This document shows, one piece after another, positions 1 through 64,000 of a stretch of DNA of 64,000 nt; positions within the stretch are counted from its first letter, which is position 1, and every line of letters starts with the position of its first letter. The DNA comes from an uncultured Pelagibacteraceae bacterium. Its GTDB lineage: Bacteria > Pseudomonadota > Alphaproteobacteria > Pelagibacterales > Pelagibacteraceae. The DNA lies in assembly GCA_902595535.1 (NCBI GenBank), contig CACJQI010000002.1, positions 124,001-188,000 of the forward strand, written 5' to 3'. Under the pieces are notes generated by a model. It made no database searches. It saw only the letters and a program-made list of their open reading frames with translations, and was not told where the DNA came from. Position numbers and translations under genes: made by a program.

Positions 1-713
1 CCTAAAACGCCACCTTTTTTTAAAACTTTGGTGGCATTAATAAGTCCATAAATTAACTCACTTATTTCTTTATTTACAAAAATTCTTAAAGCCTGAAACA
101 CCTTCGTCGCATTATGAACTTTAAAGTTTTTTCTTTTTTTTGATTTATCAATAATTTTAACTAAAGCCTTAGTATCAATTTTATTTTTAAATCTCTCTTT
201 AATAATATTCCTTGCAATATATTTTCCTTCTTTTTCATCGCCGAAAAATTTAAAAATTTTTTCTAATTCTTTTTCATCAAGTTTATTGATTGCATCTTCA
301 GCTGAGTAGTTATTTAAACCCAACTGCATATTTAATTTACCGTCTGTTTCGAATGAAAGTCCTTTTTGTGGATCTTTTATTTGAGTATAAGAATAACCAA
401 GATCAAAAATTACTCCTTTTATATTTTCATTTTTAAGTTTTAGATTATTTAATTGACTAAATTTAATATTTTTAAAGATAAATCTATCTTCAAAATTTTT
501 TTTTATTTTATTAGCAATTTTCTTGCTCTCTACATCTCTATCAAGAGCAATTACTCTTGTGTTCTTAAAATCTAGAATCTTTTTGGAATAACCACCTTGT
601 CCAAAAGTGCAATCAATAAATGTGCCACCATGTTGAGGGGAAAAAACACTAATAATTTCTTTTAGCAGTACTGGATAATGCTTTTGCATTTCCGATACTA
701 TGGTGGCTTCCAT
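1..713 (-). CDS. rsmH: 16S rRNA (cytosine1402-N4)-methyltransferase RsmH/MraW, partial (runs off the left edge)
   Basis: Reverse-strand reading from ATG at 713: [47 protein letters not shown]..., RsmH-like SAM-binding start; open to window edge. Confidence 0.9.
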
Positions 714-731
714 TTATTACTTTGAAGACCA

Positions 732-2207
732 TTAATTCTTTTGTCTTCTTAGGAATGCTGGTATTTCAAGATCATCATCTTCTTCATTTGATGATAGTAA
801 ATCTTCAGCGGTAGAATGTTCACTTTCTGAACTAAACAAATCTGGAGAATCTGAGTCTACACCGAATTCTTTTAAATCGTTTGATATATTGTCCTCAATA
901 TTCTCAGATTCTATGTTCTCTTGAGATATTTCAATAGCCTCTTGAGTAAATGATTTTTCCATTTCATTTATTGAACTGTCTTCTGCCACATTTTCAGACA
1001 CATGATTTGAATTTGTCATGACCTCTTCATTGACTGTATTTGAATGATTGCTATCATTAACTCGTTCATTAACAATTTCATTTTCTAGTTTTAATGCATT
1101 TGCACCATGTGAAATTGGACTAGAGGCCGTATTTGAAAAATTAAAGGATTCAGATGTTCCTAAATGTGAGAAATCTGAATATCCTGGATTTCTATTTTGA
1201 ATACGATGAACCATATTTATTACTGATTTTGACTCTGGTTGTTGTCCATCTAACGATGTTGCAACAATTGAAACTCTCATTTTGCCATCAAGTTCTGAGT
1301 CCGTGATTGCGCCAATAATTAATTCAGCCTCTGGATCTACCTCAGCTCTTACTTTATTAACTGCCTCATCTACTTCAAAAAGTTTAAGATCTTTGCCACC
1401 TGTAATATTAACTAACAATCCTTTAGCACCTTTTAATGTGTAATCATCTATCAATGGATTACTAATTGCCATCTCAGCTGCTTGGAGAGCTCTACCTTCG
1501 CCTTCAGCTTCTCCGGTTCCCATCATTGCTTTACCCATTGATGCCATTACAGTTTCAACATCAGCAAAATCAAGATTAATTAGACCAGGTCTTACCATCA
1601 AATCAGTAATACTTTGAACACCATGCATTAGAACATTATTAGAAAGATTAAATGAGTCTTCAAATGTCGTTTGCTCATTTGCAATTTTAAATAAATTTTG
1701 ATTTGGAATAACTATAATCGTATCAACATGTTTTCTTAATTCTTCCAAACCTTGTTGTGCTCTTCGCATTCTTGAGGGGCCTTCATATAAAAATGGAAGA
1801 GTCACAACACCTACAGTTAAGATATTTAATTCTTTTGCTGCTCTAGCAATTACATGAGCAGCACCAGTTCCTGTACCACCACCCATGCCAGCTGCAATAA
1901 AAACCATATTTGCACCTTGCAAAGTATTTATAATTTCATTTAAAGACTCGTCTGCTGCGGCTTGCCCAATATCAAGCTTAGCACCAGCTCCTAAACCTTT
2001 AGTTAAATTTAAACCTATTTGAATTCTTGTTTTGCATTTGCTTAACTTTAAATCTTGTGCATCAGTATTAACTGCAATAAATTCTACACCTTGTAGATTA
2101 TGTTCAATCATTTCATTAACGGCATTTCCCCCTGCTCCGCCAACTCCCATAACTAGTAACCGTGGTTGTAACTCTTTAATTTCTGGTGTTTTGAAGTTAA
2201 TTGTCAT
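732..2207 (-). CDS. ftsZ: Cell division protein FtsZ
   Basis: [27 protein letters not shown] tubulin signature, long acidic linker, C-terminal peptide [13 protein letters not shown]. Confidence 0.97.
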
Positions 2208-2220
2208 CTTTTTATCCCTC

Positions 2221-2676
2221 TTATTTATTTGGTTGAAGCTCCCATTTAAGGTTAGCTCGATTTAAATTTGCTTTTTTTCTTGCTGTTACCTTAAATTTTT
2301 CAAACATTGTTGGTTCCCATATTTGAAAGGTTTGACCTTGACCAACAAACAACATGCTATTTTTTATTTTTGCATGTTTTAATAATTTTGATGAAAGTGA
2401 AATTCTACCTTCGCTATCAAATTGTAAATTTATACTTTCTGCTAATATTGATGTTGCAAAATAATCTCTTTTTTCCTCAAAAGGATTTAAAGAGTCAATT
2501 GCAGAAGAAATTTTTTCAATTCTGTCTTGAGAACATGCTTCTATTGAAAAATTATTAAAAGATGGATAACAAATTACACCATTGTAACCTAAATTTGACA
2601 AGTGTGACCTGAAACTAGCAGGCACTGAAACTCTTCCTTTTTTGTCTAATTTGTTCTCGTAGGTAGATAAAAACAT
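2221..2676 (-). CDS. mraZ: Transcriptional regulator MraZ
   Basis: [23 protein letters not shown], duplicated SpoVT/AbrB-like MraZ motif; adjacent to ftsZ/rsmH. Confidence 0.93.
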
Positions 2677-2704
2677 ATATTTTTAAATTCATAAATTCCA
2701 TAAT

Positions 2705-2729
2705 TGGGAATATATGGGAATATATGGGT
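2705..2729 (-). promoter_or_regulatory. Predicted MraZ operator: three TGGGN repeats at 10-bp period
   Basis: TGGGAATATATGGGAATATATGGGT, repeats at 2705, 2715, 2725, about 30 bp upstream of the mraZ start codon. Confidence 0.75.
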
Positions 2730-2747
2730 ATTTAAAATAATAGTCAA
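2719..2747 (-). promoter_or_regulatory. Predicted sigma70 promoter of mraZ-ftsZ: TTGACT-N17-TATATT
   Basis: Reverse strand: -35 TTGACT (2742-2747), 17-nt spacer, -10 TATATT (2719-2724), overlapping the TGGGN repeats. Confidence 0.6.
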
Positions 2748-2774
2748 ATGTTGATTCTAAGCCCAATTTAAGTC

Positions 2775-2888
2775 ACTTTATAAGGCAAATTTAATATTAT
2801 TTTTGAGATTGAGTGAGTTCTTTTTTATACAGCTTTAGAAGCAATAAGAGTACTTCAAGCACAACATTTAAATTTATGCTTATAAAGT
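2775..2888. other. Imperfect inverted repeat / candidate structured RNA between mraZ and rnpB
   Basis: ACTTTATAAG (2775-2784) pairs with CTTATAAAGT (2879-2888); AAATTTAA (2787-2794) pairs with TTAAATTT (2868-2875). Confidence 0.4.
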
Positions 2889-2931
2889 AAGAACGATATA
2901 TGGATTGTTAGTGTATTTTTTTAATGGTGAT

Positions 2932-3288
2932 GTGCCAGATAAACTATAAGCCGGGTTCTGTCATTTAAACCTATCATTTGTCTAGGCTCAAGATCACTCT
3001 TAAGCTCAAGCAACTAACCCTGATGACTAGCCAAGGATGGCTTTTAGTTTTTCAACAATGTCATCTCTACTTAGTCTTGCTCCCAGTGGGGTTTTCCAGC
3101 GTTCATTGTTACCAATAGAACCGGTGTGCTCTTACCACACCTTTTCACCCTTGCCATGTTATGGCGGTTTATTTTCTGTGGCACTATCCCTAGGGTTACC
3201 CCCGCCAGGTATTACCTGGCACTGTATCCTTGCGGAGCCCGGACTTTCCTCTTTAATAAATTAAAGCGATAAATCATTTATCTGGCAA
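2932..3288 (-). ncRNA. rnpB: RNase P RNA
   Basis: Reverse strand GAGGAAAGTCCGGGCTCCGC near the 5' end, ACAGAACCCGGCTTATAG near the 3' end, closing helix GCCAGATAAA/TTTATCTGGC. Confidence 0.95.
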
Positions 3289-3331
3289 GAATAATTTAAT
3301 ATCAATTCACAAAACTTCAAGAAAAAATATT

Positions 3332-4075
3332 TTATTGTTTAACTAAATTCTGACTTATAATTAAGCATTCTCTATCAATTTTTCCATTTACTATCTCTGG
3401 CCTAAACCTTCTTTGAAAAGCTTTGGTAATTTTTGATAAATAATTATTTTTTTTATATTTAAAATTTTTTGGAATTTTTTTTGAATAACCAATTTTATAT
3501 ATATTCTTATAAAACAAAATTTTATGTATACTGTTAATTTTGAGCATTCTATTTTTAATTAGTATCTTTTGATTAATATTGTGCCAATAACCAATATTAT
3601 TTTTTGATAAATACTGCCATGGAAATTTTTCACCAGGATCTTTTTTTCTCTCAGGTGCAATATCAGAATGTCCTAAAATATTTTTTTTATTAATTCTATA
3701 TTTATTAATTAAAAATTTGGTCAATTTAATTAAAGATAATATTTGTAGTTTTGAAAATTTTCTATATCCAAAACTATGGCCAGGATTTGTAATTTCAATA
3801 CCAATTGAATTTTTATTTAAAGACTCATGTTTCTTCCATTTAGATTTACCAGCATGCCATGCTATGTATAAATCAGGTACTAATTTAGTTATCTCGCCAT
3901 TTTTATTAATTAAATAATGGCAGCTTACCTTTGACTTATAATCAGTAAGCTTTTTAAATGCTGCTATTTCACTTTTCATTCCAGTATAATGAAAAATGAT
4001 GAATTTAATTTGTTTAAAGTTTCTTTTTTTAGTATCAAAATTAGGAGAATAATTTAAATTTGTTTTATAGGCCAT
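3332..4075 (-). CDS. N-acetylmuramoyl-L-alanine amidase, AmpD-like
   Basis: FIIFHYTGM, SCHYLINKNGEI, AWHAGKS, NSIGIEITNPGH, ILGHSDIAPERKKDPGEKFPW; start chosen at internal Met. Confidence 0.88.
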   Translation of the reverse strand: MAYKTNLNYSPNFDTKKRNFKQIKFIIFHYTGMKSEIAAFKKLTDYKSKVSCHYLINKNGEITKLVPDLYIAWHAGKSKWKKHESLNKNSIGIEITNPGHSFGYRKFSKLQILSLIKLTKFLINKYRINKKNILGHSDIAPERKKDPGEKFPWQYLSKNNIGYWHNINQKILIKNRMLKINSIHKILFYKNIYKIGYSKKIPKNFKYKKNNYLSKITKAFQRRFRPEIVNGKIDRECLIISQNLVKQ

Positions 4076-4145
4076 TTTTTTGTCATTTTTTAAGCTAAAT
4101 CCGGATTTACAATACCTCAATATGCATTATATAATTAACCTTTAT

Positions 4146-4931
4146 ATGAAAAAATTTTTAAAATCTTTGATAATAATCCTGGTAATAACAACTAATGCAA
4201 TAGCTGGGTCAGACGGTGAAAATGAACTTTCAAAAGTAAAAGCTAGTCAAATAAAGGATTGTTTTGAACCTCTTAATAGAGCAACCTTTGCTTTAAACCA
4301 GGGTTTGGATAAAATTATTTTTAAACCAGTTGCAAAAGCATATAGAATTTTACCCTCCCCTGTAAGAGCTGGAACCAGTAACGCTCTCGATAATTTGACA
4401 TCAGTAGTTACAATTCCAAATAATCTTCTTCAAGGTGAGTTTAGAAAAGCTGGAATTAATACAGGAAGATTTTTGATTAATACGACAATTGGAATAATTG
4501 GTATATTTGATATAGCAGATATGATTGGTTTTCCAGAATATGAAAAAGAGGATTATGGACAAACTCTAGGCTCATATGGAATAGGGCCTGGTTGTTATTT
4601 AGTGCTACCTGTCATAGGACCTTCAACTGTTAGAGATACTGTTGGATCATTAGCTAATTTAGCTGGAGGTGATGCTTGGTATAATGTTACTGTAGCAAAT
4701 GATACTCAGCATTTTTCTGAGTTTGATTACTGGGGAACAAGAATTTCAACTGGAATTGATTTTAGAGCAAAAAATATAGACTCTTTTGAAAATTTAGAAA
4801 AAAATTCTATGGACTTTTATGCTTCCGTGAGAAGTTTATATTTACAAGATAGACAAATGAAAATTTCTAATACTAATGCTGTCATTGAAACAATGGATGA
4901 TAGTGATTGGGAAGAAATAGAAAATAATTAA
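4146..4931 (+). CDS. mlaA: MlaA/VacJ family outer-membrane lipid asymmetry lipoprotein
   Basis: Signal peptide, DCFEPLNRATFALNQGLDKIIFKPVAKAYR, PSPVRAGTSNALDNL, YGIGPGCYLVLPVIGPSTVRDTVG. Confidence 0.9.
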   Translation: MKKFLKSLIIILVITTNAIAGSDGENELSKVKASQIKDCFEPLNRATFALNQGLDKIIFKPVAKAYRILPSPVRAGTSNALDNLTSVVTIPNNLLQGEFRKAGINTGRFLINTTIGIIGIFDIADMIGFPEYEKEDYGQTLGSYGIGPGCYLVLPVIGPSTVRDTVGSLANLAGGDAWYNVTVANDTQHFSEFDYWGTRISTGIDFRAKNIDSFENLEKNSMDFYASVRSLYLQDRQMKISNTNAVIETMDDSDWEEIENN

Positions 4932-4951
4932 AGCGTCCAATTAAAGAATTA

Positions 4952-5545
4952 ATGAAAAAAATCCTTACTTTTTTCTTATTTACATTTCTTTTTTTTACAA
5001 ACAGTAATATTACTTTTTCAATAGAGCCTGATGTTTTTATTCAATCTACAGTAAATAGAGCAGCTGACACATTGGGAGGAAATTTCACTAAAAATGAAAG
5101 GATTGAACAATTAAAACAAATAGCAAAAGAGACCGTAGATATTGCTGGGATAGGCTATTATTCTTTGGGATCTCATAGAAAAAGTTTAAGTAAAGAACAA
5201 TTATCAGCTTACAAAAAAGCTTTTGAAGAATACTTTTTAAAAAGTTTTTCTAGTAGATTGGCAGAATATTCAAATCCAGAAATTGAAGTAATATCAAAAA
5301 ATAAATTAAACAAAAATTATACAATAGTTTTAAGTAAGTTAGTTGCAACAGATAGTAGGCCGGAAGTCAAAATTGAATGGAGAGTTTATACAAAAAATCC
5401 AGAAAATTTATTAATTAGAGACTTGATTATAGAAGGATTAAGTTTGGCTAGAACTCAAAAAGAGGAATTCTCATCAATTATTAATTCTAATGATGGTAAT
5501 ATTGAAGCTCTGTTAAAAAATTTAGCAGATTTTTCAGCTAAATAA
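4952..5545 (+). CDS. mlaC: MlaC/Ttg2D family phospholipid-binding protein
   Basis: Signal peptide; FEEYFLKSFSSRLAEYSN pattern; directly downstream of mlaA. Confidence 0.8.
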   Translation: MKKILTFFLFTFLFFTNSNITFSIEPDVFIQSTVNRAADTLGGNFTKNERIEQLKQIAKETVDIAGIGYYSLGSHRKSLSKEQLSAYKKAFEEYFLKSFSSRLAEYSNPEIEVISKNKLNKNYTIVLSKLVATDSRPEVKIEWRVYTKNPENLLIRDLIIEGLSLARTQKEEFSSIINSNDGNIEALLKNLADFSAK

Positions 5546-5582
5546 TTTTACTAAAAAATTTTGTTAATTATTATTATAAATT

Positions 5583-5659
5583 TGGTGGGCCCGCCAGGAC
5601 TCGAACCTGGGACCAATACATTATGAGTGTACTGCTCTAACCAACTGAGCTACAGGCCC
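5583..5659 (-). tRNA. tRNA with CAU anticodon (probable tRNA-Ile2; elongator tRNA-Met not excluded), CCA encoded
   Basis: GGGCCTGTAGCTCAGTTGGTTAGAGCAGTACACTCATAATGTATTGGTCCCAGGTTCGAGTCCTGGCGGGCCCACCA; full cloverleaf. Confidence 0.93.
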
Positions 5660-5719
5660 AAAATCATTCTGTTAACTATATCATTTTTATTAAGTTATCA
5701 ATTAAAGATAATCAGCAAA

Positions 5720-5794
5720 TGGTGGGCCGTGTTGGTTACGCTCCAACTACCCCTGCAATGTCAATGCAGTACTCTACTATTGAGCTAACGGCCC
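5720..5794 (-). tRNA. tRNA-Val (GAC) with non-canonical T- and D-loops, CCA encoded
   Basis: GGGCCGTTAGCTCAATAGTAGAGTACTGCATTGACATTGCAGGGGTAGTTGGAGCGTAACCAACACGGCCCACCA; all four stems pair. Confidence 0.85.
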
Positions 5795-5801
5795 AGTAAA
5801 A

Positions 5802-7628
5802 TTAACTTTCTAAGAAACTTTTTAATTGCTTGGATCTGCTAGGATGTTTTAATTTTCTAAGAGCTTTTGCTTCAATCTGTCTAATTCTCTCCCTTGTTAC
5901 AGAGAATTGAAGACCTACTTCTTCTAAAGTATGATCAGTATTCATTCCAACACCAAATCTCATTCTTAAAACTCTTTCCTCTCTTGGTGTAAGAGTTGAT
6001 AGAATTTTAGTTGTAGCTTCTCCAAGGTTAGATTTAATCGCTTGCTCTAACGGTGCTAACGCTTTTGTATCTTCTATAAAATCACCCAAACTACTATCTT
6101 CTTCATCACCAACTGGTTTCTCAAGTGATACTGGTTCTTTTGAAATTTTTAATACTTTTCTAACTTTATCAAGTGGCATTCTAAGTTTTTGAGCTAATTC
6201 TTCTGGTGTAGCTTCTCTTCCAAACTCACTTAAAATTAGTCTTTGCGTTCTTACAATTTTATTAATTGTTTCAATCATATGAACTGGAATTCTGATTGTT
6301 CTAGCTTGGTCTGCAATAGATCTTGTAATTGCTTGTCTAATCCACCAAGTTGCGTAAGTAGAGAATTTATATCCTCTTCGATATTCAAATTTATCAACTG
6401 CTTTCATCAAACCAATATTTCCTTCTTGAATTAAATCTAAAAACTGAAGGCCTCTATTTGTATATTTTTTAGCAATTGAAATTACTAATCTTAAATTAGC
6501 TTCAACCATTTCTTTTTTGGCAATTCTAGATTCTTTTTCTCCTTTTTGAATTCTACTTACTAATTTTTTAAAATCAGTTACAGAAATTCCTAATTTATGA
6601 CTTATTTCAATTAATCTCTCTCTTATATTTTTAAATTCTTCTTTATTTTTTGAAAAGAACTGCTTCCAGATTGTGTTAGTATCTAAAAACTTTTTAAGAT
6701 TAGGATTAATCTCATTGCCAATATAAAATTTAATGAATTCATTTCTTGGTATTTTATGATCCATAGCAAGTCTTAAAAGATTGCCTTCTAATGATATAAT
6801 TTTTTTGTTTTCAACATAGTGTTTTTGTACCAATTCCTCTAAAACTGAAGGAGATAATTGAAGAGATTTAATGTTTTCTAAGATGTCATCTACAATTTTT
6901 TGATATCCTTTTTCTTTTGCGGGAGAAAAATTTTGTGAATTTAAAATACAATCTAGTTTTTCTTTTTGATATTTGATAAGCTTATTATATTCTTTAGTTA
7001 GAGTGCTAACAGTTTTTAAAACCTTTGGTTTAATTTCAGTTTCCATTGCGGCAAGCGTTGGATTAAAATCATCATCCTCACTATCACTAGATCCATCATC
7101 TTTTTCTGTTTCACCAGCATTCTTTTGCTTTGCACTAGGTCCTGTAGTTTCGTCTTCCATATAATTTGTATCAATATCTATAATTTCTCTTACAAGAATT
7201 TCATCTTTTTGTAATTGATCATTCCATTCAAAAAACTGTTGTGCAGTCATTGGACTTTGAGATAGAGCTATTAACATCACATCTTTTCCTGCTTCAATTC
7301 TTTTCGCAATTGCAATTTCACCTTCTCGAGAAAGTAATTCAACACCACCCATCTCACGTAAATACATTCTGATAGGATCATCACTTTTCTCTATCGTCTT
7401 ACCTTCTTCTTTAGAAGATCCTTCTTTTTTCCGTAATACTTTAAAATCTGATTTCTTTTCAACTAATGTAATATTTTCATCTAATATATGAATGAAGGCT
7501 TGGGCTAAATTTTCATCTGATAGGTTTCTTTTACCTAGAGATTTGTTTAATTCTTCATAAGTTATAAAACCCCTATGAATTCCACGACCCATTAATCTTG
7601 CAAATGATTTTGTAATAATTCTTTCCAC
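5802..7628 (-). CDS. rpoD: RNA polymerase sigma factor RpoD (sigma70)
   Basis: [84 protein letters not shown]. Confidence 0.98.
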
Positions 7629-7695
7629 AGTAATATAAGTTTGAGAGACTTATATAATATCAAATTTGTAAAAATCCATTGCTAAATTGTTAGGA

Positions 7696-9471
7696 TTAAT
7701 TGATTTTTCTCTCATTTTTCAACACTTTTAGCTCATTAAAAGTCGTTTCGCTCATATCTTTAGAAAACTTCGATTCTAATTCTTGGATTCTAAATTCAAG
7801 ATCATAATTAAAAAGATCTTTAGAAATATCATCAAGTAATTCTATAACTTGATTTTCATTTTTAGGCTTATTTTTCAAAATATGTTTTATAGGAGCAAAT
7901 TTATTGATCTTATCCAATAATTGTTTATCTAAATTTAGATCATTAATAGTTATATGCTCTCCTGATTTTAATTTCTGAATAATTGTAATAAGTATTTGTC
8001 TATTTATTTCAGTAAAAAATTTAATATCTTCAATTAAATGAATATTAGCCTGTAAAAGTAAAAGATTATTAAGAACTAAATATAGCAATGAAAATTCTTT
8101 CAACTCAACACCTGTTATAGATTTGCTGTCATTAAAATGTTTTTTTGTTGTATCAAGAGATTTAGTTTTTTTAACATAATACTTATTTTTATTTTGATTA
8201 GAATGGGGAGTTAATTCAGCTATTTTTTCTAAAAAGTATTCAAGAACATACTTTTTAATAAAATCATCTTTAATAGTATTGGCTATAGCTCTAAGTTTTT
8301 TTTCAAATATTGCCATGGAAGATGGGTTATTATCTGTTTGCTTTTTATAATGGCTAAAAATGAACTGGTGTATAGATAGTTTACTGTGCCTGGTAAACTC
8401 TATGAAATAATTTCTACCATTTTTATTTACATAACTATCTGGATCTTCCTTGTCAGGTAAGAATAAGAAAGATATTTGTTTTTCAGGTTTTAATTCTTTT
8501 ATAGAATTTTCTGCTGCTCTAAGAGCTGCTTTATAACCACTTTCATCTCCGTCAAAACAAATAATAATATCATCAAAAAACTGATTTAAAGTTAATATTT
8601 GTTTATCTGTCAAAGATGTTCCAAGATTTGCAACTACATTTTCAATTCCATTTTTACTTAAACCAACTACATCCATATAACCTTCAACTAAATAAATATG
8701 GTCTAATTTATTTGATAATTTTCTTGCAAGATCTAAGTTATATAAATTTGAACCTTTTTTAAAAAAGTTTGTTTCTGGTGAATTAATATATTTTGCTAGG
8801 TAATCTAAGTTATCAATTATTCTTCCACCTAATGCAATAGGTTGACCTGAAATATTATTAATTGGAAAAATTAATCGACCTCTAAATCTTTCAACATATG
8901 TTTTCTTTTTTTCATCAAAATAGAATAAACCACTTTCAACTAATGTTTGTTCAGTAAATTCATTTTTCAATTTTTCAAAAAAAGTTGGATTTTTTTCTAT
9001 ATATCCAATTTTAAATTTCTTAACTTCATTTTTGCTTAAAAATCTATTTTTTAAATAATCTCTTGCATTAGAATAAGCCTCATTTTTAAGTAATTCATTG
9101 TGATAAAAGTTTACATATTGATCATAAATTGAATGATATTCTTTCCATTTTTTTTCTCTTTCTTCATCTTGTTTTGAAAACATATAAGGTTGCATTCCAG
9201 CTAATTGAGCGAGATGTTTAACTGCTTCACCAAATTTTAAATTCTGAATTTTCATCACAAAATCAAAAATATTGCCATGTTCTGATGTAGCAAAACAATG
9301 ATAAAATTCTTTTTCATCATTAACCGTAAAAGATGGGGTTTTTTCATTTTTAAATGGAGATAAACCTACATATTCTTTACCTCTTTTCTTTAATGTAACT
9401 GACTTTGATACAACAGTAGAAACTTTAAGTCTTGTTTTAATCTCATCTAAATACTCCTTTGGATATTTCAT
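7696..9471 (-). CDS. dnaG: DNA primase DnaG
   Basis: GLSPFKNEKTPSFTVNDEKEFYHCF zinc-binding start, EGYMDVV, CFDGDESGYKAALRA toprim. Confidence 0.96.
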   Translation of the reverse strand: MKYPKEYLDEIKTRLKVSTVVSKSVTLKKRGKEYVGLSPFKNEKTPSFTVNDEKEFYHCFATSEHGNIFDFVMKIQNLKFGEAVKHLAQLAGMQPYMFSKQDEEREKKWKEYHSIYDQYVNFYHNELLKNEAYSNARDYLKNRFLSKNEVKKFKIGYIEKNPTFFEKLKNEFTEQTLVESGLFYFDEKKKTYVERFRGRLIFPINNISGQPIALGGRIIDNLDYLAKYINSPETNFFKKGSNLYNLDLARKLSNKLDHIYLVEGYMDVVGLSKNGIENVVANLGTSLTDKQILTLNQFFDDIIICFDGDESGYKAALRAAENSIKELKPEKQISFLFLPDKEDPDSYVNKNGRNYFIEFTRHSKLSIHQFIFSHYKKQTDNNPSSMAIFEKKLRAIANTIKDDFIKKYVLEYFLEKIAELTPHSNQNKNKYYVKKTKSLDTTKKHFNDSKSITGVELKEFSLLYLVLNNLLLLQANIHLIEDIKFFTEINRQILITIIQKLKSGEHITINDLNLDKQLLDKINKFAPIKHILKNKPKNENQVIELLDDISKDLFNYDLEFRIQELESKFSKDMSETTFNELKVLKNERKIN

Positions 9472-9932
9472 TAACTGCTCAATAATTCTTTAATAAGAAG
9501 TCCTGCTTTTGCAAAATCAATTTCATCAGCATGTTTTTTTTTAAGCTCACCCATGACTTTACCCATATCTTTTAAAGAACTGGCCCCAATCTCAGAAATT
9601 ACTGTGGTACATATTTTCTTAGTTTCTTCTTCACTAAGTTGTTTAGGTAAAAATCCTGTTAAAATATCATATTCATTTTGTTCAACTTCTAAAAGGTCAG
9701 TTCTGTTATTTTTCTTATAAATTTCAATTGATTCGGCTCTTTGTTTAACCATTTTTTTTAATAGCTTTTTAATGTCTTCATCGTCAGTATCTTTTTTATT
9801 TGGTCCCGATCTATTTATAATATCTAAATCTTTAATTGAGGATAATATTAACCTGTAGGTTGATATTTTTATTTTATCTTTTGATTTTAAGGCGTTTTTA
9901 TATTCAGTTTCGATAGTTTCTTTCAATGACAT
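9471..9932 (-). CDS. GatB/YqeY domain protein
   Basis: RLILSSIKDLDI, LLKKMVKQRAESIEIYKKNNRTDLLEVEQNEYDILTGFLPKQLSEEE, DMGKVMGELKKKH. Confidence 0.92.
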   Translation of the reverse strand: MSLKETIETEYKNALKSKDKIKISTYRLILSSIKDLDIINRSGPNKKDTDDEDIKKLLKKMVKQRAESIEIYKKNNRTDLLEVEQNEYDILTGFLPKQLSEEETKKICTTVISEIGASSLKDMGKVMGELKKKHADEIDFAKAGLLIKELLSS

Positions 9933-10060
9933 AATTTTTTTTAATCTACTTCAAAGAAAAAATTCTTCAAAAGAAAAATTGTTTTTTTACAATTTTATAA
10001 TACATCTCTGTTGCGATAATAAAGCAATTATTGTATTAACCTTTAACTCATGAGTTGTAA

Positions 10061-11254
10061 TTGATCAAAAAAGCAAAAAAAATTAACTCAAAAAATTCAC
10101 AAATCAATACGGGCGTTCTAGTTCTTGAAAATAAGAAGGTTTTTAAAGGAATTGGGATTGGTTACCAAGGAGAAGCTACTGGAGAAGTTTGTTTTAATAC
10201 CTCATTAACTGGTTATCAAGAAATTATATCAGATCCATCTTATGCTGGGCAAATAATAAACTTCACTTTTCCTCATATTGGAAATGTTGGAACTAATAAA
10301 CAGGATTATGAAAGTGATAAAATTTGGACCAAGGGAGTAATTTTAAATTCTGAAATAACATCTCCCTCTAACTATAGATCTTTCCAACATTTGGATACTT
10401 GGCTTAAGAAAAATAAAATCGTTGGTATTACTGGATTAGACACTAGAAGTTTAACAAATTTTATAAGAGATAAAGGTGCTCCTAAAGGAACAATTGCTAA
10501 TTCTAAAAGTGGAAATTTTAATATTAGCAAGCTAACCAATTCAACAATAAAATGGAATGGTTTAGAAAACCTTGATCTTGCAGAGAAAGTAACATCGCCA
10601 AAAAATTATATTTGGAAAGGTCTTAAAACTTGGAAAAAAGAAAAAGGTTATATTAAAAATAATAAAAATTCATTTCATGTAGTAGCTGTAGACTATGGAA
10701 TTAAAAAAAATATTTTAAGAAATTTTTCTGACTTCAATTGCAAAGTAACAGTTGTTCCTTGTAAAACATCTGCAAATAAAATTTTATCTCTTAAACCAAA
10801 TGGTATATTTTTATCAAATGGTCCTGGAGATCCTGCTGCCACAGGAAAGTATGCAATCGATATAATTAAAGATTTAATTAATATTAATTTACCAATTTTT
10901 GGAATTTGTTTAGGTCATCAAATACTTGCTTTAGCATTAGGTGGTAAAACAAAAAAAATGAAACTTGGTCATAGAGGTGCAAACCATCCAGTTAAAAATT
11001 TAATACATGATAATGTTGAAATCACTAGTCAAAATCATGGCTTTGTGGTAGTAGAAGAAAATTTACCAAAAAATATTGAGATTACTCATAAGTCCTTATT
11101 TGATGACACCATCGAAGGAATAAAACTTAAAAATAAACCAGTTTTTTCGGTCCAATATCATCCTGAGTCTAATCCAGGACCACAAGATAGTGTTTATTTG
11201 TTTCAAGAATTTATAAACAATATGAAAAAAAATGCCAAAAAGAAAAGATCTTAA
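10061..11254 (+). CDS. carA: Carbamoyl-phosphate synthase small subunit
   Basis: [69 protein letters not shown] start. Confidence 0.97.
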
Positions 11255-14200
11255 AAAAATTTTAGTTGTTGGTGCTGGACCAATTATAATTGGTCAAGCG
11301 TGTGAGTTTGATTACTCTGGAACTCAAGCCTGCAAAGCATTAAGAGATGAAGGTTATAAAGTAGTCTTAATTAACTCAAATCCAGCAACAATTATGACTG
11401 ATCCCGATGTTGCGGATAAAACTTATATTGAGCCAATTACTTTAGAAGTTTTAGAAAAAATAGTTAAGAAAGAAAAACCAAACGCAATACTTCCAACAAT
11501 GGGTGGTCAAACAGCTCTTAATCTTGCTATGGAAGCTAAAAAAAAAGGAATATTAAAAAAATATAAAATAGAACTGATAGGTGCAAACTCTAAAGCAATT
11601 TCAAATGCAGAAGACAGAAAAAAATTTAGAAAAAATATGATAGATATTGGTTTAGATTTACCTAAATCAGAAATCGTCAATAACATTAATCAAGCATTAA
11701 AAGTTTTAAAAAAAATAGGTCTGCCTGTAATTATAAGACCAGCCTTTACTCTTGGAGGCCTTGGAGGAGGAATAGCTAAAAATAAAAAAGACTACTTAAA
11801 AATAATTAAAAGTGGATTACACGAGTCTCCTGTGAACCAAGTATTAGTTGAAGAGTGTCTAGAAGGATGGAAAGAATTTGAAATGGAGGTTATAAGAGAT
11901 AAGAAAGATAATTGTATTATCATTTGTTCAATTGAAAATATTGACCCAATGGGAATTCACACTGGGGACTCTGTCACTGTTGCCCCAGCACTTACTCTTA
12001 CCGACAAAGAATACCAGGTGATGCGGAATGCATCAATTGCATGTTTGAGAAAAATTGGAGTTGAAACAGGTGGTTCCAATGTTCAATTTGCTATCAACCC
12101 AAAGAATGGTCGAATGGTTGTAATTGAAATGAACCCAAGAGTATCAAGATCATCTGCACTTGCATCAAAAGCAACCGGCTTTCCAATTGCAAAAGTTGCA
12201 GCAAAACTTGCTGTTGGATACACACTAGATGAACTGAAAAATGAAATAACAAAAGTAACACCTGCATCATTCGAGCCAAGTATTGATTATGTAGTAACAA
12301 AAATACCTCGATTTACTTTTGAAAAATTTTCAACATCTCCTGCAATACTTGGAACATCAATGAAATCTGTTGGAGAAGCCATGGCAATTGGGAGAAATTT
12401 TAAAGAGTCTCTTCAAAAAGCCTTAGTATCGCTTGAAACAGGTTTTTCAGGGTTAGATAGAATTTTCAATTTAAATAAAAAACAAATAGAAAAAAAACTT
12501 AAAGAAAATATTCCAAATAAAATTTTACTTGTTGCTGAAGCAATTAGAAAAAAAATTAATTTAAAAAGAATATTTGCTTTATCAAAAATTGATCCATGGT
12601 TCTTAGAGCAAATAAAAGAAATTGTAGATAATGAAAATGAGATCAAAAATAGAGGATTACCAAGAGATTTTAACGAATTTAATAGAATAAAATCTATTGG
12701 GTTCTCAGATAAAAAATTATCTGAGTTAACTAATACTAATGAAAATATTGTCAGAAGAAAAAGAATGGCGCTTAAAATATTACCTGTATTTAAGAAAGTA
12801 GATACCTGTGCTGCAGAATTCAAATCTTTCACACCTTATATGTATTCAACTTATCAAAGAAATTTTTCAATTAATTCTGAGTGTGAGTCTGAACCTTCCT
12901 TTAAGAAAAAAATTATAATTTTAGGTGGTGGACCTAATCGAATTGGGCAAGGAATTGAATTTGATTATTGTTGTTGCCAGGCAAGCTTTTCATTAAAGGA
13001 TGCTGGTTTTGAAACAATCATGATTAATTGTAACCCTGAAACAGTATCAACAGATTACGATACTAGTGATCGATTATATTTTGAACCTCTTAAAGAAGAG
13101 TATGTTTTTAATATAATAAATAAAGAAAAAGAAAAGGGTAACCTGGTTGGTATTATTGCTCAATTTGGTGGTCAAACTCCAATTAAACTTGCAAAATTTT
13201 TACACGATAACAAACTTCCAATTTTAGGAACACAATATACTTCAATTGATCTGGCAGAGGATAGGGATAGATTTAGAAATTTACTTAATAAATTAAATTT
13301 AAAGCAAGCAGAAAGTGGAATTGCAAAAACATTTACACAAGCAATTCGAATAGCAGAAAAAATAGGTTTACCATTGATGGTTAGACCTTCATATGTTTTG
13401 GGTGGAAGAGCAATGGAAATTGTTCATGAAAAAAGTCAACTTAAAAACTTTGTAGAAGAAGCTTTTAAAGCAGCAGAAAAAAATCCAATCCTTATTGATA
13501 AGTTTATTGATCACGCAATGGAAGTAGATGTAGATGCAATATCCGATGGAAAACAAGTTCATGTTGCAGGAATTATGCAACATATAGAAGAGGCAGGAAT
13601 TCATTCAGGAGACTCTGCTTGTAGCATACCCCCAGTTTCTATTAAGCCATTCTTAATTAAACAAATTGAAAATCAGACCAAAAAATTAGCTTTAGCTTTA
13701 AAAGTTAAGGGTTTTATGAATATTCAATATGCAATTAAAAAGGATGAAATTTACGTAATTGAAGTTAATCCACGAGCAAGTCGAACCGTGCCTTTTGTGT
13801 CAAAAGCAAAAGGTCTTCCATTAGCTAAAATTGCATCACGAGTAATGGCAGGAGAAAAATTGTCTAAATTTAATTTAAAAGATAAATCCAAAGATATGTA
13901 TGCGGTTAAGGAAGCCGTATTTCCTTTTAATAAATTTCCTAATAGTGATTTGCTTTTAGGTCCTGAAATGAAATCAACTGGTGAAGTAATGGGATTTGAT
14001 AAAAACTTTGGAATGGCGTTTGCTAAAAGTCAAATCGCATCAGCAAACTCACTACCAAAACAAGGACTTGCGTTTATATCATTGAAAGACTCACACAAAG
14101 ATGAGGGAGTTGATTTAGCAAAAAAGCTTATGAAACTTAATTTCACATTATGTGCGACAAAAGGAACTGCAATATATATTAGAAAACATGGAATGAAATG

Positions 14201-14456
14201 TAAGGTAATTAATAAGGTAAGTAGTGGCTCTCCTCATATAGTTGATGTCTTAGACTCAAAAAAAATTGCATTAGTAATTAATACCGGTGGTGGAAATACT
14301 GAACACAGATTAAATGATGCAATTGCACTTAGAAGAGGAACGCTTAAAAATAAAGTTCCTTATTGTACAAATATGTCTACTGCAAAAGCATGTTTGGAAG
14401 CAATCAAATCTCTTAAAACTAAAAAATTAGAAGTTACCTCTCTTCAAGATATTTAG
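11232..14456 (+). CDS. carB: Carbamoyl-phosphate synthase large subunit
   Basis: 1074 aa; duplicated ATP-grasp, [50 protein letters not shown]. Confidence 0.98.
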
Positions 14457-14457
14457 A

Positions 14458-14901
14458 ATGTCCAAAGTAATAAAAATGGGAGTTACTAAAAATCATAATC
14501 AACAGATAGTTGAAGTCAATGAACTTAATTTGATTGCTGGCAAAGGTATCGTTGGTGATAGATACTTCAAGGATTATAACGACCCTTTTAATCAGTTATC
14601 AATTATTGAGAGTGAAAATATTGATGAATACAATTTAAAAAATAAATTAAATATTTCTTACTTAAACTTTAGAAGAAACATAATTACTCAAGGAATAAAA
14701 TTAAATGATCTTTTGGAAAAAAGAATAAAGATAGGATCTATTGAATTAGAAGTAATAGATTTATGTAGACCTTGTCGACACCTTTCAGAAAAATTAAATA
14801 AAAACGATATCATTAAGGAGTTTTTAAGAAAAGGGGGAATAAGATGTCAGATAATAAATAACGGAAAAATATATTTAGGTGATCAAATAAAAATTATTTG
14901 A
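14458..14901 (+). CDS. MOSC domain protein
   Basis: GKGIVGDRYFKDY, QLSIIESENI, LNFRRNIITQGI, CRPCRHL. Confidence 0.85.
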   Translation: MSKVIKMGVTKNHNQQIVEVNELNLIAGKGIVGDRYFKDYNDPFNQLSIIESENIDEYNLKNKLNISYLNFRRNIITQGIKLNDLLEKRIKIGSIELEVIDLCRPCRHLSEKLNKNDIIKEFLRKGGIRCQIINNGKIYLGDQIKII

Positions 14902-15556
14902 CCTTCCAATCAGTAGCAAACGTCACATAATTTACTTGTATACAACGTCTTTCTCTAACTATTTTTTTCTTTTCCATGCCATGCCAGGTATTTGGGCCGC
15001 TAGTAAACATGTATCCATAATTGTTTTTATAAGGAACTGTTTTAACCTTTTCTAATTTTTTATTATAAAAATCTGTACCAAGGTCCTCAGATTCGTTGGC
15101 ATTATTAACAAATATTAAGCCTGACATTAATTTTTCTTTAATATCACAATGAGGCTTTAACCAAAAACCTTCTCGATCACAAATAACCTCAACTCTTACA
15201 TATGAATTTGATAGATCTTTATTAATCATTTTTGAAATGGTTTGATGAACTTCTGATGATTGAAGTTCGTTAATAAATTTTACTAAATTTGGAAATTGTT
15301 TTTCATTTTCTTTTTTAACAAAACATCTAAATTTTATTGCTTCTCCACCTGAGGCTATACCCTCTCTAAATTCAGCAGCACCGCCATCAATTGCTCTAGT
15401 TCCATCATAATTAAGATTGTGTTTACTAACATCTGGAATATCAGCTTTAATTACCTCTTCTATAGATCCGTCTGAAAGTGCATTATAATATTCCCAATGA
15501 TCAAAAGGAAATTCATATTTTTTTGATTGGTTTTTAATTGAGTCTAAAAATGACAT
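14894..15556 (-). CDS. 2-oxoglutarate/Fe(II)-dependent oxygenase-like protein
   Basis: FWLKPHCDIKEKLMSGLIFVNN (HxD) and NTWHGMEKKKIVRERRCIQVNY (distal His and Arg). Confidence 0.65.
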   Translation of the reverse strand: MSFLDSIKNQSKKYEFPFDHWEYYNALSDGSIEEVIKADIPDVSKHNLNYDGTRAIDGGAAEFREGIASGGEAIKFRCFVKKENEKQFPNLVKFINELQSSEVHQTISKMINKDLSNSYVRVEVICDREGFWLKPHCDIKEKLMSGLIFVNNANESEDLGTDFYNKKLEKVKTVPYKNNYGYMFTSGPNTWHGMEKKKIVRERRCIQVNYVTFATDWKVK

Positions 15557-16500
15557 TATGAGTTAATTTTTTTTTTTATAATATTTGCAACTCTATTCGT
15601 TTCATCAAGTTTTTCATAGTTCCAATCATCAATTTCTTCACCTAAATTTTTAATTATATTTAATTCTCTAAATAAATTTCTGAATTTTTGAAATCTCTTA
15701 TCATTCTTTTTTGGTAATATACTTGCGACATAAATCGGTTTTCCAGTTAATGCGGCCTCAGATATCATTGAGCTAGAATCGCATGTGACAATGATATTTT
15801 GAGCTATTGCTAGAGCTGAAAGATAAGCTTTTTTATCAACATCTATTATAACTGTATGATCATCTCCAAAATATTCTTTTGCATATTGAATAATATTAGC
15901 TGGTGTTCTCATTGACGGTATTACTACTAATTGAAAATTATGTTTTTTTGATAATTCACTTAGAGTAATAAAAATTTCTTTAATATTTTTTGTTGAATAA
16001 TCATAATATTTGGTTGGCCCACCCATAATTAAAGTCCAAATTATTCTCTCATCTTTTTTAATAAAAGAATTTAAATAATACTTATTTTCATTAATTTCTT
16101 TTTCAGTAAGATAATGAATGGCTCCTTTGGTACTTATTACATTTTGACCTTTCATCGCATCATGTTCTGGAGCGACAATAAAATCAAAATGCTTTGGGTC
16201 TACTTTTGGATCTTGAATATGAATATTAAATACCTTTTTATTTGAATTATTTTTTAAATGTATTGATGGAATTACACTTTTACGACCACAAGATATGATG
16301 ATATCAAAATTATTATGTTCAATTCTTTTATAAACACTTTGTGAGATAGGTGTCATTTTTGGAGGAATCAGTTTCCAAAAATTATTTAGTTCAACTGTGT
16401 GGTGTGTAAAATTTATGTTTAAAGCTTTTGCCAAACCCTCTACTTGGCTAATCATGCCATGCATTCCCTGAGTTAATAATATGCCTTTTAATTTTGTCAT
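15556..16500 (-). CDS. ELM1/DUF1022-family GT-B-like protein
   Basis: FDIIISCGRKSVIPSIHL, NIHIQDPKVDPKHFDFIVAPEHD, IIVTCDSSSMISEAALTGKPIYV. Confidence 0.75.
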   Translation of the reverse strand: MTKLKGILLTQGMHGMISQVEGLAKALNINFTHHTVELNNFWKLIPPKMTPISQSVYKRIEHNNFDIIISCGRKSVIPSIHLKNNSNKKVFNIHIQDPKVDPKHFDFIVAPEHDAMKGQNVISTKGAIHYLTEKEINENKYYLNSFIKKDERIIWTLIMGGPTKYYDYSTKNIKEIFITLSELSKKHNFQLVVIPSMRTPANIIQYAKEYFGDDHTVIIDVDKKAYLSALAIAQNIIVTCDSSSMISEAALTGKPIYVASILPKKNDKRFQKFRNLFRELNIIKNLGEEIDDWNYEKLDETNRVANIIKKKINS

Positions 16501-16521
16501 TTATACTTATATAACTTTTGT

Positions 16522-17466
16522 ATGAGTGATAATCCAACTAAACACACAAAAGTGTTGATAATTGGATCTGGTCCTGCCGGATATACAGCAGCCGTTTATG
16601 CGGCACGAGCGATGTTAAGTCCAATTTTGGTTTATGGTTCTGCCCCTGGCGGACAATTAACTACAACAACAGATGTTGAAAATTATCCTGGTTTTGCTGA
16701 TGTAATTCAAGGCCCTTGGTTAATGGATCAAATGAAAGATCAGGCTAAAGCGGTCGGAACAGAAATGATTGAAGATCATATTTCATCAGTAAATTTAAAA
16801 TCTACACCCTTTGAGGCTTTAGGTGACAGTGGTCAAAAATATACTGCTGACAGCATTATCATTTCAACTGGTGCTCAAGCAAGATGGTTAAATTTAGAGT
16901 CAGAACAAAAATTTAGAGGTTTTGGAGTTTCTGCGTGTGCTACATGTGATGGTTTCTTCTTTAAAGATAAAGAAGTTGCAGTTGTTGGTGGTGGTAACGC
17001 AGCTGTTGAAGAGGCGATGTTTCTTACAAAATTTGCATCCAAGGTAAAACTAATACATAGAAGAAATGAATTGAGAGCTGAAAAGATGCTTCAAAAAAAA
17101 TTAATGGAAAATAAAAAAATTGAAATCATCTGGGATAGCGCTGTTGATGAAGTAATTGGAGATGGTGAACCCAAAAACGTTACAGGTCTAAAAATAAAAA
17201 ACTTAAAAACTAATAATATTGAAGAAATAAAAATTGATGGCTTATTTATTGCAATTGGTCACGACCCTGCAACTGCCTTATTTAAAGAGCAATTAGATAT
17301 GGACAAAGAAGGTTATTTATTAACTAAACCAGACTCAACAGAAACTAATATCCCTGGAGTTTATGCTGCAGGAGATGTTAAAGATAAGACTTTCAGACAA
17401 GCTGTAACTGCTGCTGGAATGGGCTGTATGGCTGCGCTTGAAGCAGAAAAATTTTTATCTCACTAA
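16522..17466 (+). CDS. trxB: Thioredoxin reductase
   Basis: IIGSGPAGYTAAVYAARA, CATCDG redox motif, GGNAAVEEAMFLT, AAGDVKDKTFRQAVTAAG. Confidence 0.98.
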   Translation: MSDNPTKHTKVLIIGSGPAGYTAAVYAARAMLSPILVYGSAPGGQLTTTTDVENYPGFADVIQGPWLMDQMKDQAKAVGTEMIEDHISSVNLKSTPFEALGDSGQKYTADSIIISTGAQARWLNLESEQKFRGFGVSACATCDGFFFKDKEVAVVGGGNAAVEEAMFLTKFASKVKLIHRRNELRAEKMLQKKLMENKKIEIIWDSAVDEVIGDGEPKNVTGLKIKNLKTNNIEEIKIDGLFIAIGHDPATALFKEQLDMDKEGYLLTKPDSTETNIPGVYAAGDVKDKTFRQAVTAAGMGCMAALEAEKFLSH

Positions 17467-17475
17467 AAAGATATA

Positions 17476-18423
17476 GTGAAAAATAATTTACACGTATTCC
17501 TTGGTGCAACTGTTGCTGATGCTGCAGCTAGACCTCTACATTGGGTTTATAATCAGAAAAAACTGCTAACTTATATCAAAGGAAAAAAGGATTTTACTTT
17601 TTTAAAAGATAATAAAAGTCCCTTTTACAATATTAAAACTGGAAAAGTTTCAGGTTATAATGAAGTTGGCCAAGTCATGTTTAGAACATTAGTTGAGGGA
17701 CATGAAAATATAGAAGAAAGATTTAAAAAGAATATCACTAAAAACTTTGGTCCAGGAAGTGTATATTGGAAGAACCTTAATCTTAGGGCTAAATATAGAA
17801 AAGTTAAAGATTGGCGAGGTATTATTAAAGGACCTTGGATACATCAAAATATTATTGAAACAGTTAAAAACATTAAGGCTAAAAAGAAATTTTCAGGTGG
17901 TGTAAAAGTAAATGAGTCTGATGGTTACTGTGCTGCTCTACCCTATTTTTTATTTGGTTATGATTTTAATAGTTTAAAAAAAATTATTTCAACAATTACT
18001 GTTTCAAAAATAAGTCTTAAGTATGCTTTAGCAAAGTTTCATCTAATAGATTTGGCTCTAAAAGGTTCTAATGATCCTATAAATGATTTTTTAAAAAAGT
18101 TTAAGAAAAATTCTTATTTTAAAAGTGTTGTTGAGGATATTAAAAAAGTAAAAAAATTAAAATCAAAACCACATCCAATGGTAGTTAAAAAATTAGGAAT
18201 GGCATGTAGTTATCCTGGAACTTTCAATAGTTCAATTCACTCAATTATTAACTCATTAAGCTATAAAGAAGCTATTTTAAGAACGATTAAAGCTGGTGGG
18301 TGTAATTGTTCTAGGGTTAATTTTATTGGAGCTTATTTTGCAGCCTTAAAAGGTATTGATAATATTCCGAAATCTTGGATCAAAAAAACTATTCCAGCAA
18401 AAAAAATACTAAATCAAAAATAA
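17476..18423 (+). CDS. ADP-ribosylglycohydrolase / J1-crystallin-like protein
   Basis: GATVADAAARPLHWVYN and GGCNCSRVNFIGAYFAALKGIDNIPKSWI; GTG start. Confidence 0.7.
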   Translation: MKNNLHVFLGATVADAAARPLHWVYNQKKLLTYIKGKKDFTFLKDNKSPFYNIKTGKVSGYNEVGQVMFRTLVEGHENIEERFKKNITKNFGPGSVYWKNLNLRAKYRKVKDWRGIIKGPWIHQNIIETVKNIKAKKKFSGGVKVNESDGYCAALPYFLFGYDFNSLKKIISTITVSKISLKYALAKFHLIDLALKGSNDPINDFLKKFKKNSYFKSVVEDIKKVKKLKSKPHPMVVKKLGMACSYPGTFNSSIHSIINSLSYKEAILRTIKAGGCNCSRVNFIGAYFAALKGIDNIPKSWIKKTIPAKKILNQK

Positions 18424-18425
18424 TA

Positions 18426-21808
<3,383 letters not shown>

Positions 21809-21827
<19 letters not shown>

Positions 21828-22561
21828 TTATTACAGGTGCAGCAACTAGAATAGGAGCCGCTATTGCAAAAAAATTATCTGGTCCAAACATCGAGATAGT
21901 AATTCACTTTAATAAATCGAAATCAAAAGCTGAGATTTTAAAAAAAGAATTAGAAAAGAATGGTTCTAAAATTTACTTAATTAAAGGTGATTTGAGCAAG
22001 GAAACAGATGTAAATAAAATATTAAAATTTTCGAAAACAAAATTAAAATATTTTGATTGTCTTGTAAATAATGCCTCTCTATTTGAAAATGATAAATTAG
22101 AAAATTTTACTACTGATAGTTGGGGCCAGCATTTAAGAACTAATTTAAGAACACCAGCATTACTATCTAAAGAATTTGCTAAAAATATTAAAGGAAAAAA
22201 TAATAATATTATAAATATTATAGATCAAAGAGTATTTAAACTAACTCCTTTCTTCTTTTCTTACACAATAAGTAAAACAGGTCTTTATACTTTAACTAAA
22301 ACAAGTGCCATGAGTTTAGCTCCAAATGTAAGAGTAAATGCAATTGCACCAGGTCCAACAATAAAAAATAAAAGACAAAGCGATAAACATTTCAGAAAAC
22401 AGTATTTAGCAACACCCTTAAAAAAACAGGTAGATGTAAACGAAATTTGTAATGCAGTTGACTTTTTTATTAAAAACAGTTCTATTACTGGCCAAGTTTT
22501 AGCAATCGATAGTGGTCAAAATTTAAACTGGCAAACACCTGATGTAATAGGAAAAGAATGA
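21809..22561 (+). CDS. SDR oxidoreductase, pteridine reductase (FolM)-like
   Basis: [60 protein letters not shown]. Confidence 0.8.
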
Positions 22562-23568
22562 AAAAAATTTTATTCATCTCAACTCTCATAGTTTTGTTAT
22601 CTTCAGTTTCTTATGCACGAGAATGTAAAACTGTAGATATAAAGGGTGATGCTTTTATCTATAGTGATGGAAAGAAAGTAAAAATTATTAAAGGGACAAA
22701 CATTCCTGATCCCTCTAATAAAATTATTATGATTTTCAACAAAGGAGGATGGAAAGTTGATAAAAAATGGGGCGAATGCAAAGATCATGTGCCAAAACAA
22801 TTAGGTCAAATATCTGGAACAAAAATAAATGGTAAAGAATTAGTCTTAATGTTAAATGGCAGACTACATAAAGCAGGTGGAGATGATGGACATGGATGTG
22901 GATGGAAATTCAAAGGTGCATTTCACCAAGCTTGGTACGATTGTATTTTAGAAAACTGGGGAATAAGTAAAAGAGCTAGTGTAAATAAAGAATTAATTGA
23001 TGAACTAGTTTCAAAGGGGACACCCAGAAATCAAATTTTTATGTCAGGTTTATCTTGTGGTGGAATTGATACATTGAGACACAAAGGTCTTTACCCAGAG
23101 GATTTCAATGCAACAATTGCTTTTATGCCTAACTGTTGGGATAGAAGACCCGATACACCTCTTCGAAAAATGCAGATCGATGAATTAAAAAGTTTTGAGA
23201 GAATTGATGCATTAGTTTTTCATAGTCCTGTTGATGGTGAAGGAGATTGGAGAAGCAATAGTGTTTGGATGAAAAAAGATTTGGGAAATATTCCTGGCAT
23301 ACTATGGGTCGATACCCCTGGACATACAGGAAAAGATATTGTTATTAATGGAAAAAAGTGTGGAATTAAAGATAAGATGAAAGGTGGGTGGGAAGAAGCT
23401 TGGCCTGAAGGAAAAGAAAAACTAACAAGTGAAAAAAAATTCATTAAAGTTGATAAAAAATTATACAAAGAAATGAAGAAAAAAGGTGCAGGACATTACC
23501 TAGTTTCATATTCTTGTTTTAATTATTATCATCCAAAAATTATAGAATTTATAGAATCTAGAATTTAA
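22558..23568 (+). CDS. Secreted alpha/beta-hydrolase (esterase/depolymerase-like), function unknown
   Basis: Signal peptide [26 protein letters not shown] nucleophile-elbow-like motif; multiple Cys. Confidence 0.55.
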   Translation: MKKILFISTLIVLLSSVSYARECKTVDIKGDAFIYSDGKKVKIIKGTNIPDPSNKIIMIFNKGGWKVDKKWGECKDHVPKQLGQISGTKINGKELVLMLNGRLHKAGGDDGHGCGWKFKGAFHQAWYDCILENWGISKRASVNKELIDELVSKGTPRNQIFMSGLSCGGIDTLRHKGLYPEDFNATIAFMPNCWDRRPDTPLRKMQIDELKSFERIDALVFHSPVDGEGDWRSNSVWMKKDLGNIPGILWVDTPGHTGKDIVINGKKCGIKDKMKGGWEEAWPEGKEKLTSEKKFIKVDKKLYKEMKKKGAGHYLVSYSCFNYYHPKIIEFIESRI

Positions 23569-23571
23569 ATT

Positions 23572-23997
23572 ATGAAAAAGAATAATTTTAAAATTGTTAA
23601 AATAGATAAAAATAAAAGTTTATTTAATTACGAAAAAAAAATTCTTATCAAAGAATTAACCTTGGATTTAAAACTTGGTTATTATGAATTTGAAAAAGAA
23701 AAATCTCAAAAAGTCAAATTTAGCTTAGAGATTGATTATGAGGATAAAAAACCAACAAGTGATAAAGATATCAAATCAATTGTAAATTACGGCCAAGTAG
23801 TAAAATTAATTAAAAAACTTACAAAAAATAAGCATTATAATTTTTTAGAAACTCTTGCAGAAGATGTTTTTGATATTCTTTTTAAAGATAAACGTATAGG
23901 TAAAATAATGCTTCAAATTGAAAAACTTGAAATATTAAAAGAATGTTCATCAGTTGGCATTCAAATTACTAAAAAAAGAAGTCATGTTAAGCCCTAA
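23572..23997 (+). CDS. folB: Dihydroneopterin aldolase-like protein
   Basis: [60 protein letters not shown]. Confidence 0.8.
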
Positions 23998-25819
23998 AGC
24001 TGGACAAGAAGTAATTAAAAAAGAACTACCGCTAATTCCTAAATTACCAGGGGTTTATAGAATGTTAAATTCTGAAAATGAAATTCTTTACGTTGGTAAA
24101 GCAAAAAACCTTCCAAATAGACTAAAAAGCTATGTTTCAGAAAAAAACCACATAATACGAACTGAAAGAATGTTGTCCCAAACTAAAAAGTTAGAAATTA
24201 CGACAACTACTAATGAAAGTGAAGCTTTGTTACTTGAGGCAAACTTAATAAAGAAACATAGGCCAAGATTTAACATTTTACTTAAAGATGATAAATCGTT
24301 TCCATATATCTTTATTTCAGATCATGAATTTCCACGAATTGAAAGACATAGAGGTGCAAAAAATAAATCAGGAAAATATTATGGTCCTTTTGCAAGTTCG
24401 CTAGCTGTAAATAGTGCCATAAAAACACTTCAAAGAATTTTTCTAATTAGATCTTGCACTGATAAACAAGTTGAAGCTGGGAATAAAACTTGCTTCAATT
24501 ATTTTCTTAAAAGATGTGCAGGCCCATGTGGTGGCAAGATAAACAAAGAAGAATATTCTAAACTTGTCGAAGCAGCTGATGAATTTTTAAGTAAAGGTAA
24601 ATCAAGAAAAATACAGAAAAATTTATCCTCACAAATGGAATTTGCAAGTGAGGAACTGGATTTTGAAAAAGCAGCAATTATGAGAGACAAAATTAAGTCC
24701 CTAAACATCATTCAATCATCTTTAACAGTAAGTGATGCAAATTTAATTGAAGCGGATGTTATTGCAGGTTACAAAGAATCAGGAAAGACCTGTGTTCAAG
24801 TATTTTTTTATAGATCAAAACAAAATTGGGGAAATCAAGCTTTTTTTCCAAAACATGATCCTGAAGAAAAACTATCTGAGATTATCAATTCATTCATTTC
24901 ACAGTTTTATGAAAACAAAGCAGTCCCAAAACAAATAATTATTAGTGAAGAAATAAAAGAAAAAAAATTAATTGAAAAAACGCTTACAAAAAAAGAAAAT
25001 AAACAAATACATATTACAACTGCAAAAAAAGGTTCTAGACTTAAAATAATAAATCTAGCAATTAAAAATGCAAAAAATAGTTTAAGTAGAAAGTTATATG
25101 AAAGCCAAAATAATAAAGAATTACTAGACTCAGTTAGTAAGAAATTTCAAATTGATAATAGTATAAACTTAATTGAAGTTTATGATAATAGTCATATTCA
25201 GGGAACTAATAGTGTTGGTGCTCTAATAACATATGGTGAAGAAGGATTTATTAAAAAAAGATATAGAAAATTTAATATTAAAAATGAAAAATTTAAGCAA
25301 GATGATTATGGAATGATAAAAGAAGTTTTGGAAAGAAGATTTAAAAGAGCCATTTCAGAAAAAGGTAACTATCTCACATTTCCAGATTTAGTTTTAATAG
25401 ATGGAGGTAAAGGTCAATATTCAACTGCAAGAGAAACCTTAAATGATTTAGGTTTAAATGAAATTCCAGTAGTTGCTATAGCTAAAGGTAAATTTAGGAA
25501 AAGTGGAAATGAAACGTTCTTTCATAATGGGAAGGAATTCAAATTTGCAAAAAATGACCCTTCTTTATTTTTTTTGCAAAGAATAAGAGATGAAGCACAT
25601 AGATTTGCAATAAGTGCCCATAGAGCAAAGAGATCAAAAGGTATTAAACAGTCCTTACTAGATCAAATTGAAGGAGTTGGTTTGATTAGAAAAAAGGCCT
25701 TATTAAACCATTTTGGATCAGCTAGAGCTGTGGAGTCTGCTAGCTTCGATGAGATAAAATCTGTAGAAGGTGTTGAGGAAAAAGTTGCAAAAAAGATATA
25801 TAACTTTTTTCATGAATAA
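23984..25819 (+). CDS. uvrC: Excinuclease ABC subunit C
   Basis: [37 protein letters not shown] start, [26 protein letters not shown], HhH C-terminus. Confidence 0.98.
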
Positions 25820-25821
25820 TT

Positions 25822-26406
25822 ATGCTTAGAAAAATTCCTAATATACTGACAATTGGTAGAATAATTATTGTACCCTTTTTTGTTTTAGCTTTCTATCTTC
25901 CTGGGTTTTATGGAGATTTAACAGCACTAATTTTGTTTATAGTAGCCTCATTTACTGATTTCTTAGATGGAATGCTGGCTAGAATGCTTGGAGAAGAGTC
26001 TAAGCTTGGAGAACTTTTAGACCCAATAGCAGACAAAATTATAGTTGCCACTGCATTAATTCTTTTAGTCATGGATAGTACAATTAAACATTATGAAGTT
26101 ATAGCGGCAATTATCATTCTAACCAGAGAGATTTTAATTTCAGGACTTAGAGAATTTTTAGCTAAAGGTAAAATCAAACTACCTGTTTCAAATCTCGCTA
26201 AATTAAAAACTGTCTTACAGATGATTTCTATTGCTTTGTTATTATCGGGAGATACGGGAAATAAAATAATTAATTTTCAAGATTACAATGCACAAACGAT
26301 TGGAATTATATTGTTATGGCTTTCAGCTTTTTTAACCCTTTTCACTGGTTACGATTATATGCGTAAAGGAATTGATCACGCAATGTCAGAAGATAATAAA
26401 GATTAA
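25822..26406 (+). CDS. pgsA: CDP-diacylglycerol-glycerol-3-phosphate 3-phosphatidyltransferase
   Basis: NILTIGRIIIVPFF, DFLDGMLARMLGEESKLGELLDPIADKI. Confidence 0.96.
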   Translation: MLRKIPNILTIGRIIIVPFFVLAFYLPGFYGDLTALILFIVASFTDFLDGMLARMLGEESKLGELLDPIADKIIVATALILLVMDSTIKHYEVIAAIIILTREILISGLREFLAKGKIKLPVSNLAKLKTVLQMISIALLLSGDTGNKIINFQDYNAQTIGIILLWLSAFLTLFTGYDYMRKGIDHAMSEDNKD

Positions 26407-27284
26407 GCAGCTTTCTGTTTTCTAACCAAAGTTTGATAACTTTCATTTAAATCAATTATCGTGTTACAAACTTTAAATTGATTTTCAGCAATACACGAAA
26501 CTGGAGTTACTTCTGCTGCAGTTCCGGTTAAAAAACATCCAGCAAAATTTGAAAGTTCTGATGGATTTATTTTTCTTTCATGTACTTTTATATTCTTTGA
26601 TTTTGCAATTTCAATAACTGTTCTTCTAGTAATTCCATCTAAAAAAGAATCTGGAATTGGTGTGTGTAAATCACCATTTTTATCTTTGAAAAAAATATTT
26701 GCACCAGTTGCCTCAGCTACATTACCCTCATGATCTAACATTAATGAATCTGTGTAACCTTGTTTTTCTGCTTCATGTTTTGATAGTGTGCAAATCATAT
26801 AAAGACCTGAAGCTTTTGTGTCCCAAGGAATGGTATTGGGGGCTGGTCTTCGCCAGTTAGAAATATTTAATTTTATTCCTTCTACTTTAAGTTTTGGATC
26901 AAAATATGATCCCCACTCCCAAGTTGCAATGGCTACATGGATTTTTGTTTGTTGTGCAGAGATTGCCATCATTTCGCTGCCTCTCCAAATTGTAGGTCTC
27001 ACATATCCATTTTGTACATTTTGTACTGAAACAATTTTATTACAGGCGTCATTTATTTCTTTCTCTGAATATGGAATCGTCATTCCCATTCTTTTTGCTG
27101 AATAAAAAAGTCTTGATGTGTGTTCTTTTAATTTAAATATTGCGCCATCATAAACTCTTTCACCTTCAAAAACACAACTCGCATAATGAAGTCCATGATT
27201 TAACACATGTATTTTTGCGTCAGCCCAGTTTAATAGTTCACTATTATACCAAATTTTTCCAGTTCTCTTATCGTATGGCACCAT
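26403..27284 (-). CDS. ilvE: Branched-chain amino acid aminotransferase
   Basis: HGLHYASCVFEGERVYDG, DTKASGLYMICTLSKHEAEKQGYTDSLMLDHEGNVAEATGANIF. Confidence 0.95.
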   Translation of the reverse strand: MVPYDKRTGKIWYNSELLNWADAKIHVLNHGLHYASCVFEGERVYDGAIFKLKEHTSRLFYSAKRMGMTIPYSEKEINDACNKIVSVQNVQNGYVRPTIWRGSEMMAISAQQTKIHVAIATWEWGSYFDPKLKVEGIKLNISNWRRPAPNTIPWDTKASGLYMICTLSKHEAEKQGYTDSLMLDHEGNVAEATGANIFFKDKNGDLHTPIPDSFLDGITRRTVIEIAKSKNIKVHERKINPSELSNFAGCFLTGTAAEVTPVSCIAENQFKVCNTIIDLNESYQTLVRKQKAA

Positions 27285-27354
27285 GTGTGAAATTTATTAA
27301 TTATAATTAAAAAATATCTTTGTATCTTCAATATGTCAATATAACTTACCTAAA

Positions 27355-27792
27355 ATGAAAGAACTTTTATATTTAAAAGACGATCAGTTAAAAAGCTTAA
27401 TTGAAAAATTATTTGTTAGTTATAGAGAAACATTTTCTGACGCAAAGAAAGTATTAGATAAATATTCAATTGGTTTAGCTCATCATAAAGTAATTCACTT
27501 ATTATCAATGTATCAAGGAATTACTATTTCTGAACTTTTAAAACGACTAAAGGTGACCAAACAGAGTCTAAATAGAGTTCTCAAAGATTTAATTAAGCTG
27601 GAAATTATTACATTTAAAAAAGATGATCAGGATACAAGAGTTAAACATGTATTTTTAAATGAAAAAGGAAAAAAAATTTTTAATGAAATTTTTGACTATC
27701 AAAAAAAAAGGATTTCTAATGCATTGCTCAATTCAAGCTCTGAAGAGGTTATCAATTTTGATTTAGTATTAAGTAAAATTATAGATGGATAA
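27355..27792 (+). CDS. MarR-family transcriptional regulator
   Basis: GITISELLKRLKVTKQSLNRVLKDLIKLEIITFKKDDQDTRVKHVFLNEKGKK winged helix. Confidence 0.88.
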   Translation: MKELLYLKDDQLKSLIEKLFVSYRETFSDAKKVLDKYSIGLAHHKVIHLLSMYQGITISELLKRLKVTKQSLNRVLKDLIKLEIITFKKDDQDTRVKHVFLNEKGKKIFNEIFDYQKKRISNALLNSSSEEVINFDLVLSKIIDG

Positions 27793-28462
27793 ATTTATCG
27801 CACATATTTTGGTAGTTGATGATGATGATGGAATTAGATCTTTAGTAAAAAAATACTTAAATGAAAATAATTTTCTAGTATCAACAGCAGACAATGCAGA
27901 GGATGCATCTAAAAAAGTTGAAATTATCAAATTTGATTTGATAATACTAGATATAATGATGCCAGGAAAAAGTGGTTTAGAATTTCTTAAAGAACACAAA
28001 ACAAAATTAGACACACCTATTATTCTCTTAACAGCTAAAGGTGAGGCAAGTGAAAGAGTCGAGGGACTAGAAATTGGAGCTGACGACTATTTACCAAAAC
28101 CCTTTGAGCCAAAAGAATTAATTTTAAGAATTAGAAATATTTTAAATAAAACAAAAAAAACTGAGCAAGTTAGAATTTTAAAATTTGCAAATGTTACAAT
28201 TGATCTAAATAAACTTTTGGTAATTAAAAATAATAATGAATTTAAGATAAATAATACTGAAAAAATAATTTTAGAAAAAATGATTAATAATCCAGGTAAA
28301 ACTTTTTCTAGAGAAAATATTGGTCAATTAATAGATTTAAATAAAGAAAGATCAATCGATGTGATCATAACTAGATTGAGAAAAAAAATTGAAATTGATC
28401 CAAAAAATCCAAAATTTTTGCAAACAATAAGAGGTGCTGGTTATGTTCTCTGGATTGAGTAA
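27785..28462 (+). CDS. OmpR-family response regulator
   Basis: ILVVDDDDGIRSLVKKYL, LIILDIMMPGKSGLEFL, IILLTAKGEASERVEGLEIGADDYLPKPF, winged-helix C-terminus. Confidence 0.95.
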   Translation: MDKFIAHILVVDDDDGIRSLVKKYLNENNFLVSTADNAEDASKKVEIIKFDLIILDIMMPGKSGLEFLKEHKTKLDTPIILLTAKGEASERVEGLEIGADDYLPKPFEPKELILRIRNILNKTKKTEQVRILKFANVTIDLNKLLVIKNNNEFKINNTEKIILEKMINNPGKTFSRENIGQLIDLNKERSIDVIITRLRKKIEIDPKNPKFLQTIRGAGYVLWIE

Positions 28463-29759
28463 TTTTTTTAAAAAAATTTTACCTAAAAAATTATTTTACA
28501 GAGCGCTTTTAATAGTAGCGGTCCCCGTAATAGTTTTACAACTAATTATAACAATTGTATTTTTTGATAGTCTTTGGATTAAAACCAATAAAGGTATGAC
28601 CAGAGCATTAATTAATGAAATTAGCACATTTGTTGAGGTATATGATAATGAAAAAATAGATAGACAAGAATTAGAAAACCTATTCTCATTTTTTTTAGAC
28701 TTAAATATAGAGTTTAATAATGAAAAATTTGACAGTGAATACAATGAGAGATGGTTTAGTCCAATTGACAGAACTCTTAGAAGAGAATTAAAATCTAAGT
28801 TTAATCCAGGAGAATATTGGTTTGATACCACAAGTTACAAAGAATTAATTGATTTAAGGATTAAATATGAAAATGGTTATTTTAAATTCTTAGTATCTAA
28901 AGATCGTGTAACAAGCTCCTCTGCTAGACTATTTGCGCTATGGATCACTGTACCTGCGGTTATAATGGTAATTATTTCTCTAATATTTTTAAAAAACCAA
29001 ACAAGACCAATAACCAACCTTGCGCGTGCTGCAGAAAGATTTGGTAAAGGGGAAGTGATTGAAGAATTTAAACCATCTGGAGCACTTGAAATTAGACAAG
29101 CAGGTCATGAGTTTGATAAAATGAGAAAAAGAATTCTTAGACATCTAAATCAACGAACTGAAATGTTATCAGGAATAAGTCATGATTTAAGGACACCCCT
29201 AACTAGGATGAAATTACAAATAGCTTTTATTAAAGATGAAGATTTAGCAAAGAAATTAACTGAAGATATCAATGAAATGGAAAAAATGCTTAATGAATAT
29301 CTTCAATTTACAAGCTCTTCATACTTGGAAAAAGATGAAATGTTTAATTTATCAGAATTAATAGAAGAAGTTGTGATTAAATATGATAACGAAAATATCC
29401 AGAAAGATTTATTATCAAGAGTTTACGTTAATGGAAGAAAGAATTTAATTAATAGGTGTCTAAATAATATAATTGATAATGCTTTAAAGTATGGAAATAA
29501 AATCGAAATTAAGCTCAACAAAAAAAATACAAACTTATTTATAACTATTGACGATGATGGCCCAGGTATATCGAGTAAAGAATATGATAATGTATTTAAA
29601 CCTTTTTACAAAATTGATAAAGGCAGAGCAGACTCAAAATCTAGTGTTGGTCTTGGGTTATCCATTGCATCAGATATTGTAAGATCACATGGTGGGAATA
29701 TTGGACTTGAAAAATCTAAAATGGGTGGACTACGAGTTAAGATTTTTTTACCCGTTTAG
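28434..29759 (+). CDS. Sensor histidine kinase (EnvZ-like)
   Basis: Two TM segments, HAMP, SGISHDLRTPLTRMKLQI H-box, DDDGPGISSKEYDNVFKPFY. Confidence 0.94.
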   Translation: MLVMFSGLSNFFKKILPKKLFYRALLIVAVPVIVLQLIITIVFFDSLWIKTNKGMTRALINEISTFVEVYDNEKIDRQELENLFSFFLDLNIEFNNEKFDSEYNERWFSPIDRTLRRELKSKFNPGEYWFDTTSYKELIDLRIKYENGYFKFLVSKDRVTSSSARLFALWITVPAVIMVIISLIFLKNQTRPITNLARAAERFGKGEVIEEFKPSGALEIRQAGHEFDKMRKRILRHLNQRTEMLSGISHDLRTPLTRMKLQIAFIKDEDLAKKLTEDINEMEKMLNEYLQFTSSSYLEKDEMFNLSELIEEVVIKYDNENIQKDLLSRVYVNGRKNLINRCLNNIIDNALKYGNKIEIKLNKKNTNLFITIDDDGPGISSKEYDNVFKPFYKIDKGRADSKSSVGLGLSIASDIVRSHGGNIGLEKSKMGGLRVKIFLPV

Positions 29760-29985
29760 TATTTTTCTTTTTTGTTTCTAATTTTTTAATTTTTTTCTCT
29801 AAGTTTTCAACTCGTTTTGATAATACATCGAATTCATCTTTACTTGTGAGCTTCATCTTAAAAACTATTTCGTCTCTTTTTGATTTTAAAATATTTAAAA
29901 GCTCAAAAGTAAGATCTTTTGACGAGATAATACCTTGCTCAAAAAGTTTTCCAAGCTTGTCAATTATAAATTTAGAATTTTTCAT
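29737..29985 (-). CDS. Small coiled-coil protein, UbiK/BMFP-like
   Basis: MKNSKFIIDKLGKLFEQGI...VLSKRVENLEKKIKKLETKKK. Confidence 0.6.
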   Translation of the reverse strand: MKNSKFIIDKLGKLFEQGIISSKDLTFELLNILKSKRDEIVFKMKLTSKDEFDVLSKRVENLEKKIKKLETKKKNTKRVKKS

Positions 29986-30016
29986 ATATAAGATATACTT
30001 ATAATTATTATTTAAA

Positions 30017-30790
30017 ATGTTCATCAATAATTTTGACCCAGTCGCTTTTCAAATAATGTCATTTGAAATTAGATGGTATTCATTAGCTTATATCTTGGGA
30101 ATTATCATTGGCTGGATAATGTGTAAAAAAATTTTTATTAAAAATTCGGATATAAATCAAAAATTTGACGATTATATAACTTACCTAATTATTGGAATAA
30201 TTATAGGTGGTAGACTCGGTTATGTTTTGTTTTATAACTTTAATTATTACATAAATAACATTGTTGATATTTTTAAAATTTGGCAAGGAGGTATGTCTTT
30301 TCATGGTGGTTTATTAGGCATAATAGTTGCAAGTATTTTTTTTGCTAAAAAAAATAATCAAGATACATTTGTATATACCGATTTAGTATCCTTGGTAGCT
30401 CCAATTGGAATTTTTTTTGGTAGATTGGCTAATTTTATAAATTCAGAACTTTATGGCAAAGTTACTGAAGTTCCATGGGCTGTAACTTTTGTTCAAGTTG
30501 ATAATTTATCAAGACACCCATCACAATTATATGAAGCAATTTTTGAGGGTATAATTTTATTTATATTATTATTGCACTTTAGAAATAAAAACTTTTTAGC
30601 AAAACCAGGTTTAATTTCGGGGTTATTTTTAATTTTCTATTCAGTATTTAGATTCTGTATTGAATTTTTTAGGGTGCCAGATGAACAAATAGGTTATTTA
30701 ATTTTTAACTTATCGATGGGTCAAATTATAAGTTTCATATTTATAATGATTGGAACAATTATATTTTATCTTAAAAATGAAACTAAATAA
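30017..30790 (+). CDS. lgt: Prolipoprotein diacylglyceryl transferase
   Basis: IRWYSLAYILGIIIGW, GGRLGYVLFYN, GGMSFHGGLLG, GRLANFINSELYGKVT, HPSQLYEA. Confidence 0.98.
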   Translation: MFINNFDPVAFQIMSFEIRWYSLAYILGIIIGWIMCKKIFIKNSDINQKFDDYITYLIIGIIIGGRLGYVLFYNFNYYINNIVDIFKIWQGGMSFHGGLLGIIVASIFFAKKNNQDTFVYTDLVSLVAPIGIFFGRLANFINSELYGKVTEVPWAVTFVQVDNLSRHPSQLYEAIFEGIILFILLLHFRNKNFLAKPGLISGLFLIFYSVFRFCIEFFRVPDEQIGYLIFNLSMGQIISFIFIMIGTIIFYLKNETK

Positions 30791-31832
30791 GAATACTAGC
30801 TTACCACTTGATGAATTTATTGAATTTGCTCTTTACGATAAAGATACCGGCTATTACATGAAAAAAAATCCTTTTGGAAAAGAGGGAGATTTTATTACTG
30901 CACCAAACATTACAAGACTTTTTTCAGAAATGATTGCTATCTGGATAGTAACATTTTGGAAAAGTATTGGCTCTCCAAAAAAATTCAATCTATTTGAATT
31001 AGGTGCAGGTAATGGTGAGATGATGAAAGTTATTGTTGAAACCCTTAAAAATTTTCCAGAATGCTTTGGAAATTGTAAATTTTATATTCACGAAAAAAGT
31101 AAATTATTAACAAAACAACAACAAATAAATTTAAGTTCAGAAAATATAGAATGGGTAAATAATGTTAAAAAAATAAATTCAAATCCGGCAATATTTTTGG
31201 CTAATGAATTCTTTGATGCGCTCCCAATAAAACAGTTTTTTAAAAAAAAAGAAGGATGGCTTGAAAGATATGTGAATTTTAAAGAAACAAAAAAGGCAGT
31301 ATTTAAAGAACAAATAATTAATATTGAAGAAATTGAAAATAAATTGAAATTTAAAATATCTGAAAATCAAGATATTATAGAATACTCACCAAGCTCATTT
31401 GAATATTTACAAAATATTTGTAAAATAATTAATAAAAACAATGGTGGAATACTAATTATTGATTATGGCTACCTAGACTCAAAAATGCATGAAACTCTTC
31501 AGGCAGTAAATAATCATAAATACTCAAATATTTTAGATGATATTGGAAATTCTGATATTACTTACAATATAAATTTTAATTTATTTAAACGATTTATTAG
31601 TCAATTTGACGATTTAAATTCTATAATTAGTAATCAAAAAAAATTTTTAACAAGCATGGGAATTCTTCAGAGAGCAGAAATTATAAGTGAAAATATACCT
31701 TTTTCTAAAAAAACTGATCTATTTTATAGAGTTAGGCGTTTAATTGATGAAAACCAAATGGGTAATTTATTTAAAGTAATGCTAATTAAAAAAAAAGAAA
31801 ATAAATTTAATACAGGTTTCCAAGTTGATTAA
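30777..31832 (+). CDS. MidA/NDUFAF7-family SAM-dependent methyltransferase
   Basis: YMKKNPFGKEGDFITAPNITRLFSEMIAIW, ELGAGNGEMM, LANEFFDALPIKQF. Confidence 0.92.
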   Translation: MKLNKNTSLPLDEFIEFALYDKDTGYYMKKNPFGKEGDFITAPNITRLFSEMIAIWIVTFWKSIGSPKKFNLFELGAGNGEMMKVIVETLKNFPECFGNCKFYIHEKSKLLTKQQQINLSSENIEWVNNVKKINSNPAIFLANEFFDALPIKQFFKKKEGWLERYVNFKETKKAVFKEQIINIEEIENKLKFKISENQDIIEYSPSSFEYLQNICKIINKNNGGILIIDYGYLDSKMHETLQAVNNHKYSNILDDIGNSDITYNINFNLFKRFISQFDDLNSIISNQKKFLTSMGILQRAEIISENIPFSKKTDLFYRVRRLIDENQMGNLFKVMLIKKKENKFNTGFQVD

Positions 31833-32583
31833 ATCAAAAATACTTTCAAAAAAAAAAGGTTTGAAACATGGTTTTTTTAATAGTGTTGGCGGTAAATCAA
31901 AAAATATTTATAAAAGTTTAAACTGCGGTTTTGGTTCAAAAGATCAAAAATTAAATGTTAGAAAAAATTTAGAAATAGTAAGAAAAAAAATTAGCTATCA
32001 AGCAAAAAATATTTTTTTACTTCACCAATTTCATAGTAGTAAATTTATTTATATTGATAAAAATTATAAGCTAAAAAAAAGACCTAAAGCGGATGCAATT
32101 ATCACTAAACAAAAATATTTACCAATTGCCGTTCTAACAGCGGATTGTGCTCCAGTTTTAATTTATGATAATAATTTAAAAATGATAGCCGCAATACATG
32201 CTGGATGGAAAGGTGCATTTAAAGATATTGTAACAAAAGTTATTAAATTTATGATAAAAAAAGGTTGTGCTGTTGAAAATATGACTGCTGTAATTGGTCC
32301 ATCAATTTCTCAAAAAAATTATGAGGTAAAAGAAGATTTTAAAAAAAAGTTCATTAAAAAAGGTAGGAATAATCTCAAATATTTTAAGATTAGTAAGAAA
32401 AAATTATATTTTGATTTAACTAAATATATTTATTCATCTCTTAAAACTAATGGAGTTAAATATGTAGATGTTTTAAAAATTGATACTTATGATGCTAAAA
32501 ATAAATTTTTTAGTGCGAGAAGAGCAATAAAATTAAAACATGGTGATTATGGTAGAAATATATCTATAATTATGCTTAATTAG
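31825..32583 (+). CDS. pgeF: Polyphenol oxidase / YfiH-PgeF family protein
   Basis: KGLKHGFFNSVGG, LTADCAPVLIYD, AAIHAGWKGAF, VIGPSISQKNYEV. Confidence 0.93.
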   Translation: MIKSKILSKKKGLKHGFFNSVGGKSKNIYKSLNCGFGSKDQKLNVRKNLEIVRKKISYQAKNIFLLHQFHSSKFIYIDKNYKLKKRPKADAIITKQKYLPIAVLTADCAPVLIYDNNLKMIAAIHAGWKGAFKDIVTKVIKFMIKKGCAVENMTAVIGPSISQKNYEVKEDFKKKFIKKGRNNLKYFKISKKKLYFDLTKYIYSSLKTNGVKYVDVLKIDTYDAKNKFFSARRAIKLKHGDYGRNISIIMLN

Positions 32584-32592
32584 GTTTTTTTA

Positions 32593-33525
32593 ATGAAATT
32601 ATTATCAGGCAATAGCAACAAACCGCTCAGCAAAAATATTGCAAAATATTTAAAGTCTAAATTAGTTAACTCTAGTATTAGAAATTTTTCTGATGGTGAA
32701 ATTTATGTTGAGATTAATGAAAATATAAGAGGAAATAGTATTTTTATTATACAATCTGTTTCTTCTCCAGCTAATGATAATTTAATGGAATTATTACTTT
32801 GTATTGATGCATTAAAAAGATCTTCTGCAAAAAATATAACTGCAGTTATTCCTTATTTTGGTTATGCTAGACAAGATAGAAAAGTTGTTCCAAGAACATC
32901 CATCTCAGCTAAACTTGTTTCAAATCTTATTACTACAGCGGGCGCAGATAGAGTCGTAACAGTAGATTTGCATGCTGGACAGATACAGGGTTTTTTTGAT
33001 ATCCCAGTTGATAACTTATTTGCAACTCCTATTTTTGCCAGACATATAAAAAAAAATATAAAAAATAAAAATTTAATTTGTGTTGCACCTGATGTTGGTG
33101 GAACCGAAAGAGCAAGAGCGTTGGGTAAACTTCTAAATGTAGGCCTTGCGATTGTTGATAAGAGAAGACCTAAACCTGGTCAGTCACAAGTTATGAATGT
33201 TATTGGAGATGTTAAGAGTAAAACTTGTGTGATTGTTGATGATATTATCGATTCAGGTGGAACAATAATTAACGCTGCTAAAGCTCTTAAAAATAGAGGG
33301 GCAAAAGAAGTTTATGTTTATATTACCCATGGCGTATTAAGTGGTGAAGCTGTTAAAAAAATTAAAGGATCTGTTATAAAAAATTTAGTGATTACAGATA
33401 CAATTGATAACAATAATAAAATTAAAAGTGTCAAAAACATTGAAGTTCTGTCTATTTCAAGCTTAATGGGTGAGGCAATTAAAAGAATATCAAACTCAAC
33501 TTCTGTATCTGATTTATTTAAATAA
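32593..33525 (+). CDS. prs: Ribose-phosphate pyrophosphokinase
   Basis: [59 protein letters not shown]. Confidence 0.98.
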
Positions 33526-33570
33526 TTACCTTGAGTTATTGAAGAACTTGGGCTAAAAACCGATCACTTT

Positions 33571-34269
33571 ATGAATTCTATAGTCGCAAACATAAGAAAT
33601 ACTAAAACAAAGGGCGAATTGAGTGCTCTAAGAAATAATGGCAATGTACCAGCAATTATTTATGGTGGTGAAGCTCAAAACGAAAAAATATCAATTTCAA
33701 AAAAGCTTTTAAAGTCTTTAATTGAAAAAGAGAACTTTTTATCGAATATAGTAACACTTAACGTAGATGGAAAATCTCAAAATGTTTTACCAAAAGAAAT
33801 TAAATATCACATTATTTCTGATGAACCAATTCATGTTGACTTTTTAAGAGTTGTTCCAGGTTTAAAAATTAAAATTGAAGTGCCTGTTCAATTCATTAAC
33901 CATGAAAAATCTCCAGGGTTAAAAAGAGGTGGGGTTTTGAATATTGTTAGAAGAAAAGTCGAATTAAGATGTCCAAGTGAAAAAATTCCAGAAAGTCTAA
34001 TAATAGATTTAGATGGTGTTGAAATTGGTGAAAGTTTTAAAATATCTTCAATAAATCTAGAAACTGATGTTGTGCCAACTATTAGAGGACGAGATTTTGT
34101 AATAGCAACATTGGCTGCACCTACTGTAATGAAAGAACCTGAAAAACCTGCAGAAGCAGAGGCGGCTGAAGGCACAGACGGAGCAGAGGGTGAACAGCCC
34201 GCAGCAGAATCAGGAGAAGGTGATAAAAAAGATGGTGACGATAATAAAGTTGCTGAAGAAAAAAAATAA
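33571..34269 (+). CDS. rplY: 50S ribosomal protein L25/CTC
   Basis: TKTKGELSALRNNGNVPAIIYGG, acidic Ala/Glu-rich C-terminal extension. Confidence 0.95.
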   Translation: MNSIVANIRNTKTKGELSALRNNGNVPAIIYGGEAQNEKISISKKLLKSLIEKENFLSNIVTLNVDGKSQNVLPKEIKYHIISDEPIHVDFLRVVPGLKIKIEVPVQFINHEKSPGLKRGGVLNIVRRKVELRCPSEKIPESLIIDLDGVEIGESFKISSINLETDVVPTIRGRDFVIATLAAPTVMKEPEKPAEAEAAEGTDGAEGEQPAAESGEGDKKDGDDNKVAEEKK

Positions 34270-34308
34270 TTAATCGAAATTGAATTTTACTACCTTTTAA
34301 CAAAACAT

Positions 34309-34869
34309 ATGCTTTTATTCGTAGGTTTAGGTAACCCCACTCCAGATAGTGAAAATAATAGACATAATGTAGGATTTAAAATTATAGACTGTATAAATAA
34401 AAAGTTTGGTCTATCAAAACAAAAACCAAAATTTAAAGGTCTGCTTACGACTGGAAACGTGGGTGATCAAAAAGTTTATGCTATTAAGCCTCTAACATTT
34501 ATGAATAACTCTGGAATTTGTATAAGAGAACTCATTGAATACTTTAAAATAGATGCTGAAGACGTAATTGTATTTCATGATGATTTAGATGTTGAGTTTG
34601 GAAAAATTAAAGCAAAATATGGTGGATCTAGCGCAGGTCATAATGGAATTGCATCAATTGATAAATTTATTGGTAAAGAATATTCTAGAGTGAGAATTGG
34701 GATAGGAAAACCAAAAGAAAATATAGAAATTAGTGATTTTGTCCTTCAAAACTTTGATGAAGATGAAATGCTAGGAATAGAAAAAATTTCTAATAATATT
34801 ACAGACTCTATTACATTACTCGTGGATAAAAAATTAGACTTATTTTCAAGCACAGTAAATAATAAATAA
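34309..34869 (+). CDS. pth: Peptidyl-tRNA hydrolase
   Basis: LFVGLGNPTPDSENNRHNVGF, KPLTFMNNSG, VFHDDLDVEFGKIKAKYGGSSAGHNGI. Confidence 0.97.
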   Translation: MLLFVGLGNPTPDSENNRHNVGFKIIDCINKKFGLSKQKPKFKGLLTTGNVGDQKVYAIKPLTFMNNSGICIRELIEYFKIDAEDVIVFHDDLDVEFGKIKAKYGGSSAGHNGIASIDKFIGKEYSRVRIGIGKPKENIEISDFVLQNFDEDEMLGIEKISNNITDSITLLVDKKLDLFSSTVNNK

Positions 34870-35942
34870 TGAGTTTTAAATGTGGAATTGTTGGTTTGCC
34901 CAACGTTGGTAAATCTACACTGTTTAATGCTTTAACTAATTCAAGTAAGGCTCAAGCTGCAAATTTTCCATTTTGTACTATAGATCCCAATATAGGCATT
35001 GTTGCTGTTCCTGATAAAAGATTGGAAAATCTATCTAAAGTTTCAAAATCCAAAAAAATTATCAATACCACAATTTCATTTGTTGATATCGCTGGACTTG
35101 TAAAAGGAGCTTCTAAGGGTGAAGGGTTGGGAAATAAGTTTCTTTCACATATAAGAGAAGTAGATGCGATTATTCATATGATTAGATGTTTTGATTCTGA
35201 TGATATTCAGAATGTTAATCCTACCGTAGATCCAATCAGAGATCTTGAAATTATTGAAACCGAAATGATGCTTGCAGATTTAGAGTCTATTCAAAAAAGA
35301 TTAGAAAAAAGTAATAAAAAAAATGTTGATGAAGAACAACTTAAAATACTAGAAATAGCATTAGATTGTATTAATAATGATAAAGATATTTCCATCTTAA
35401 ATTCTCAATTTGAAAGTAAATTAATAAATCAAAGTGGTTTATTATCAATTAAGCCAAAAATTTTTGTATGCAATGTTGATGAACAAAGTGTTCAAAATGG
35501 AAATAAATATACAAAAAATTTTATAGATAAATTTGGAGAAGAAAACACATTAATTGTGTCAGCAGATATAGAAAATCAAATAAATGAATTGGAGTCCGAA
35601 GAGAGAAAAAATTATATGGAAATGATTGGTTTAAAAGAGACAGGTTTAAACATGTTAATACAAAAAGGATATAAAATATTAGAGTTAGATACTTACTTTA
35701 CATCTGGACCTGAAGAAACTAGAGCTTGGACTATTCAAAAAAATTGTACTGCGCCTAAAGCTGCTGGCGAAATACATACTGATTTTGAAAAAGGATTTAT
35801 TAGAGCTGAGACAGTATCTTATGAAGATTTTGTGCAGAATGATGGTTGGGTAAATTCCAAAACAAACGGTAAAATGAGACTTGAGGGTAAAGATTATATA
35901 GTAAAAGATGGAGATGTTTTAAACTTCAGATTCAACACGTGA
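34869..35942 (+). CDS. ychF: GTPase/ATPase YchF
   Basis: FKCGIVGLPNVGKSTLFNALT, ANFPFCTIDPN, FVDIAGLVKGASKGEGLGNKFLSHIREVDAI. Confidence 0.98.
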   Translation: MSFKCGIVGLPNVGKSTLFNALTNSSKAQAANFPFCTIDPNIGIVAVPDKRLENLSKVSKSKKIINTTISFVDIAGLVKGASKGEGLGNKFLSHIREVDAIIHMIRCFDSDDIQNVNPTVDPIRDLEIIETEMMLADLESIQKRLEKSNKKNVDEEQLKILEIALDCINNDKDISILNSQFESKLINQSGLLSIKPKIFVCNVDEQSVQNGNKYTKNFIDKFGEENTLIVSADIENQINELESEERKNYMEMIGLKETGLNMLIQKGYKILELDTYFTSGPEETRAWTIQKNCTAPKAAGEIHTDFEKGFIRAETVSYEDFVQNDGWVNSKTNGKMRLEGKDYIVKDGDVLNFRFNT

Positions 35943-36698
35943 CCAAATTTTCTTCATACTGAAATAAACCAACACAGTTAAAATTATCAAATATAAAATC
36001 GCTTTAAAACCCATTTGGTGTCTTGCCTCTAAATGAGGTTCTGCAGCCCACATTAAAAACGTAGTTACATCTTTAGACATTTGCTCTACGGTAGCTTCAG
36101 TTCCGTCACCATATTCTATTAAACCGTCTGAAAGTGGGGCTGACATTTTGATTTTATTACCATACATATATTTATTATAATGAACACCATCATCTAATGC
36201 CATTCCAGATGGCGCATCTTCATATCCTTGAAGCAAAGAATAAATGTAGTCAACTCCACCACCTCTAGCTTTAACCAAAACTGACATGTCAGGTGGGTAT
36301 GCACCACCATTTGCTGCTTGAGCAGCTTTCACATTTTCGTAAGGCATTACAAATTTATCTGATAATTTTGCTGGTCTTGTAAACATTTCACCATCTGCAT
36401 TTGGCCCATCAATTACCTCAAATGAAGCTGCTATTGCTTTTGTCTCCGCCTCAGAAAATTCAGGTCCACCTTTTTCTCCTAAATTCCTATAGCTCAGATA
36501 TTTCATAGAATGGCATGAAGCACATACTTCAGTATATACTTGATATCCTCTTTGAAGTGATCCTCTATCAAATTTTCCAAATAAACCTTTAAAACTCCAA
36601 TCAGTCTTTAAATAATCAACTTTTTCAGCTGAAAAAGAACTAGCCGTTGAAAGAAAAAAAAAGCTTAAAATATAAGATAATTTTATTAAATTTTTCAC
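35919..36698 (-). CDS. petC: Cytochrome c1
   Basis: [22 protein letters not shown]-terminal TM anchor, adjacent petBA. Confidence 0.95.
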
Positions 36699-37963
36699 TT
36701 TGACTTTTCAAAACTTTCTTTGTTTCTAGCAGTTGCTAAATTGGGTGATCCACCCATCACTGACTCGGTTATACTTAAAGGAACAGGGATAGTTTTTTCT
36801 TTGAATCCAAGAACTGGTAGGATTACTAGAAAATGAAGGAAGTAGTAAGCAGTTGCAACTCTTGCAATTAACAAATAAAGACCTTCAGCAGGCATTGCAC
36901 CCATGTAGCCCAAGATCAATACATCAGCCACAAGTATCCAATAAAATTGTTTGTATAAAGGTCTAAATACAGCAGATCTTATTTTTGATGTATCTAACCA
37001 CGGAAGTACTGCTAAAATTAAAATAGCTGATAGCATTGCAACAACACCAAGAAGTTTGTCGGGGACAGATCTTAATATTGCGTAAAAAGGTAACAAGTAC
37101 CACTCTGGAACTATATGGGCTGGTGTAACCATGGGATTAGCCTCAATATAATTGTCTGCATGTCCTAAAATATTAGGCGAATAAAAAACAAAAAAAGCAA
37201 ATACAATCATAAACATTAGTAATGCAAAGCCATCCTTAATTACAATGTATGGATGGAATGGAACTGTGTCTTTTGAAGGTTTCTTAATATCAATCCCCAC
37301 TGGATTATTATTGCCTGGAACGTGTAATGCCCAAATGTGAAGAACTACAAGTCCTAAAATTAAAAAAGGTATTAAATAATGAAGTGTAAAAAATCTTGTT
37401 AAAGTTGGGTTATCTACTGAATAACCGCCCCAAAGCCACGTCACAATTCCTTCACCTACTAATGGAATTGCACTAAACAAGTTAGTAATAACTGTTGCCC
37501 CCCAAAAACTCATTTGTCCCCACGGCAGTACATAGCCCATAAAAGCTGCAGCCATCATTAATAAATAAATAATTATTCCAATTATCCAAATTATTTCCCT
37601 AGGTGATTTATAAGATCCATAAAACAAAGATCTAAAAATATGAATATAAACTGCAAGAAAAAACATTGATGCACCATTTGCATGAATGTATCTGATTAAC
37701 CAACCATAGTTTACATCTCTCATGATATGTTCAACACTTTCAAATGCCATATCAGCATGTGCGATATAGTGCATTGCTAGTGTTAAACCAGTTACAATTT
37801 GCGTAATTAAACAAAACGTTAAAATTCCGCCAAACGTCCACCAATAATTTAAATTTTTTGGAGTTGGATAATCTGTTAGATGGTTTGCAAGAGTAAGCAA
37901 TGGTAATCTATCATTAAACCATTTTCCAACTTTTGATGTAGGTGTATAATCGTGATCACTCAT
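36695..37963 (-). CDS. petB: Cytochrome b
   Basis: [64 protein letters not shown]. Confidence 0.98.
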
Positions 37964-37968
37964 AAATA

Positions 37969-38478
37969 TTATCCAATTTTAATTGTATTAGCGTTAACAA
38001 ATTCATATTTTGGAACTTCCATATTTAAAGGTGCAGGACCTTTTCTAATTCTTCCAGAAGTATCATAATGAGAACCATGACAAGGACAAAACCATCCATC
38101 ATAATCACCTTTATCATTTAATGGGACACATCCTAAGTGAGTGCAAACACCAAGCATAACAAGCCATTCGGGATTTTTTGCTCTATCCTCATCTTTTTCA
38201 GGATGAATTAAATCTTCCATCTTCACAGATCGGGCTTCTGTAATTTCTTCCTGAGTTCTTCTTCTTATAAAAACTGGTTTACCTCTCCACAGAACTGTTA
38301 TTGTATTTCCTGGCTTAACTGAACTCACATCTACCTCTGTACTTGCTAATGCTTTAACAGATGCATCGGGATTCATTTGATCAATTAAAGGCCAAACAAC
38401 TGCTCCCACACCTACTGCTCCAACGGCATAAGATGCTGTAAATAAAAAATCTCTTCTTTCTGGCTTTTTCTCTGACAT
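37969..38478 (-). CDS. petA: Ubiquinol-cytochrome c reductase Rieske iron-sulfur subunit
   Basis: [25 protein letters not shown] and CPCHGSHYD Rieske ligands. Confidence 0.98.
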
Positions 38479-38567
38479 TTTCTTAAAATTTTAGTTAAAA
38501 ATTTATTTAATATACGATTTCTTATAAGATAATAGTTTTTTTTCTACTGAAAGAATGACACATAAAT

Positions 38568-39026
38568 ATGAATTTGAGACCAAAAATAGCATTGTATGAA
38601 CCTGATATTCCTCAAAATACAGCTGCAATAATTAGAACTTGTGCTTGTTTAGGGGCCAAACTAGAAATAATAGAACCTTGTGGTTTTCATTTGAGTGATA
38701 AACGCTTCAAAAGAGTAGTGATGGATTATATGGATTGGGACAAAATTAATATATATCATAGCTCTGATAAATTCTTTGAAGCGAAAAAGAATCAAAGAAT
38801 TGTATTGATGACAACCAAAGCGTCTGTATCCTATACAGAATTTAAATTTGAAAAAAATGATACAATTTTATTTGGCAGAGAAAGTGCTGGAGTTCCTGAA
38901 AGTGTGCATCAATTAATAAATGATCGTCTCAAAATACCAATGAGTGAAGATACCAGGTCGCTTAATATTGCATCTTCGGTAGCAATTATTTTAGCAGAAA
39001 GTTTAAGACAAACTAAATTGATATAA
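38568..39026 (+). CDS. trmL: tRNA (cytidine(34)-2'-O)-methyltransferase (SPOUT)
   Basis: LYEPDIPQNTAAIIRTCACLGA, FGRESAGVPESVH, SLNIASSVAIILAE. Confidence 0.93.
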   Translation: MNLRPKIALYEPDIPQNTAAIIRTCACLGAKLEIIEPCGFHLSDKRFKRVVMDYMDWDKINIYHSSDKFFEAKKNQRIVLMTTKASVSYTEFKFEKNDTILFGRESAGVPESVHQLINDRLKIPMSEDTRSLNIASSVAIILAESLRQTKLI

Positions 39027-39027
39027 A

Positions 39028-39855
39028 ATGGATAACGAAATTAAAAAAAATCTAGCTAGTAATTGGTTTAAATTACTTCAAAATGCAATATGTGATGACA
39101 TCATAAAATTAGAAAACAATAAAATCAATTTTAAATCTACAACATGGAAAAGAAATAAAAGTAAAGATGAAGGTGGTGGTGAATATAGAATTTTAAAAGA
39201 CGGTAAAATTTTTGAAAAAGTTGGTGTTAACTTTTCAAAAGTTCATGGAAAATTTCCAAAAAAATTCCAAAAAAATATTCCAGGTGCCAGTAAAGATCCA
39301 AGATTCTGGGCTTCAGGAATTTCAATAGTAATGCATATGCAAAATCCACATATTCCAGCTATGCATTTCAATACTAGATATATCTGTACAACACAAAATT
39401 GGTTTGGTGGTGGAATGGATGTTACACCTACAATCAAAGATAGTCAGGAAAAAATTAAATTTCATAAAACATTAAAAACAATGTGCGATCGACATAATAG
39501 AAAATATTATAAAGAATACAAAAAATGGTGTGATGAATATTTTTATTTACCACACAGAAAAGAAGCGAGGGGGATTGGTGGTATCTTTTTTGATTATAAA
39601 AAAAATGATTTTGAAAATGATTTTAAATTTGTAAGAGATGTTGGTGTTACATTTCAAATGCTATTTAATTCGATTATTAAAAAAAAGATTAAAAAAAAAT
39701 GGACTTTTAAAGATAAAGAGATGCAATATATAAAAAGAGGACGATACGCGGAGTTTAATTTGTTGTATGATAGAGGAACAAAATTTGGACTACAAACAGG
39801 TGGTAATGTTGAAGGAATTTTAATGTCTTTGCCACCAATTGCAAAATGGAAATAA
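39028..39855 (+). CDS. hemF: Oxygen-dependent coproporphyrinogen III oxidase
   Basis: NPHIPAMHFNTRYI, WFGGGMDVTP, EARGIGGIFFDY, GRYAEFNLLYDRGTKFGLQTGG. Confidence 0.98.
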   Translation: MDNEIKKNLASNWFKLLQNAICDDIIKLENNKINFKSTTWKRNKSKDEGGGEYRILKDGKIFEKVGVNFSKVHGKFPKKFQKNIPGASKDPRFWASGISIVMHMQNPHIPAMHFNTRYICTTQNWFGGGMDVTPTIKDSQEKIKFHKTLKTMCDRHNRKYYKEYKKWCDEYFYLPHRKEARGIGGIFFDYKKNDFENDFKFVRDVGVTFQMLFNSIIKKKIKKKWTFKDKEMQYIKRGRYAEFNLLYDRGTKFGLQTGGNVEGILMSLPPIAKWK

Positions 39856-39859
39856 CAAA

Positions 39860-40336
39860 ATGGATAAAGAGCCCATAACATCAAATGGTTTGAATAAATT
39901 AAAAGAAGAATTAATTTTTTTAAAAGAAAAAAAAAGACCTGAAATAGTTGCTGCTATTGCTGAAGCTAGATCGCATGGTGATCTAAAAGAAAATGCTGAA
40001 TATCATGCAGCTAAAGAGGAACAGTCACATAATGAGGGAAGAATAACAGAAATTGACGATATAATTGCTAGAGCAAATGTTATTGATGTAACTAAATTGA
40101 ATAATGATGGAAAAGTTATTTTTGGCTCAACAGTATTTTTAGAAAATTTAGATAATGGGGAAAAGATCAGTTATAAAATTGTTGGAAAAGACGAAGCTGA
40201 TTTAAAACAAAAACTAATTTTTTTTCAATCTCCAATAGGAAGAGGATTAATTGGAAAAAACAAAAAAGATTTAGTTGAAATAACTACACCAGCAGGAATT
40301 AAAAACTTTGAGATCAAAGATGTTCAATATATCTAA
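39860..40336 (+). CDS. greA: Transcription elongation factor GreA
   Basis: IAEARSHGDLKENAEYHAAKEEQSHNEGRI; C-terminal GreA fold. Confidence 0.97.
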   Translation: MDKEPITSNGLNKLKEELIFLKEKKRPEIVAAIAEARSHGDLKENAEYHAAKEEQSHNEGRITEIDDIIARANVIDVTKLNNDGKVIFGSTVFLENLDNGEKISYKIVGKDEADLKQKLIFFQSPIGRGLIGKNKKDLVEITTPAGIKNFEIKDVQYI

Positions 40337-41607
40337 CTCTTAATAACTTTTTGAACTTGATTTTCTGAAATTTTAAAACCATTTTTAACCCAAATCTCTT
40401 CGATTAATTTAAATTTATTTCCTAAAGTTTTACCTTCAGGAATATTAAAATCATTCATTAGTGTCTTTGCTGATATTGGCATTATTGGAATTACTTTATC
40501 TTTGTAGTTTTCAAGTAAATTTATTAATTTTTTTTCAACTTTATTAGATGTAAAAATCTTAAAATTTATAATATCGATTACTGCTTCATTACCATTGTAA
40601 TATAAATATTTATTAAGATTTTTTTCTGTAAATTTTTTTATATCTATTCCTTCATTATAAAAATCATTAATCATTTTTAGCCTTTTTTGATCTTTTTTAG
40701 AAATATTAAACTTATATAAAAAATATTCAGTATTATCAGTTCCATCAATTACCATGAGAGATAACAAAAAAAGAAAATCGATATTAAATATATTATTTTT
40801 TGCATATGAGTTTAGTTTTTTAAAATTTTCTAGATTTTTAAATTGAGGAAATATAAGATATAAAAGCTCTAAGCTTAGATCGTCTTCAAATAATTTTAAA
40901 AAATTCTTCGAATTAGTTAATTTTTTAAATTCATCTAATAATCTTTCACTAGATAATTTTGATATTCCTTCGATATTTCTTTTTATTATTTTAATTGTTT
41001 CTTGCCTATGCTTATGATTTGAATAGTTTGTAAAAAAACGTACGTATCTTAGAATTCTTAAGTAGTCCTCTTTAATTCTATTTTCTGTATCACCTATGAA
41101 GTTTATTAAACCTTCCTCTAAATCTTTCTTTCCATTATTTGGATCAAATAAGTTGCCATTTTTATCAGAATAAATTGAATTAATTGAGAAATCTCTTCTT
41201 TCTGCATCTTCTTTCCAATCTGATGAAAATTCTATCTTGGCATGTCTTCCATCTGTAACGACATCTTTTCTTAAAGATGTAATTTCATATTTTTGTTTAT
41301 CAATTAATGCTGTAATTGTTCCATGTTCAATTCCAGTTTCATAGTAATCAATTTGATTTTTTTTTAACGCTTCACAAACTTCATTTGGTTTTAAATTTGT
41401 AGCAAGGTCTATATCGTCAATGGCTTCTTTTTTTATAACTTTTCTTACACACCCTCCCACATATCTCGCTTCACTATTTTTAGAGTAGCTATTAATTGCG
41501 TCAAAAATTTTATTTGCAGGTGTGTTAATAGTTATATCTTTGAGATTTTTACTTACATAATCAAGATTTTGAGATCTTAAAAAAATTTTATCTAAAAAAT
41601 TATTCAT
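40333..41607 (-). CDS. cca: CCA tRNA nucleotidyltransferase / poly(A) polymerase family
   Basis: ARYVGGCVRKVIKKEAIDDIDLATN, ERRDFSINSIY, DYLRILRYVRF. Confidence 0.93.
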   Translation of the reverse strand: MNNFLDKIFLRSQNLDYVSKNLKDITINTPANKIFDAINSYSKNSEARYVGGCVRKVIKKEAIDDIDLATNLKPNEVCEALKKNQIDYYETGIEHGTITALIDKQKYEITSLRKDVVTDGRHAKIEFSSDWKEDAERRDFSINSIYSDKNGNLFDPNNGKKDLEEGLINFIGDTENRIKEDYLRILRYVRFFTNYSNHKHRQETIKIIKRNIEGISKLSSERLLDEFKKLTNSKNFLKLFEDDLSLELLYLIFPQFKNLENFKKLNSYAKNNIFNIDFLFLLSLMVIDGTDNTEYFLYKFNISKKDQKRLKMINDFYNEGIDIKKFTEKNLNKYLYYNGNEAVIDIINFKIFTSNKVEKKLINLLENYKDKVIPIMPISAKTLMNDFNIPEGKTLGNKFKLIEEIWVKNGFKISENQVQKVIKS

Positions 41608-41610
41608 ATA

Positions 41611-41684
41611 TGGCTGGGGCGCTAGGATTCGAACCTAGGATGCCGGTACCAAAAACCAGTGCCTTACCGCTTGGCTACGCCCCA
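41611..41684 (-). tRNA. tRNA-Gln (UUG), CCA encoded
   Basis: TGGGGCGTAGCCAAGCGGTAAGGCACTGGTTTTTGGTACCGGCATCCTAGGTTCGAATCCTAGCGCCCCAGCCA. Confidence 0.96.
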
Positions 41685-41717
41685 ATATTAATTTCGTATA
41701 ACATAAAAATATAAAAT

Positions 41718-42563
41718 TTATAGAGTTTTTGATGTATTACACCAATAATTTCTAAATTTTCTCTTAAATTGAACTTTTGCCATCTCACAATCTTTTTTTG
41801 AATGAAAATATGCAACCAATACTGAACCTGAACCAGTCATTCTCACAAATAATGGTTTTTTTAAATTTTCTAAAAATAATTTGATTTTTTTAAGCTTTGG
41901 ATATTTTAAGAAAGCAACATTCTCTAAAGCATTATTTTGTTTGGACAAATATTGCAGACTAAACATTAACTTTTTTGGTCTATTATATTTTGATCTTGTA
42001 AAATTTTTAACCCCTGAATAAATCGTCTTTGTAGAACACCCAAAATTTGGCTTTACCAAAAGTACGTAAAATTTACTACAATTAGAAAATTTTTTAATAT
42101 TATTATTAGATTTTAAAATTCCATTTTTAAGATCCGCTCCTAGAATTACATCTGATCCAATTGACTTAGAAATATCAGTAATTTTTTTTTGATTTATTTT
42201 AATATATTTCCTTTTTATTAAAAAATCTAAAATTCTAGCTGCATTCATTGATCCTCCACCAAGCCCTGCTTGCTGAGGTATATTCTTATTTATCTTTATT
42301 TGAAATTTTTTATTTCTAATTAGCTTTTCTTGATCAAGTATTTTAAATAAATTTGTAATTGTATTATTGCTGCTAATATTTTTAGAAAATTTTCCAAAAT
42401 AAGAAATTCGATGATCTAGACTATTAATTTGTTTAATCGTGATTGTGTCATGTAAATTAATAAAATAAAAAATGCTCTCTATTTTATGCAATAAATCATG
42501 TTTACCAGTTACATTTAATGCTAAATTAATTTTAGCAAATGATTTAACTCGATATGTCTTCAT
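41718..42563 (-). CDS. ispE: 4-diphosphocytidyl-2-C-methyl-D-erythritol kinase
   Basis: SFAKINLALNVTGK, NIPQQAGLGGGSMNAA, RMTGSGSVLVAYF. Confidence 0.93.
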   Translation of the reverse strand: MKTYRVKSFAKINLALNVTGKHDLLHKIESIFYFINLHDTITIKQINSLDHRISYFGKFSKNISSNNTITNLFKILDQEKLIRNKKFQIKINKNIPQQAGLGGGSMNAARILDFLIKRKYIKINQKKITDISKSIGSDVILGADLKNGILKSNNNIKKFSNCSKFYVLLVKPNFGCSTKTIYSGVKNFTRSKYNRPKKLMFSLQYLSKQNNALENVAFLKYPKLKKIKLFLENLKKPLFVRMTGSGSVLVAYFHSKKDCEMAKVQFKRKFRNYWCNTSKTL

Positions 42564-44249
42564 TTAAGAATTTGTAACACCATCTATCAATTTTAATTGG
42601 ATATTTTTTCTAATATCTTCATCTGTATCTTCAAAGCTTAAAACGTTTTTCCAAAAATATCTTGCTTGAATCTTTCGATTTAATTTCCACAATATATCTC
42701 CATAATGATCATTTACTATTGGATCCTCTGGCATTAATTCAACTGCTCTTTTAAGATACTTTTCTGCCTCGACATAATTATCTATCAAATAATATGCCCA
42801 ACCAATTGAGTCGATAATATAAGGATCATTATTTTTAAGTGAGTAAGCCTTTTCCAACATTTGAAATGCTTCATCTATATTATAATCACGCTCCAACCAT
42901 GAGTATGCCAAATAATTAAGTGCATAAGCATCATCAGGATTTATTTCTAAGGAATGTAACAAATCTTTATCTGCTTTTTTATAATTACCTAAACGCTCAA
43001 AACTTCCTCCCCTTCTATATAATATGTCTGACTTAATATCTGAGTTCTCATCTAAAGTGGAGATAATCTGCGTATAATAATCTATTGCTTTTTTATATTT
43101 TTTTGAATTCTTATAAAAGTTAGCTATATCAAAAACCATTTTTAAATTTTGATCACCAATATTATCAAATTTTGCACTTATGAAATTTATTCCATCTTCA
43201 TAACCTTGTTCTTTAATGATAATTTGTGCCTCTTTTTTTACCTTAAACCAATAGTAAAACTCATCTTTTTTATCAAAATTTTTTAAAACTGTTTTAACTT
43301 TGTCATATTCTTTATTGAGATAAAAATTCTCAGCTACAAGAGTTAAATTAAATTTAAATTTTGGGTTCAAATAACTGGATAAATTTAAATAAAAATTAGA
43401 TTTTTCAATATCATCTTGTGAAGAATAAAGATTTGAAATCAAAAATAAAAATTCGCTTATTACATCATTGTGATTTTTACATGAAAAAATTTTATTAAAC
43501 TCTTTTATCTTATTTTTGTCTAACCAGCTTTTTGTTTGGGCTAATAATAAAGTTGAATTAATATATTCTAGTTGATCTCCAACAGCTTTGGCTTCATCTA
43601 TTTCTTGATTATCAATTAAATAGTTAATATAAAAAAATATATATCTAGAATAATCTCCTTGCTGATTATTAATTAAATTAAGAAAAAAAGAGCCAGTATT
43701 TTCTTCATCTAAATAACATCTTTGAAATGATTGAGATATTAAAGATAAATTTCCAAAATTCTGTTTACTTTTCAAAATTTTTTTGTTTTTAAATGTGTAG
43801 ATATATTGTCTTAAAGTTTCTGAAATTACTAAATTAAATCTTTTTTGATCTTTAAATTTTAAACTTTGAATTAAATATTCTTCAGCTTTTTTAAAATCAT
43901 TTTTTTTTAAGCTATCAATAACTAATAAAATATATGCATTGAAAAAATCTACATTAATTTTGTTATTTTTATTTTTAATTATATTAATTGCTTGGGCAAC
44001 TTTGTTTTCTAAGACTAATGAGTTTACATACCTTTTTAAATAAGAGTTATGTTTATTTATTAAAACTTTTGAAGCATTAAAAAATTTTAAGGCATCAGTA
44101 TTTTCTTTATTTTCGTATGCAATTATTCCAGAGAAATAATTTGTTAAATCCCTGGAATTAAAGTCATTAAAACTAGCACTTTTAGAATATACTTGCGTCT
44201 GATAGAATAATAAATAAAGAGCTAATACTTTTATTAGTTTATTAAACAT
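42564..44249 (-). CDS. TPR-repeat protein with signal peptide
   Basis: N-terminal hydrophobic signal; C-terminal tandem TPRs (YKKADKDLLHSLEINPDDAYALNYLAYSWLE, YVEAEKYLKRAVELMPEDPIVNDHYGDI). Confidence 0.85.
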   Translation of the reverse strand: MFNKLIKVLALYLLFYQTQVYSKSASFNDFNSRDLTNYFSGIIAYENKENTDALKFFNASKVLINKHNSYLKRYVNSLVLENKVAQAINIIKNKNNKINVDFFNAYILLVIDSLKKNDFKKAEEYLIQSLKFKDQKRFNLVISETLRQYIYTFKNKKILKSKQNFGNLSLISQSFQRCYLDEENTGSFFLNLINNQQGDYSRYIFFYINYLIDNQEIDEAKAVGDQLEYINSTLLLAQTKSWLDKNKIKEFNKIFSCKNHNDVISEFLFLISNLYSSQDDIEKSNFYLNLSSYLNPKFKFNLTLVAENFYLNKEYDKVKTVLKNFDKKDEFYYWFKVKKEAQIIIKEQGYEDGINFISAKFDNIGDQNLKMVFDIANFYKNSKKYKKAIDYYTQIISTLDENSDIKSDILYRRGGSFERLGNYKKADKDLLHSLEINPDDAYALNYLAYSWLERDYNIDEAFQMLEKAYSLKNNDPYIIDSIGWAYYLIDNYVEAEKYLKRAVELMPEDPIVNDHYGDILWKLNRKIQARYFWKNVLSFEDTDEDIRKNIQLKLIDGVTNS

Positions 44250-44260
44250 TTGATTATTCT

Positions 44261-44980
44261 ATGACTAAAAAACTTATAAATCAAAAAGGCAAATTAGACG
44301 AGGTATTAATAAATACAATAGAGCCAAACTTTATATTCTCAGATAAACCAATCAATAGATTTAACATAATTAATAATAGTGAAGATGCTTTTCCTGGAAA
44401 TAAACCTGATTTATTAAAAGATTTACAAAATCAAATAAATTCAATCGAAAATTGTAGTTTAAAAGACAATTCTCAAAATATTGTTCTTGGTGATGGAAAT
44501 ATTAATAGCTCAATCATGTTAATTGGCGAAGCGCCAGGAATAGAAGAAGATAAATCTGGTTCAACATTTAAAGGTGAAATTGGAGAACTATTAAACAAAA
44601 TGCTGCTAGCAATTGGAATAAAAAGACAAAATATTTATTGCAGTTATGCAATAAATTTTAGACCACCAGAAGATCGTAAACCCACTTCACTAGAAATTAA
44701 AAGATATTCAGTTTTTCTTAAAGAACATATTTCAATAATTAATCCAAAAATTATTATTCTAATGGGAAGCTCAGCAATGGAGGCTGTAACTGGCATTAAT
44801 ACCAAAATATCATCTGAAAGGGGTAAATGGAAAGAAATAATACTAAAAAACAAAACCTATCCAGTAATGATATCTTTTAATCCATCTTATCTAATTAGAT
44901 TTCCAGAAAATAAAAAGTATTCTTGGGAGGATTTAAAAAAAATTAAAAAGAAAATAAGTGAAATGAAGATTATCATTTAA
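44261..44980 (+). CDS. Uracil-DNA glycosylase family protein (family 4/5-like)
   Basis: SIMLIGEAPGIEEDKSGSTFKGEIGELLNKML, YAINFRPPEDRKPT. Confidence 0.85.
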   Translation: MTKKLINQKGKLDEVLINTIEPNFIFSDKPINRFNIINNSEDAFPGNKPDLLKDLQNQINSIENCSLKDNSQNIVLGDGNINSSIMLIGEAPGIEEDKSGSTFKGEIGELLNKMLLAIGIKRQNIYCSYAINFRPPEDRKPTSLEIKRYSVFLKEHISIINPKIIILMGSSAMEAVTGINTKISSERGKWKEIILKNKTYPVMISFNPSYLIRFPENKKYSWEDLKKIKKKISEMKIII

Positions 44981-44986
44981 TTCTAT

Positions 44987-45121
44987 ATGATTGAACAACA
45001 CAAACATTTAATTTCATGTTGTAAAAAGATATTTAATATTTCTAATTATGGTTTGTTGTGGATTTCTTTTATAAAAGGAGTTTTGGTCGGATTATTAATT
45101 TATCACTTTATTATATTGTAA
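44987..45121 (+). CDS. 44-aa single-TM micro-ORF directly upstream of rnhB
   Basis: MIEQHKHLISCCKKIFNISNYGLLWISFIKGVLVGLLIYHFIIL*; fills the gap and its TAA abuts the rnhB ATG; below the ORF-track length cut-off. Confidence 0.55.
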   Translation: MIEQHKHLISCCKKIFNISNYGLLWISFIKGVLVGLLIYHFIIL

Positions 45122-45694
45122 ATGAAAATCATAGCTGGTGTCGACGAAGTTGGTAGAGGAAGTTTAATAGGACCTGTTTACGCAGCAGCAGTAATTTTAA
45201 ATAAAAATATTGATAAAAAATTATTAAGAGACTCTAAGACTATTTCTAAAGTTAAAAGAGAATTATTATCAAATTATATTAAAAAGAATTCGATTTGGGT
45301 AATTGGTAAAGCATCAGTTAAGGAAATAGATAAAATTAATATCTTGCAAGCAAGTTTACTTGCAATGAAGAGAGCTATTAAAAAACTTAAAAAAAAACCT
45401 ACACAAATTTTAATTGATGGAAATAAAGTTCCCGATTTAAAAAATTATAATTTAAAAGCAATAATTAAAGGTGATCAAAAAATTCCCTCTATTTCTGCAG
45501 CATCAATTATTGCAAAGGTTGCTAGAGATAAATTTATTACAACGTTGGCAAAAACAAATAAAGGATACAATTGGGATCAAAATTTTGGGTATGGAACTAA
45601 GCAACATTTAAAAGCTATTAAAAAACTTGGTATCAGTAAGCATCATAGAAAAACCTTCTCACCTATAAATAATTACAAGACACACAATATCTAG
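45122..45694 (+). CDS. rnhB: Ribonuclease HII
   Basis: [48 protein letters not shown]. Confidence 0.97.
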
Positions 45695-45721
45695 TCACGC
45701 TAATTAAGATAAGCACAAATC

Positions 45722-45774
45722 GAATCCAAATAATTCAATCTCAGGTTGACCCAAGAATCCATTTGGAGTCTAAT
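45722..45774 (+). promoter_or_regulatory. Predicted ccrM promoter (TTGACC-N17-TCTAAT) with three GANTC sites
   Basis: GANTC at 45722-45726, 45755-45759, 45766-45770; -35 at 45746-45751, -10 at 45769-45774. Confidence 0.6.
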
Positions 45775-45786
45775 TATTTTATACAA

Positions 45787-46857
45787 ATGAATACTGACTT
45801 TAAAAATAAAATTATTAATGGAGATAGTCTTGAAGAATTAAAAAAAATTCCAAGCGAGACTTTTGATATAGTTTTTGCAGACCCACCATACAATTTGCAA
45901 CTAAAGAATAAACTAACTAGACCAGATAGATCTAAAGTAAGTGCAGTTGATGATAAATGGGATCAATTTGAAAATTTTAAAAAATATGATGAATTTACAT
46001 ATGCATGGTTGACTGAGTGTAAAAGAATTTTAAAAAAAAATGGAGCTATCTGGGTAATAGGTAGTTATCACAATATTTTTAGAGTAGGAACTACAATTCA
46101 AAATTTAGGGTTCTGGATTTTAAATGATGTCATTTGGAATAAGAATAATCCTATGCCTAATTTTAGAGGCACACGATTTACAAACGCTCACGAAACTTTA
46201 ATTTGGGCTTCGAAAAGTGATAAATCAAAATATACTTTTAACTATCAGTCACTTAAATGCTTAAACGATGATTTGCAGATGAGATCTAATTGGAATTTAC
46301 CAATTTGTAATGGAACTGAAAGATTAAAAAAAAATGGGAAAAAGGTTCATTCAACACAAAAACCAGAAGCATTATTGCACCGGATTTTATTAGCTTCATC
46401 AAATAAGAATGATATGATTTTAGATCCTTTTTTGGGATCAGGTACGACAGCTACTGTGGCTAAAAAATTAGGTAGAAATTATTATGGTATTGAAAAAGAA
46501 AAAACTTATTTTAAAGTTGCTGAGCAAAGAATAAAAAATACAAAACCTATTGAAGATAATTTTTTAGATACTCTTAAAAATAATAGATCTAAACCGAGAA
46601 TTCCATTTGGTTCATTAGTCGAGTTAGGAATAATTAAACCAGGAACTAATATTTTTGATAATAAGAAAAAAATTACTGCAAGAATAATGGCTGATGGAAG
46701 CATTAAGCATAATCAAGCCGAAGGCTCTATTCATAAAGTTGCTGCAACTATTCTAGGAGCTGAAAGTTGTAATGGTTGGACTTATTGGCATTGTGATATT
46801 AATGGAAGAACTTATCCCATTGACTATTTAAGACAAAGATTAATTTCAAAGAATTAA
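45787..46857 (+). CDS. ccrM: Adenine-specific DNA methyltransferase CcrM (GANTC)
   Basis: [10 protein letters not shown] (DPPY), [27 protein letters not shown]-terminal domain with [23 protein letters not shown]. Confidence 0.93.
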
Positions 46858-48005
46858 TTTTTATAAATTCTCCCCAGATAATTTTCTAAAAATTTTTTAT
46901 TTTTAGTTAAAATCTTTAAACAAATATTTCTAAAAAAAATAATTATTGGATTTGACAAGTGAAAAGCAAATTGATTTATTTTTGATCTATTATTTACCAT
47001 TTTTACTTTTGATACTCTGCTATCATAGAATTGATCTTTGTTATTTATAATATTATCAAACAACTCATATCCACCTTCAATAGATTGTGAGGCTCCTTGT
47101 GCAAAAGAAGGTGGAAAAGCAAAAAAAGCATCTCCAACTAAAAAAATATTATCAACTGGTTTGAGATAACTTTTGCTAACAAAAACAGGGAAGTATTTAA
47201 TGTTAGTTAAATTATCTAAAATAGTAGCTGAAATTTTACCTTGTAACTTGTCTTTAATAGATTGAATGAAAGTTTCTTCTTTAAAAAGATTATAATTATC
47301 AAGTTTATTTGCTGTTAATTTATATTTTAGTATACCAATAAAATTAAATGCTTCATTATCATTACTTAATGGATAAATCACATGGTGAAAATCATGACCC
47401 ATAAATAATGAGATATTTTTTTTATTTATATTGCTGATATTGCTGCTTGAAATATTTCCTCTTATTGCAATAGAATTATCGTAAACAGGTTTTATTTGCT
47501 CATCAGAGATTAGTGATTTACTTTTAGAAAAAACACCATCGGAAATAATTAAATGATCGCAGTTAATTTTATTATTTTGATTAAATGTTAAAGTAATTTG
47601 ATTGCTAATTTTTTCAATTTTTTCAATATCATAACTATATTTGATAATATTATCGTCTAATCTATTTTTTAAAAATTCAACTAATTTAGATCTTTTAAGC
47701 GTTGTATACTTACAATTTTCAGAATTAAATTCTGATATATTTAGATCGCATATTTTTTTCTCTTTAATACTTTCGTAGAAATCAATTTTTTCAGGATTAA
47801 ATATTTCATTTTTATCCAAAGCATCAAATCCAATTTTATTTAAAATTTTAATAGAATTTGTAGATAATTGTATTCCATACCCTTCCTCCATATCAATTGA
47901 GCTGTTTTTTTCATAAATTGATAATGAATAATCAGGATTTTCTTTGAATAAGTTAGCAATAAACAAACCTGAAATCCCGGCTCCTATAATTGCTATTTTT
48001 TTCAT
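46854..48005 (-). CDS. FAD-dependent monooxygenase (UbiH/salicylate hydroxylase-like)
   Basis: [44 protein letters not shown]. Confidence 0.85.
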
Positions 48006-48982
48006 AGATTATGTTTAACAGACTGAAATATTTTTTTTGTAAATGTGGGAATTATATAATTTTCTAACTTTGATTTTTCAATCCATAAACCTTCTTTAGT
48101 TTTGTTTTTTGTATTCAAAAAATCTATAGAAATATTCATATTCATATTAGACATTTTAACACTTAATTTTTTGTTAGACTTTAGCAAAGAGTCAGAAAGA
48201 GTAATTTCTTTCATGGGAAAAATAAGTAAATTTTTCAAAAAATTAAATTTTTCATTTTTAATCAGTAGAATTTGATTGTTGTTCTTATATAGAGTTGCAA
48301 GATAAAATTTATCTATAATCTTTTTATTTTTTTTCTTAATTTCAAAGTCTTGCCTTTTGAATGAAAGACAATATTTAGTAATTGGGCATTTTTCACAATT
48401 AGGATTTTTTGGTTTACAGAGCAATGCTCCTATTTCCATCAAAGCCTGAACATAATCATTAGATCTTGATGTTTGTCCAAAAACTTTTTTTTTTTTATGA
48501 AGATTTTCCTTCTTAATCTCTTTCTCAGTTTTTAAATTTAAAATACGTTTTAATAATCTTTCTATATTTCCATCTAAAGGAATAATTTTTTGATTAAAAG
48601 CAATTGCAGAGATTGCACTAGCTGTGTAATCACCTATTCCAGGAAGTTTTATGAGCTCATCATAACTATTAGGAAGTCTTCCATTATATTTATCAATTAT
48701 CAATCTCGCACTTTTTTTAAGATTTTTTGCTCTAGAATAATAGCCAAGTCCTTGCCAATATCTTAAAAGCTTTGTTTCGTTAACTTTTGCTAAAGCTTCA
48801 AAATTTGGAATATTTTTTATAAAATTATTAAAATATGGAATAACTGTTGTTACCTGTGTTTGTTGCAACATAAATTCACTTACGAGAGTAAAATACTCTT
48901 TTTGCTTGGATGAACATTTTCTTCTCCAGGAAAGAGATCTTTTATTATTATCGTACCAATAAAGAATTTTTTTTGCTATCAT
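48002..48982 (-). CDS. mutY: A/G-specific adenine glycosylase
   Basis: WYDNNKRSLSWR, FMLQQTQVTTVIPYF, LPGIGDYTASAISAIAF, CEKCPITKYC iron-sulfur cluster. Confidence 0.96.
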   Translation of the reverse strand: MIAKKILYWYDNNKRSLSWRRKCSSKQKEYFTLVSEFMLQQTQVTTVIPYFNNFIKNIPNFEALAKVNETKLLRYWQGLGYYSRAKNLKKSARLIIDKYNGRLPNSYDELIKLPGIGDYTASAISAIAFNQKIIPLDGNIERLLKRILNLKTEKEIKKENLHKKKKVFGQTSRSNDYVQALMEIGALLCKPKNPNCEKCPITKYCLSFKRQDFEIKKKNKKIIDKFYLATLYKNNNQILLIKNEKFNFLKNLLIFPMKEITLSDSLLKSNKKLSVKMSNMNMNISIDFLNTKNKTKEGLWIEKSKLENYIIPTFTKKIFQSVKHNL

Positions 48983-48996
48983 TGTGTCAATTCAAA

Positions 48997-49485
48997 ATGT
49001 CCATTAAAAATAATATTAAGCAGAGAAATTCAAGCTTTCAAGGATTAAGATCTTTTAAAGATACTTTACCAACAAGTGTTAAAAAAATTATTAACAAAAA
49101 AGGTCACATATATTCTGAAACTCTCAATAACTGGAAATATATTGTTGGAGATGAACTTTTTAAAATTTGTTATCCAAAAACATTTAAAAATTCAAACAGA
49201 TTTGGTGTTAGTACATTATTGATAATGGTAAAAAGAGGTCATGAAATTGACTTAGAATATTCAAAAAAAAATATTTTAGATAAAATGAATAGTTTTTTTG
49301 GTCATTCTGTAGTGGAAAAATTAAAATTTATAAGTTTTGATGATGAGCAGCAAATATTTGCAACACCCAACAACAACCAAGAAAATGTCGCAATTGATAA
49401 ATACAAAAATAAAATTAATGATGTAAAAAATGAAAAAATTAAAAAATCGTTAATTGAATTAACAAAAGTATTTAAAGAAAAATGA
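48997..49485 (+). CDS. DUF721 (DciA-like) protein
   Basis: LNNWKYIVGDELFKICYPKTF, LLIMVKRGHEIDLEYSKKNILDKMNSFFG; upstream of dsbA-like gene and smc. Confidence 0.7.
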   Translation: MSIKNNIKQRNSSFQGLRSFKDTLPTSVKKIINKKGHIYSETLNNWKYIVGDELFKICYPKTFKNSNRFGVSTLLIMVKRGHEIDLEYSKKNILDKMNSFFGHSVVEKLKFISFDDEQQIFATPNNNQENVAIDKYKNKINDVKNEKIKKSLIELTKVFKEK

Positions 49486-50060
49486 AAAAAGCGCTATTTT
49501 TAGTAATAATATTTTTTTGTACGATTTCAAATATAAGTGCAGAGAGTATTAAGAGAATTGTCATAGGAAATGCCGATGCAAAAATATCTATAATTGCCTT
49601 TGAATCTTTAACTTGTAGTCATTGTGCAAATTTTCATAAAGATGTGTTTCCTGATTTAAAAAAAGATTATTTGGATACTGGTTTGGCTAAAATTGAATTT
49701 AGACATTTTCCTTTAGATATTGCAGCTTTCAATGCTTCTAAAGTTGCGCAATGTAATAATGATGGTGATTCTAAAATTTTAAACAGTTTATTTGCAAATC
49801 AACAGAAATGGGTCAAAGGAAGCTCTGCTGCTGAAGCAAATCAAAATCTTAAAAAATTTTTAGAAAGTGAAGGATTTAATATCGATTTTGAAACATGTAT
49901 AAATAATGAGAAAATTGAAGATTTTGTATTAAACGATCGAATCGATGGTGTTAAAAAATTCAAAGTTAATTCTACTCCTACGATTATAATTAATGATAAA
50001 AAGTTCGAAAAAACTCTTAATTATAAAAATTTAAAAAAAGCTCTAGAAAAACTGATATAA
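49482..50060 (+). CDS. DsbA-family thiol:disulfide protein
   Basis: Signal peptide; FESLTCSHCANFHKDVFP (CxxC), FKVNSTPTIIIN. Confidence 0.9.
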   Translation: MKKALFLVIIFFCTISNISAESIKRIVIGNADAKISIIAFESLTCSHCANFHKDVFPDLKKDYLDTGLAKIEFRHFPLDIAAFNASKVAQCNNDGDSKILNSLFANQQKWVKGSSAAEANQNLKKFLESEGFNIDFETCINNEKIEDFVLNDRIDGVKKFKVNSTPTIIINDKKFEKTLNYKNLKKALEKLI

Positions 50061-50068
50061 ACTAGTGC

Positions 50069-52642
50069 ATGGAGTTTAAAAAAATCCAGCTTAATGGATT
50101 TAAATCATTTGCTGATAAAACAAATTTCTTAATCGAAGAAGGTCTAACTGGAATTGTGGGCCCTAATGGCTGCGGTAAATCAAACATTGTAGAATCTTTA
50201 AGATGGGTTATGGGAGAAACATCTGCAAAAAGCATGCGTGGTTCAGGGATGGAAGATGTAATATTTTCTGGAACTTCAAATAAAGCATCTAAAAACATTG
50301 CAGAAGTTTCAATCGATGTTGATAATAAAAATAATGAAGGACCTGTTCAGTACCGTGAGGTTGATCAAATTAATGTAAGAAGAAAAATAGAAAAAGATAA
50401 AGGATCTAAATTCTATATTAACGATAAAGAAGTTAGGGCAAGAGATGCCCAAATGTTTTTTGCTGATCTGTCAACTGGTGCTCATTCACCCTCAATGATC
50501 AGTCAAGGTCGTATCGGTGCCTTGGTAACTGCGAAACCAACTGACCGAAGAGCTATATTAGAGGAAGCGGCAGGTATATCAGGTTTACATGTTAGAAGGC
50601 ATGAAGCAGAACTTAGATTAGGTGCAGCAGAAAATAATCTTAAAAGAGCAGATGAACTTAGAAGACAACAAGAAAAACAATTGGCTAATCTACAAAAACA
50701 AGCTGAAGAAGCGACTAAATATAAATCAATTACAGAAGAAATAAAAAAAATTGAAGCTGGGCTATATTACTTAAAATTATTAGAAATTGATAAAGAAATA
50801 AAAATTGAAAACGAAATTAATAACGAGGCTGAAGATGAAGTAGATGGCTTTAATAATAAAATATCAGAGCTAGAAAACTTAATAAAAGATGCAACTGACA
50901 AGGTGTCTCCTCTTAGAGAAAAAAATATCGAAAATCTCTCTAGAATACAAAGACTAAATCTTGAACTTCAAAGCTTAGATGAGGAAAACACACGGATACA
51001 AGATGAAATTGAAAGTATAAAGAAATCAATTCAAACTCTTGATGAAGATATTTCTAGAGAAAAAGGAATAATCATTGATGCTAATTCAAATGAAAAAAGG
51101 CTTAAGGAGGAGAAAGCAGATTTAATAGATATAGACTCTAAGTATTTTGAAACAGAAAAACTATCTAATGAAGAATTAGAAGAGGCAAAACGAAAGCTGA
51201 GCCAAGAACAAGAATCTGTAGATGAAGTTGTAAGCACTATCGCTGATGGAACCTTAAACATAAGCTTTGGCCCCATTAAAAATGTTAAAAACTCTATAAG
51301 TAGAGTGAAAGAATTAATTGATAGTAATGAAATAAATCAAGCTGTCACATTACTAGACAGATGTAATATTGAGTTAGATAATTTCTTAAGTGATTTAAAA
51401 GATGAAAAAGGTAGAAGAGAATTGTTAAGTGTAAATGAAAAATCAAAAACTATAAAAAAACTTCAAGAAAAGTATGCTGATGCATACAGTAAAAATCAAT
51501 CAATCAAAAATGAGTCTATCAAACGTAATGAAAGAATTAAAACTATTGAAACTGAAATAGAAAGTTGGAAAAATTTATTATCTAACTCTGAAAAAATGGT
51601 TGCTGAATTGATAGACAGAAAAAATAAACTTACTAATCAATTAACTGAATTGGATAATCAGCCTAAAATACAAGCTGAAAGAAAAGGTCAAATTTCAGAA
51701 AACTTAAGAATTTCTGATAAAGAAAAAATTGATAATGATTCTATCATTGAAGAAACAGATCAAAGAATTGATTCTTTAAGAACTCAATTAAACGAAATTC
51801 AAGAGCAATCTATTCAAATTAGAGAACGAAAAGCAAGTTCTGGGGCAACTATTGAAGGATTAAATAAAAGAAAAAATGATCTATTAGATAGAATTAGTTC
51901 AGAATTAAATTTAACAGAAGAAAATATTTTAGAAAACTCTAATTTAAATGGCATAGAAGAACTTCCAAATGCAGTTGATCAAGAAGACGCCTTGGATATA
52001 AAAAAACAAGAAAGAGAGAGATTAGGATCTGTAAACTTAAAAGCTGATGAAGAGACAAGTAAATATGAAGAGGAAATCAAGAAAATGGAACAAGATAGAT
52101 CTGATCTGGTTAGCGCAATAGTTAAGTTAAAAGATAGCATTAATGAACTTAATCAAAAAGGGAGAGAAAGACTTATTGAGGCTTTTGAAAAAGTTAATAG
52201 AAAATTTAATGAAGTCTATACAAAACTATTCAATGGCGGAAATGCTAAGCTAGAATTGGTAGACTCAGATGACCCTTTAGAAGCCGGCTTAGAAATGCTT
52301 GTAAGTCCCCCAGGTAAAAGACTTCAGTCAATAACTTTATTATCAGGTGGTGAGCAAGCTTTGACAGCTCTATCCTTAATCTTTGCAGTTTTTTTGACAA
52401 ATCCATCCCCTCTTTGTGTATTAGATGAGGTTGATGCTCCTCTAGATGATGCAAATGTAACGAGATTTTGTAGCCTACTTGAAGAACTAATTAAAATTAC
52501 TAACACTAGATTTATCATTGTAACCCATCACGCATTAACTATGTCTAAAATGAATAGGCTTTATGGGGTTACCATGCCAGAAAAAGGGATTAGTCAATTA
52601 GTTGCTGTTGATTTACAAAAAGCAGAGAGTATGGTTGCCTAA
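50069..52642 (+). CDS. smc: Chromosome segregation SMC-family ATPase (short)
   Basis: LNGFKSFADKTNFLIEEGLTGIVGPNGCGKSNIVESLRWVMGE (Walker A), TLLSGGEQALTALSLIFAVF (signature), CVLDEVDAPLDDAN (Walker B); 857 aa. Confidence 0.93.
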   Translation: MEFKKIQLNGFKSFADKTNFLIEEGLTGIVGPNGCGKSNIVESLRWVMGETSAKSMRGSGMEDVIFSGTSNKASKNIAEVSIDVDNKNNEGPVQYREVDQINVRRKIEKDKGSKFYINDKEVRARDAQMFFADLSTGAHSPSMISQGRIGALVTAKPTDRRAILEEAAGISGLHVRRHEAELRLGAAENNLKRADELRRQQEKQLANLQKQAEEATKYKSITEEIKKIEAGLYYLKLLEIDKEIKIENEINNEAEDEVDGFNNKISELENLIKDATDKVSPLREKNIENLSRIQRLNLELQSLDEENTRIQDEIESIKKSIQTLDEDISREKGIIIDANSNEKRLKEEKADLIDIDSKYFETEKLSNEELEEAKRKLSQEQESVDEVVSTIADGTLNISFGPIKNVKNSISRVKELIDSNEINQAVTLLDRCNIELDNFLSDLKDEKGRRELLSVNEKSKTIKKLQEKYADAYSKNQSIKNESIKRNERIKTIETEIESWKNLLSNSEKMVAELIDRKNKLTNQLTELDNQPKIQAERKGQISENLRISDKEKIDNDSIIEETDQRIDSLRTQLNEIQEQSIQIRERKASSGATIEGLNKRKNDLLDRISSELNLTEENILENSNLNGIEELPNAVDQEDALDIKKQERERLGSVNLKADEETSKYEEEIKKMEQDRSDLVSAIVKLKDSINELNQKGRERLIEAFEKVNRKFNEVYTKLFNGGNAKLELVDSDDPLEAGLEMLVSPPGKRLQSITLLSGGEQALTALSLIFAVFLTNPSPLCVLDEVDAPLDDANVTRFCSLLEELIKITNTRFIIVTHHALTMSKMNRLYGVTMPEKGISQLVAVDLQKAESMVA

Positions 52643-52651
52643 TCTATACAA

Positions 52652-52927
52652 ATGCCAAAAGATCCGTTTAAAACTCGCTTAGAGATTGCAAAAAACAAGC
52701 TCTCAAAGAAGAATTTATATAATAAAAAGGATAGCTCTTTTTCAATAGGTACAGCTTTCAAATTGAGCACCGAATTGGTCTCAGCAGTAGCAGTGGGGAC
52801 AATTATTGGGTTTATTTTTGACAAGACCTTTGGTACTAAACCCTGGTTTATATTAATATTTTTTTTTGTGGGAGTAGTTGCTGGGATATCCAACGTAATT
52901 AAATCTGCAAAAAATATGCAAAAATAG
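52652..52927 (+). CDS. atpI: ATP synthase protein I-like (AtpI)
   Basis: Two-TM protein, SAVAVGTIIGFIFDKTFGTKPWFILIFFFVGVVAGISNV, directly upstream of atpB. Confidence 0.85.
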   Translation: MPKDPFKTRLEIAKNKLSKKNLYNKKDSSFSIGTAFKLSTELVSAVAVGTIIGFIFDKTFGTKPWFILIFFFVGVVAGISNVIKSAKNMQK

Positions 52928-52936
52928 ATAGTTTTT

Positions 52937-53671
52937 ATGGCAGCAAATCCGATGACCCAATTCAATGTTTATAGAATTGGACCAGAAATTAAAGTAGGAG
53001 CATTTGATATATCGTTCACTAACGCTAGTTTGTTTATGATTATAAGTACATTAGCAATTTTAATAATTTTTAATCTTGGATCAAAAAAAAATTCACTCTT
53101 GCCAAATAAAATTCAATTACTAGCTGAGCTTAGTTATACATTTGTTTCTAAAATGATTAGTGATACAGCAGGTCTAAAAGCAAAACCTTATTTTGCATTT
53201 ATATTTTCGCTTTTTATGTTTGTGCTTTTTTGTAACATGTTTGGAATGATACCTTATACTTTCACAGTAACTAGTCATATTATCGTTACATTTGTATTGG
53301 CTACTTTTATCTTTATTGGGGTAACAGTTATTGGATTTATCAAACATGGTTTTGGATATTTAAAATTATTTGTTCCTAGTGGAGTTCCACCAGTATTACT
53401 TCCGCTAATAGTTGTAATAGAAATTATTTCTTATTTAAGTAGACCAGTAAGTTTATCAGTTAGATTATTTGCTAATATGATGGCTGGTCATACAATGATG
53501 AAAGTTTTCGGAGGCTTTGTAATAAGTCTTGGAATAGTTGGTGGATGGCTTCCACTGAGTTTTTCGGTTGCATTAACTGGTTTGGAGATATTAGTTGCTT
53601 TTCTTCAAGCATATGTTTTTGCAATCTTAACCTGCATCTATTTAAATGATGCATTAAATTTACACCATTAA
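52937..53671 (+). CDS. atpB: ATP synthase F0 subunit a
   Basis: LSVRLFANMMAGHTMMKVFGGF with conserved Arg; ALTGLEILVAFLQAYVFAILTCIYLNDAL. Confidence 0.97.
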   Translation: MAANPMTQFNVYRIGPEIKVGAFDISFTNASLFMIISTLAILIIFNLGSKKNSLLPNKIQLLAELSYTFVSKMISDTAGLKAKPYFAFIFSLFMFVLFCNMFGMIPYTFTVTSHIIVTFVLATFIFIGVTVIGFIKHGFGYLKLFVPSGVPPVLLPLIVVIEIISYLSRPVSLSVRLFANMMAGHTMMKVFGGFVISLGIVGGWLPLSFSVALTGLEILVAFLQAYVFAILTCIYLNDALNLHH

Positions 53672-53689
53672 CTAACATAGGAGGATATA

Positions 53690-53917
53690 ATGGAATTAGA
53701 AGCAGCAAAAATGATCGGAGCAGGTTTAGCAGCAATTGCTTTAGCTGGTGCCGGTGTTGGTATCGGAATTATTTTCGGGAACTATTTGTCAGGAGCGATG
53801 AGAAATCCATCTGCAGCACAGAAACAATTTCCTAATTTGCTTTTAGGTTTTGCACTAGCAGAAGCAACAGGGTTATTTGGATTAGTAGTTGCATTAATCA
53901 TTCTTTTTGCGTTTTAA
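53690..53917 (+). CDS. atpE: ATP synthase F0 subunit c
   Basis: GAGLAAIALAGAGVGIGIIFGNYLSGAMRNPSAAQ; LLGFALAEATGLFGLVVALIILFAF; strong AGGAGG SD. Confidence 0.98.
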   Translation: MELEAAKMIGAGLAAIALAGAGVGIGIIFGNYLSGAMRNPSAAQKQFPNLLLGFALAEATGLFGLVVALIILFAF

Positions 53918-53922
53918 ATTTA

Positions 53923-54513
53923 ATGATTAAAAAAATATATTTTCAGTCGATATTTTTTAGCTTCCTTTTTTCTTTAGAAGCTTTTGCAGCTGAAAGCGGA
54001 GGTATGCCTCAATTAAATCCAGAATTTTGGGTTTCGCAAATCTTTTGGTTAACACTTACGTTTGGAATTTTATATATTGTTTTATCTAAACTTATACTCC
54101 CAAAAATTAGTAACAATCTGGAAACGCGAAAATCTCAAATATTAGAAAATATTGAGGCTGCAGAAAAACAAAGAGAAGATAGTGAAACAAAACTAAAAGA
54201 ATACGAGGAAATTATCTCCAAAAGTAAACTGGAGGCTAAAAATATCTTCAATCAGGCAAGAGAAAAGGCATTAAAAGATATTAATGCAAAACGAGAAGTG
54301 CTTGATAAACAAATAGATGAAGAGATCAGTAAGGCAGAAGAAGAAATAAATACTTTGCGTAACAGTGCTCCTGAAAAAATTAACGCAATTGCAATTGAAA
54401 CTTCATCTGACTTAATTCAAAAGCTTATTGGTGCTGAAGTAAATAATAGTAGTATTTCAGCAATAGTGGATGATTTGTCCAAAAGAAATGGAGATAAATA
54501 TTATGCCAATTGA
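53923..54513 (+). CDS. atpF': ATP synthase F0 subunit b'
   Basis: QLNPEFWVSQIFWLTLTFGILYIVLSKLILPKISNNLETRKSQI, coiled coil. Confidence 0.93.
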   Translation: MIKKIYFQSIFFSFLFSLEAFAAESGGMPQLNPEFWVSQIFWLTLTFGILYIVLSKLILPKISNNLETRKSQILENIEAAEKQREDSETKLKEYEEIISKSKLEAKNIFNQAREKALKDINAKREVLDKQIDEEISKAEEEINTLRNSAPEKINAIAIETSSDLIQKLIGAEVNNSSISAIVDDLSKRNGDKYYAN

Positions 54514-55000
54514 TGCAACTTTTTGGGTAGCTGTTTCATTTATCATTTTTTTTGGTGCTTTAATTTATCTTAAGATTCCACAAAAAATTACTGAAATTTT
54601 GGATAAAATGATTTCAGACATCAAAAACGAAATTGATGAAAGCGAGAAATTAAGAACTGATGCAAAAACATTGCTAGATAATGCTCAAAATAAATTAGAC
54701 ACGGCACAGTCAGTTAGTAGTGAAATCTTGGAAGAAGCTAAAAAAGACTCCGATAAACTAATAATTGAATTAAATGACAAATTTCATAAATCTTCAGAAA
54801 TCAAAAAAAATCTTGCTGAAAACAAAATTAGCCAAATGAAAGAAGCAGCTATTAAAGACATAAAAGATGCATCAATTAAAATTGCTGTAGACTCTGTTAA
54901 GAAGATTATTACAACATCAGTAGATAAATCAAAACTAGATGCTGTATTTCAAAAAAACTTAGACGAAACAAAAGAAGAGTTAAAAAAGATTAACTCATAA
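54503..55000 (+). CDS. atpF: ATP synthase F0 subunit b
   Basis: MPIDATFWVAVSFIIFFGALIYLKIPQKITEILD, coiled coil. Confidence 0.93.
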   Translation: MPIDATFWVAVSFIIFFGALIYLKIPQKITEILDKMISDIKNEIDESEKLRTDAKTLLDNAQNKLDTAQSVSSEILEEAKKDSDKLIIELNDKFHKSSEIKKNLAENKISQMKEAAIKDIKDASIKIAVDSVKKIITTSVDKSKLDAVFQKNLDETKEELKKINS

Positions 55001-55039
55001 AATTCTTACATTTTTTCAAAAAAACTATAAATTATTAAA

Positions 55040-56500
55040 ATGGATTCTATAGTTATTGGTGCAGGATTTGGTGGAATAGCAACCGCTCTGAGACTTAGGG
55101 CAAAAGGTCATAAAGTTACTATCATAGAAAAACATCCTGATCTTGGGGGAAGAGCTAGAGTTTTTAAAAAAGATGGTTTTGTATTTGATGGTGGACCAAC
55201 GGTAATTACTGCCCCTTACTTAATTAATGAATTGTTTGAACTTTTTAAAAAAGATCCAAAAGATTATATCGAACTTTCTCCACTAAAAATTTGGTATCAA
55301 TTTATTTTTGAGGATAAGACTAAATTTAATTATTCTGGTGATGAAGAAGAAATGAAAAATCAAATTGAAAATTTAAGTAAAGTAGATGTTAAGGGTTATG
55401 AAAAATTAGTATCATTTACAAAAAAAATTTTTGATAAGGGTTTTACGGAATTAGCAGATGTTCCATTTGATAAGCCATTTGTCATGCTTCAACAACTCCC
55501 AGCTTTATTAAAACTTAAAAGCTATAAATCAGTTTATTCACTAGTTTCCTCTTATGTCCAAAACGAAAAGCTAAGAAGAATGTTGAGTATGCACCCTCTT
55601 TTGGTTGGTGGTAATCCTTTTACTACTACATCAATTTATGGATTAATTCTTTACTTGGAAAAAAAGTGGGGGATACATTATTCGATGGGTGGAACTGGTA
55701 ATATAATTAAAGGTTTAGAAAAATTAATGAATGAAGTTGGTGTAGAAATTATTAAAGATAGTGAAGTTAATAAGATCATTTTAGAAAAAAATAAAATTAC
55801 TGGTGTTCAAATAAATAACCAAACTAATATTAACGCAGATAATGTAATATGTAATGCAGATCCTCCGGCAGTTTATGAAAAATTATTAAATCGAAACAAT
55901 GATAGCTCGTTTTTATTTAAATGGAAAAAAAAGAGAATGGAATATTCTATGGGACTATTTGTTTATTATTTTGGAACAAAGAAAAAATATGAAAATGTTG
56001 AACACCATACAATTAAATTTGGCAATAAATATAAAGAGCATCTAATTGATATATTTGATAAAAAAGAATTAAATAACGACATAAGTTATTATCTTCATAG
56101 ACCTACAGCTACTGATCAATCCATGGCTCCAGATGGAAATGATTGTTTCTATGTCCTTGTACCTGTTCCAAATAACCAATCAAAAATTAATTGGGATATG
56201 GAGGGTGAAAAAATGAAAAATTTAGTTATTGATAAAATGGAACAAGATTTAATGCCAAATCTAAGAGTTAACATCATTTCTGATTTTTATTTAACACCTG
56301 ATTATTTTGAAAAGGAACTAAACACTAAATATGGTTCAGGTTTTTCAATTCAACCAAAATTTACTCAATCAGCTTATTTTAGATTTCATAACAAATCTGA
56401 AATATATGATGGTCTATATTTTGTGGGAGCAGGAACACACCCTGGGGCAGGAGTTCCGGGAGTACTATCATCTGCAAAAGTGTTAGACAAAATTCTATGA
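55040..56500 (+). CDS. crtI: Phytoene desaturase
   Basis: SIVIGAGFGGIATALRLRAKGHKVTIIEKHPDLGGRARVF; C-terminal YFVGAGTHPGAGVPGVLSSAKVL. Confidence 0.96.
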   Translation: MDSIVIGAGFGGIATALRLRAKGHKVTIIEKHPDLGGRARVFKKDGFVFDGGPTVITAPYLINELFELFKKDPKDYIELSPLKIWYQFIFEDKTKFNYSGDEEEMKNQIENLSKVDVKGYEKLVSFTKKIFDKGFTELADVPFDKPFVMLQQLPALLKLKSYKSVYSLVSSYVQNEKLRRMLSMHPLLVGGNPFTTTSIYGLILYLEKKWGIHYSMGGTGNIIKGLEKLMNEVGVEIIKDSEVNKIILEKNKITGVQINNQTNINADNVICNADPPAVYEKLLNRNNDSSFLFKWKKKRMEYSMGLFVYYFGTKKKYENVEHHTIKFGNKYKEHLIDIFDKKELNNDISYYLHRPTATDQSMAPDGNDCFYVLVPVPNNQSKINWDMEGEKMKNLVIDKMEQDLMPNLRVNIISDFYLTPDYFEKELNTKYGSGFSIQPKFTQSAYFRFHNKSEIYDGLYFVGAGTHPGAGVPGVLSSAKVLDKIL

Positions 56501-57351
56501 TCCAAAATAAAAACTATTTATCAATTTATGCCAAATCATTTAATTGGGCAGGTTTTTTTTTACCAAAGCAAACTTATCAAAAATGTTCTGCATTATATGA
56601 CTTTTGTAGAGTTGCAGACAATATAGCAGACGATAAAAATTCTATTGAATTAAAAGAAAGTGAATTCAATGAATTTAAAAATGACTTTATGCAAAAAAAT
56701 TACAACAATCCTATTATTGAAAATATGTGGGAAATAATTGATGAGTTTAGTATTTCATTGAAAGTTGTGAATGATTTATTTGATGGAATTCAATCTGATA
56801 TTAAACAAACAGTTAAATTAAATTCTAAAAAAGAATTATTAATTTATTCATATAGGGTTGCAGGAACAGTAGGTTTAATGATGGCAAAAATTTTAAAAGT
56901 AAATAAGAAAAGTTCTTTAAAATCAGCAATAGATTTAGGTATTGCAATGCAATTGACTAATATTTCAAGAGATGTGGTTGAAGATCTAAGTAATGGTAGA
57001 TCATATATAAATGAAAACTTTGATGATATAAAATCAACATTGCAACTAGCTGAAAAATTTTATGAAAGTTCATTTTACTCAATAAATGAAATTCCAATAA
57101 GATTTCGTTTTTCAATTTTGGTTGCAAGAAGAGTTTATAGAAAAATAGGATATAAAATTCTTAATAAGAAAAGCATAGAGAATTATAAAGCATCTGGTAA
57201 AATTTTTGTTTCAAACCTTGAAAAGATAATTGAGACTTTTTTTGCAATATTTGATTTAATTAAATTATTGTTAGTCAATAAAAATGATGATCATGTCGAA
57301 CACGATCATTTTTTAATAAGTGAGGAATTAAATCTTAATGAAAGAATTTGA
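56497..57351 (+). CDS. crtB: Phytoene synthase
   Basis: LYDFCRVADNIADD, AMQLTNISRDVVEDLSNGRSYI. Confidence 0.95.
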   Translation: MIQNKNYLSIYAKSFNWAGFFLPKQTYQKCSALYDFCRVADNIADDKNSIELKESEFNEFKNDFMQKNYNNPIIENMWEIIDEFSISLKVVNDLFDGIQSDIKQTVKLNSKKELLIYSYRVAGTVGLMMAKILKVNKKSSLKSAIDLGIAMQLTNISRDVVEDLSNGRSYINENFDDIKSTLQLAEKFYESSFYSINEIPIRFRFSILVARRVYRKIGYKILNKKSIENYKASGKIFVSNLEKIIETFFAIFDLIKLLLVNKNDDHVEHDHFLISEELNLNERI

Positions 57352-58402
57352 CTATATAATTAATGGAGGTGGATGCGCAGGTTTATCGCTGGCCTACGAA
57401 TTAAATATTCATTCAGAATTATCCAATAAAACTCTAGCTATTATCGAAAATCGTGATGAATACAAAAGAGATAAAACATGGTCTTTTTGGAGAGTTTCAT
57501 CTCATAACTTCGAAGACTGTGTGAAAAAAAATTGGAATAATTTTACAATAAATATCCCTCATCACACAAAACATATGGAATGCAGAAGTGCTCCTTATCA
57601 AACAATTGATAGTGGATTATTTTATAAAAAAATAATCGATAATTTGGAACAAAATAATAACATTCATTTTTTTAAAGATATTAAAGAAATAAAAACTGAA
57701 AATTCTTTTATTTTTAATAGTGTTTGTAATGTTTCAGAAAATAAAGATAGTTTATGGCAACATTTTTCGGGAATTGAAATAGAGGCTGAAAAAGAGATTT
57801 TTGATGATGAAATATTTAATTTAATGGATTTTGATTGTGATCAGAAGGATAGTGTGCATTTTTTTTATACTTTACCTTATTCAAAAACTAAAGCATTAGT
57901 AGAAACTACTTGGATTTCTGATCTTAATGATCCCTCATTAAAAGATTATGATAAACAATTAAAAGATTATATTGAAAATAATTTAAAAATTAAAAACTAT
58001 AAAATAAATTATAAAGAAACAGGTCAAATTCCTTTGTTTCATCCAAAGTATATTAAAAAACTAAACCAGATTGAAATTGGTACAGCAGGAGGTATGACTA
58101 GATTAAGCACAGGATATACTTTTTTAAATATTCAAGAACAAAGCAAATATATCAGACAAAATATAAATAAAATAAAAGAAATAGAGTTATTTTCTATAAG
58201 TAAAAAATATCAATTTTTAGATAATATTTTTTTAAAAGTTTTAAAAAAAAATCCAAAAGAAATGCCAATAATATTCTATAAAATGTTTAATTGTTCCTCA
58301 AATACAATAATTAACTTTCTTTCAAATAAAAGTAAAATACACGAAGATTTTTCTATAATAGCTAAAATGCCTAAATGGATGTTTTTAAAACAACTATTTT
58401 AA
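57338..58402 (+). CDS. crtY: Lycopene beta-cyclase
   Basis: DYIINGGGCAGLSLAYEL, KTWSFWR, DSVHFFYTLPYSKTKALVETTW, GTAGGMTRLSTGYTFLNIQ. Confidence 0.94.
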   Translation: MKEFDYIINGGGCAGLSLAYELNIHSELSNKTLAIIENRDEYKRDKTWSFWRVSSHNFEDCVKKNWNNFTINIPHHTKHMECRSAPYQTIDSGLFYKKIIDNLEQNNNIHFFKDIKEIKTENSFIFNSVCNVSENKDSLWQHFSGIEIEAEKEIFDDEIFNLMDFDCDQKDSVHFFYTLPYSKTKALVETTWISDLNDPSLKDYDKQLKDYIENNLKIKNYKINYKETGQIPLFHPKYIKKLNQIEIGTAGGMTRLSTGYTFLNIQEQSKYIRQNINKIKEIELFSISKKYQFLDNIFLKVLKKNPKEMPIIFYKMFNCSSNTIINFLSNKSKIHEDFSIIAKMPKWMFLKQLF

Positions 58403-58404
58403 AT

Positions 58405-59340
58405 ATGAATAACCAAATACAAAAAAAAAATTTAAATCATTCTTTTATTTTTTTTTTATTTTGTAATATTTTTTCATTTATAGTTTTTAAATTTAGTAAT
58501 TTTAATATTTCATCATTAATATGCCTTTGTTTAATCTTGATAATTGGTGTATCTCATGGATCTTTAGATCATGAAAAAGGTAGAAAGCTTTTTAAAATAT
58601 TTAATATTAATTCAATTTCTATCTTTTATATTTCTTATATTTCAATATCAATTTTAGTAGTTGCTATATGGATATTCATGCCATCCCTTTCTTTAATTAT
58701 ATTTTTGATTGTAGCATCTTACCATTTTGGAAAAGAGGACACTCAATTTTTAACAAGTAAAGTGTCTATTTTTAATCAAATACTTTTTTTCTTTAAAGGA
58801 TTGTTAATTATACTTGCGCCAATGTTTTTTAACTTTGATGATACAGTATTGATATTTAAACTTATATTGGTTGATAATGAAAATTTTTATCTAACTTTAG
58901 ATTTTATAGAGTCTAATAAAGTATTGCCCGTTTTAATACTTTTAAGCACACTTTCTAGTATTTATCTGTTTTTAAAAGAATTCAATTTAAAGAAATTTTC
59001 TATTTTCTTAGATTATTTTTCAATTTTAATATTAAATTATTATCTTTCTCCTTTGGTAGCTTTTACAATGTATTTTTGTTTCTTGCATTCAGTAAGACAT
59101 AGTATGTCTCTAATTTATGAGATTGATAATCAAAATTTTTCTAATGGAATTAAAATATTCATTATAAAAGCTATACCGTTAACAATCCTGACAGGTATTT
59201 TTTGTTTAATTGGTCTATATTTATTAAATAATAACTATGGTTTAGATAGTTCAATTTTGAAAATAATATTTATAGGTTTGGCGTCTTTGACCTTTCCACA
59301 TATATTGCTGGAATATTTTTTAGAAAAATATGAAAAATAA
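58405..59340 (+). CDS. blh: Beta-carotene 15,15'-dioxygenase, Brp/Blh family
   Basis: Polytopic; GVSHGSLDHEKGR, VASYHFGKEDTQF, FCFLHSVRHSMSLI metal-binding His motifs; directly after crtY. Confidence 0.9.
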   Translation: MNNQIQKKNLNHSFIFFLFCNIFSFIVFKFSNFNISSLICLCLILIIGVSHGSLDHEKGRKLFKIFNINSISIFYISYISISILVVAIWIFMPSLSLIIFLIVASYHFGKEDTQFLTSKVSIFNQILFFFKGLLIILAPMFFNFDDTVLIFKLILVDNENFYLTLDFIESNKVLPVLILLSTLSSIYLFLKEFNLKKFSIFLDYFSILILNYYLSPLVAFTMYFCFLHSVRHSMSLIYEIDNQNFSNGIKIFIIKAIPLTILTGIFCLIGLYLLNNNYGLDSSILKIIFIGLASLTFPHILLEYFLEKYEK

Positions 59341-60274
59341 AGAAAAAAAAATTTTACTTTCTGCTCCACGAGGATTTTGTGCTGGAGTTGAAAGAGCTAT
59401 TGAAATAGTTGAAAAATCTATAGAAAAATATGGAGTTCCAGTTTATGTACGCCACGAAATTGTCCACAATAAATATGTTGTGGATGATTTAAAAAATAAA
59501 GGGGCAATATTCGTGGAAGAATTAGAGGAGATAAAAGATAAATCAAGACCAGTGATTTTTTCTGCACATGGAGTACCAAAAAAAGTACCTGAAGATGCTA
59601 AAAATTATAACATGACTTATGTTGATGCAACATGTCCATTAGTTTCAAAAGTACACCGAGAAGCAGAAAATCTTTATAAAGCTGGATATCATATAATTTT
59701 AATTGGACATGAAAATCATCCAGAAGTAATTGGAACTATGGGTCAATTACCAAGAGGAACTATTGATCTAATTCAAAATGAAGAAGAGGCTTTAAACTAT
59801 AAAAATAAACTTAATAAAAAAATTGCTTATGTAACACAGACAACTTTATCTGTTGATGACACGAAAGATATTATTAAAATTTTAAAAGATAAATTTAAAG
59901 ATATACATGAAACACCCAAAGAAGATATTTGTTATGCAACAACAAATAGACAAATGGCTGTTAAAAATATAGCAAAAAAGTGTGATGTTTTTTTTGTAAT
60001 TGGAAGTAGAAATTCCTCAAACTCAGTAAGACTTGTTGAGGTTGCGAAAAAATCAGGTTGCCCCAAATCTTATTTAATTCATTCTCAAAGTGAAATACCA
60101 TATGAACAAATTGAAAATGCGAATACAATTGGAATATCTTCTGGTGCATCAGCGCCTGAAATTTTAGTAGAAAACTTTATAAGTGATCTAAAAAAAAGAT
60201 TTACTATTAATATAGATGAAGTAGAAATAATCAAAGAAGACGTTGTATTTAAAATCCCAAAAAAATTAAATTAA
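59330..60274 (+). CDS. ispH: 4-hydroxy-3-methylbut-2-enyl diphosphate reductase
   Basis: APRGFCAGVERAIEIVE, VHNKYVVDDLKNKGAIFVEEL, VDATCPLVSKVH. Confidence 0.98.
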   Translation: MKNKEKKILLSAPRGFCAGVERAIEIVEKSIEKYGVPVYVRHEIVHNKYVVDDLKNKGAIFVEELEEIKDKSRPVIFSAHGVPKKVPEDAKNYNMTYVDATCPLVSKVHREAENLYKAGYHIILIGHENHPEVIGTMGQLPRGTIDLIQNEEEALNYKNKLNKKIAYVTQTTLSVDDTKDIIKILKDKFKDIHETPKEDICYATTNRQMAVKNIAKKCDVFFVIGSRNSSNSVRLVEVAKKSGCPKSYLIHSQSEIPYEQIENANTIGISSGASAPEILVENFISDLKKRFTINIDEVEIIKEDVVFKIPKKLN

Positions 60275-61240
60275 ATGGCCGTATACACAAAAATTAGAAG
60301 TAAAGATATTCATTTAATAAATTCTAGATTTAATATTGATAAAATTAAAAGCTTTCATGGTATTAAAAAAGGGATTGAAAATACAAATTACTTATTAAAA
60401 ACAAAAAACGAAAAGTTTATTTTAACAATTTTTGAAAAGAGAGTTTCTAATAAAGAAATACCTTTTTTTATGAAACTAATGGATAATTTAAATCAATCAA
60501 AGATTAGTTGTCCAAAACCTCTTAAAGATAAAAATGGAAAATACCTCTTTAAATTAAAAAATAAAATAGCATGCGTAGTCACATTTTTAAAAGGAAAAGA
60601 TAAGCAAATTCTGAATATAAATAATTGTTATCAAGTTGGAAGAGTAATTTCTAAAATGCATTCCATTACAAAAAAGTTAAAATTCTCAAGGAAAAATTCC
60701 ATGGGAATTCAAAACTTAAATACTTTACTTAAAAGTATTAAATTTAAATCTAAAAAAAATTCTAATTTAGAGAAATTTTTGGCAAAAAATTTGAGTAATA
60801 TAAAAAAAAATTGGCCTTCAAAATTACCTAACGGAATTATTCATGGTGACTTATTTATTGATAATATTTTTTTTAAAAAAGATAAGCTTTCAGGAGTAAT
60901 TGACTTTTATTTTGCTGCTAATGACTTTTTTATGTATGAAATAGCTATTTGTATAAATGCATTATGTTTTGATAAAAAGAATAATAAATTTAAAATTAAT
61001 AAACAAAAGGTAAAAAATTTAATAAAAGGTTATGAGTCTGTAAGAAAAATTACAATTAAAGAAAAAAAATCACTAAATATTTTATGTAGAGGTGCTGCAA
61101 TTAGATATTTACTTACAAGACTTTATGATTACTCCAATACTCCTAAAACAGCTTTAATACAAATTAAAGACCCTAATGAATATTATCAAAAACTTATTAC
61201 TCACAATAATTTAAGCTCATATAGAGATTATCTATTTTAA
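60275..61240 (+). CDS. thrB: Homoserine kinase, ThrB2/APH-fold type
   Basis: HGIKKGIENTNYLLKT, NGIIHGDLFIDNIFFKKDKLSGVIDFYFA; TAA of ispH abuts its ATG. Confidence 0.88.
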   Translation: MAVYTKIRSKDIHLINSRFNIDKIKSFHGIKKGIENTNYLLKTKNEKFILTIFEKRVSNKEIPFFMKLMDNLNQSKISCPKPLKDKNGKYLFKLKNKIACVVTFLKGKDKQILNINNCYQVGRVISKMHSITKKLKFSRKNSMGIQNLNTLLKSIKFKSKKNSNLEKFLAKNLSNIKKNWPSKLPNGIIHGDLFIDNIFFKKDKLSGVIDFYFAANDFFMYEIAICINALCFDKKNNKFKINKQKVKNLIKGYESVRKITIKEKKSLNILCRGAAIRYLLTRLYDYSNTPKTALIQIKDPNEYYQKLITHNNLSSYRDYLF

Positions 61241-61665
61241 TGATCACAATATATACAGATGGTTCTTGTTTAACTAACCCTGGAAATGGAGGATGGGCAG
61301 CAATAATTAATCAAGATGGTAAGATTAAAAAAATTACTGGAAGTGAGAAAAATACAACAAACAATAGAATGGAACTTTTAGCGCCAATTAACGCTTTGAA
61401 ACAAATTGATACTAAATCAAAAATAGAAATTTTCACCGACTCTCAATATGTAAAACTAGGTATAACCGATTGGATAAATAAATGGGTGAATAATAACTGG
61501 CAAACTTCAAAAAAAGAAGATGTAAAAAATAAAGATTTGTGGTTAGAGTTGTATAATCTAAACCAATCTCTTGATGTTAATTGGAATTGGGTGAAAGCCC
61601 ATGATGGCAATCCTCTTAATGAAGAAGTAGATTTATTAGCAAAACAAGCTGCTAATCTAAACTAA
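61240..61665 (+). CDS. rnhA: Ribonuclease HI
   Basis: ITIYTDGSCLTNPGNGGWAAII, NNRMELLAPINAL, DSQYVKLGITDWI. Confidence 0.97.
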   Translation: MITIYTDGSCLTNPGNGGWAAIINQDGKIKKITGSEKNTTNNRMELLAPINALKQIDTKSKIEIFTDSQYVKLGITDWINKWVNNNWQTSKKEDVKNKDLWLELYNLNQSLDVNWNWVKAHDGNPLNEEVDLLAKQAANLN

Positions 61666-62142
61666 CTCAAGAAAATTTTTAGCTGCTGATACTTCACATG
61701 AACCAGTATCTTTTTCTTCCTGTAACTTAATAAGCTTTAAATTATCGATTAACATAGTATATCTATTTGATCTTATTCCGAGACCTCTTCCACTTTTATC
61801 TACATCAGCACCTATTGCTTTTGTAAAATTTAAAAAGGGATCTCCTGCCATTAAGATTTTTTCACCTACATTGTTTTCCTTACCCCAAGCATTCATCACA
61901 AATGGATCATTAACTGAAATGCAAATTATTTTATCAATGCCTTTTTTTTTATATTCTTCATACATATTTATGTAACCAGGTAAATGTTTTGCTGAACAAA
62001 CTGAGGTATAAGCTCCAGGCAAACCAAATAACACAACCTTCTTATTCTTTATTATCTCTTCAATATTCCTTTTAATCGGCTCACCGTCTTCAAGTATAAA
62101 AATTTCTGAATTTGGAATTTTATCATTTTCTTTTATATTCAT
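61657..62142 (-). CDS. Peroxiredoxin (Prx5/AhpE-like)
   Basis: VVLFGLPGAYTSVCSAKHLPGYI, SVNDPFVMNAWGK. Confidence 0.92.
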   Translation of the reverse strand: MNIKENDKIPNSEIFILEDGEPIKRNIEEIIKNKKVVLFGLPGAYTSVCSAKHLPGYINMYEEYKKKGIDKIICISVNDPFVMNAWGKENNVGEKILMAGDPFLNFTKAIGADVDKSGRGLGIRSNRYTMLIDNLKLIKLQEEKDTGSCEVSAAKNFLELV

Positions 62143-63521
62143 TAAATTCTTTCTTTTATATGATGTTTTACTTTATCAACATTGTTTTCAATAATATCAT
62201 AATTTTCTTTTTCATTCATTACAAACCTTAGCTCCTGAGGTAGATCAGATTTTAAATTAATTGATTTCATGATTGCTTCAGGAAACTTAGATGGATGTGC
62301 CGTAGCCAATACTATGTTGTTCCCATCAATATTTACTTTATCAAAAGCTCTATAACCGATAGCACTATGAGGATCTAGAATTAAATCAAATTTTTCATAA
62401 ACTGATTTAATAGTCTCCAAAATTTCATTTTCACTCATTCTTGAAGAAGCAAAATCGATTTTTATTTGATCTAATTTTTCTTTATCTAGTATATATTTAT
62501 TCTTATCTTGAATATCATTCATGGCATTTATAGTTTTTAAATCATCTTTGCCATTTAAGTCGTAAATAAGTCTTTCAAAATTACTAGCAATTTGTATATC
62601 CATACTTGGTGAAATAGTTTCATTTACGTTTTCAACCTCATAACTCCCCATTGAGATTGCTCTGTGTAAAATATCATTTTGATTTGTTGCAACAATTAAC
62701 TTGTTTATTGGTAGGCCCATTTTCTTAGCTAAATATCCAGCATAAATATCTCCAAAATTTCCTGTTGGAACTGAAAAATTAATTGTCTGTTTATTGTCTT
62801 CTACCAAACAATAGCTATAAAAATAATATACACTCTGAGCAATAATTCTTGCCCAATTAATTGAATTAACTCCTGACATTTTAATATTATTAGAAAAATC
62901 TTTGTCAGCAAACATTGCTTTTACAAGATTTTGACAATCATCAAAGTTTCCTTCAATAGCAATATTAAATACATTATTATCTTTTCCGGTTGTCATTAAT
63001 TTTCTTTGAACTGATGAAACACGATTATGAGGATGAAGAACAAAAATATTTACATTCTCTTTTCCCTTGATTGCATCTATTGCTGCTGCTCCTGTATCTC
63101 CTGAAGTTGCAACAACAATATTTATTTTTTCATTTTCATTTTTTAAATAATATTCATAAAAATTACCTAATAATTGCATCGCAACATCCTTAAATGCTAA
63201 TGTTGGGCCATGGAATAATTCTAGTATAGATCGGTCGCCAACTTTAATAAGATTTACAACATTTTTTTCTCTAAACACTGAGTATGATTTTTCAACAGTT
63301 TTACTTAATTCATTTTCACTCATAAAATCGTCAATAAAAGGAAAAATAATTTTTTTTGCTAAGTCTATGTAGCTAAGATTTTTAAAACTATTGATTTCGT
63401 CTTTACTATATTTGTTTAAAGTTTGAGGAATAAATAAACCCCCATCATCTGCAAGGCCTTTAATAAAAACATCTTTAAATTTAAAGGTTTTTGAACTGTT
63501 TCGAGTGCTTATATATTCCAT
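62142..63521 (-). CDS. thrC: Threonine synthase
   Basis: LADDGGLFIPQTL, LFHGPTLAFKDVAMQLLG, VATSGDTGAAAIDAIKG. Confidence 0.97.
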   Translation of the reverse strand: MEYISTRNSSKTFKFKDVFIKGLADDGGLFIPQTLNKYSKDEINSFKNLSYIDLAKKIIFPFIDDFMSENELSKTVEKSYSVFREKNVVNLIKVGDRSILELFHGPTLAFKDVAMQLLGNFYEYYLKNENEKINIVVATSGDTGAAAIDAIKGKENVNIFVLHPHNRVSSVQRKLMTTGKDNNVFNIAIEGNFDDCQNLVKAMFADKDFSNNIKMSGVNSINWARIIAQSVYYFYSYCLVEDNKQTINFSVPTGNFGDIYAGYLAKKMGLPINKLIVATNQNDILHRAISMGSYEVENVNETISPSMDIQIASNFERLIYDLNGKDDLKTINAMNDIQDKNKYILDKEKLDQIKIDFASSRMSENEILETIKSVYEKFDLILDPHSAIGYRAFDKVNIDGNNIVLATAHPSKFPEAIMKSINLKSDLPQELRFVMNEKENYDIIENNVDKVKHHIKERI

Positions 63522-64000
63522 CTAATAATTTTTTTTTCTAAAATATAGATATATCAAAAGAATTGAAATCGCCATTGAAAACCAAGTAATTGCATACTTT
63601 TTATGATTGTTTGAAATATTTGCAGTAATCACTTTTGGTTTTGGTAATTTATAATCTCCATTTAAGTAAATGACATAATCAGAAAATTTTTTTCCAGTGT
63701 ATTTGAAAATATCTTCTCTATTTAAAGTAAACCAATAATTTTTATTTATATCATTATCCGGTTTAAATGTACTTGCTTTATGTTGTAATTTTAAGGTTCC
63801 AATTATGTTGCTTTCATTTATCAAATTAACTTCGGGCTTATCTTTTTTATCAAATGGTATCCAGCCCCTATTAATTAGATAATTTTCATTATTAATTATA
63901 ATAGGGTTAATTACTTCAAAACCTGGTTTTCCACTTTCATTTAAATTGTATAAATAAATTTGTTTATTAAAATCAATAATTCCTGAAGTTTTAATTCTTA
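63522..64000 (-). CDS. SURF1-family cytochrome oxidase assembly protein, partial (5' end beyond window)
   Basis: Frame is open to the right edge: ...NNENYLINRGWIPFDKKDKPEVN + INESNIIGTLK...KYAITWFSMAISILLIYLYF, SURF1 NRGW motif and C-terminal TM. Confidence 0.88.
   Translation of the reverse strand, partial: RIKTSGIIDFNKQIYLYNLNESGKPGFEVINPIIINNENYLINRGWIPFDKKDKPEVNLINESNIIGTLKLQHKASTFKPDNDINKNYWFTLNREDIFKYTGKKFSDYVIYLNGDYKLPKPKVITANISNNHKKYAITWFSMAISILLIYLYFRKKNY

Follow-up and report, generated by a model that had tools for sequence, protein, structure and literature searches.

The G19-C56 pair forms the flat outer face of the tRNA elbow, which is recognised by the ribosome and by RNase P. 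The Steinberg laboratory (Zagryadskaya in NAR in 2003, Doyon in 2004) is said to have selected suppressor tRNAs in E. coli from libraries with randomised D- and T-loops, and in these selections a U at position 55 reportedly needed G18, a G at position 55 needed A18, and G54-G58 could stand in for U54-A58. In the canonical elbow, G18 enters between R57 and A58 and contacts Psi55, and the outer face is made by G19-C56 (PMC7912444, PMC4810234). Nearly all cytoplasmic tRNAs are regarded as sharing the 18-55 contact and Psi55 (PMC7912444), and the work of Pan et al. 2006, going by its title as given in PMC4810234, links the 18-55 contact to fast translocation.

The tRNA-Val(GAC) described here comes from a member of SAR11, and its elbow departs from this scheme at four of the bases involved, namely 18, 54, 55, and 58. 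We consider it likely that the gene encodes a working, selected elongator tRNA whose D-loop/T-loop elbow has been rebuilt and not lost. We infer from sequence that the exchanged bases pair with each other, that the cell charges and uses the tRNA, and that the loss of TruB was the cause of the change.

The window is the whole stretch of DNA that was analysed, 64,000 nucleotides in length. The gene lies on its minus strand, where linear base n of the tRNA corresponds to window position 5795-n, and its parts and neighbours are as follows.

5583-5659, minus strand: tRNA with a CAU anticodon and a canonical TTCGAGT loop, the co-oriented next gene (ARAGORN, Rfam)
5720-5794, minus strand: tRNA-Val(GAC) gene, encoded CCA included (ARAGORN; Rfam RF00005, 53.6 bits; the cloverleaf is the minimum-energy fold)
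5736-5742, minus strand: T-loop AGCGTAA, read directly as A54 G55 C56 G57 U58 A59 A60, with A54 at 5742, G55 at 5741, C56 at 5740, and U58 at 5738
5748-5752, minus strand: variable loop GGGUA, giving A15/A48 at the Levitt position and not R15-Y48
5760-5762, minus strand: anticodon GAC (ARAGORN), which reads GUU/GUC
5775-5781, minus strand: D-loop AATAGTA, placed by the Rfam alignment as A14 A15 U16 A18 G19 U20 A21, with U16 at 5779, A18 at 5778, and G19 at 5777
5802-7628, minus strand: rpoD (sigma-70), with Pfam sigma-70 domains, ending in a stop codon that precedes the tRNA-Val 5' end by 7 nt

The preliminary description of this DNA placed the gene, its AGCGTAA T-loop, four paired stems, and the CCA as ARAGORN, Rfam, and direct reading now confirm them, and the normal T-loop that it gave for the neighbouring CAU tRNA is likewise confirmed. 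All stems (7/4/5/5 bp) are paired, the minimum-energy cloverleaf has a predicted energy of -28.6 kcal/mol, and both the valine anticodon GAC and A73 are present. The Rfam score of 53.6 bits, against a gathering threshold of 29, is not the lowest of the genome, ranking 27th among its 32 tRNAs (score range, 48.0 to 74.4); the tRNA inventory of the genome consists of these 32 Rfam-scored tRNAs together with an ARAGORN run on selected pieces. A second valine tRNA, proposed in the preliminary description as possible cover for the same codons, was found in the form of a canonical tRNA-Val(UAC). GUU and GUC together make up 59% of the valine codons counted over sampled window ORFs, and this share and the anticodon point to ordinary decoding by tRNA-Val(GAC), with tRNA-Val(UAC) as the putative partner.

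The elbow retains the canonical pair G19-C56, has A18-G55 in place of the canonical G18-U(Psi)55, and has A54/U58 in place of the canonical U54-A58 reverse-Hoogsteen pair. The D-loop had been given correctly as AATAGTA and described as being without G18-G19, of which the absence of G18 stands (the base is A18), whereas G19 is present by the Rfam alignment. The loss of both elbow contacts together, which was deduced from that reading, does not hold, as G19-C56 is kept and the bases at 18-55 and 54-58 are exchanged in a coordinated way. Compared with a canonical bacterial tRNA-Val(GAC), the gene shares the cloverleaf, the stems, the GAC anticodon, A73, the encoded CCA, G19-C56, U8-A14, and the 26-44 covariation, whereas it has A18, G55, A54, U58, A60, and A15/A48 where the canonical form has G18, U55, U54, A58, Y60, and R15-Y48.

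In a DNA search covering 297 genomes of the family, the tRNA-Val(GAC) turned up with 75/75 identity in 79 species genomes, the source genome included and closed genomes among them. A scan of named genomes yielded at least 119 contig stretches with the swapped tRNA-Val, and the titles among the matches listed all belong to Pelagibacteraceae or Pelagibacterales, many of them being single-cell genomes. The Val pattern with the AGC loop occurs only in the source genus among 387 scanned genomes of the class, and the broader A18...G55 pattern, run over 249 genomes of the phylum, returned only the Val and Phe tRNAs of the source genome and one sequence judged not to be tRNA-like. A sequencing error or assembly artefact is ruled out by the identity in closed genomes and in many single-cell genomes. 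We also rejected a phage-borne tRNA, for which IMG/VR gave no match to the exact 3' piece or to the Val pattern.

Each of the 35 distinct full-length Val types listed has complete acceptor, anticodon, D, and T stems, with many compensatory changes, which affect the acceptor, anticodon, and T stems, and A18 and G19 are retained across all 23 of the A18-G55 Val types. Of the 21 distinct A54-class Val types, 20 have the T-loop AGC[GA]T[AT]A, and only the one in genome G158 departs from it. By the combination of compensated stems, a constant odd loop, and cross-species identity, we judge that this is a selected tRNA and not a relic, in line with the earlier view of it as lineage-specific and selected, to which its restriction to SAR11 in the class and phylum samples also conforms. 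Two Val(GAC) copies lie in genome G158 (C1:61920-61994 and C10:13077-13144): one is canonical, and the other has A18-G55 along with U56 and a T stem that does not pair, which may reflect decay or a binning error.

The preliminary description held that a canonical loop in close relatives would speak for a sequencing error or a recent pseudogene. A few relatives within the genus (G106, G110, G267, and G681) do have a canonical loop at the same locus, but the swapped form is the majority in the genus, so that the canonical relatives do not imply error or recent decay. Swapped and canonical versions share one rpoD/tRNA-Met locus, which indicates that the change either arose in situ or came by replacement there. 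The RpoD tree (16 rows) has weak support at most forks. Its deepest branches are two same-genus genomes of the canonical form, G110 groups with one swapped genome, and G106 is nested among others; with such weak forks and mixed placement, the tree fits gains, reversions, and gene replacement alike.

The neighbours of tRNA-Val(GAC) are rpoD, the CAU tRNA, and mlaC/mlaA. The distance from the rpoD stop to the tRNA-Val start is mostly -1 to 14 nt in same-genus loci with both genes, and the closeness of the tRNA to the stop codon makes it likely that the two are co-transcribed. The gap is -1 in 22 loci (compare window positions 5795-5804), where the rpoD stop codon and tRNA-Val share one base, the last of the former and the first of the latter, so that cleavage by RNase P would cut the rpoD mRNA back at the stop codon. 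Separately, partial 3' copies of tRNA-Val are found in two genomes (L126, G051:C1:397210-397265; L127, G181:C7:2870-2915), adjoined by glycosyltransferase- or asparagine-synthase-like genes in ORFs read by eye, and may indicate where a polysaccharide island integrates or recombines.

The claim that the unusual loops are specific to one gene is contradicted by two further tRNAs of the source genome. The tRNA-Phe(GAA) (L074, G000:C7:33528-33602) has the D-loop AGGAGTA and the T-loop TGCGAAT, which amounts to A18-G55, and the tRNA-Thr(GGU) (L082, G000:C7:29342-29415) has the T-loop GTCAGTA with G54/G58. The G54/G58 form of Thr(GGU) was found only in G000 and G035 by an ATAG-anchored pattern, which is blind to other acceptor ends. 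The tRNA-Phe(GAA) is apparently the only Phe isoacceptor among the tRNAs found in the source genome, which makes the A18-G55 exchange compatible with essential decoding. Across SAR11, tRNA-Phe is split between G18-U55 and A18-G55. In one same-genus tRNA-Phe type (G043, G069, G102, G110, G124, G128, and others), the T stem GCTGG/CCCGC appears to contain a U51-C63 mismatch.

Covariation was followed in distinct SAR11 sequences, 52 of Val and 23 of Phe, taken from fetched loci and from pattern searches. Of the 75 distinct types, 43 have G-U at positions 18-55 and 32 have A-G, with no other combination, although the sequences are related and not independent, so that these counts overstate the number of events. 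Positions 54-58 are U-A or A-U, and 19-56 is G-C in 51/52 Val and 23/23 Phe types, the exception being the decaying G158 copy. In two Val intermediates, those of G703 and G092, A18/G55 occurs together with a retained U54-A58 and the T-loop TGCAATC. Because these intermediates keep U54-A58, the A18-G55 exchange probably came first, suggesting an order in which the 54-58 swap followed later and in tRNA-Val only.

The rebuilt elbow would work as follows. The outer G19-C56 pair is kept and would retain the recognition face, while A18 would take the slot of G18 and pair with G55 instead of Psi55. A54 with U58 would close the T-loop, replacing U54 with A58, and A16/U59 or U16/A59 would probably provide one more contact between the D- and T-loops. 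The tRNA-Phe would have undergone a separate A18-G55 exchange.

An elbow of altogether different geometry, in which the D- and T-loops of tRNA-Val are joined by a short Watson-Crick helix (16-59, 18-58, and 19-56) in place of the usual intercalation, appears unlikely to us. Its pairs are available, since 16-59 is U-A in 14 and A-U in 7 of the A54-class Val types, hence complementary in 21/21, and every one of them would also allow A18 to pair with U58. However, the A18-G55 intermediates have U54-A58 and lack complementarity at both 18-58 and 16-59, and tRNA-Phe has A18-G55 alone, so that a simple 18-55 exchange accounts for both genes.

It is less probable still, and by some way, that the gene is a degenerating tRNA or pseudogene, tolerated as the tRNA-Val(UAC) can read all valine codons. 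Such a tRNA-Val(UAC), canonical in form, is present, no Val(GAC) match was found in some near-complete genomes (G005 and G012), in view of which the isoacceptor may be dispensable, and G158 has a decaying copy with C56 changed and the T stem broken, next to the canonical Val(GAC) elsewhere in that genome. Yet the uncompensated stem changes and patchy decay expected of a pseudogene are not seen in the distinct full-length Val types, only the G158 copy decaying; the stems of all other types are fully compensated, the gene is identical across the 79 species genomes, the sole tRNA-Phe has the same 18-55 exchange, and the codons read by GAC are the larger share of the sampled valine codons. We give hardly any credence to a tRNA that takes no part in decoding and evades translation, as does the cell-wall tRNA-Gly of staphylococci, or to one that serves another aminoacyl-tRNA user, because, despite the altered T-loop and the existence of a second valine isoacceptor, G19-C56 is retained, no specialised user lies among the neighbouring genes, and the only tRNA-Phe uses the same A18-G55 contact.

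The rebuilt, working elongator remains our preferred reading, and the modification enzymes offer a possible background for it. The TruB_N domain (PF01509; Psi55 synthase) has no match in the source genome, while all 14 control genomes matched. Among 80 genomes profiled, it was found in none of the 25 that belong to the same genus, of which several are single-contig, and not in the tested genomes of the SAR11 genera g2, g3, g4, g6, g8, g10, g11, g13, and g14; it is present in 11/11 genomes of the SAR11 genera g5, g7, g9, and g12 and in 17/17 other alphaproteobacteria. In the source genome, TrmFO (TIGR00137) gave only a sub-threshold partial match, read as MnmG, and PF05958 (TrmA-like) gave no match. 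The bases A54 and G55 make m5U54 and Psi55 impossible in tRNA-Val(GAC), and together with the undetected TruB, TrmFO, and PF05958, this lends indirect support to the altered TrmA/TruB modification that had been suggested for this tRNA.

TruB-positive genomes with a listed Phe have G18-U55 in 10/10 cases, and A18-G55 in Phe is confined to TruB-negative genomes. Three g12 genomes have an A18-G55 tRNA-Val despite TruB, which means that the loss of TruB is not a strict requirement; two of them match a same-genus sequence exactly, which suggests gene transfer. G18-U55 is also kept in many TruB-negative genomes. The link is correlational, and TruB loss is probably best seen as permissive, not required, for the A18-G55 exchange: its loss in most SAR11 genera probably lifted the premium on uridine 55 and so permitted the exchange.

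We put forward a wider scenario only tentatively, its chances falling a little short of even. A clade of free-living bacteria would first have shed both TruB and the m5U54 methyltransferases, and with them its T-loop modification, and would afterwards have re-engineered 18-55 in at least two tRNAs, its only tRNA-Phe among them, leaving intermediates that lead from the canonical elbow to one that is fully swapped and has additional D-T Watson-Crick pairs. SAR11 bacteria, which are among the most abundant cells on Earth, appear to use A18-G55 in their only tRNA-Phe and in tRNA-Val(GAC). If this is true, they provide a natural experiment on why Psi55 and TruB exist, with the evolutionary intermediates supplied, and they would show G19-C56 to be the truly indispensable contact of the elbow. 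No publication reporting an elbow exchange in SAR11 was found in the literature searched, outside which most subscription papers lie.

Among known elbows, the eukaryotic initiator tRNA-Met has A54 in common with the SAR11 tRNA-Val, but there A54 pairs with A58 (PMC7912444), whereas here position 58 is U and position 55 is G. The elbow-degenerate metazoan mitochondrial tRNAs likewise have loops departing from TTCRA/GG. The SAR11 tRNA-Val differs from them in its full-length stems, its intact G19-C56, and its strictly conserved and covarying loops, and the degenerate, mitochondrial-like character attributed to it in the preliminary description is not borne out, given that all stems are complete, G19-C56 is kept, and positions 18 and 55 covary perfectly. 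While the A54-U58 of SAR11 is not among the combinations that the Steinberg laboratory is said to have obtained, which were laboratory selections, the SAR11 Val, Phe, and Thr tRNAs show, at the level of a sequence rule, just those combinations reported for the suppressor tRNAs.
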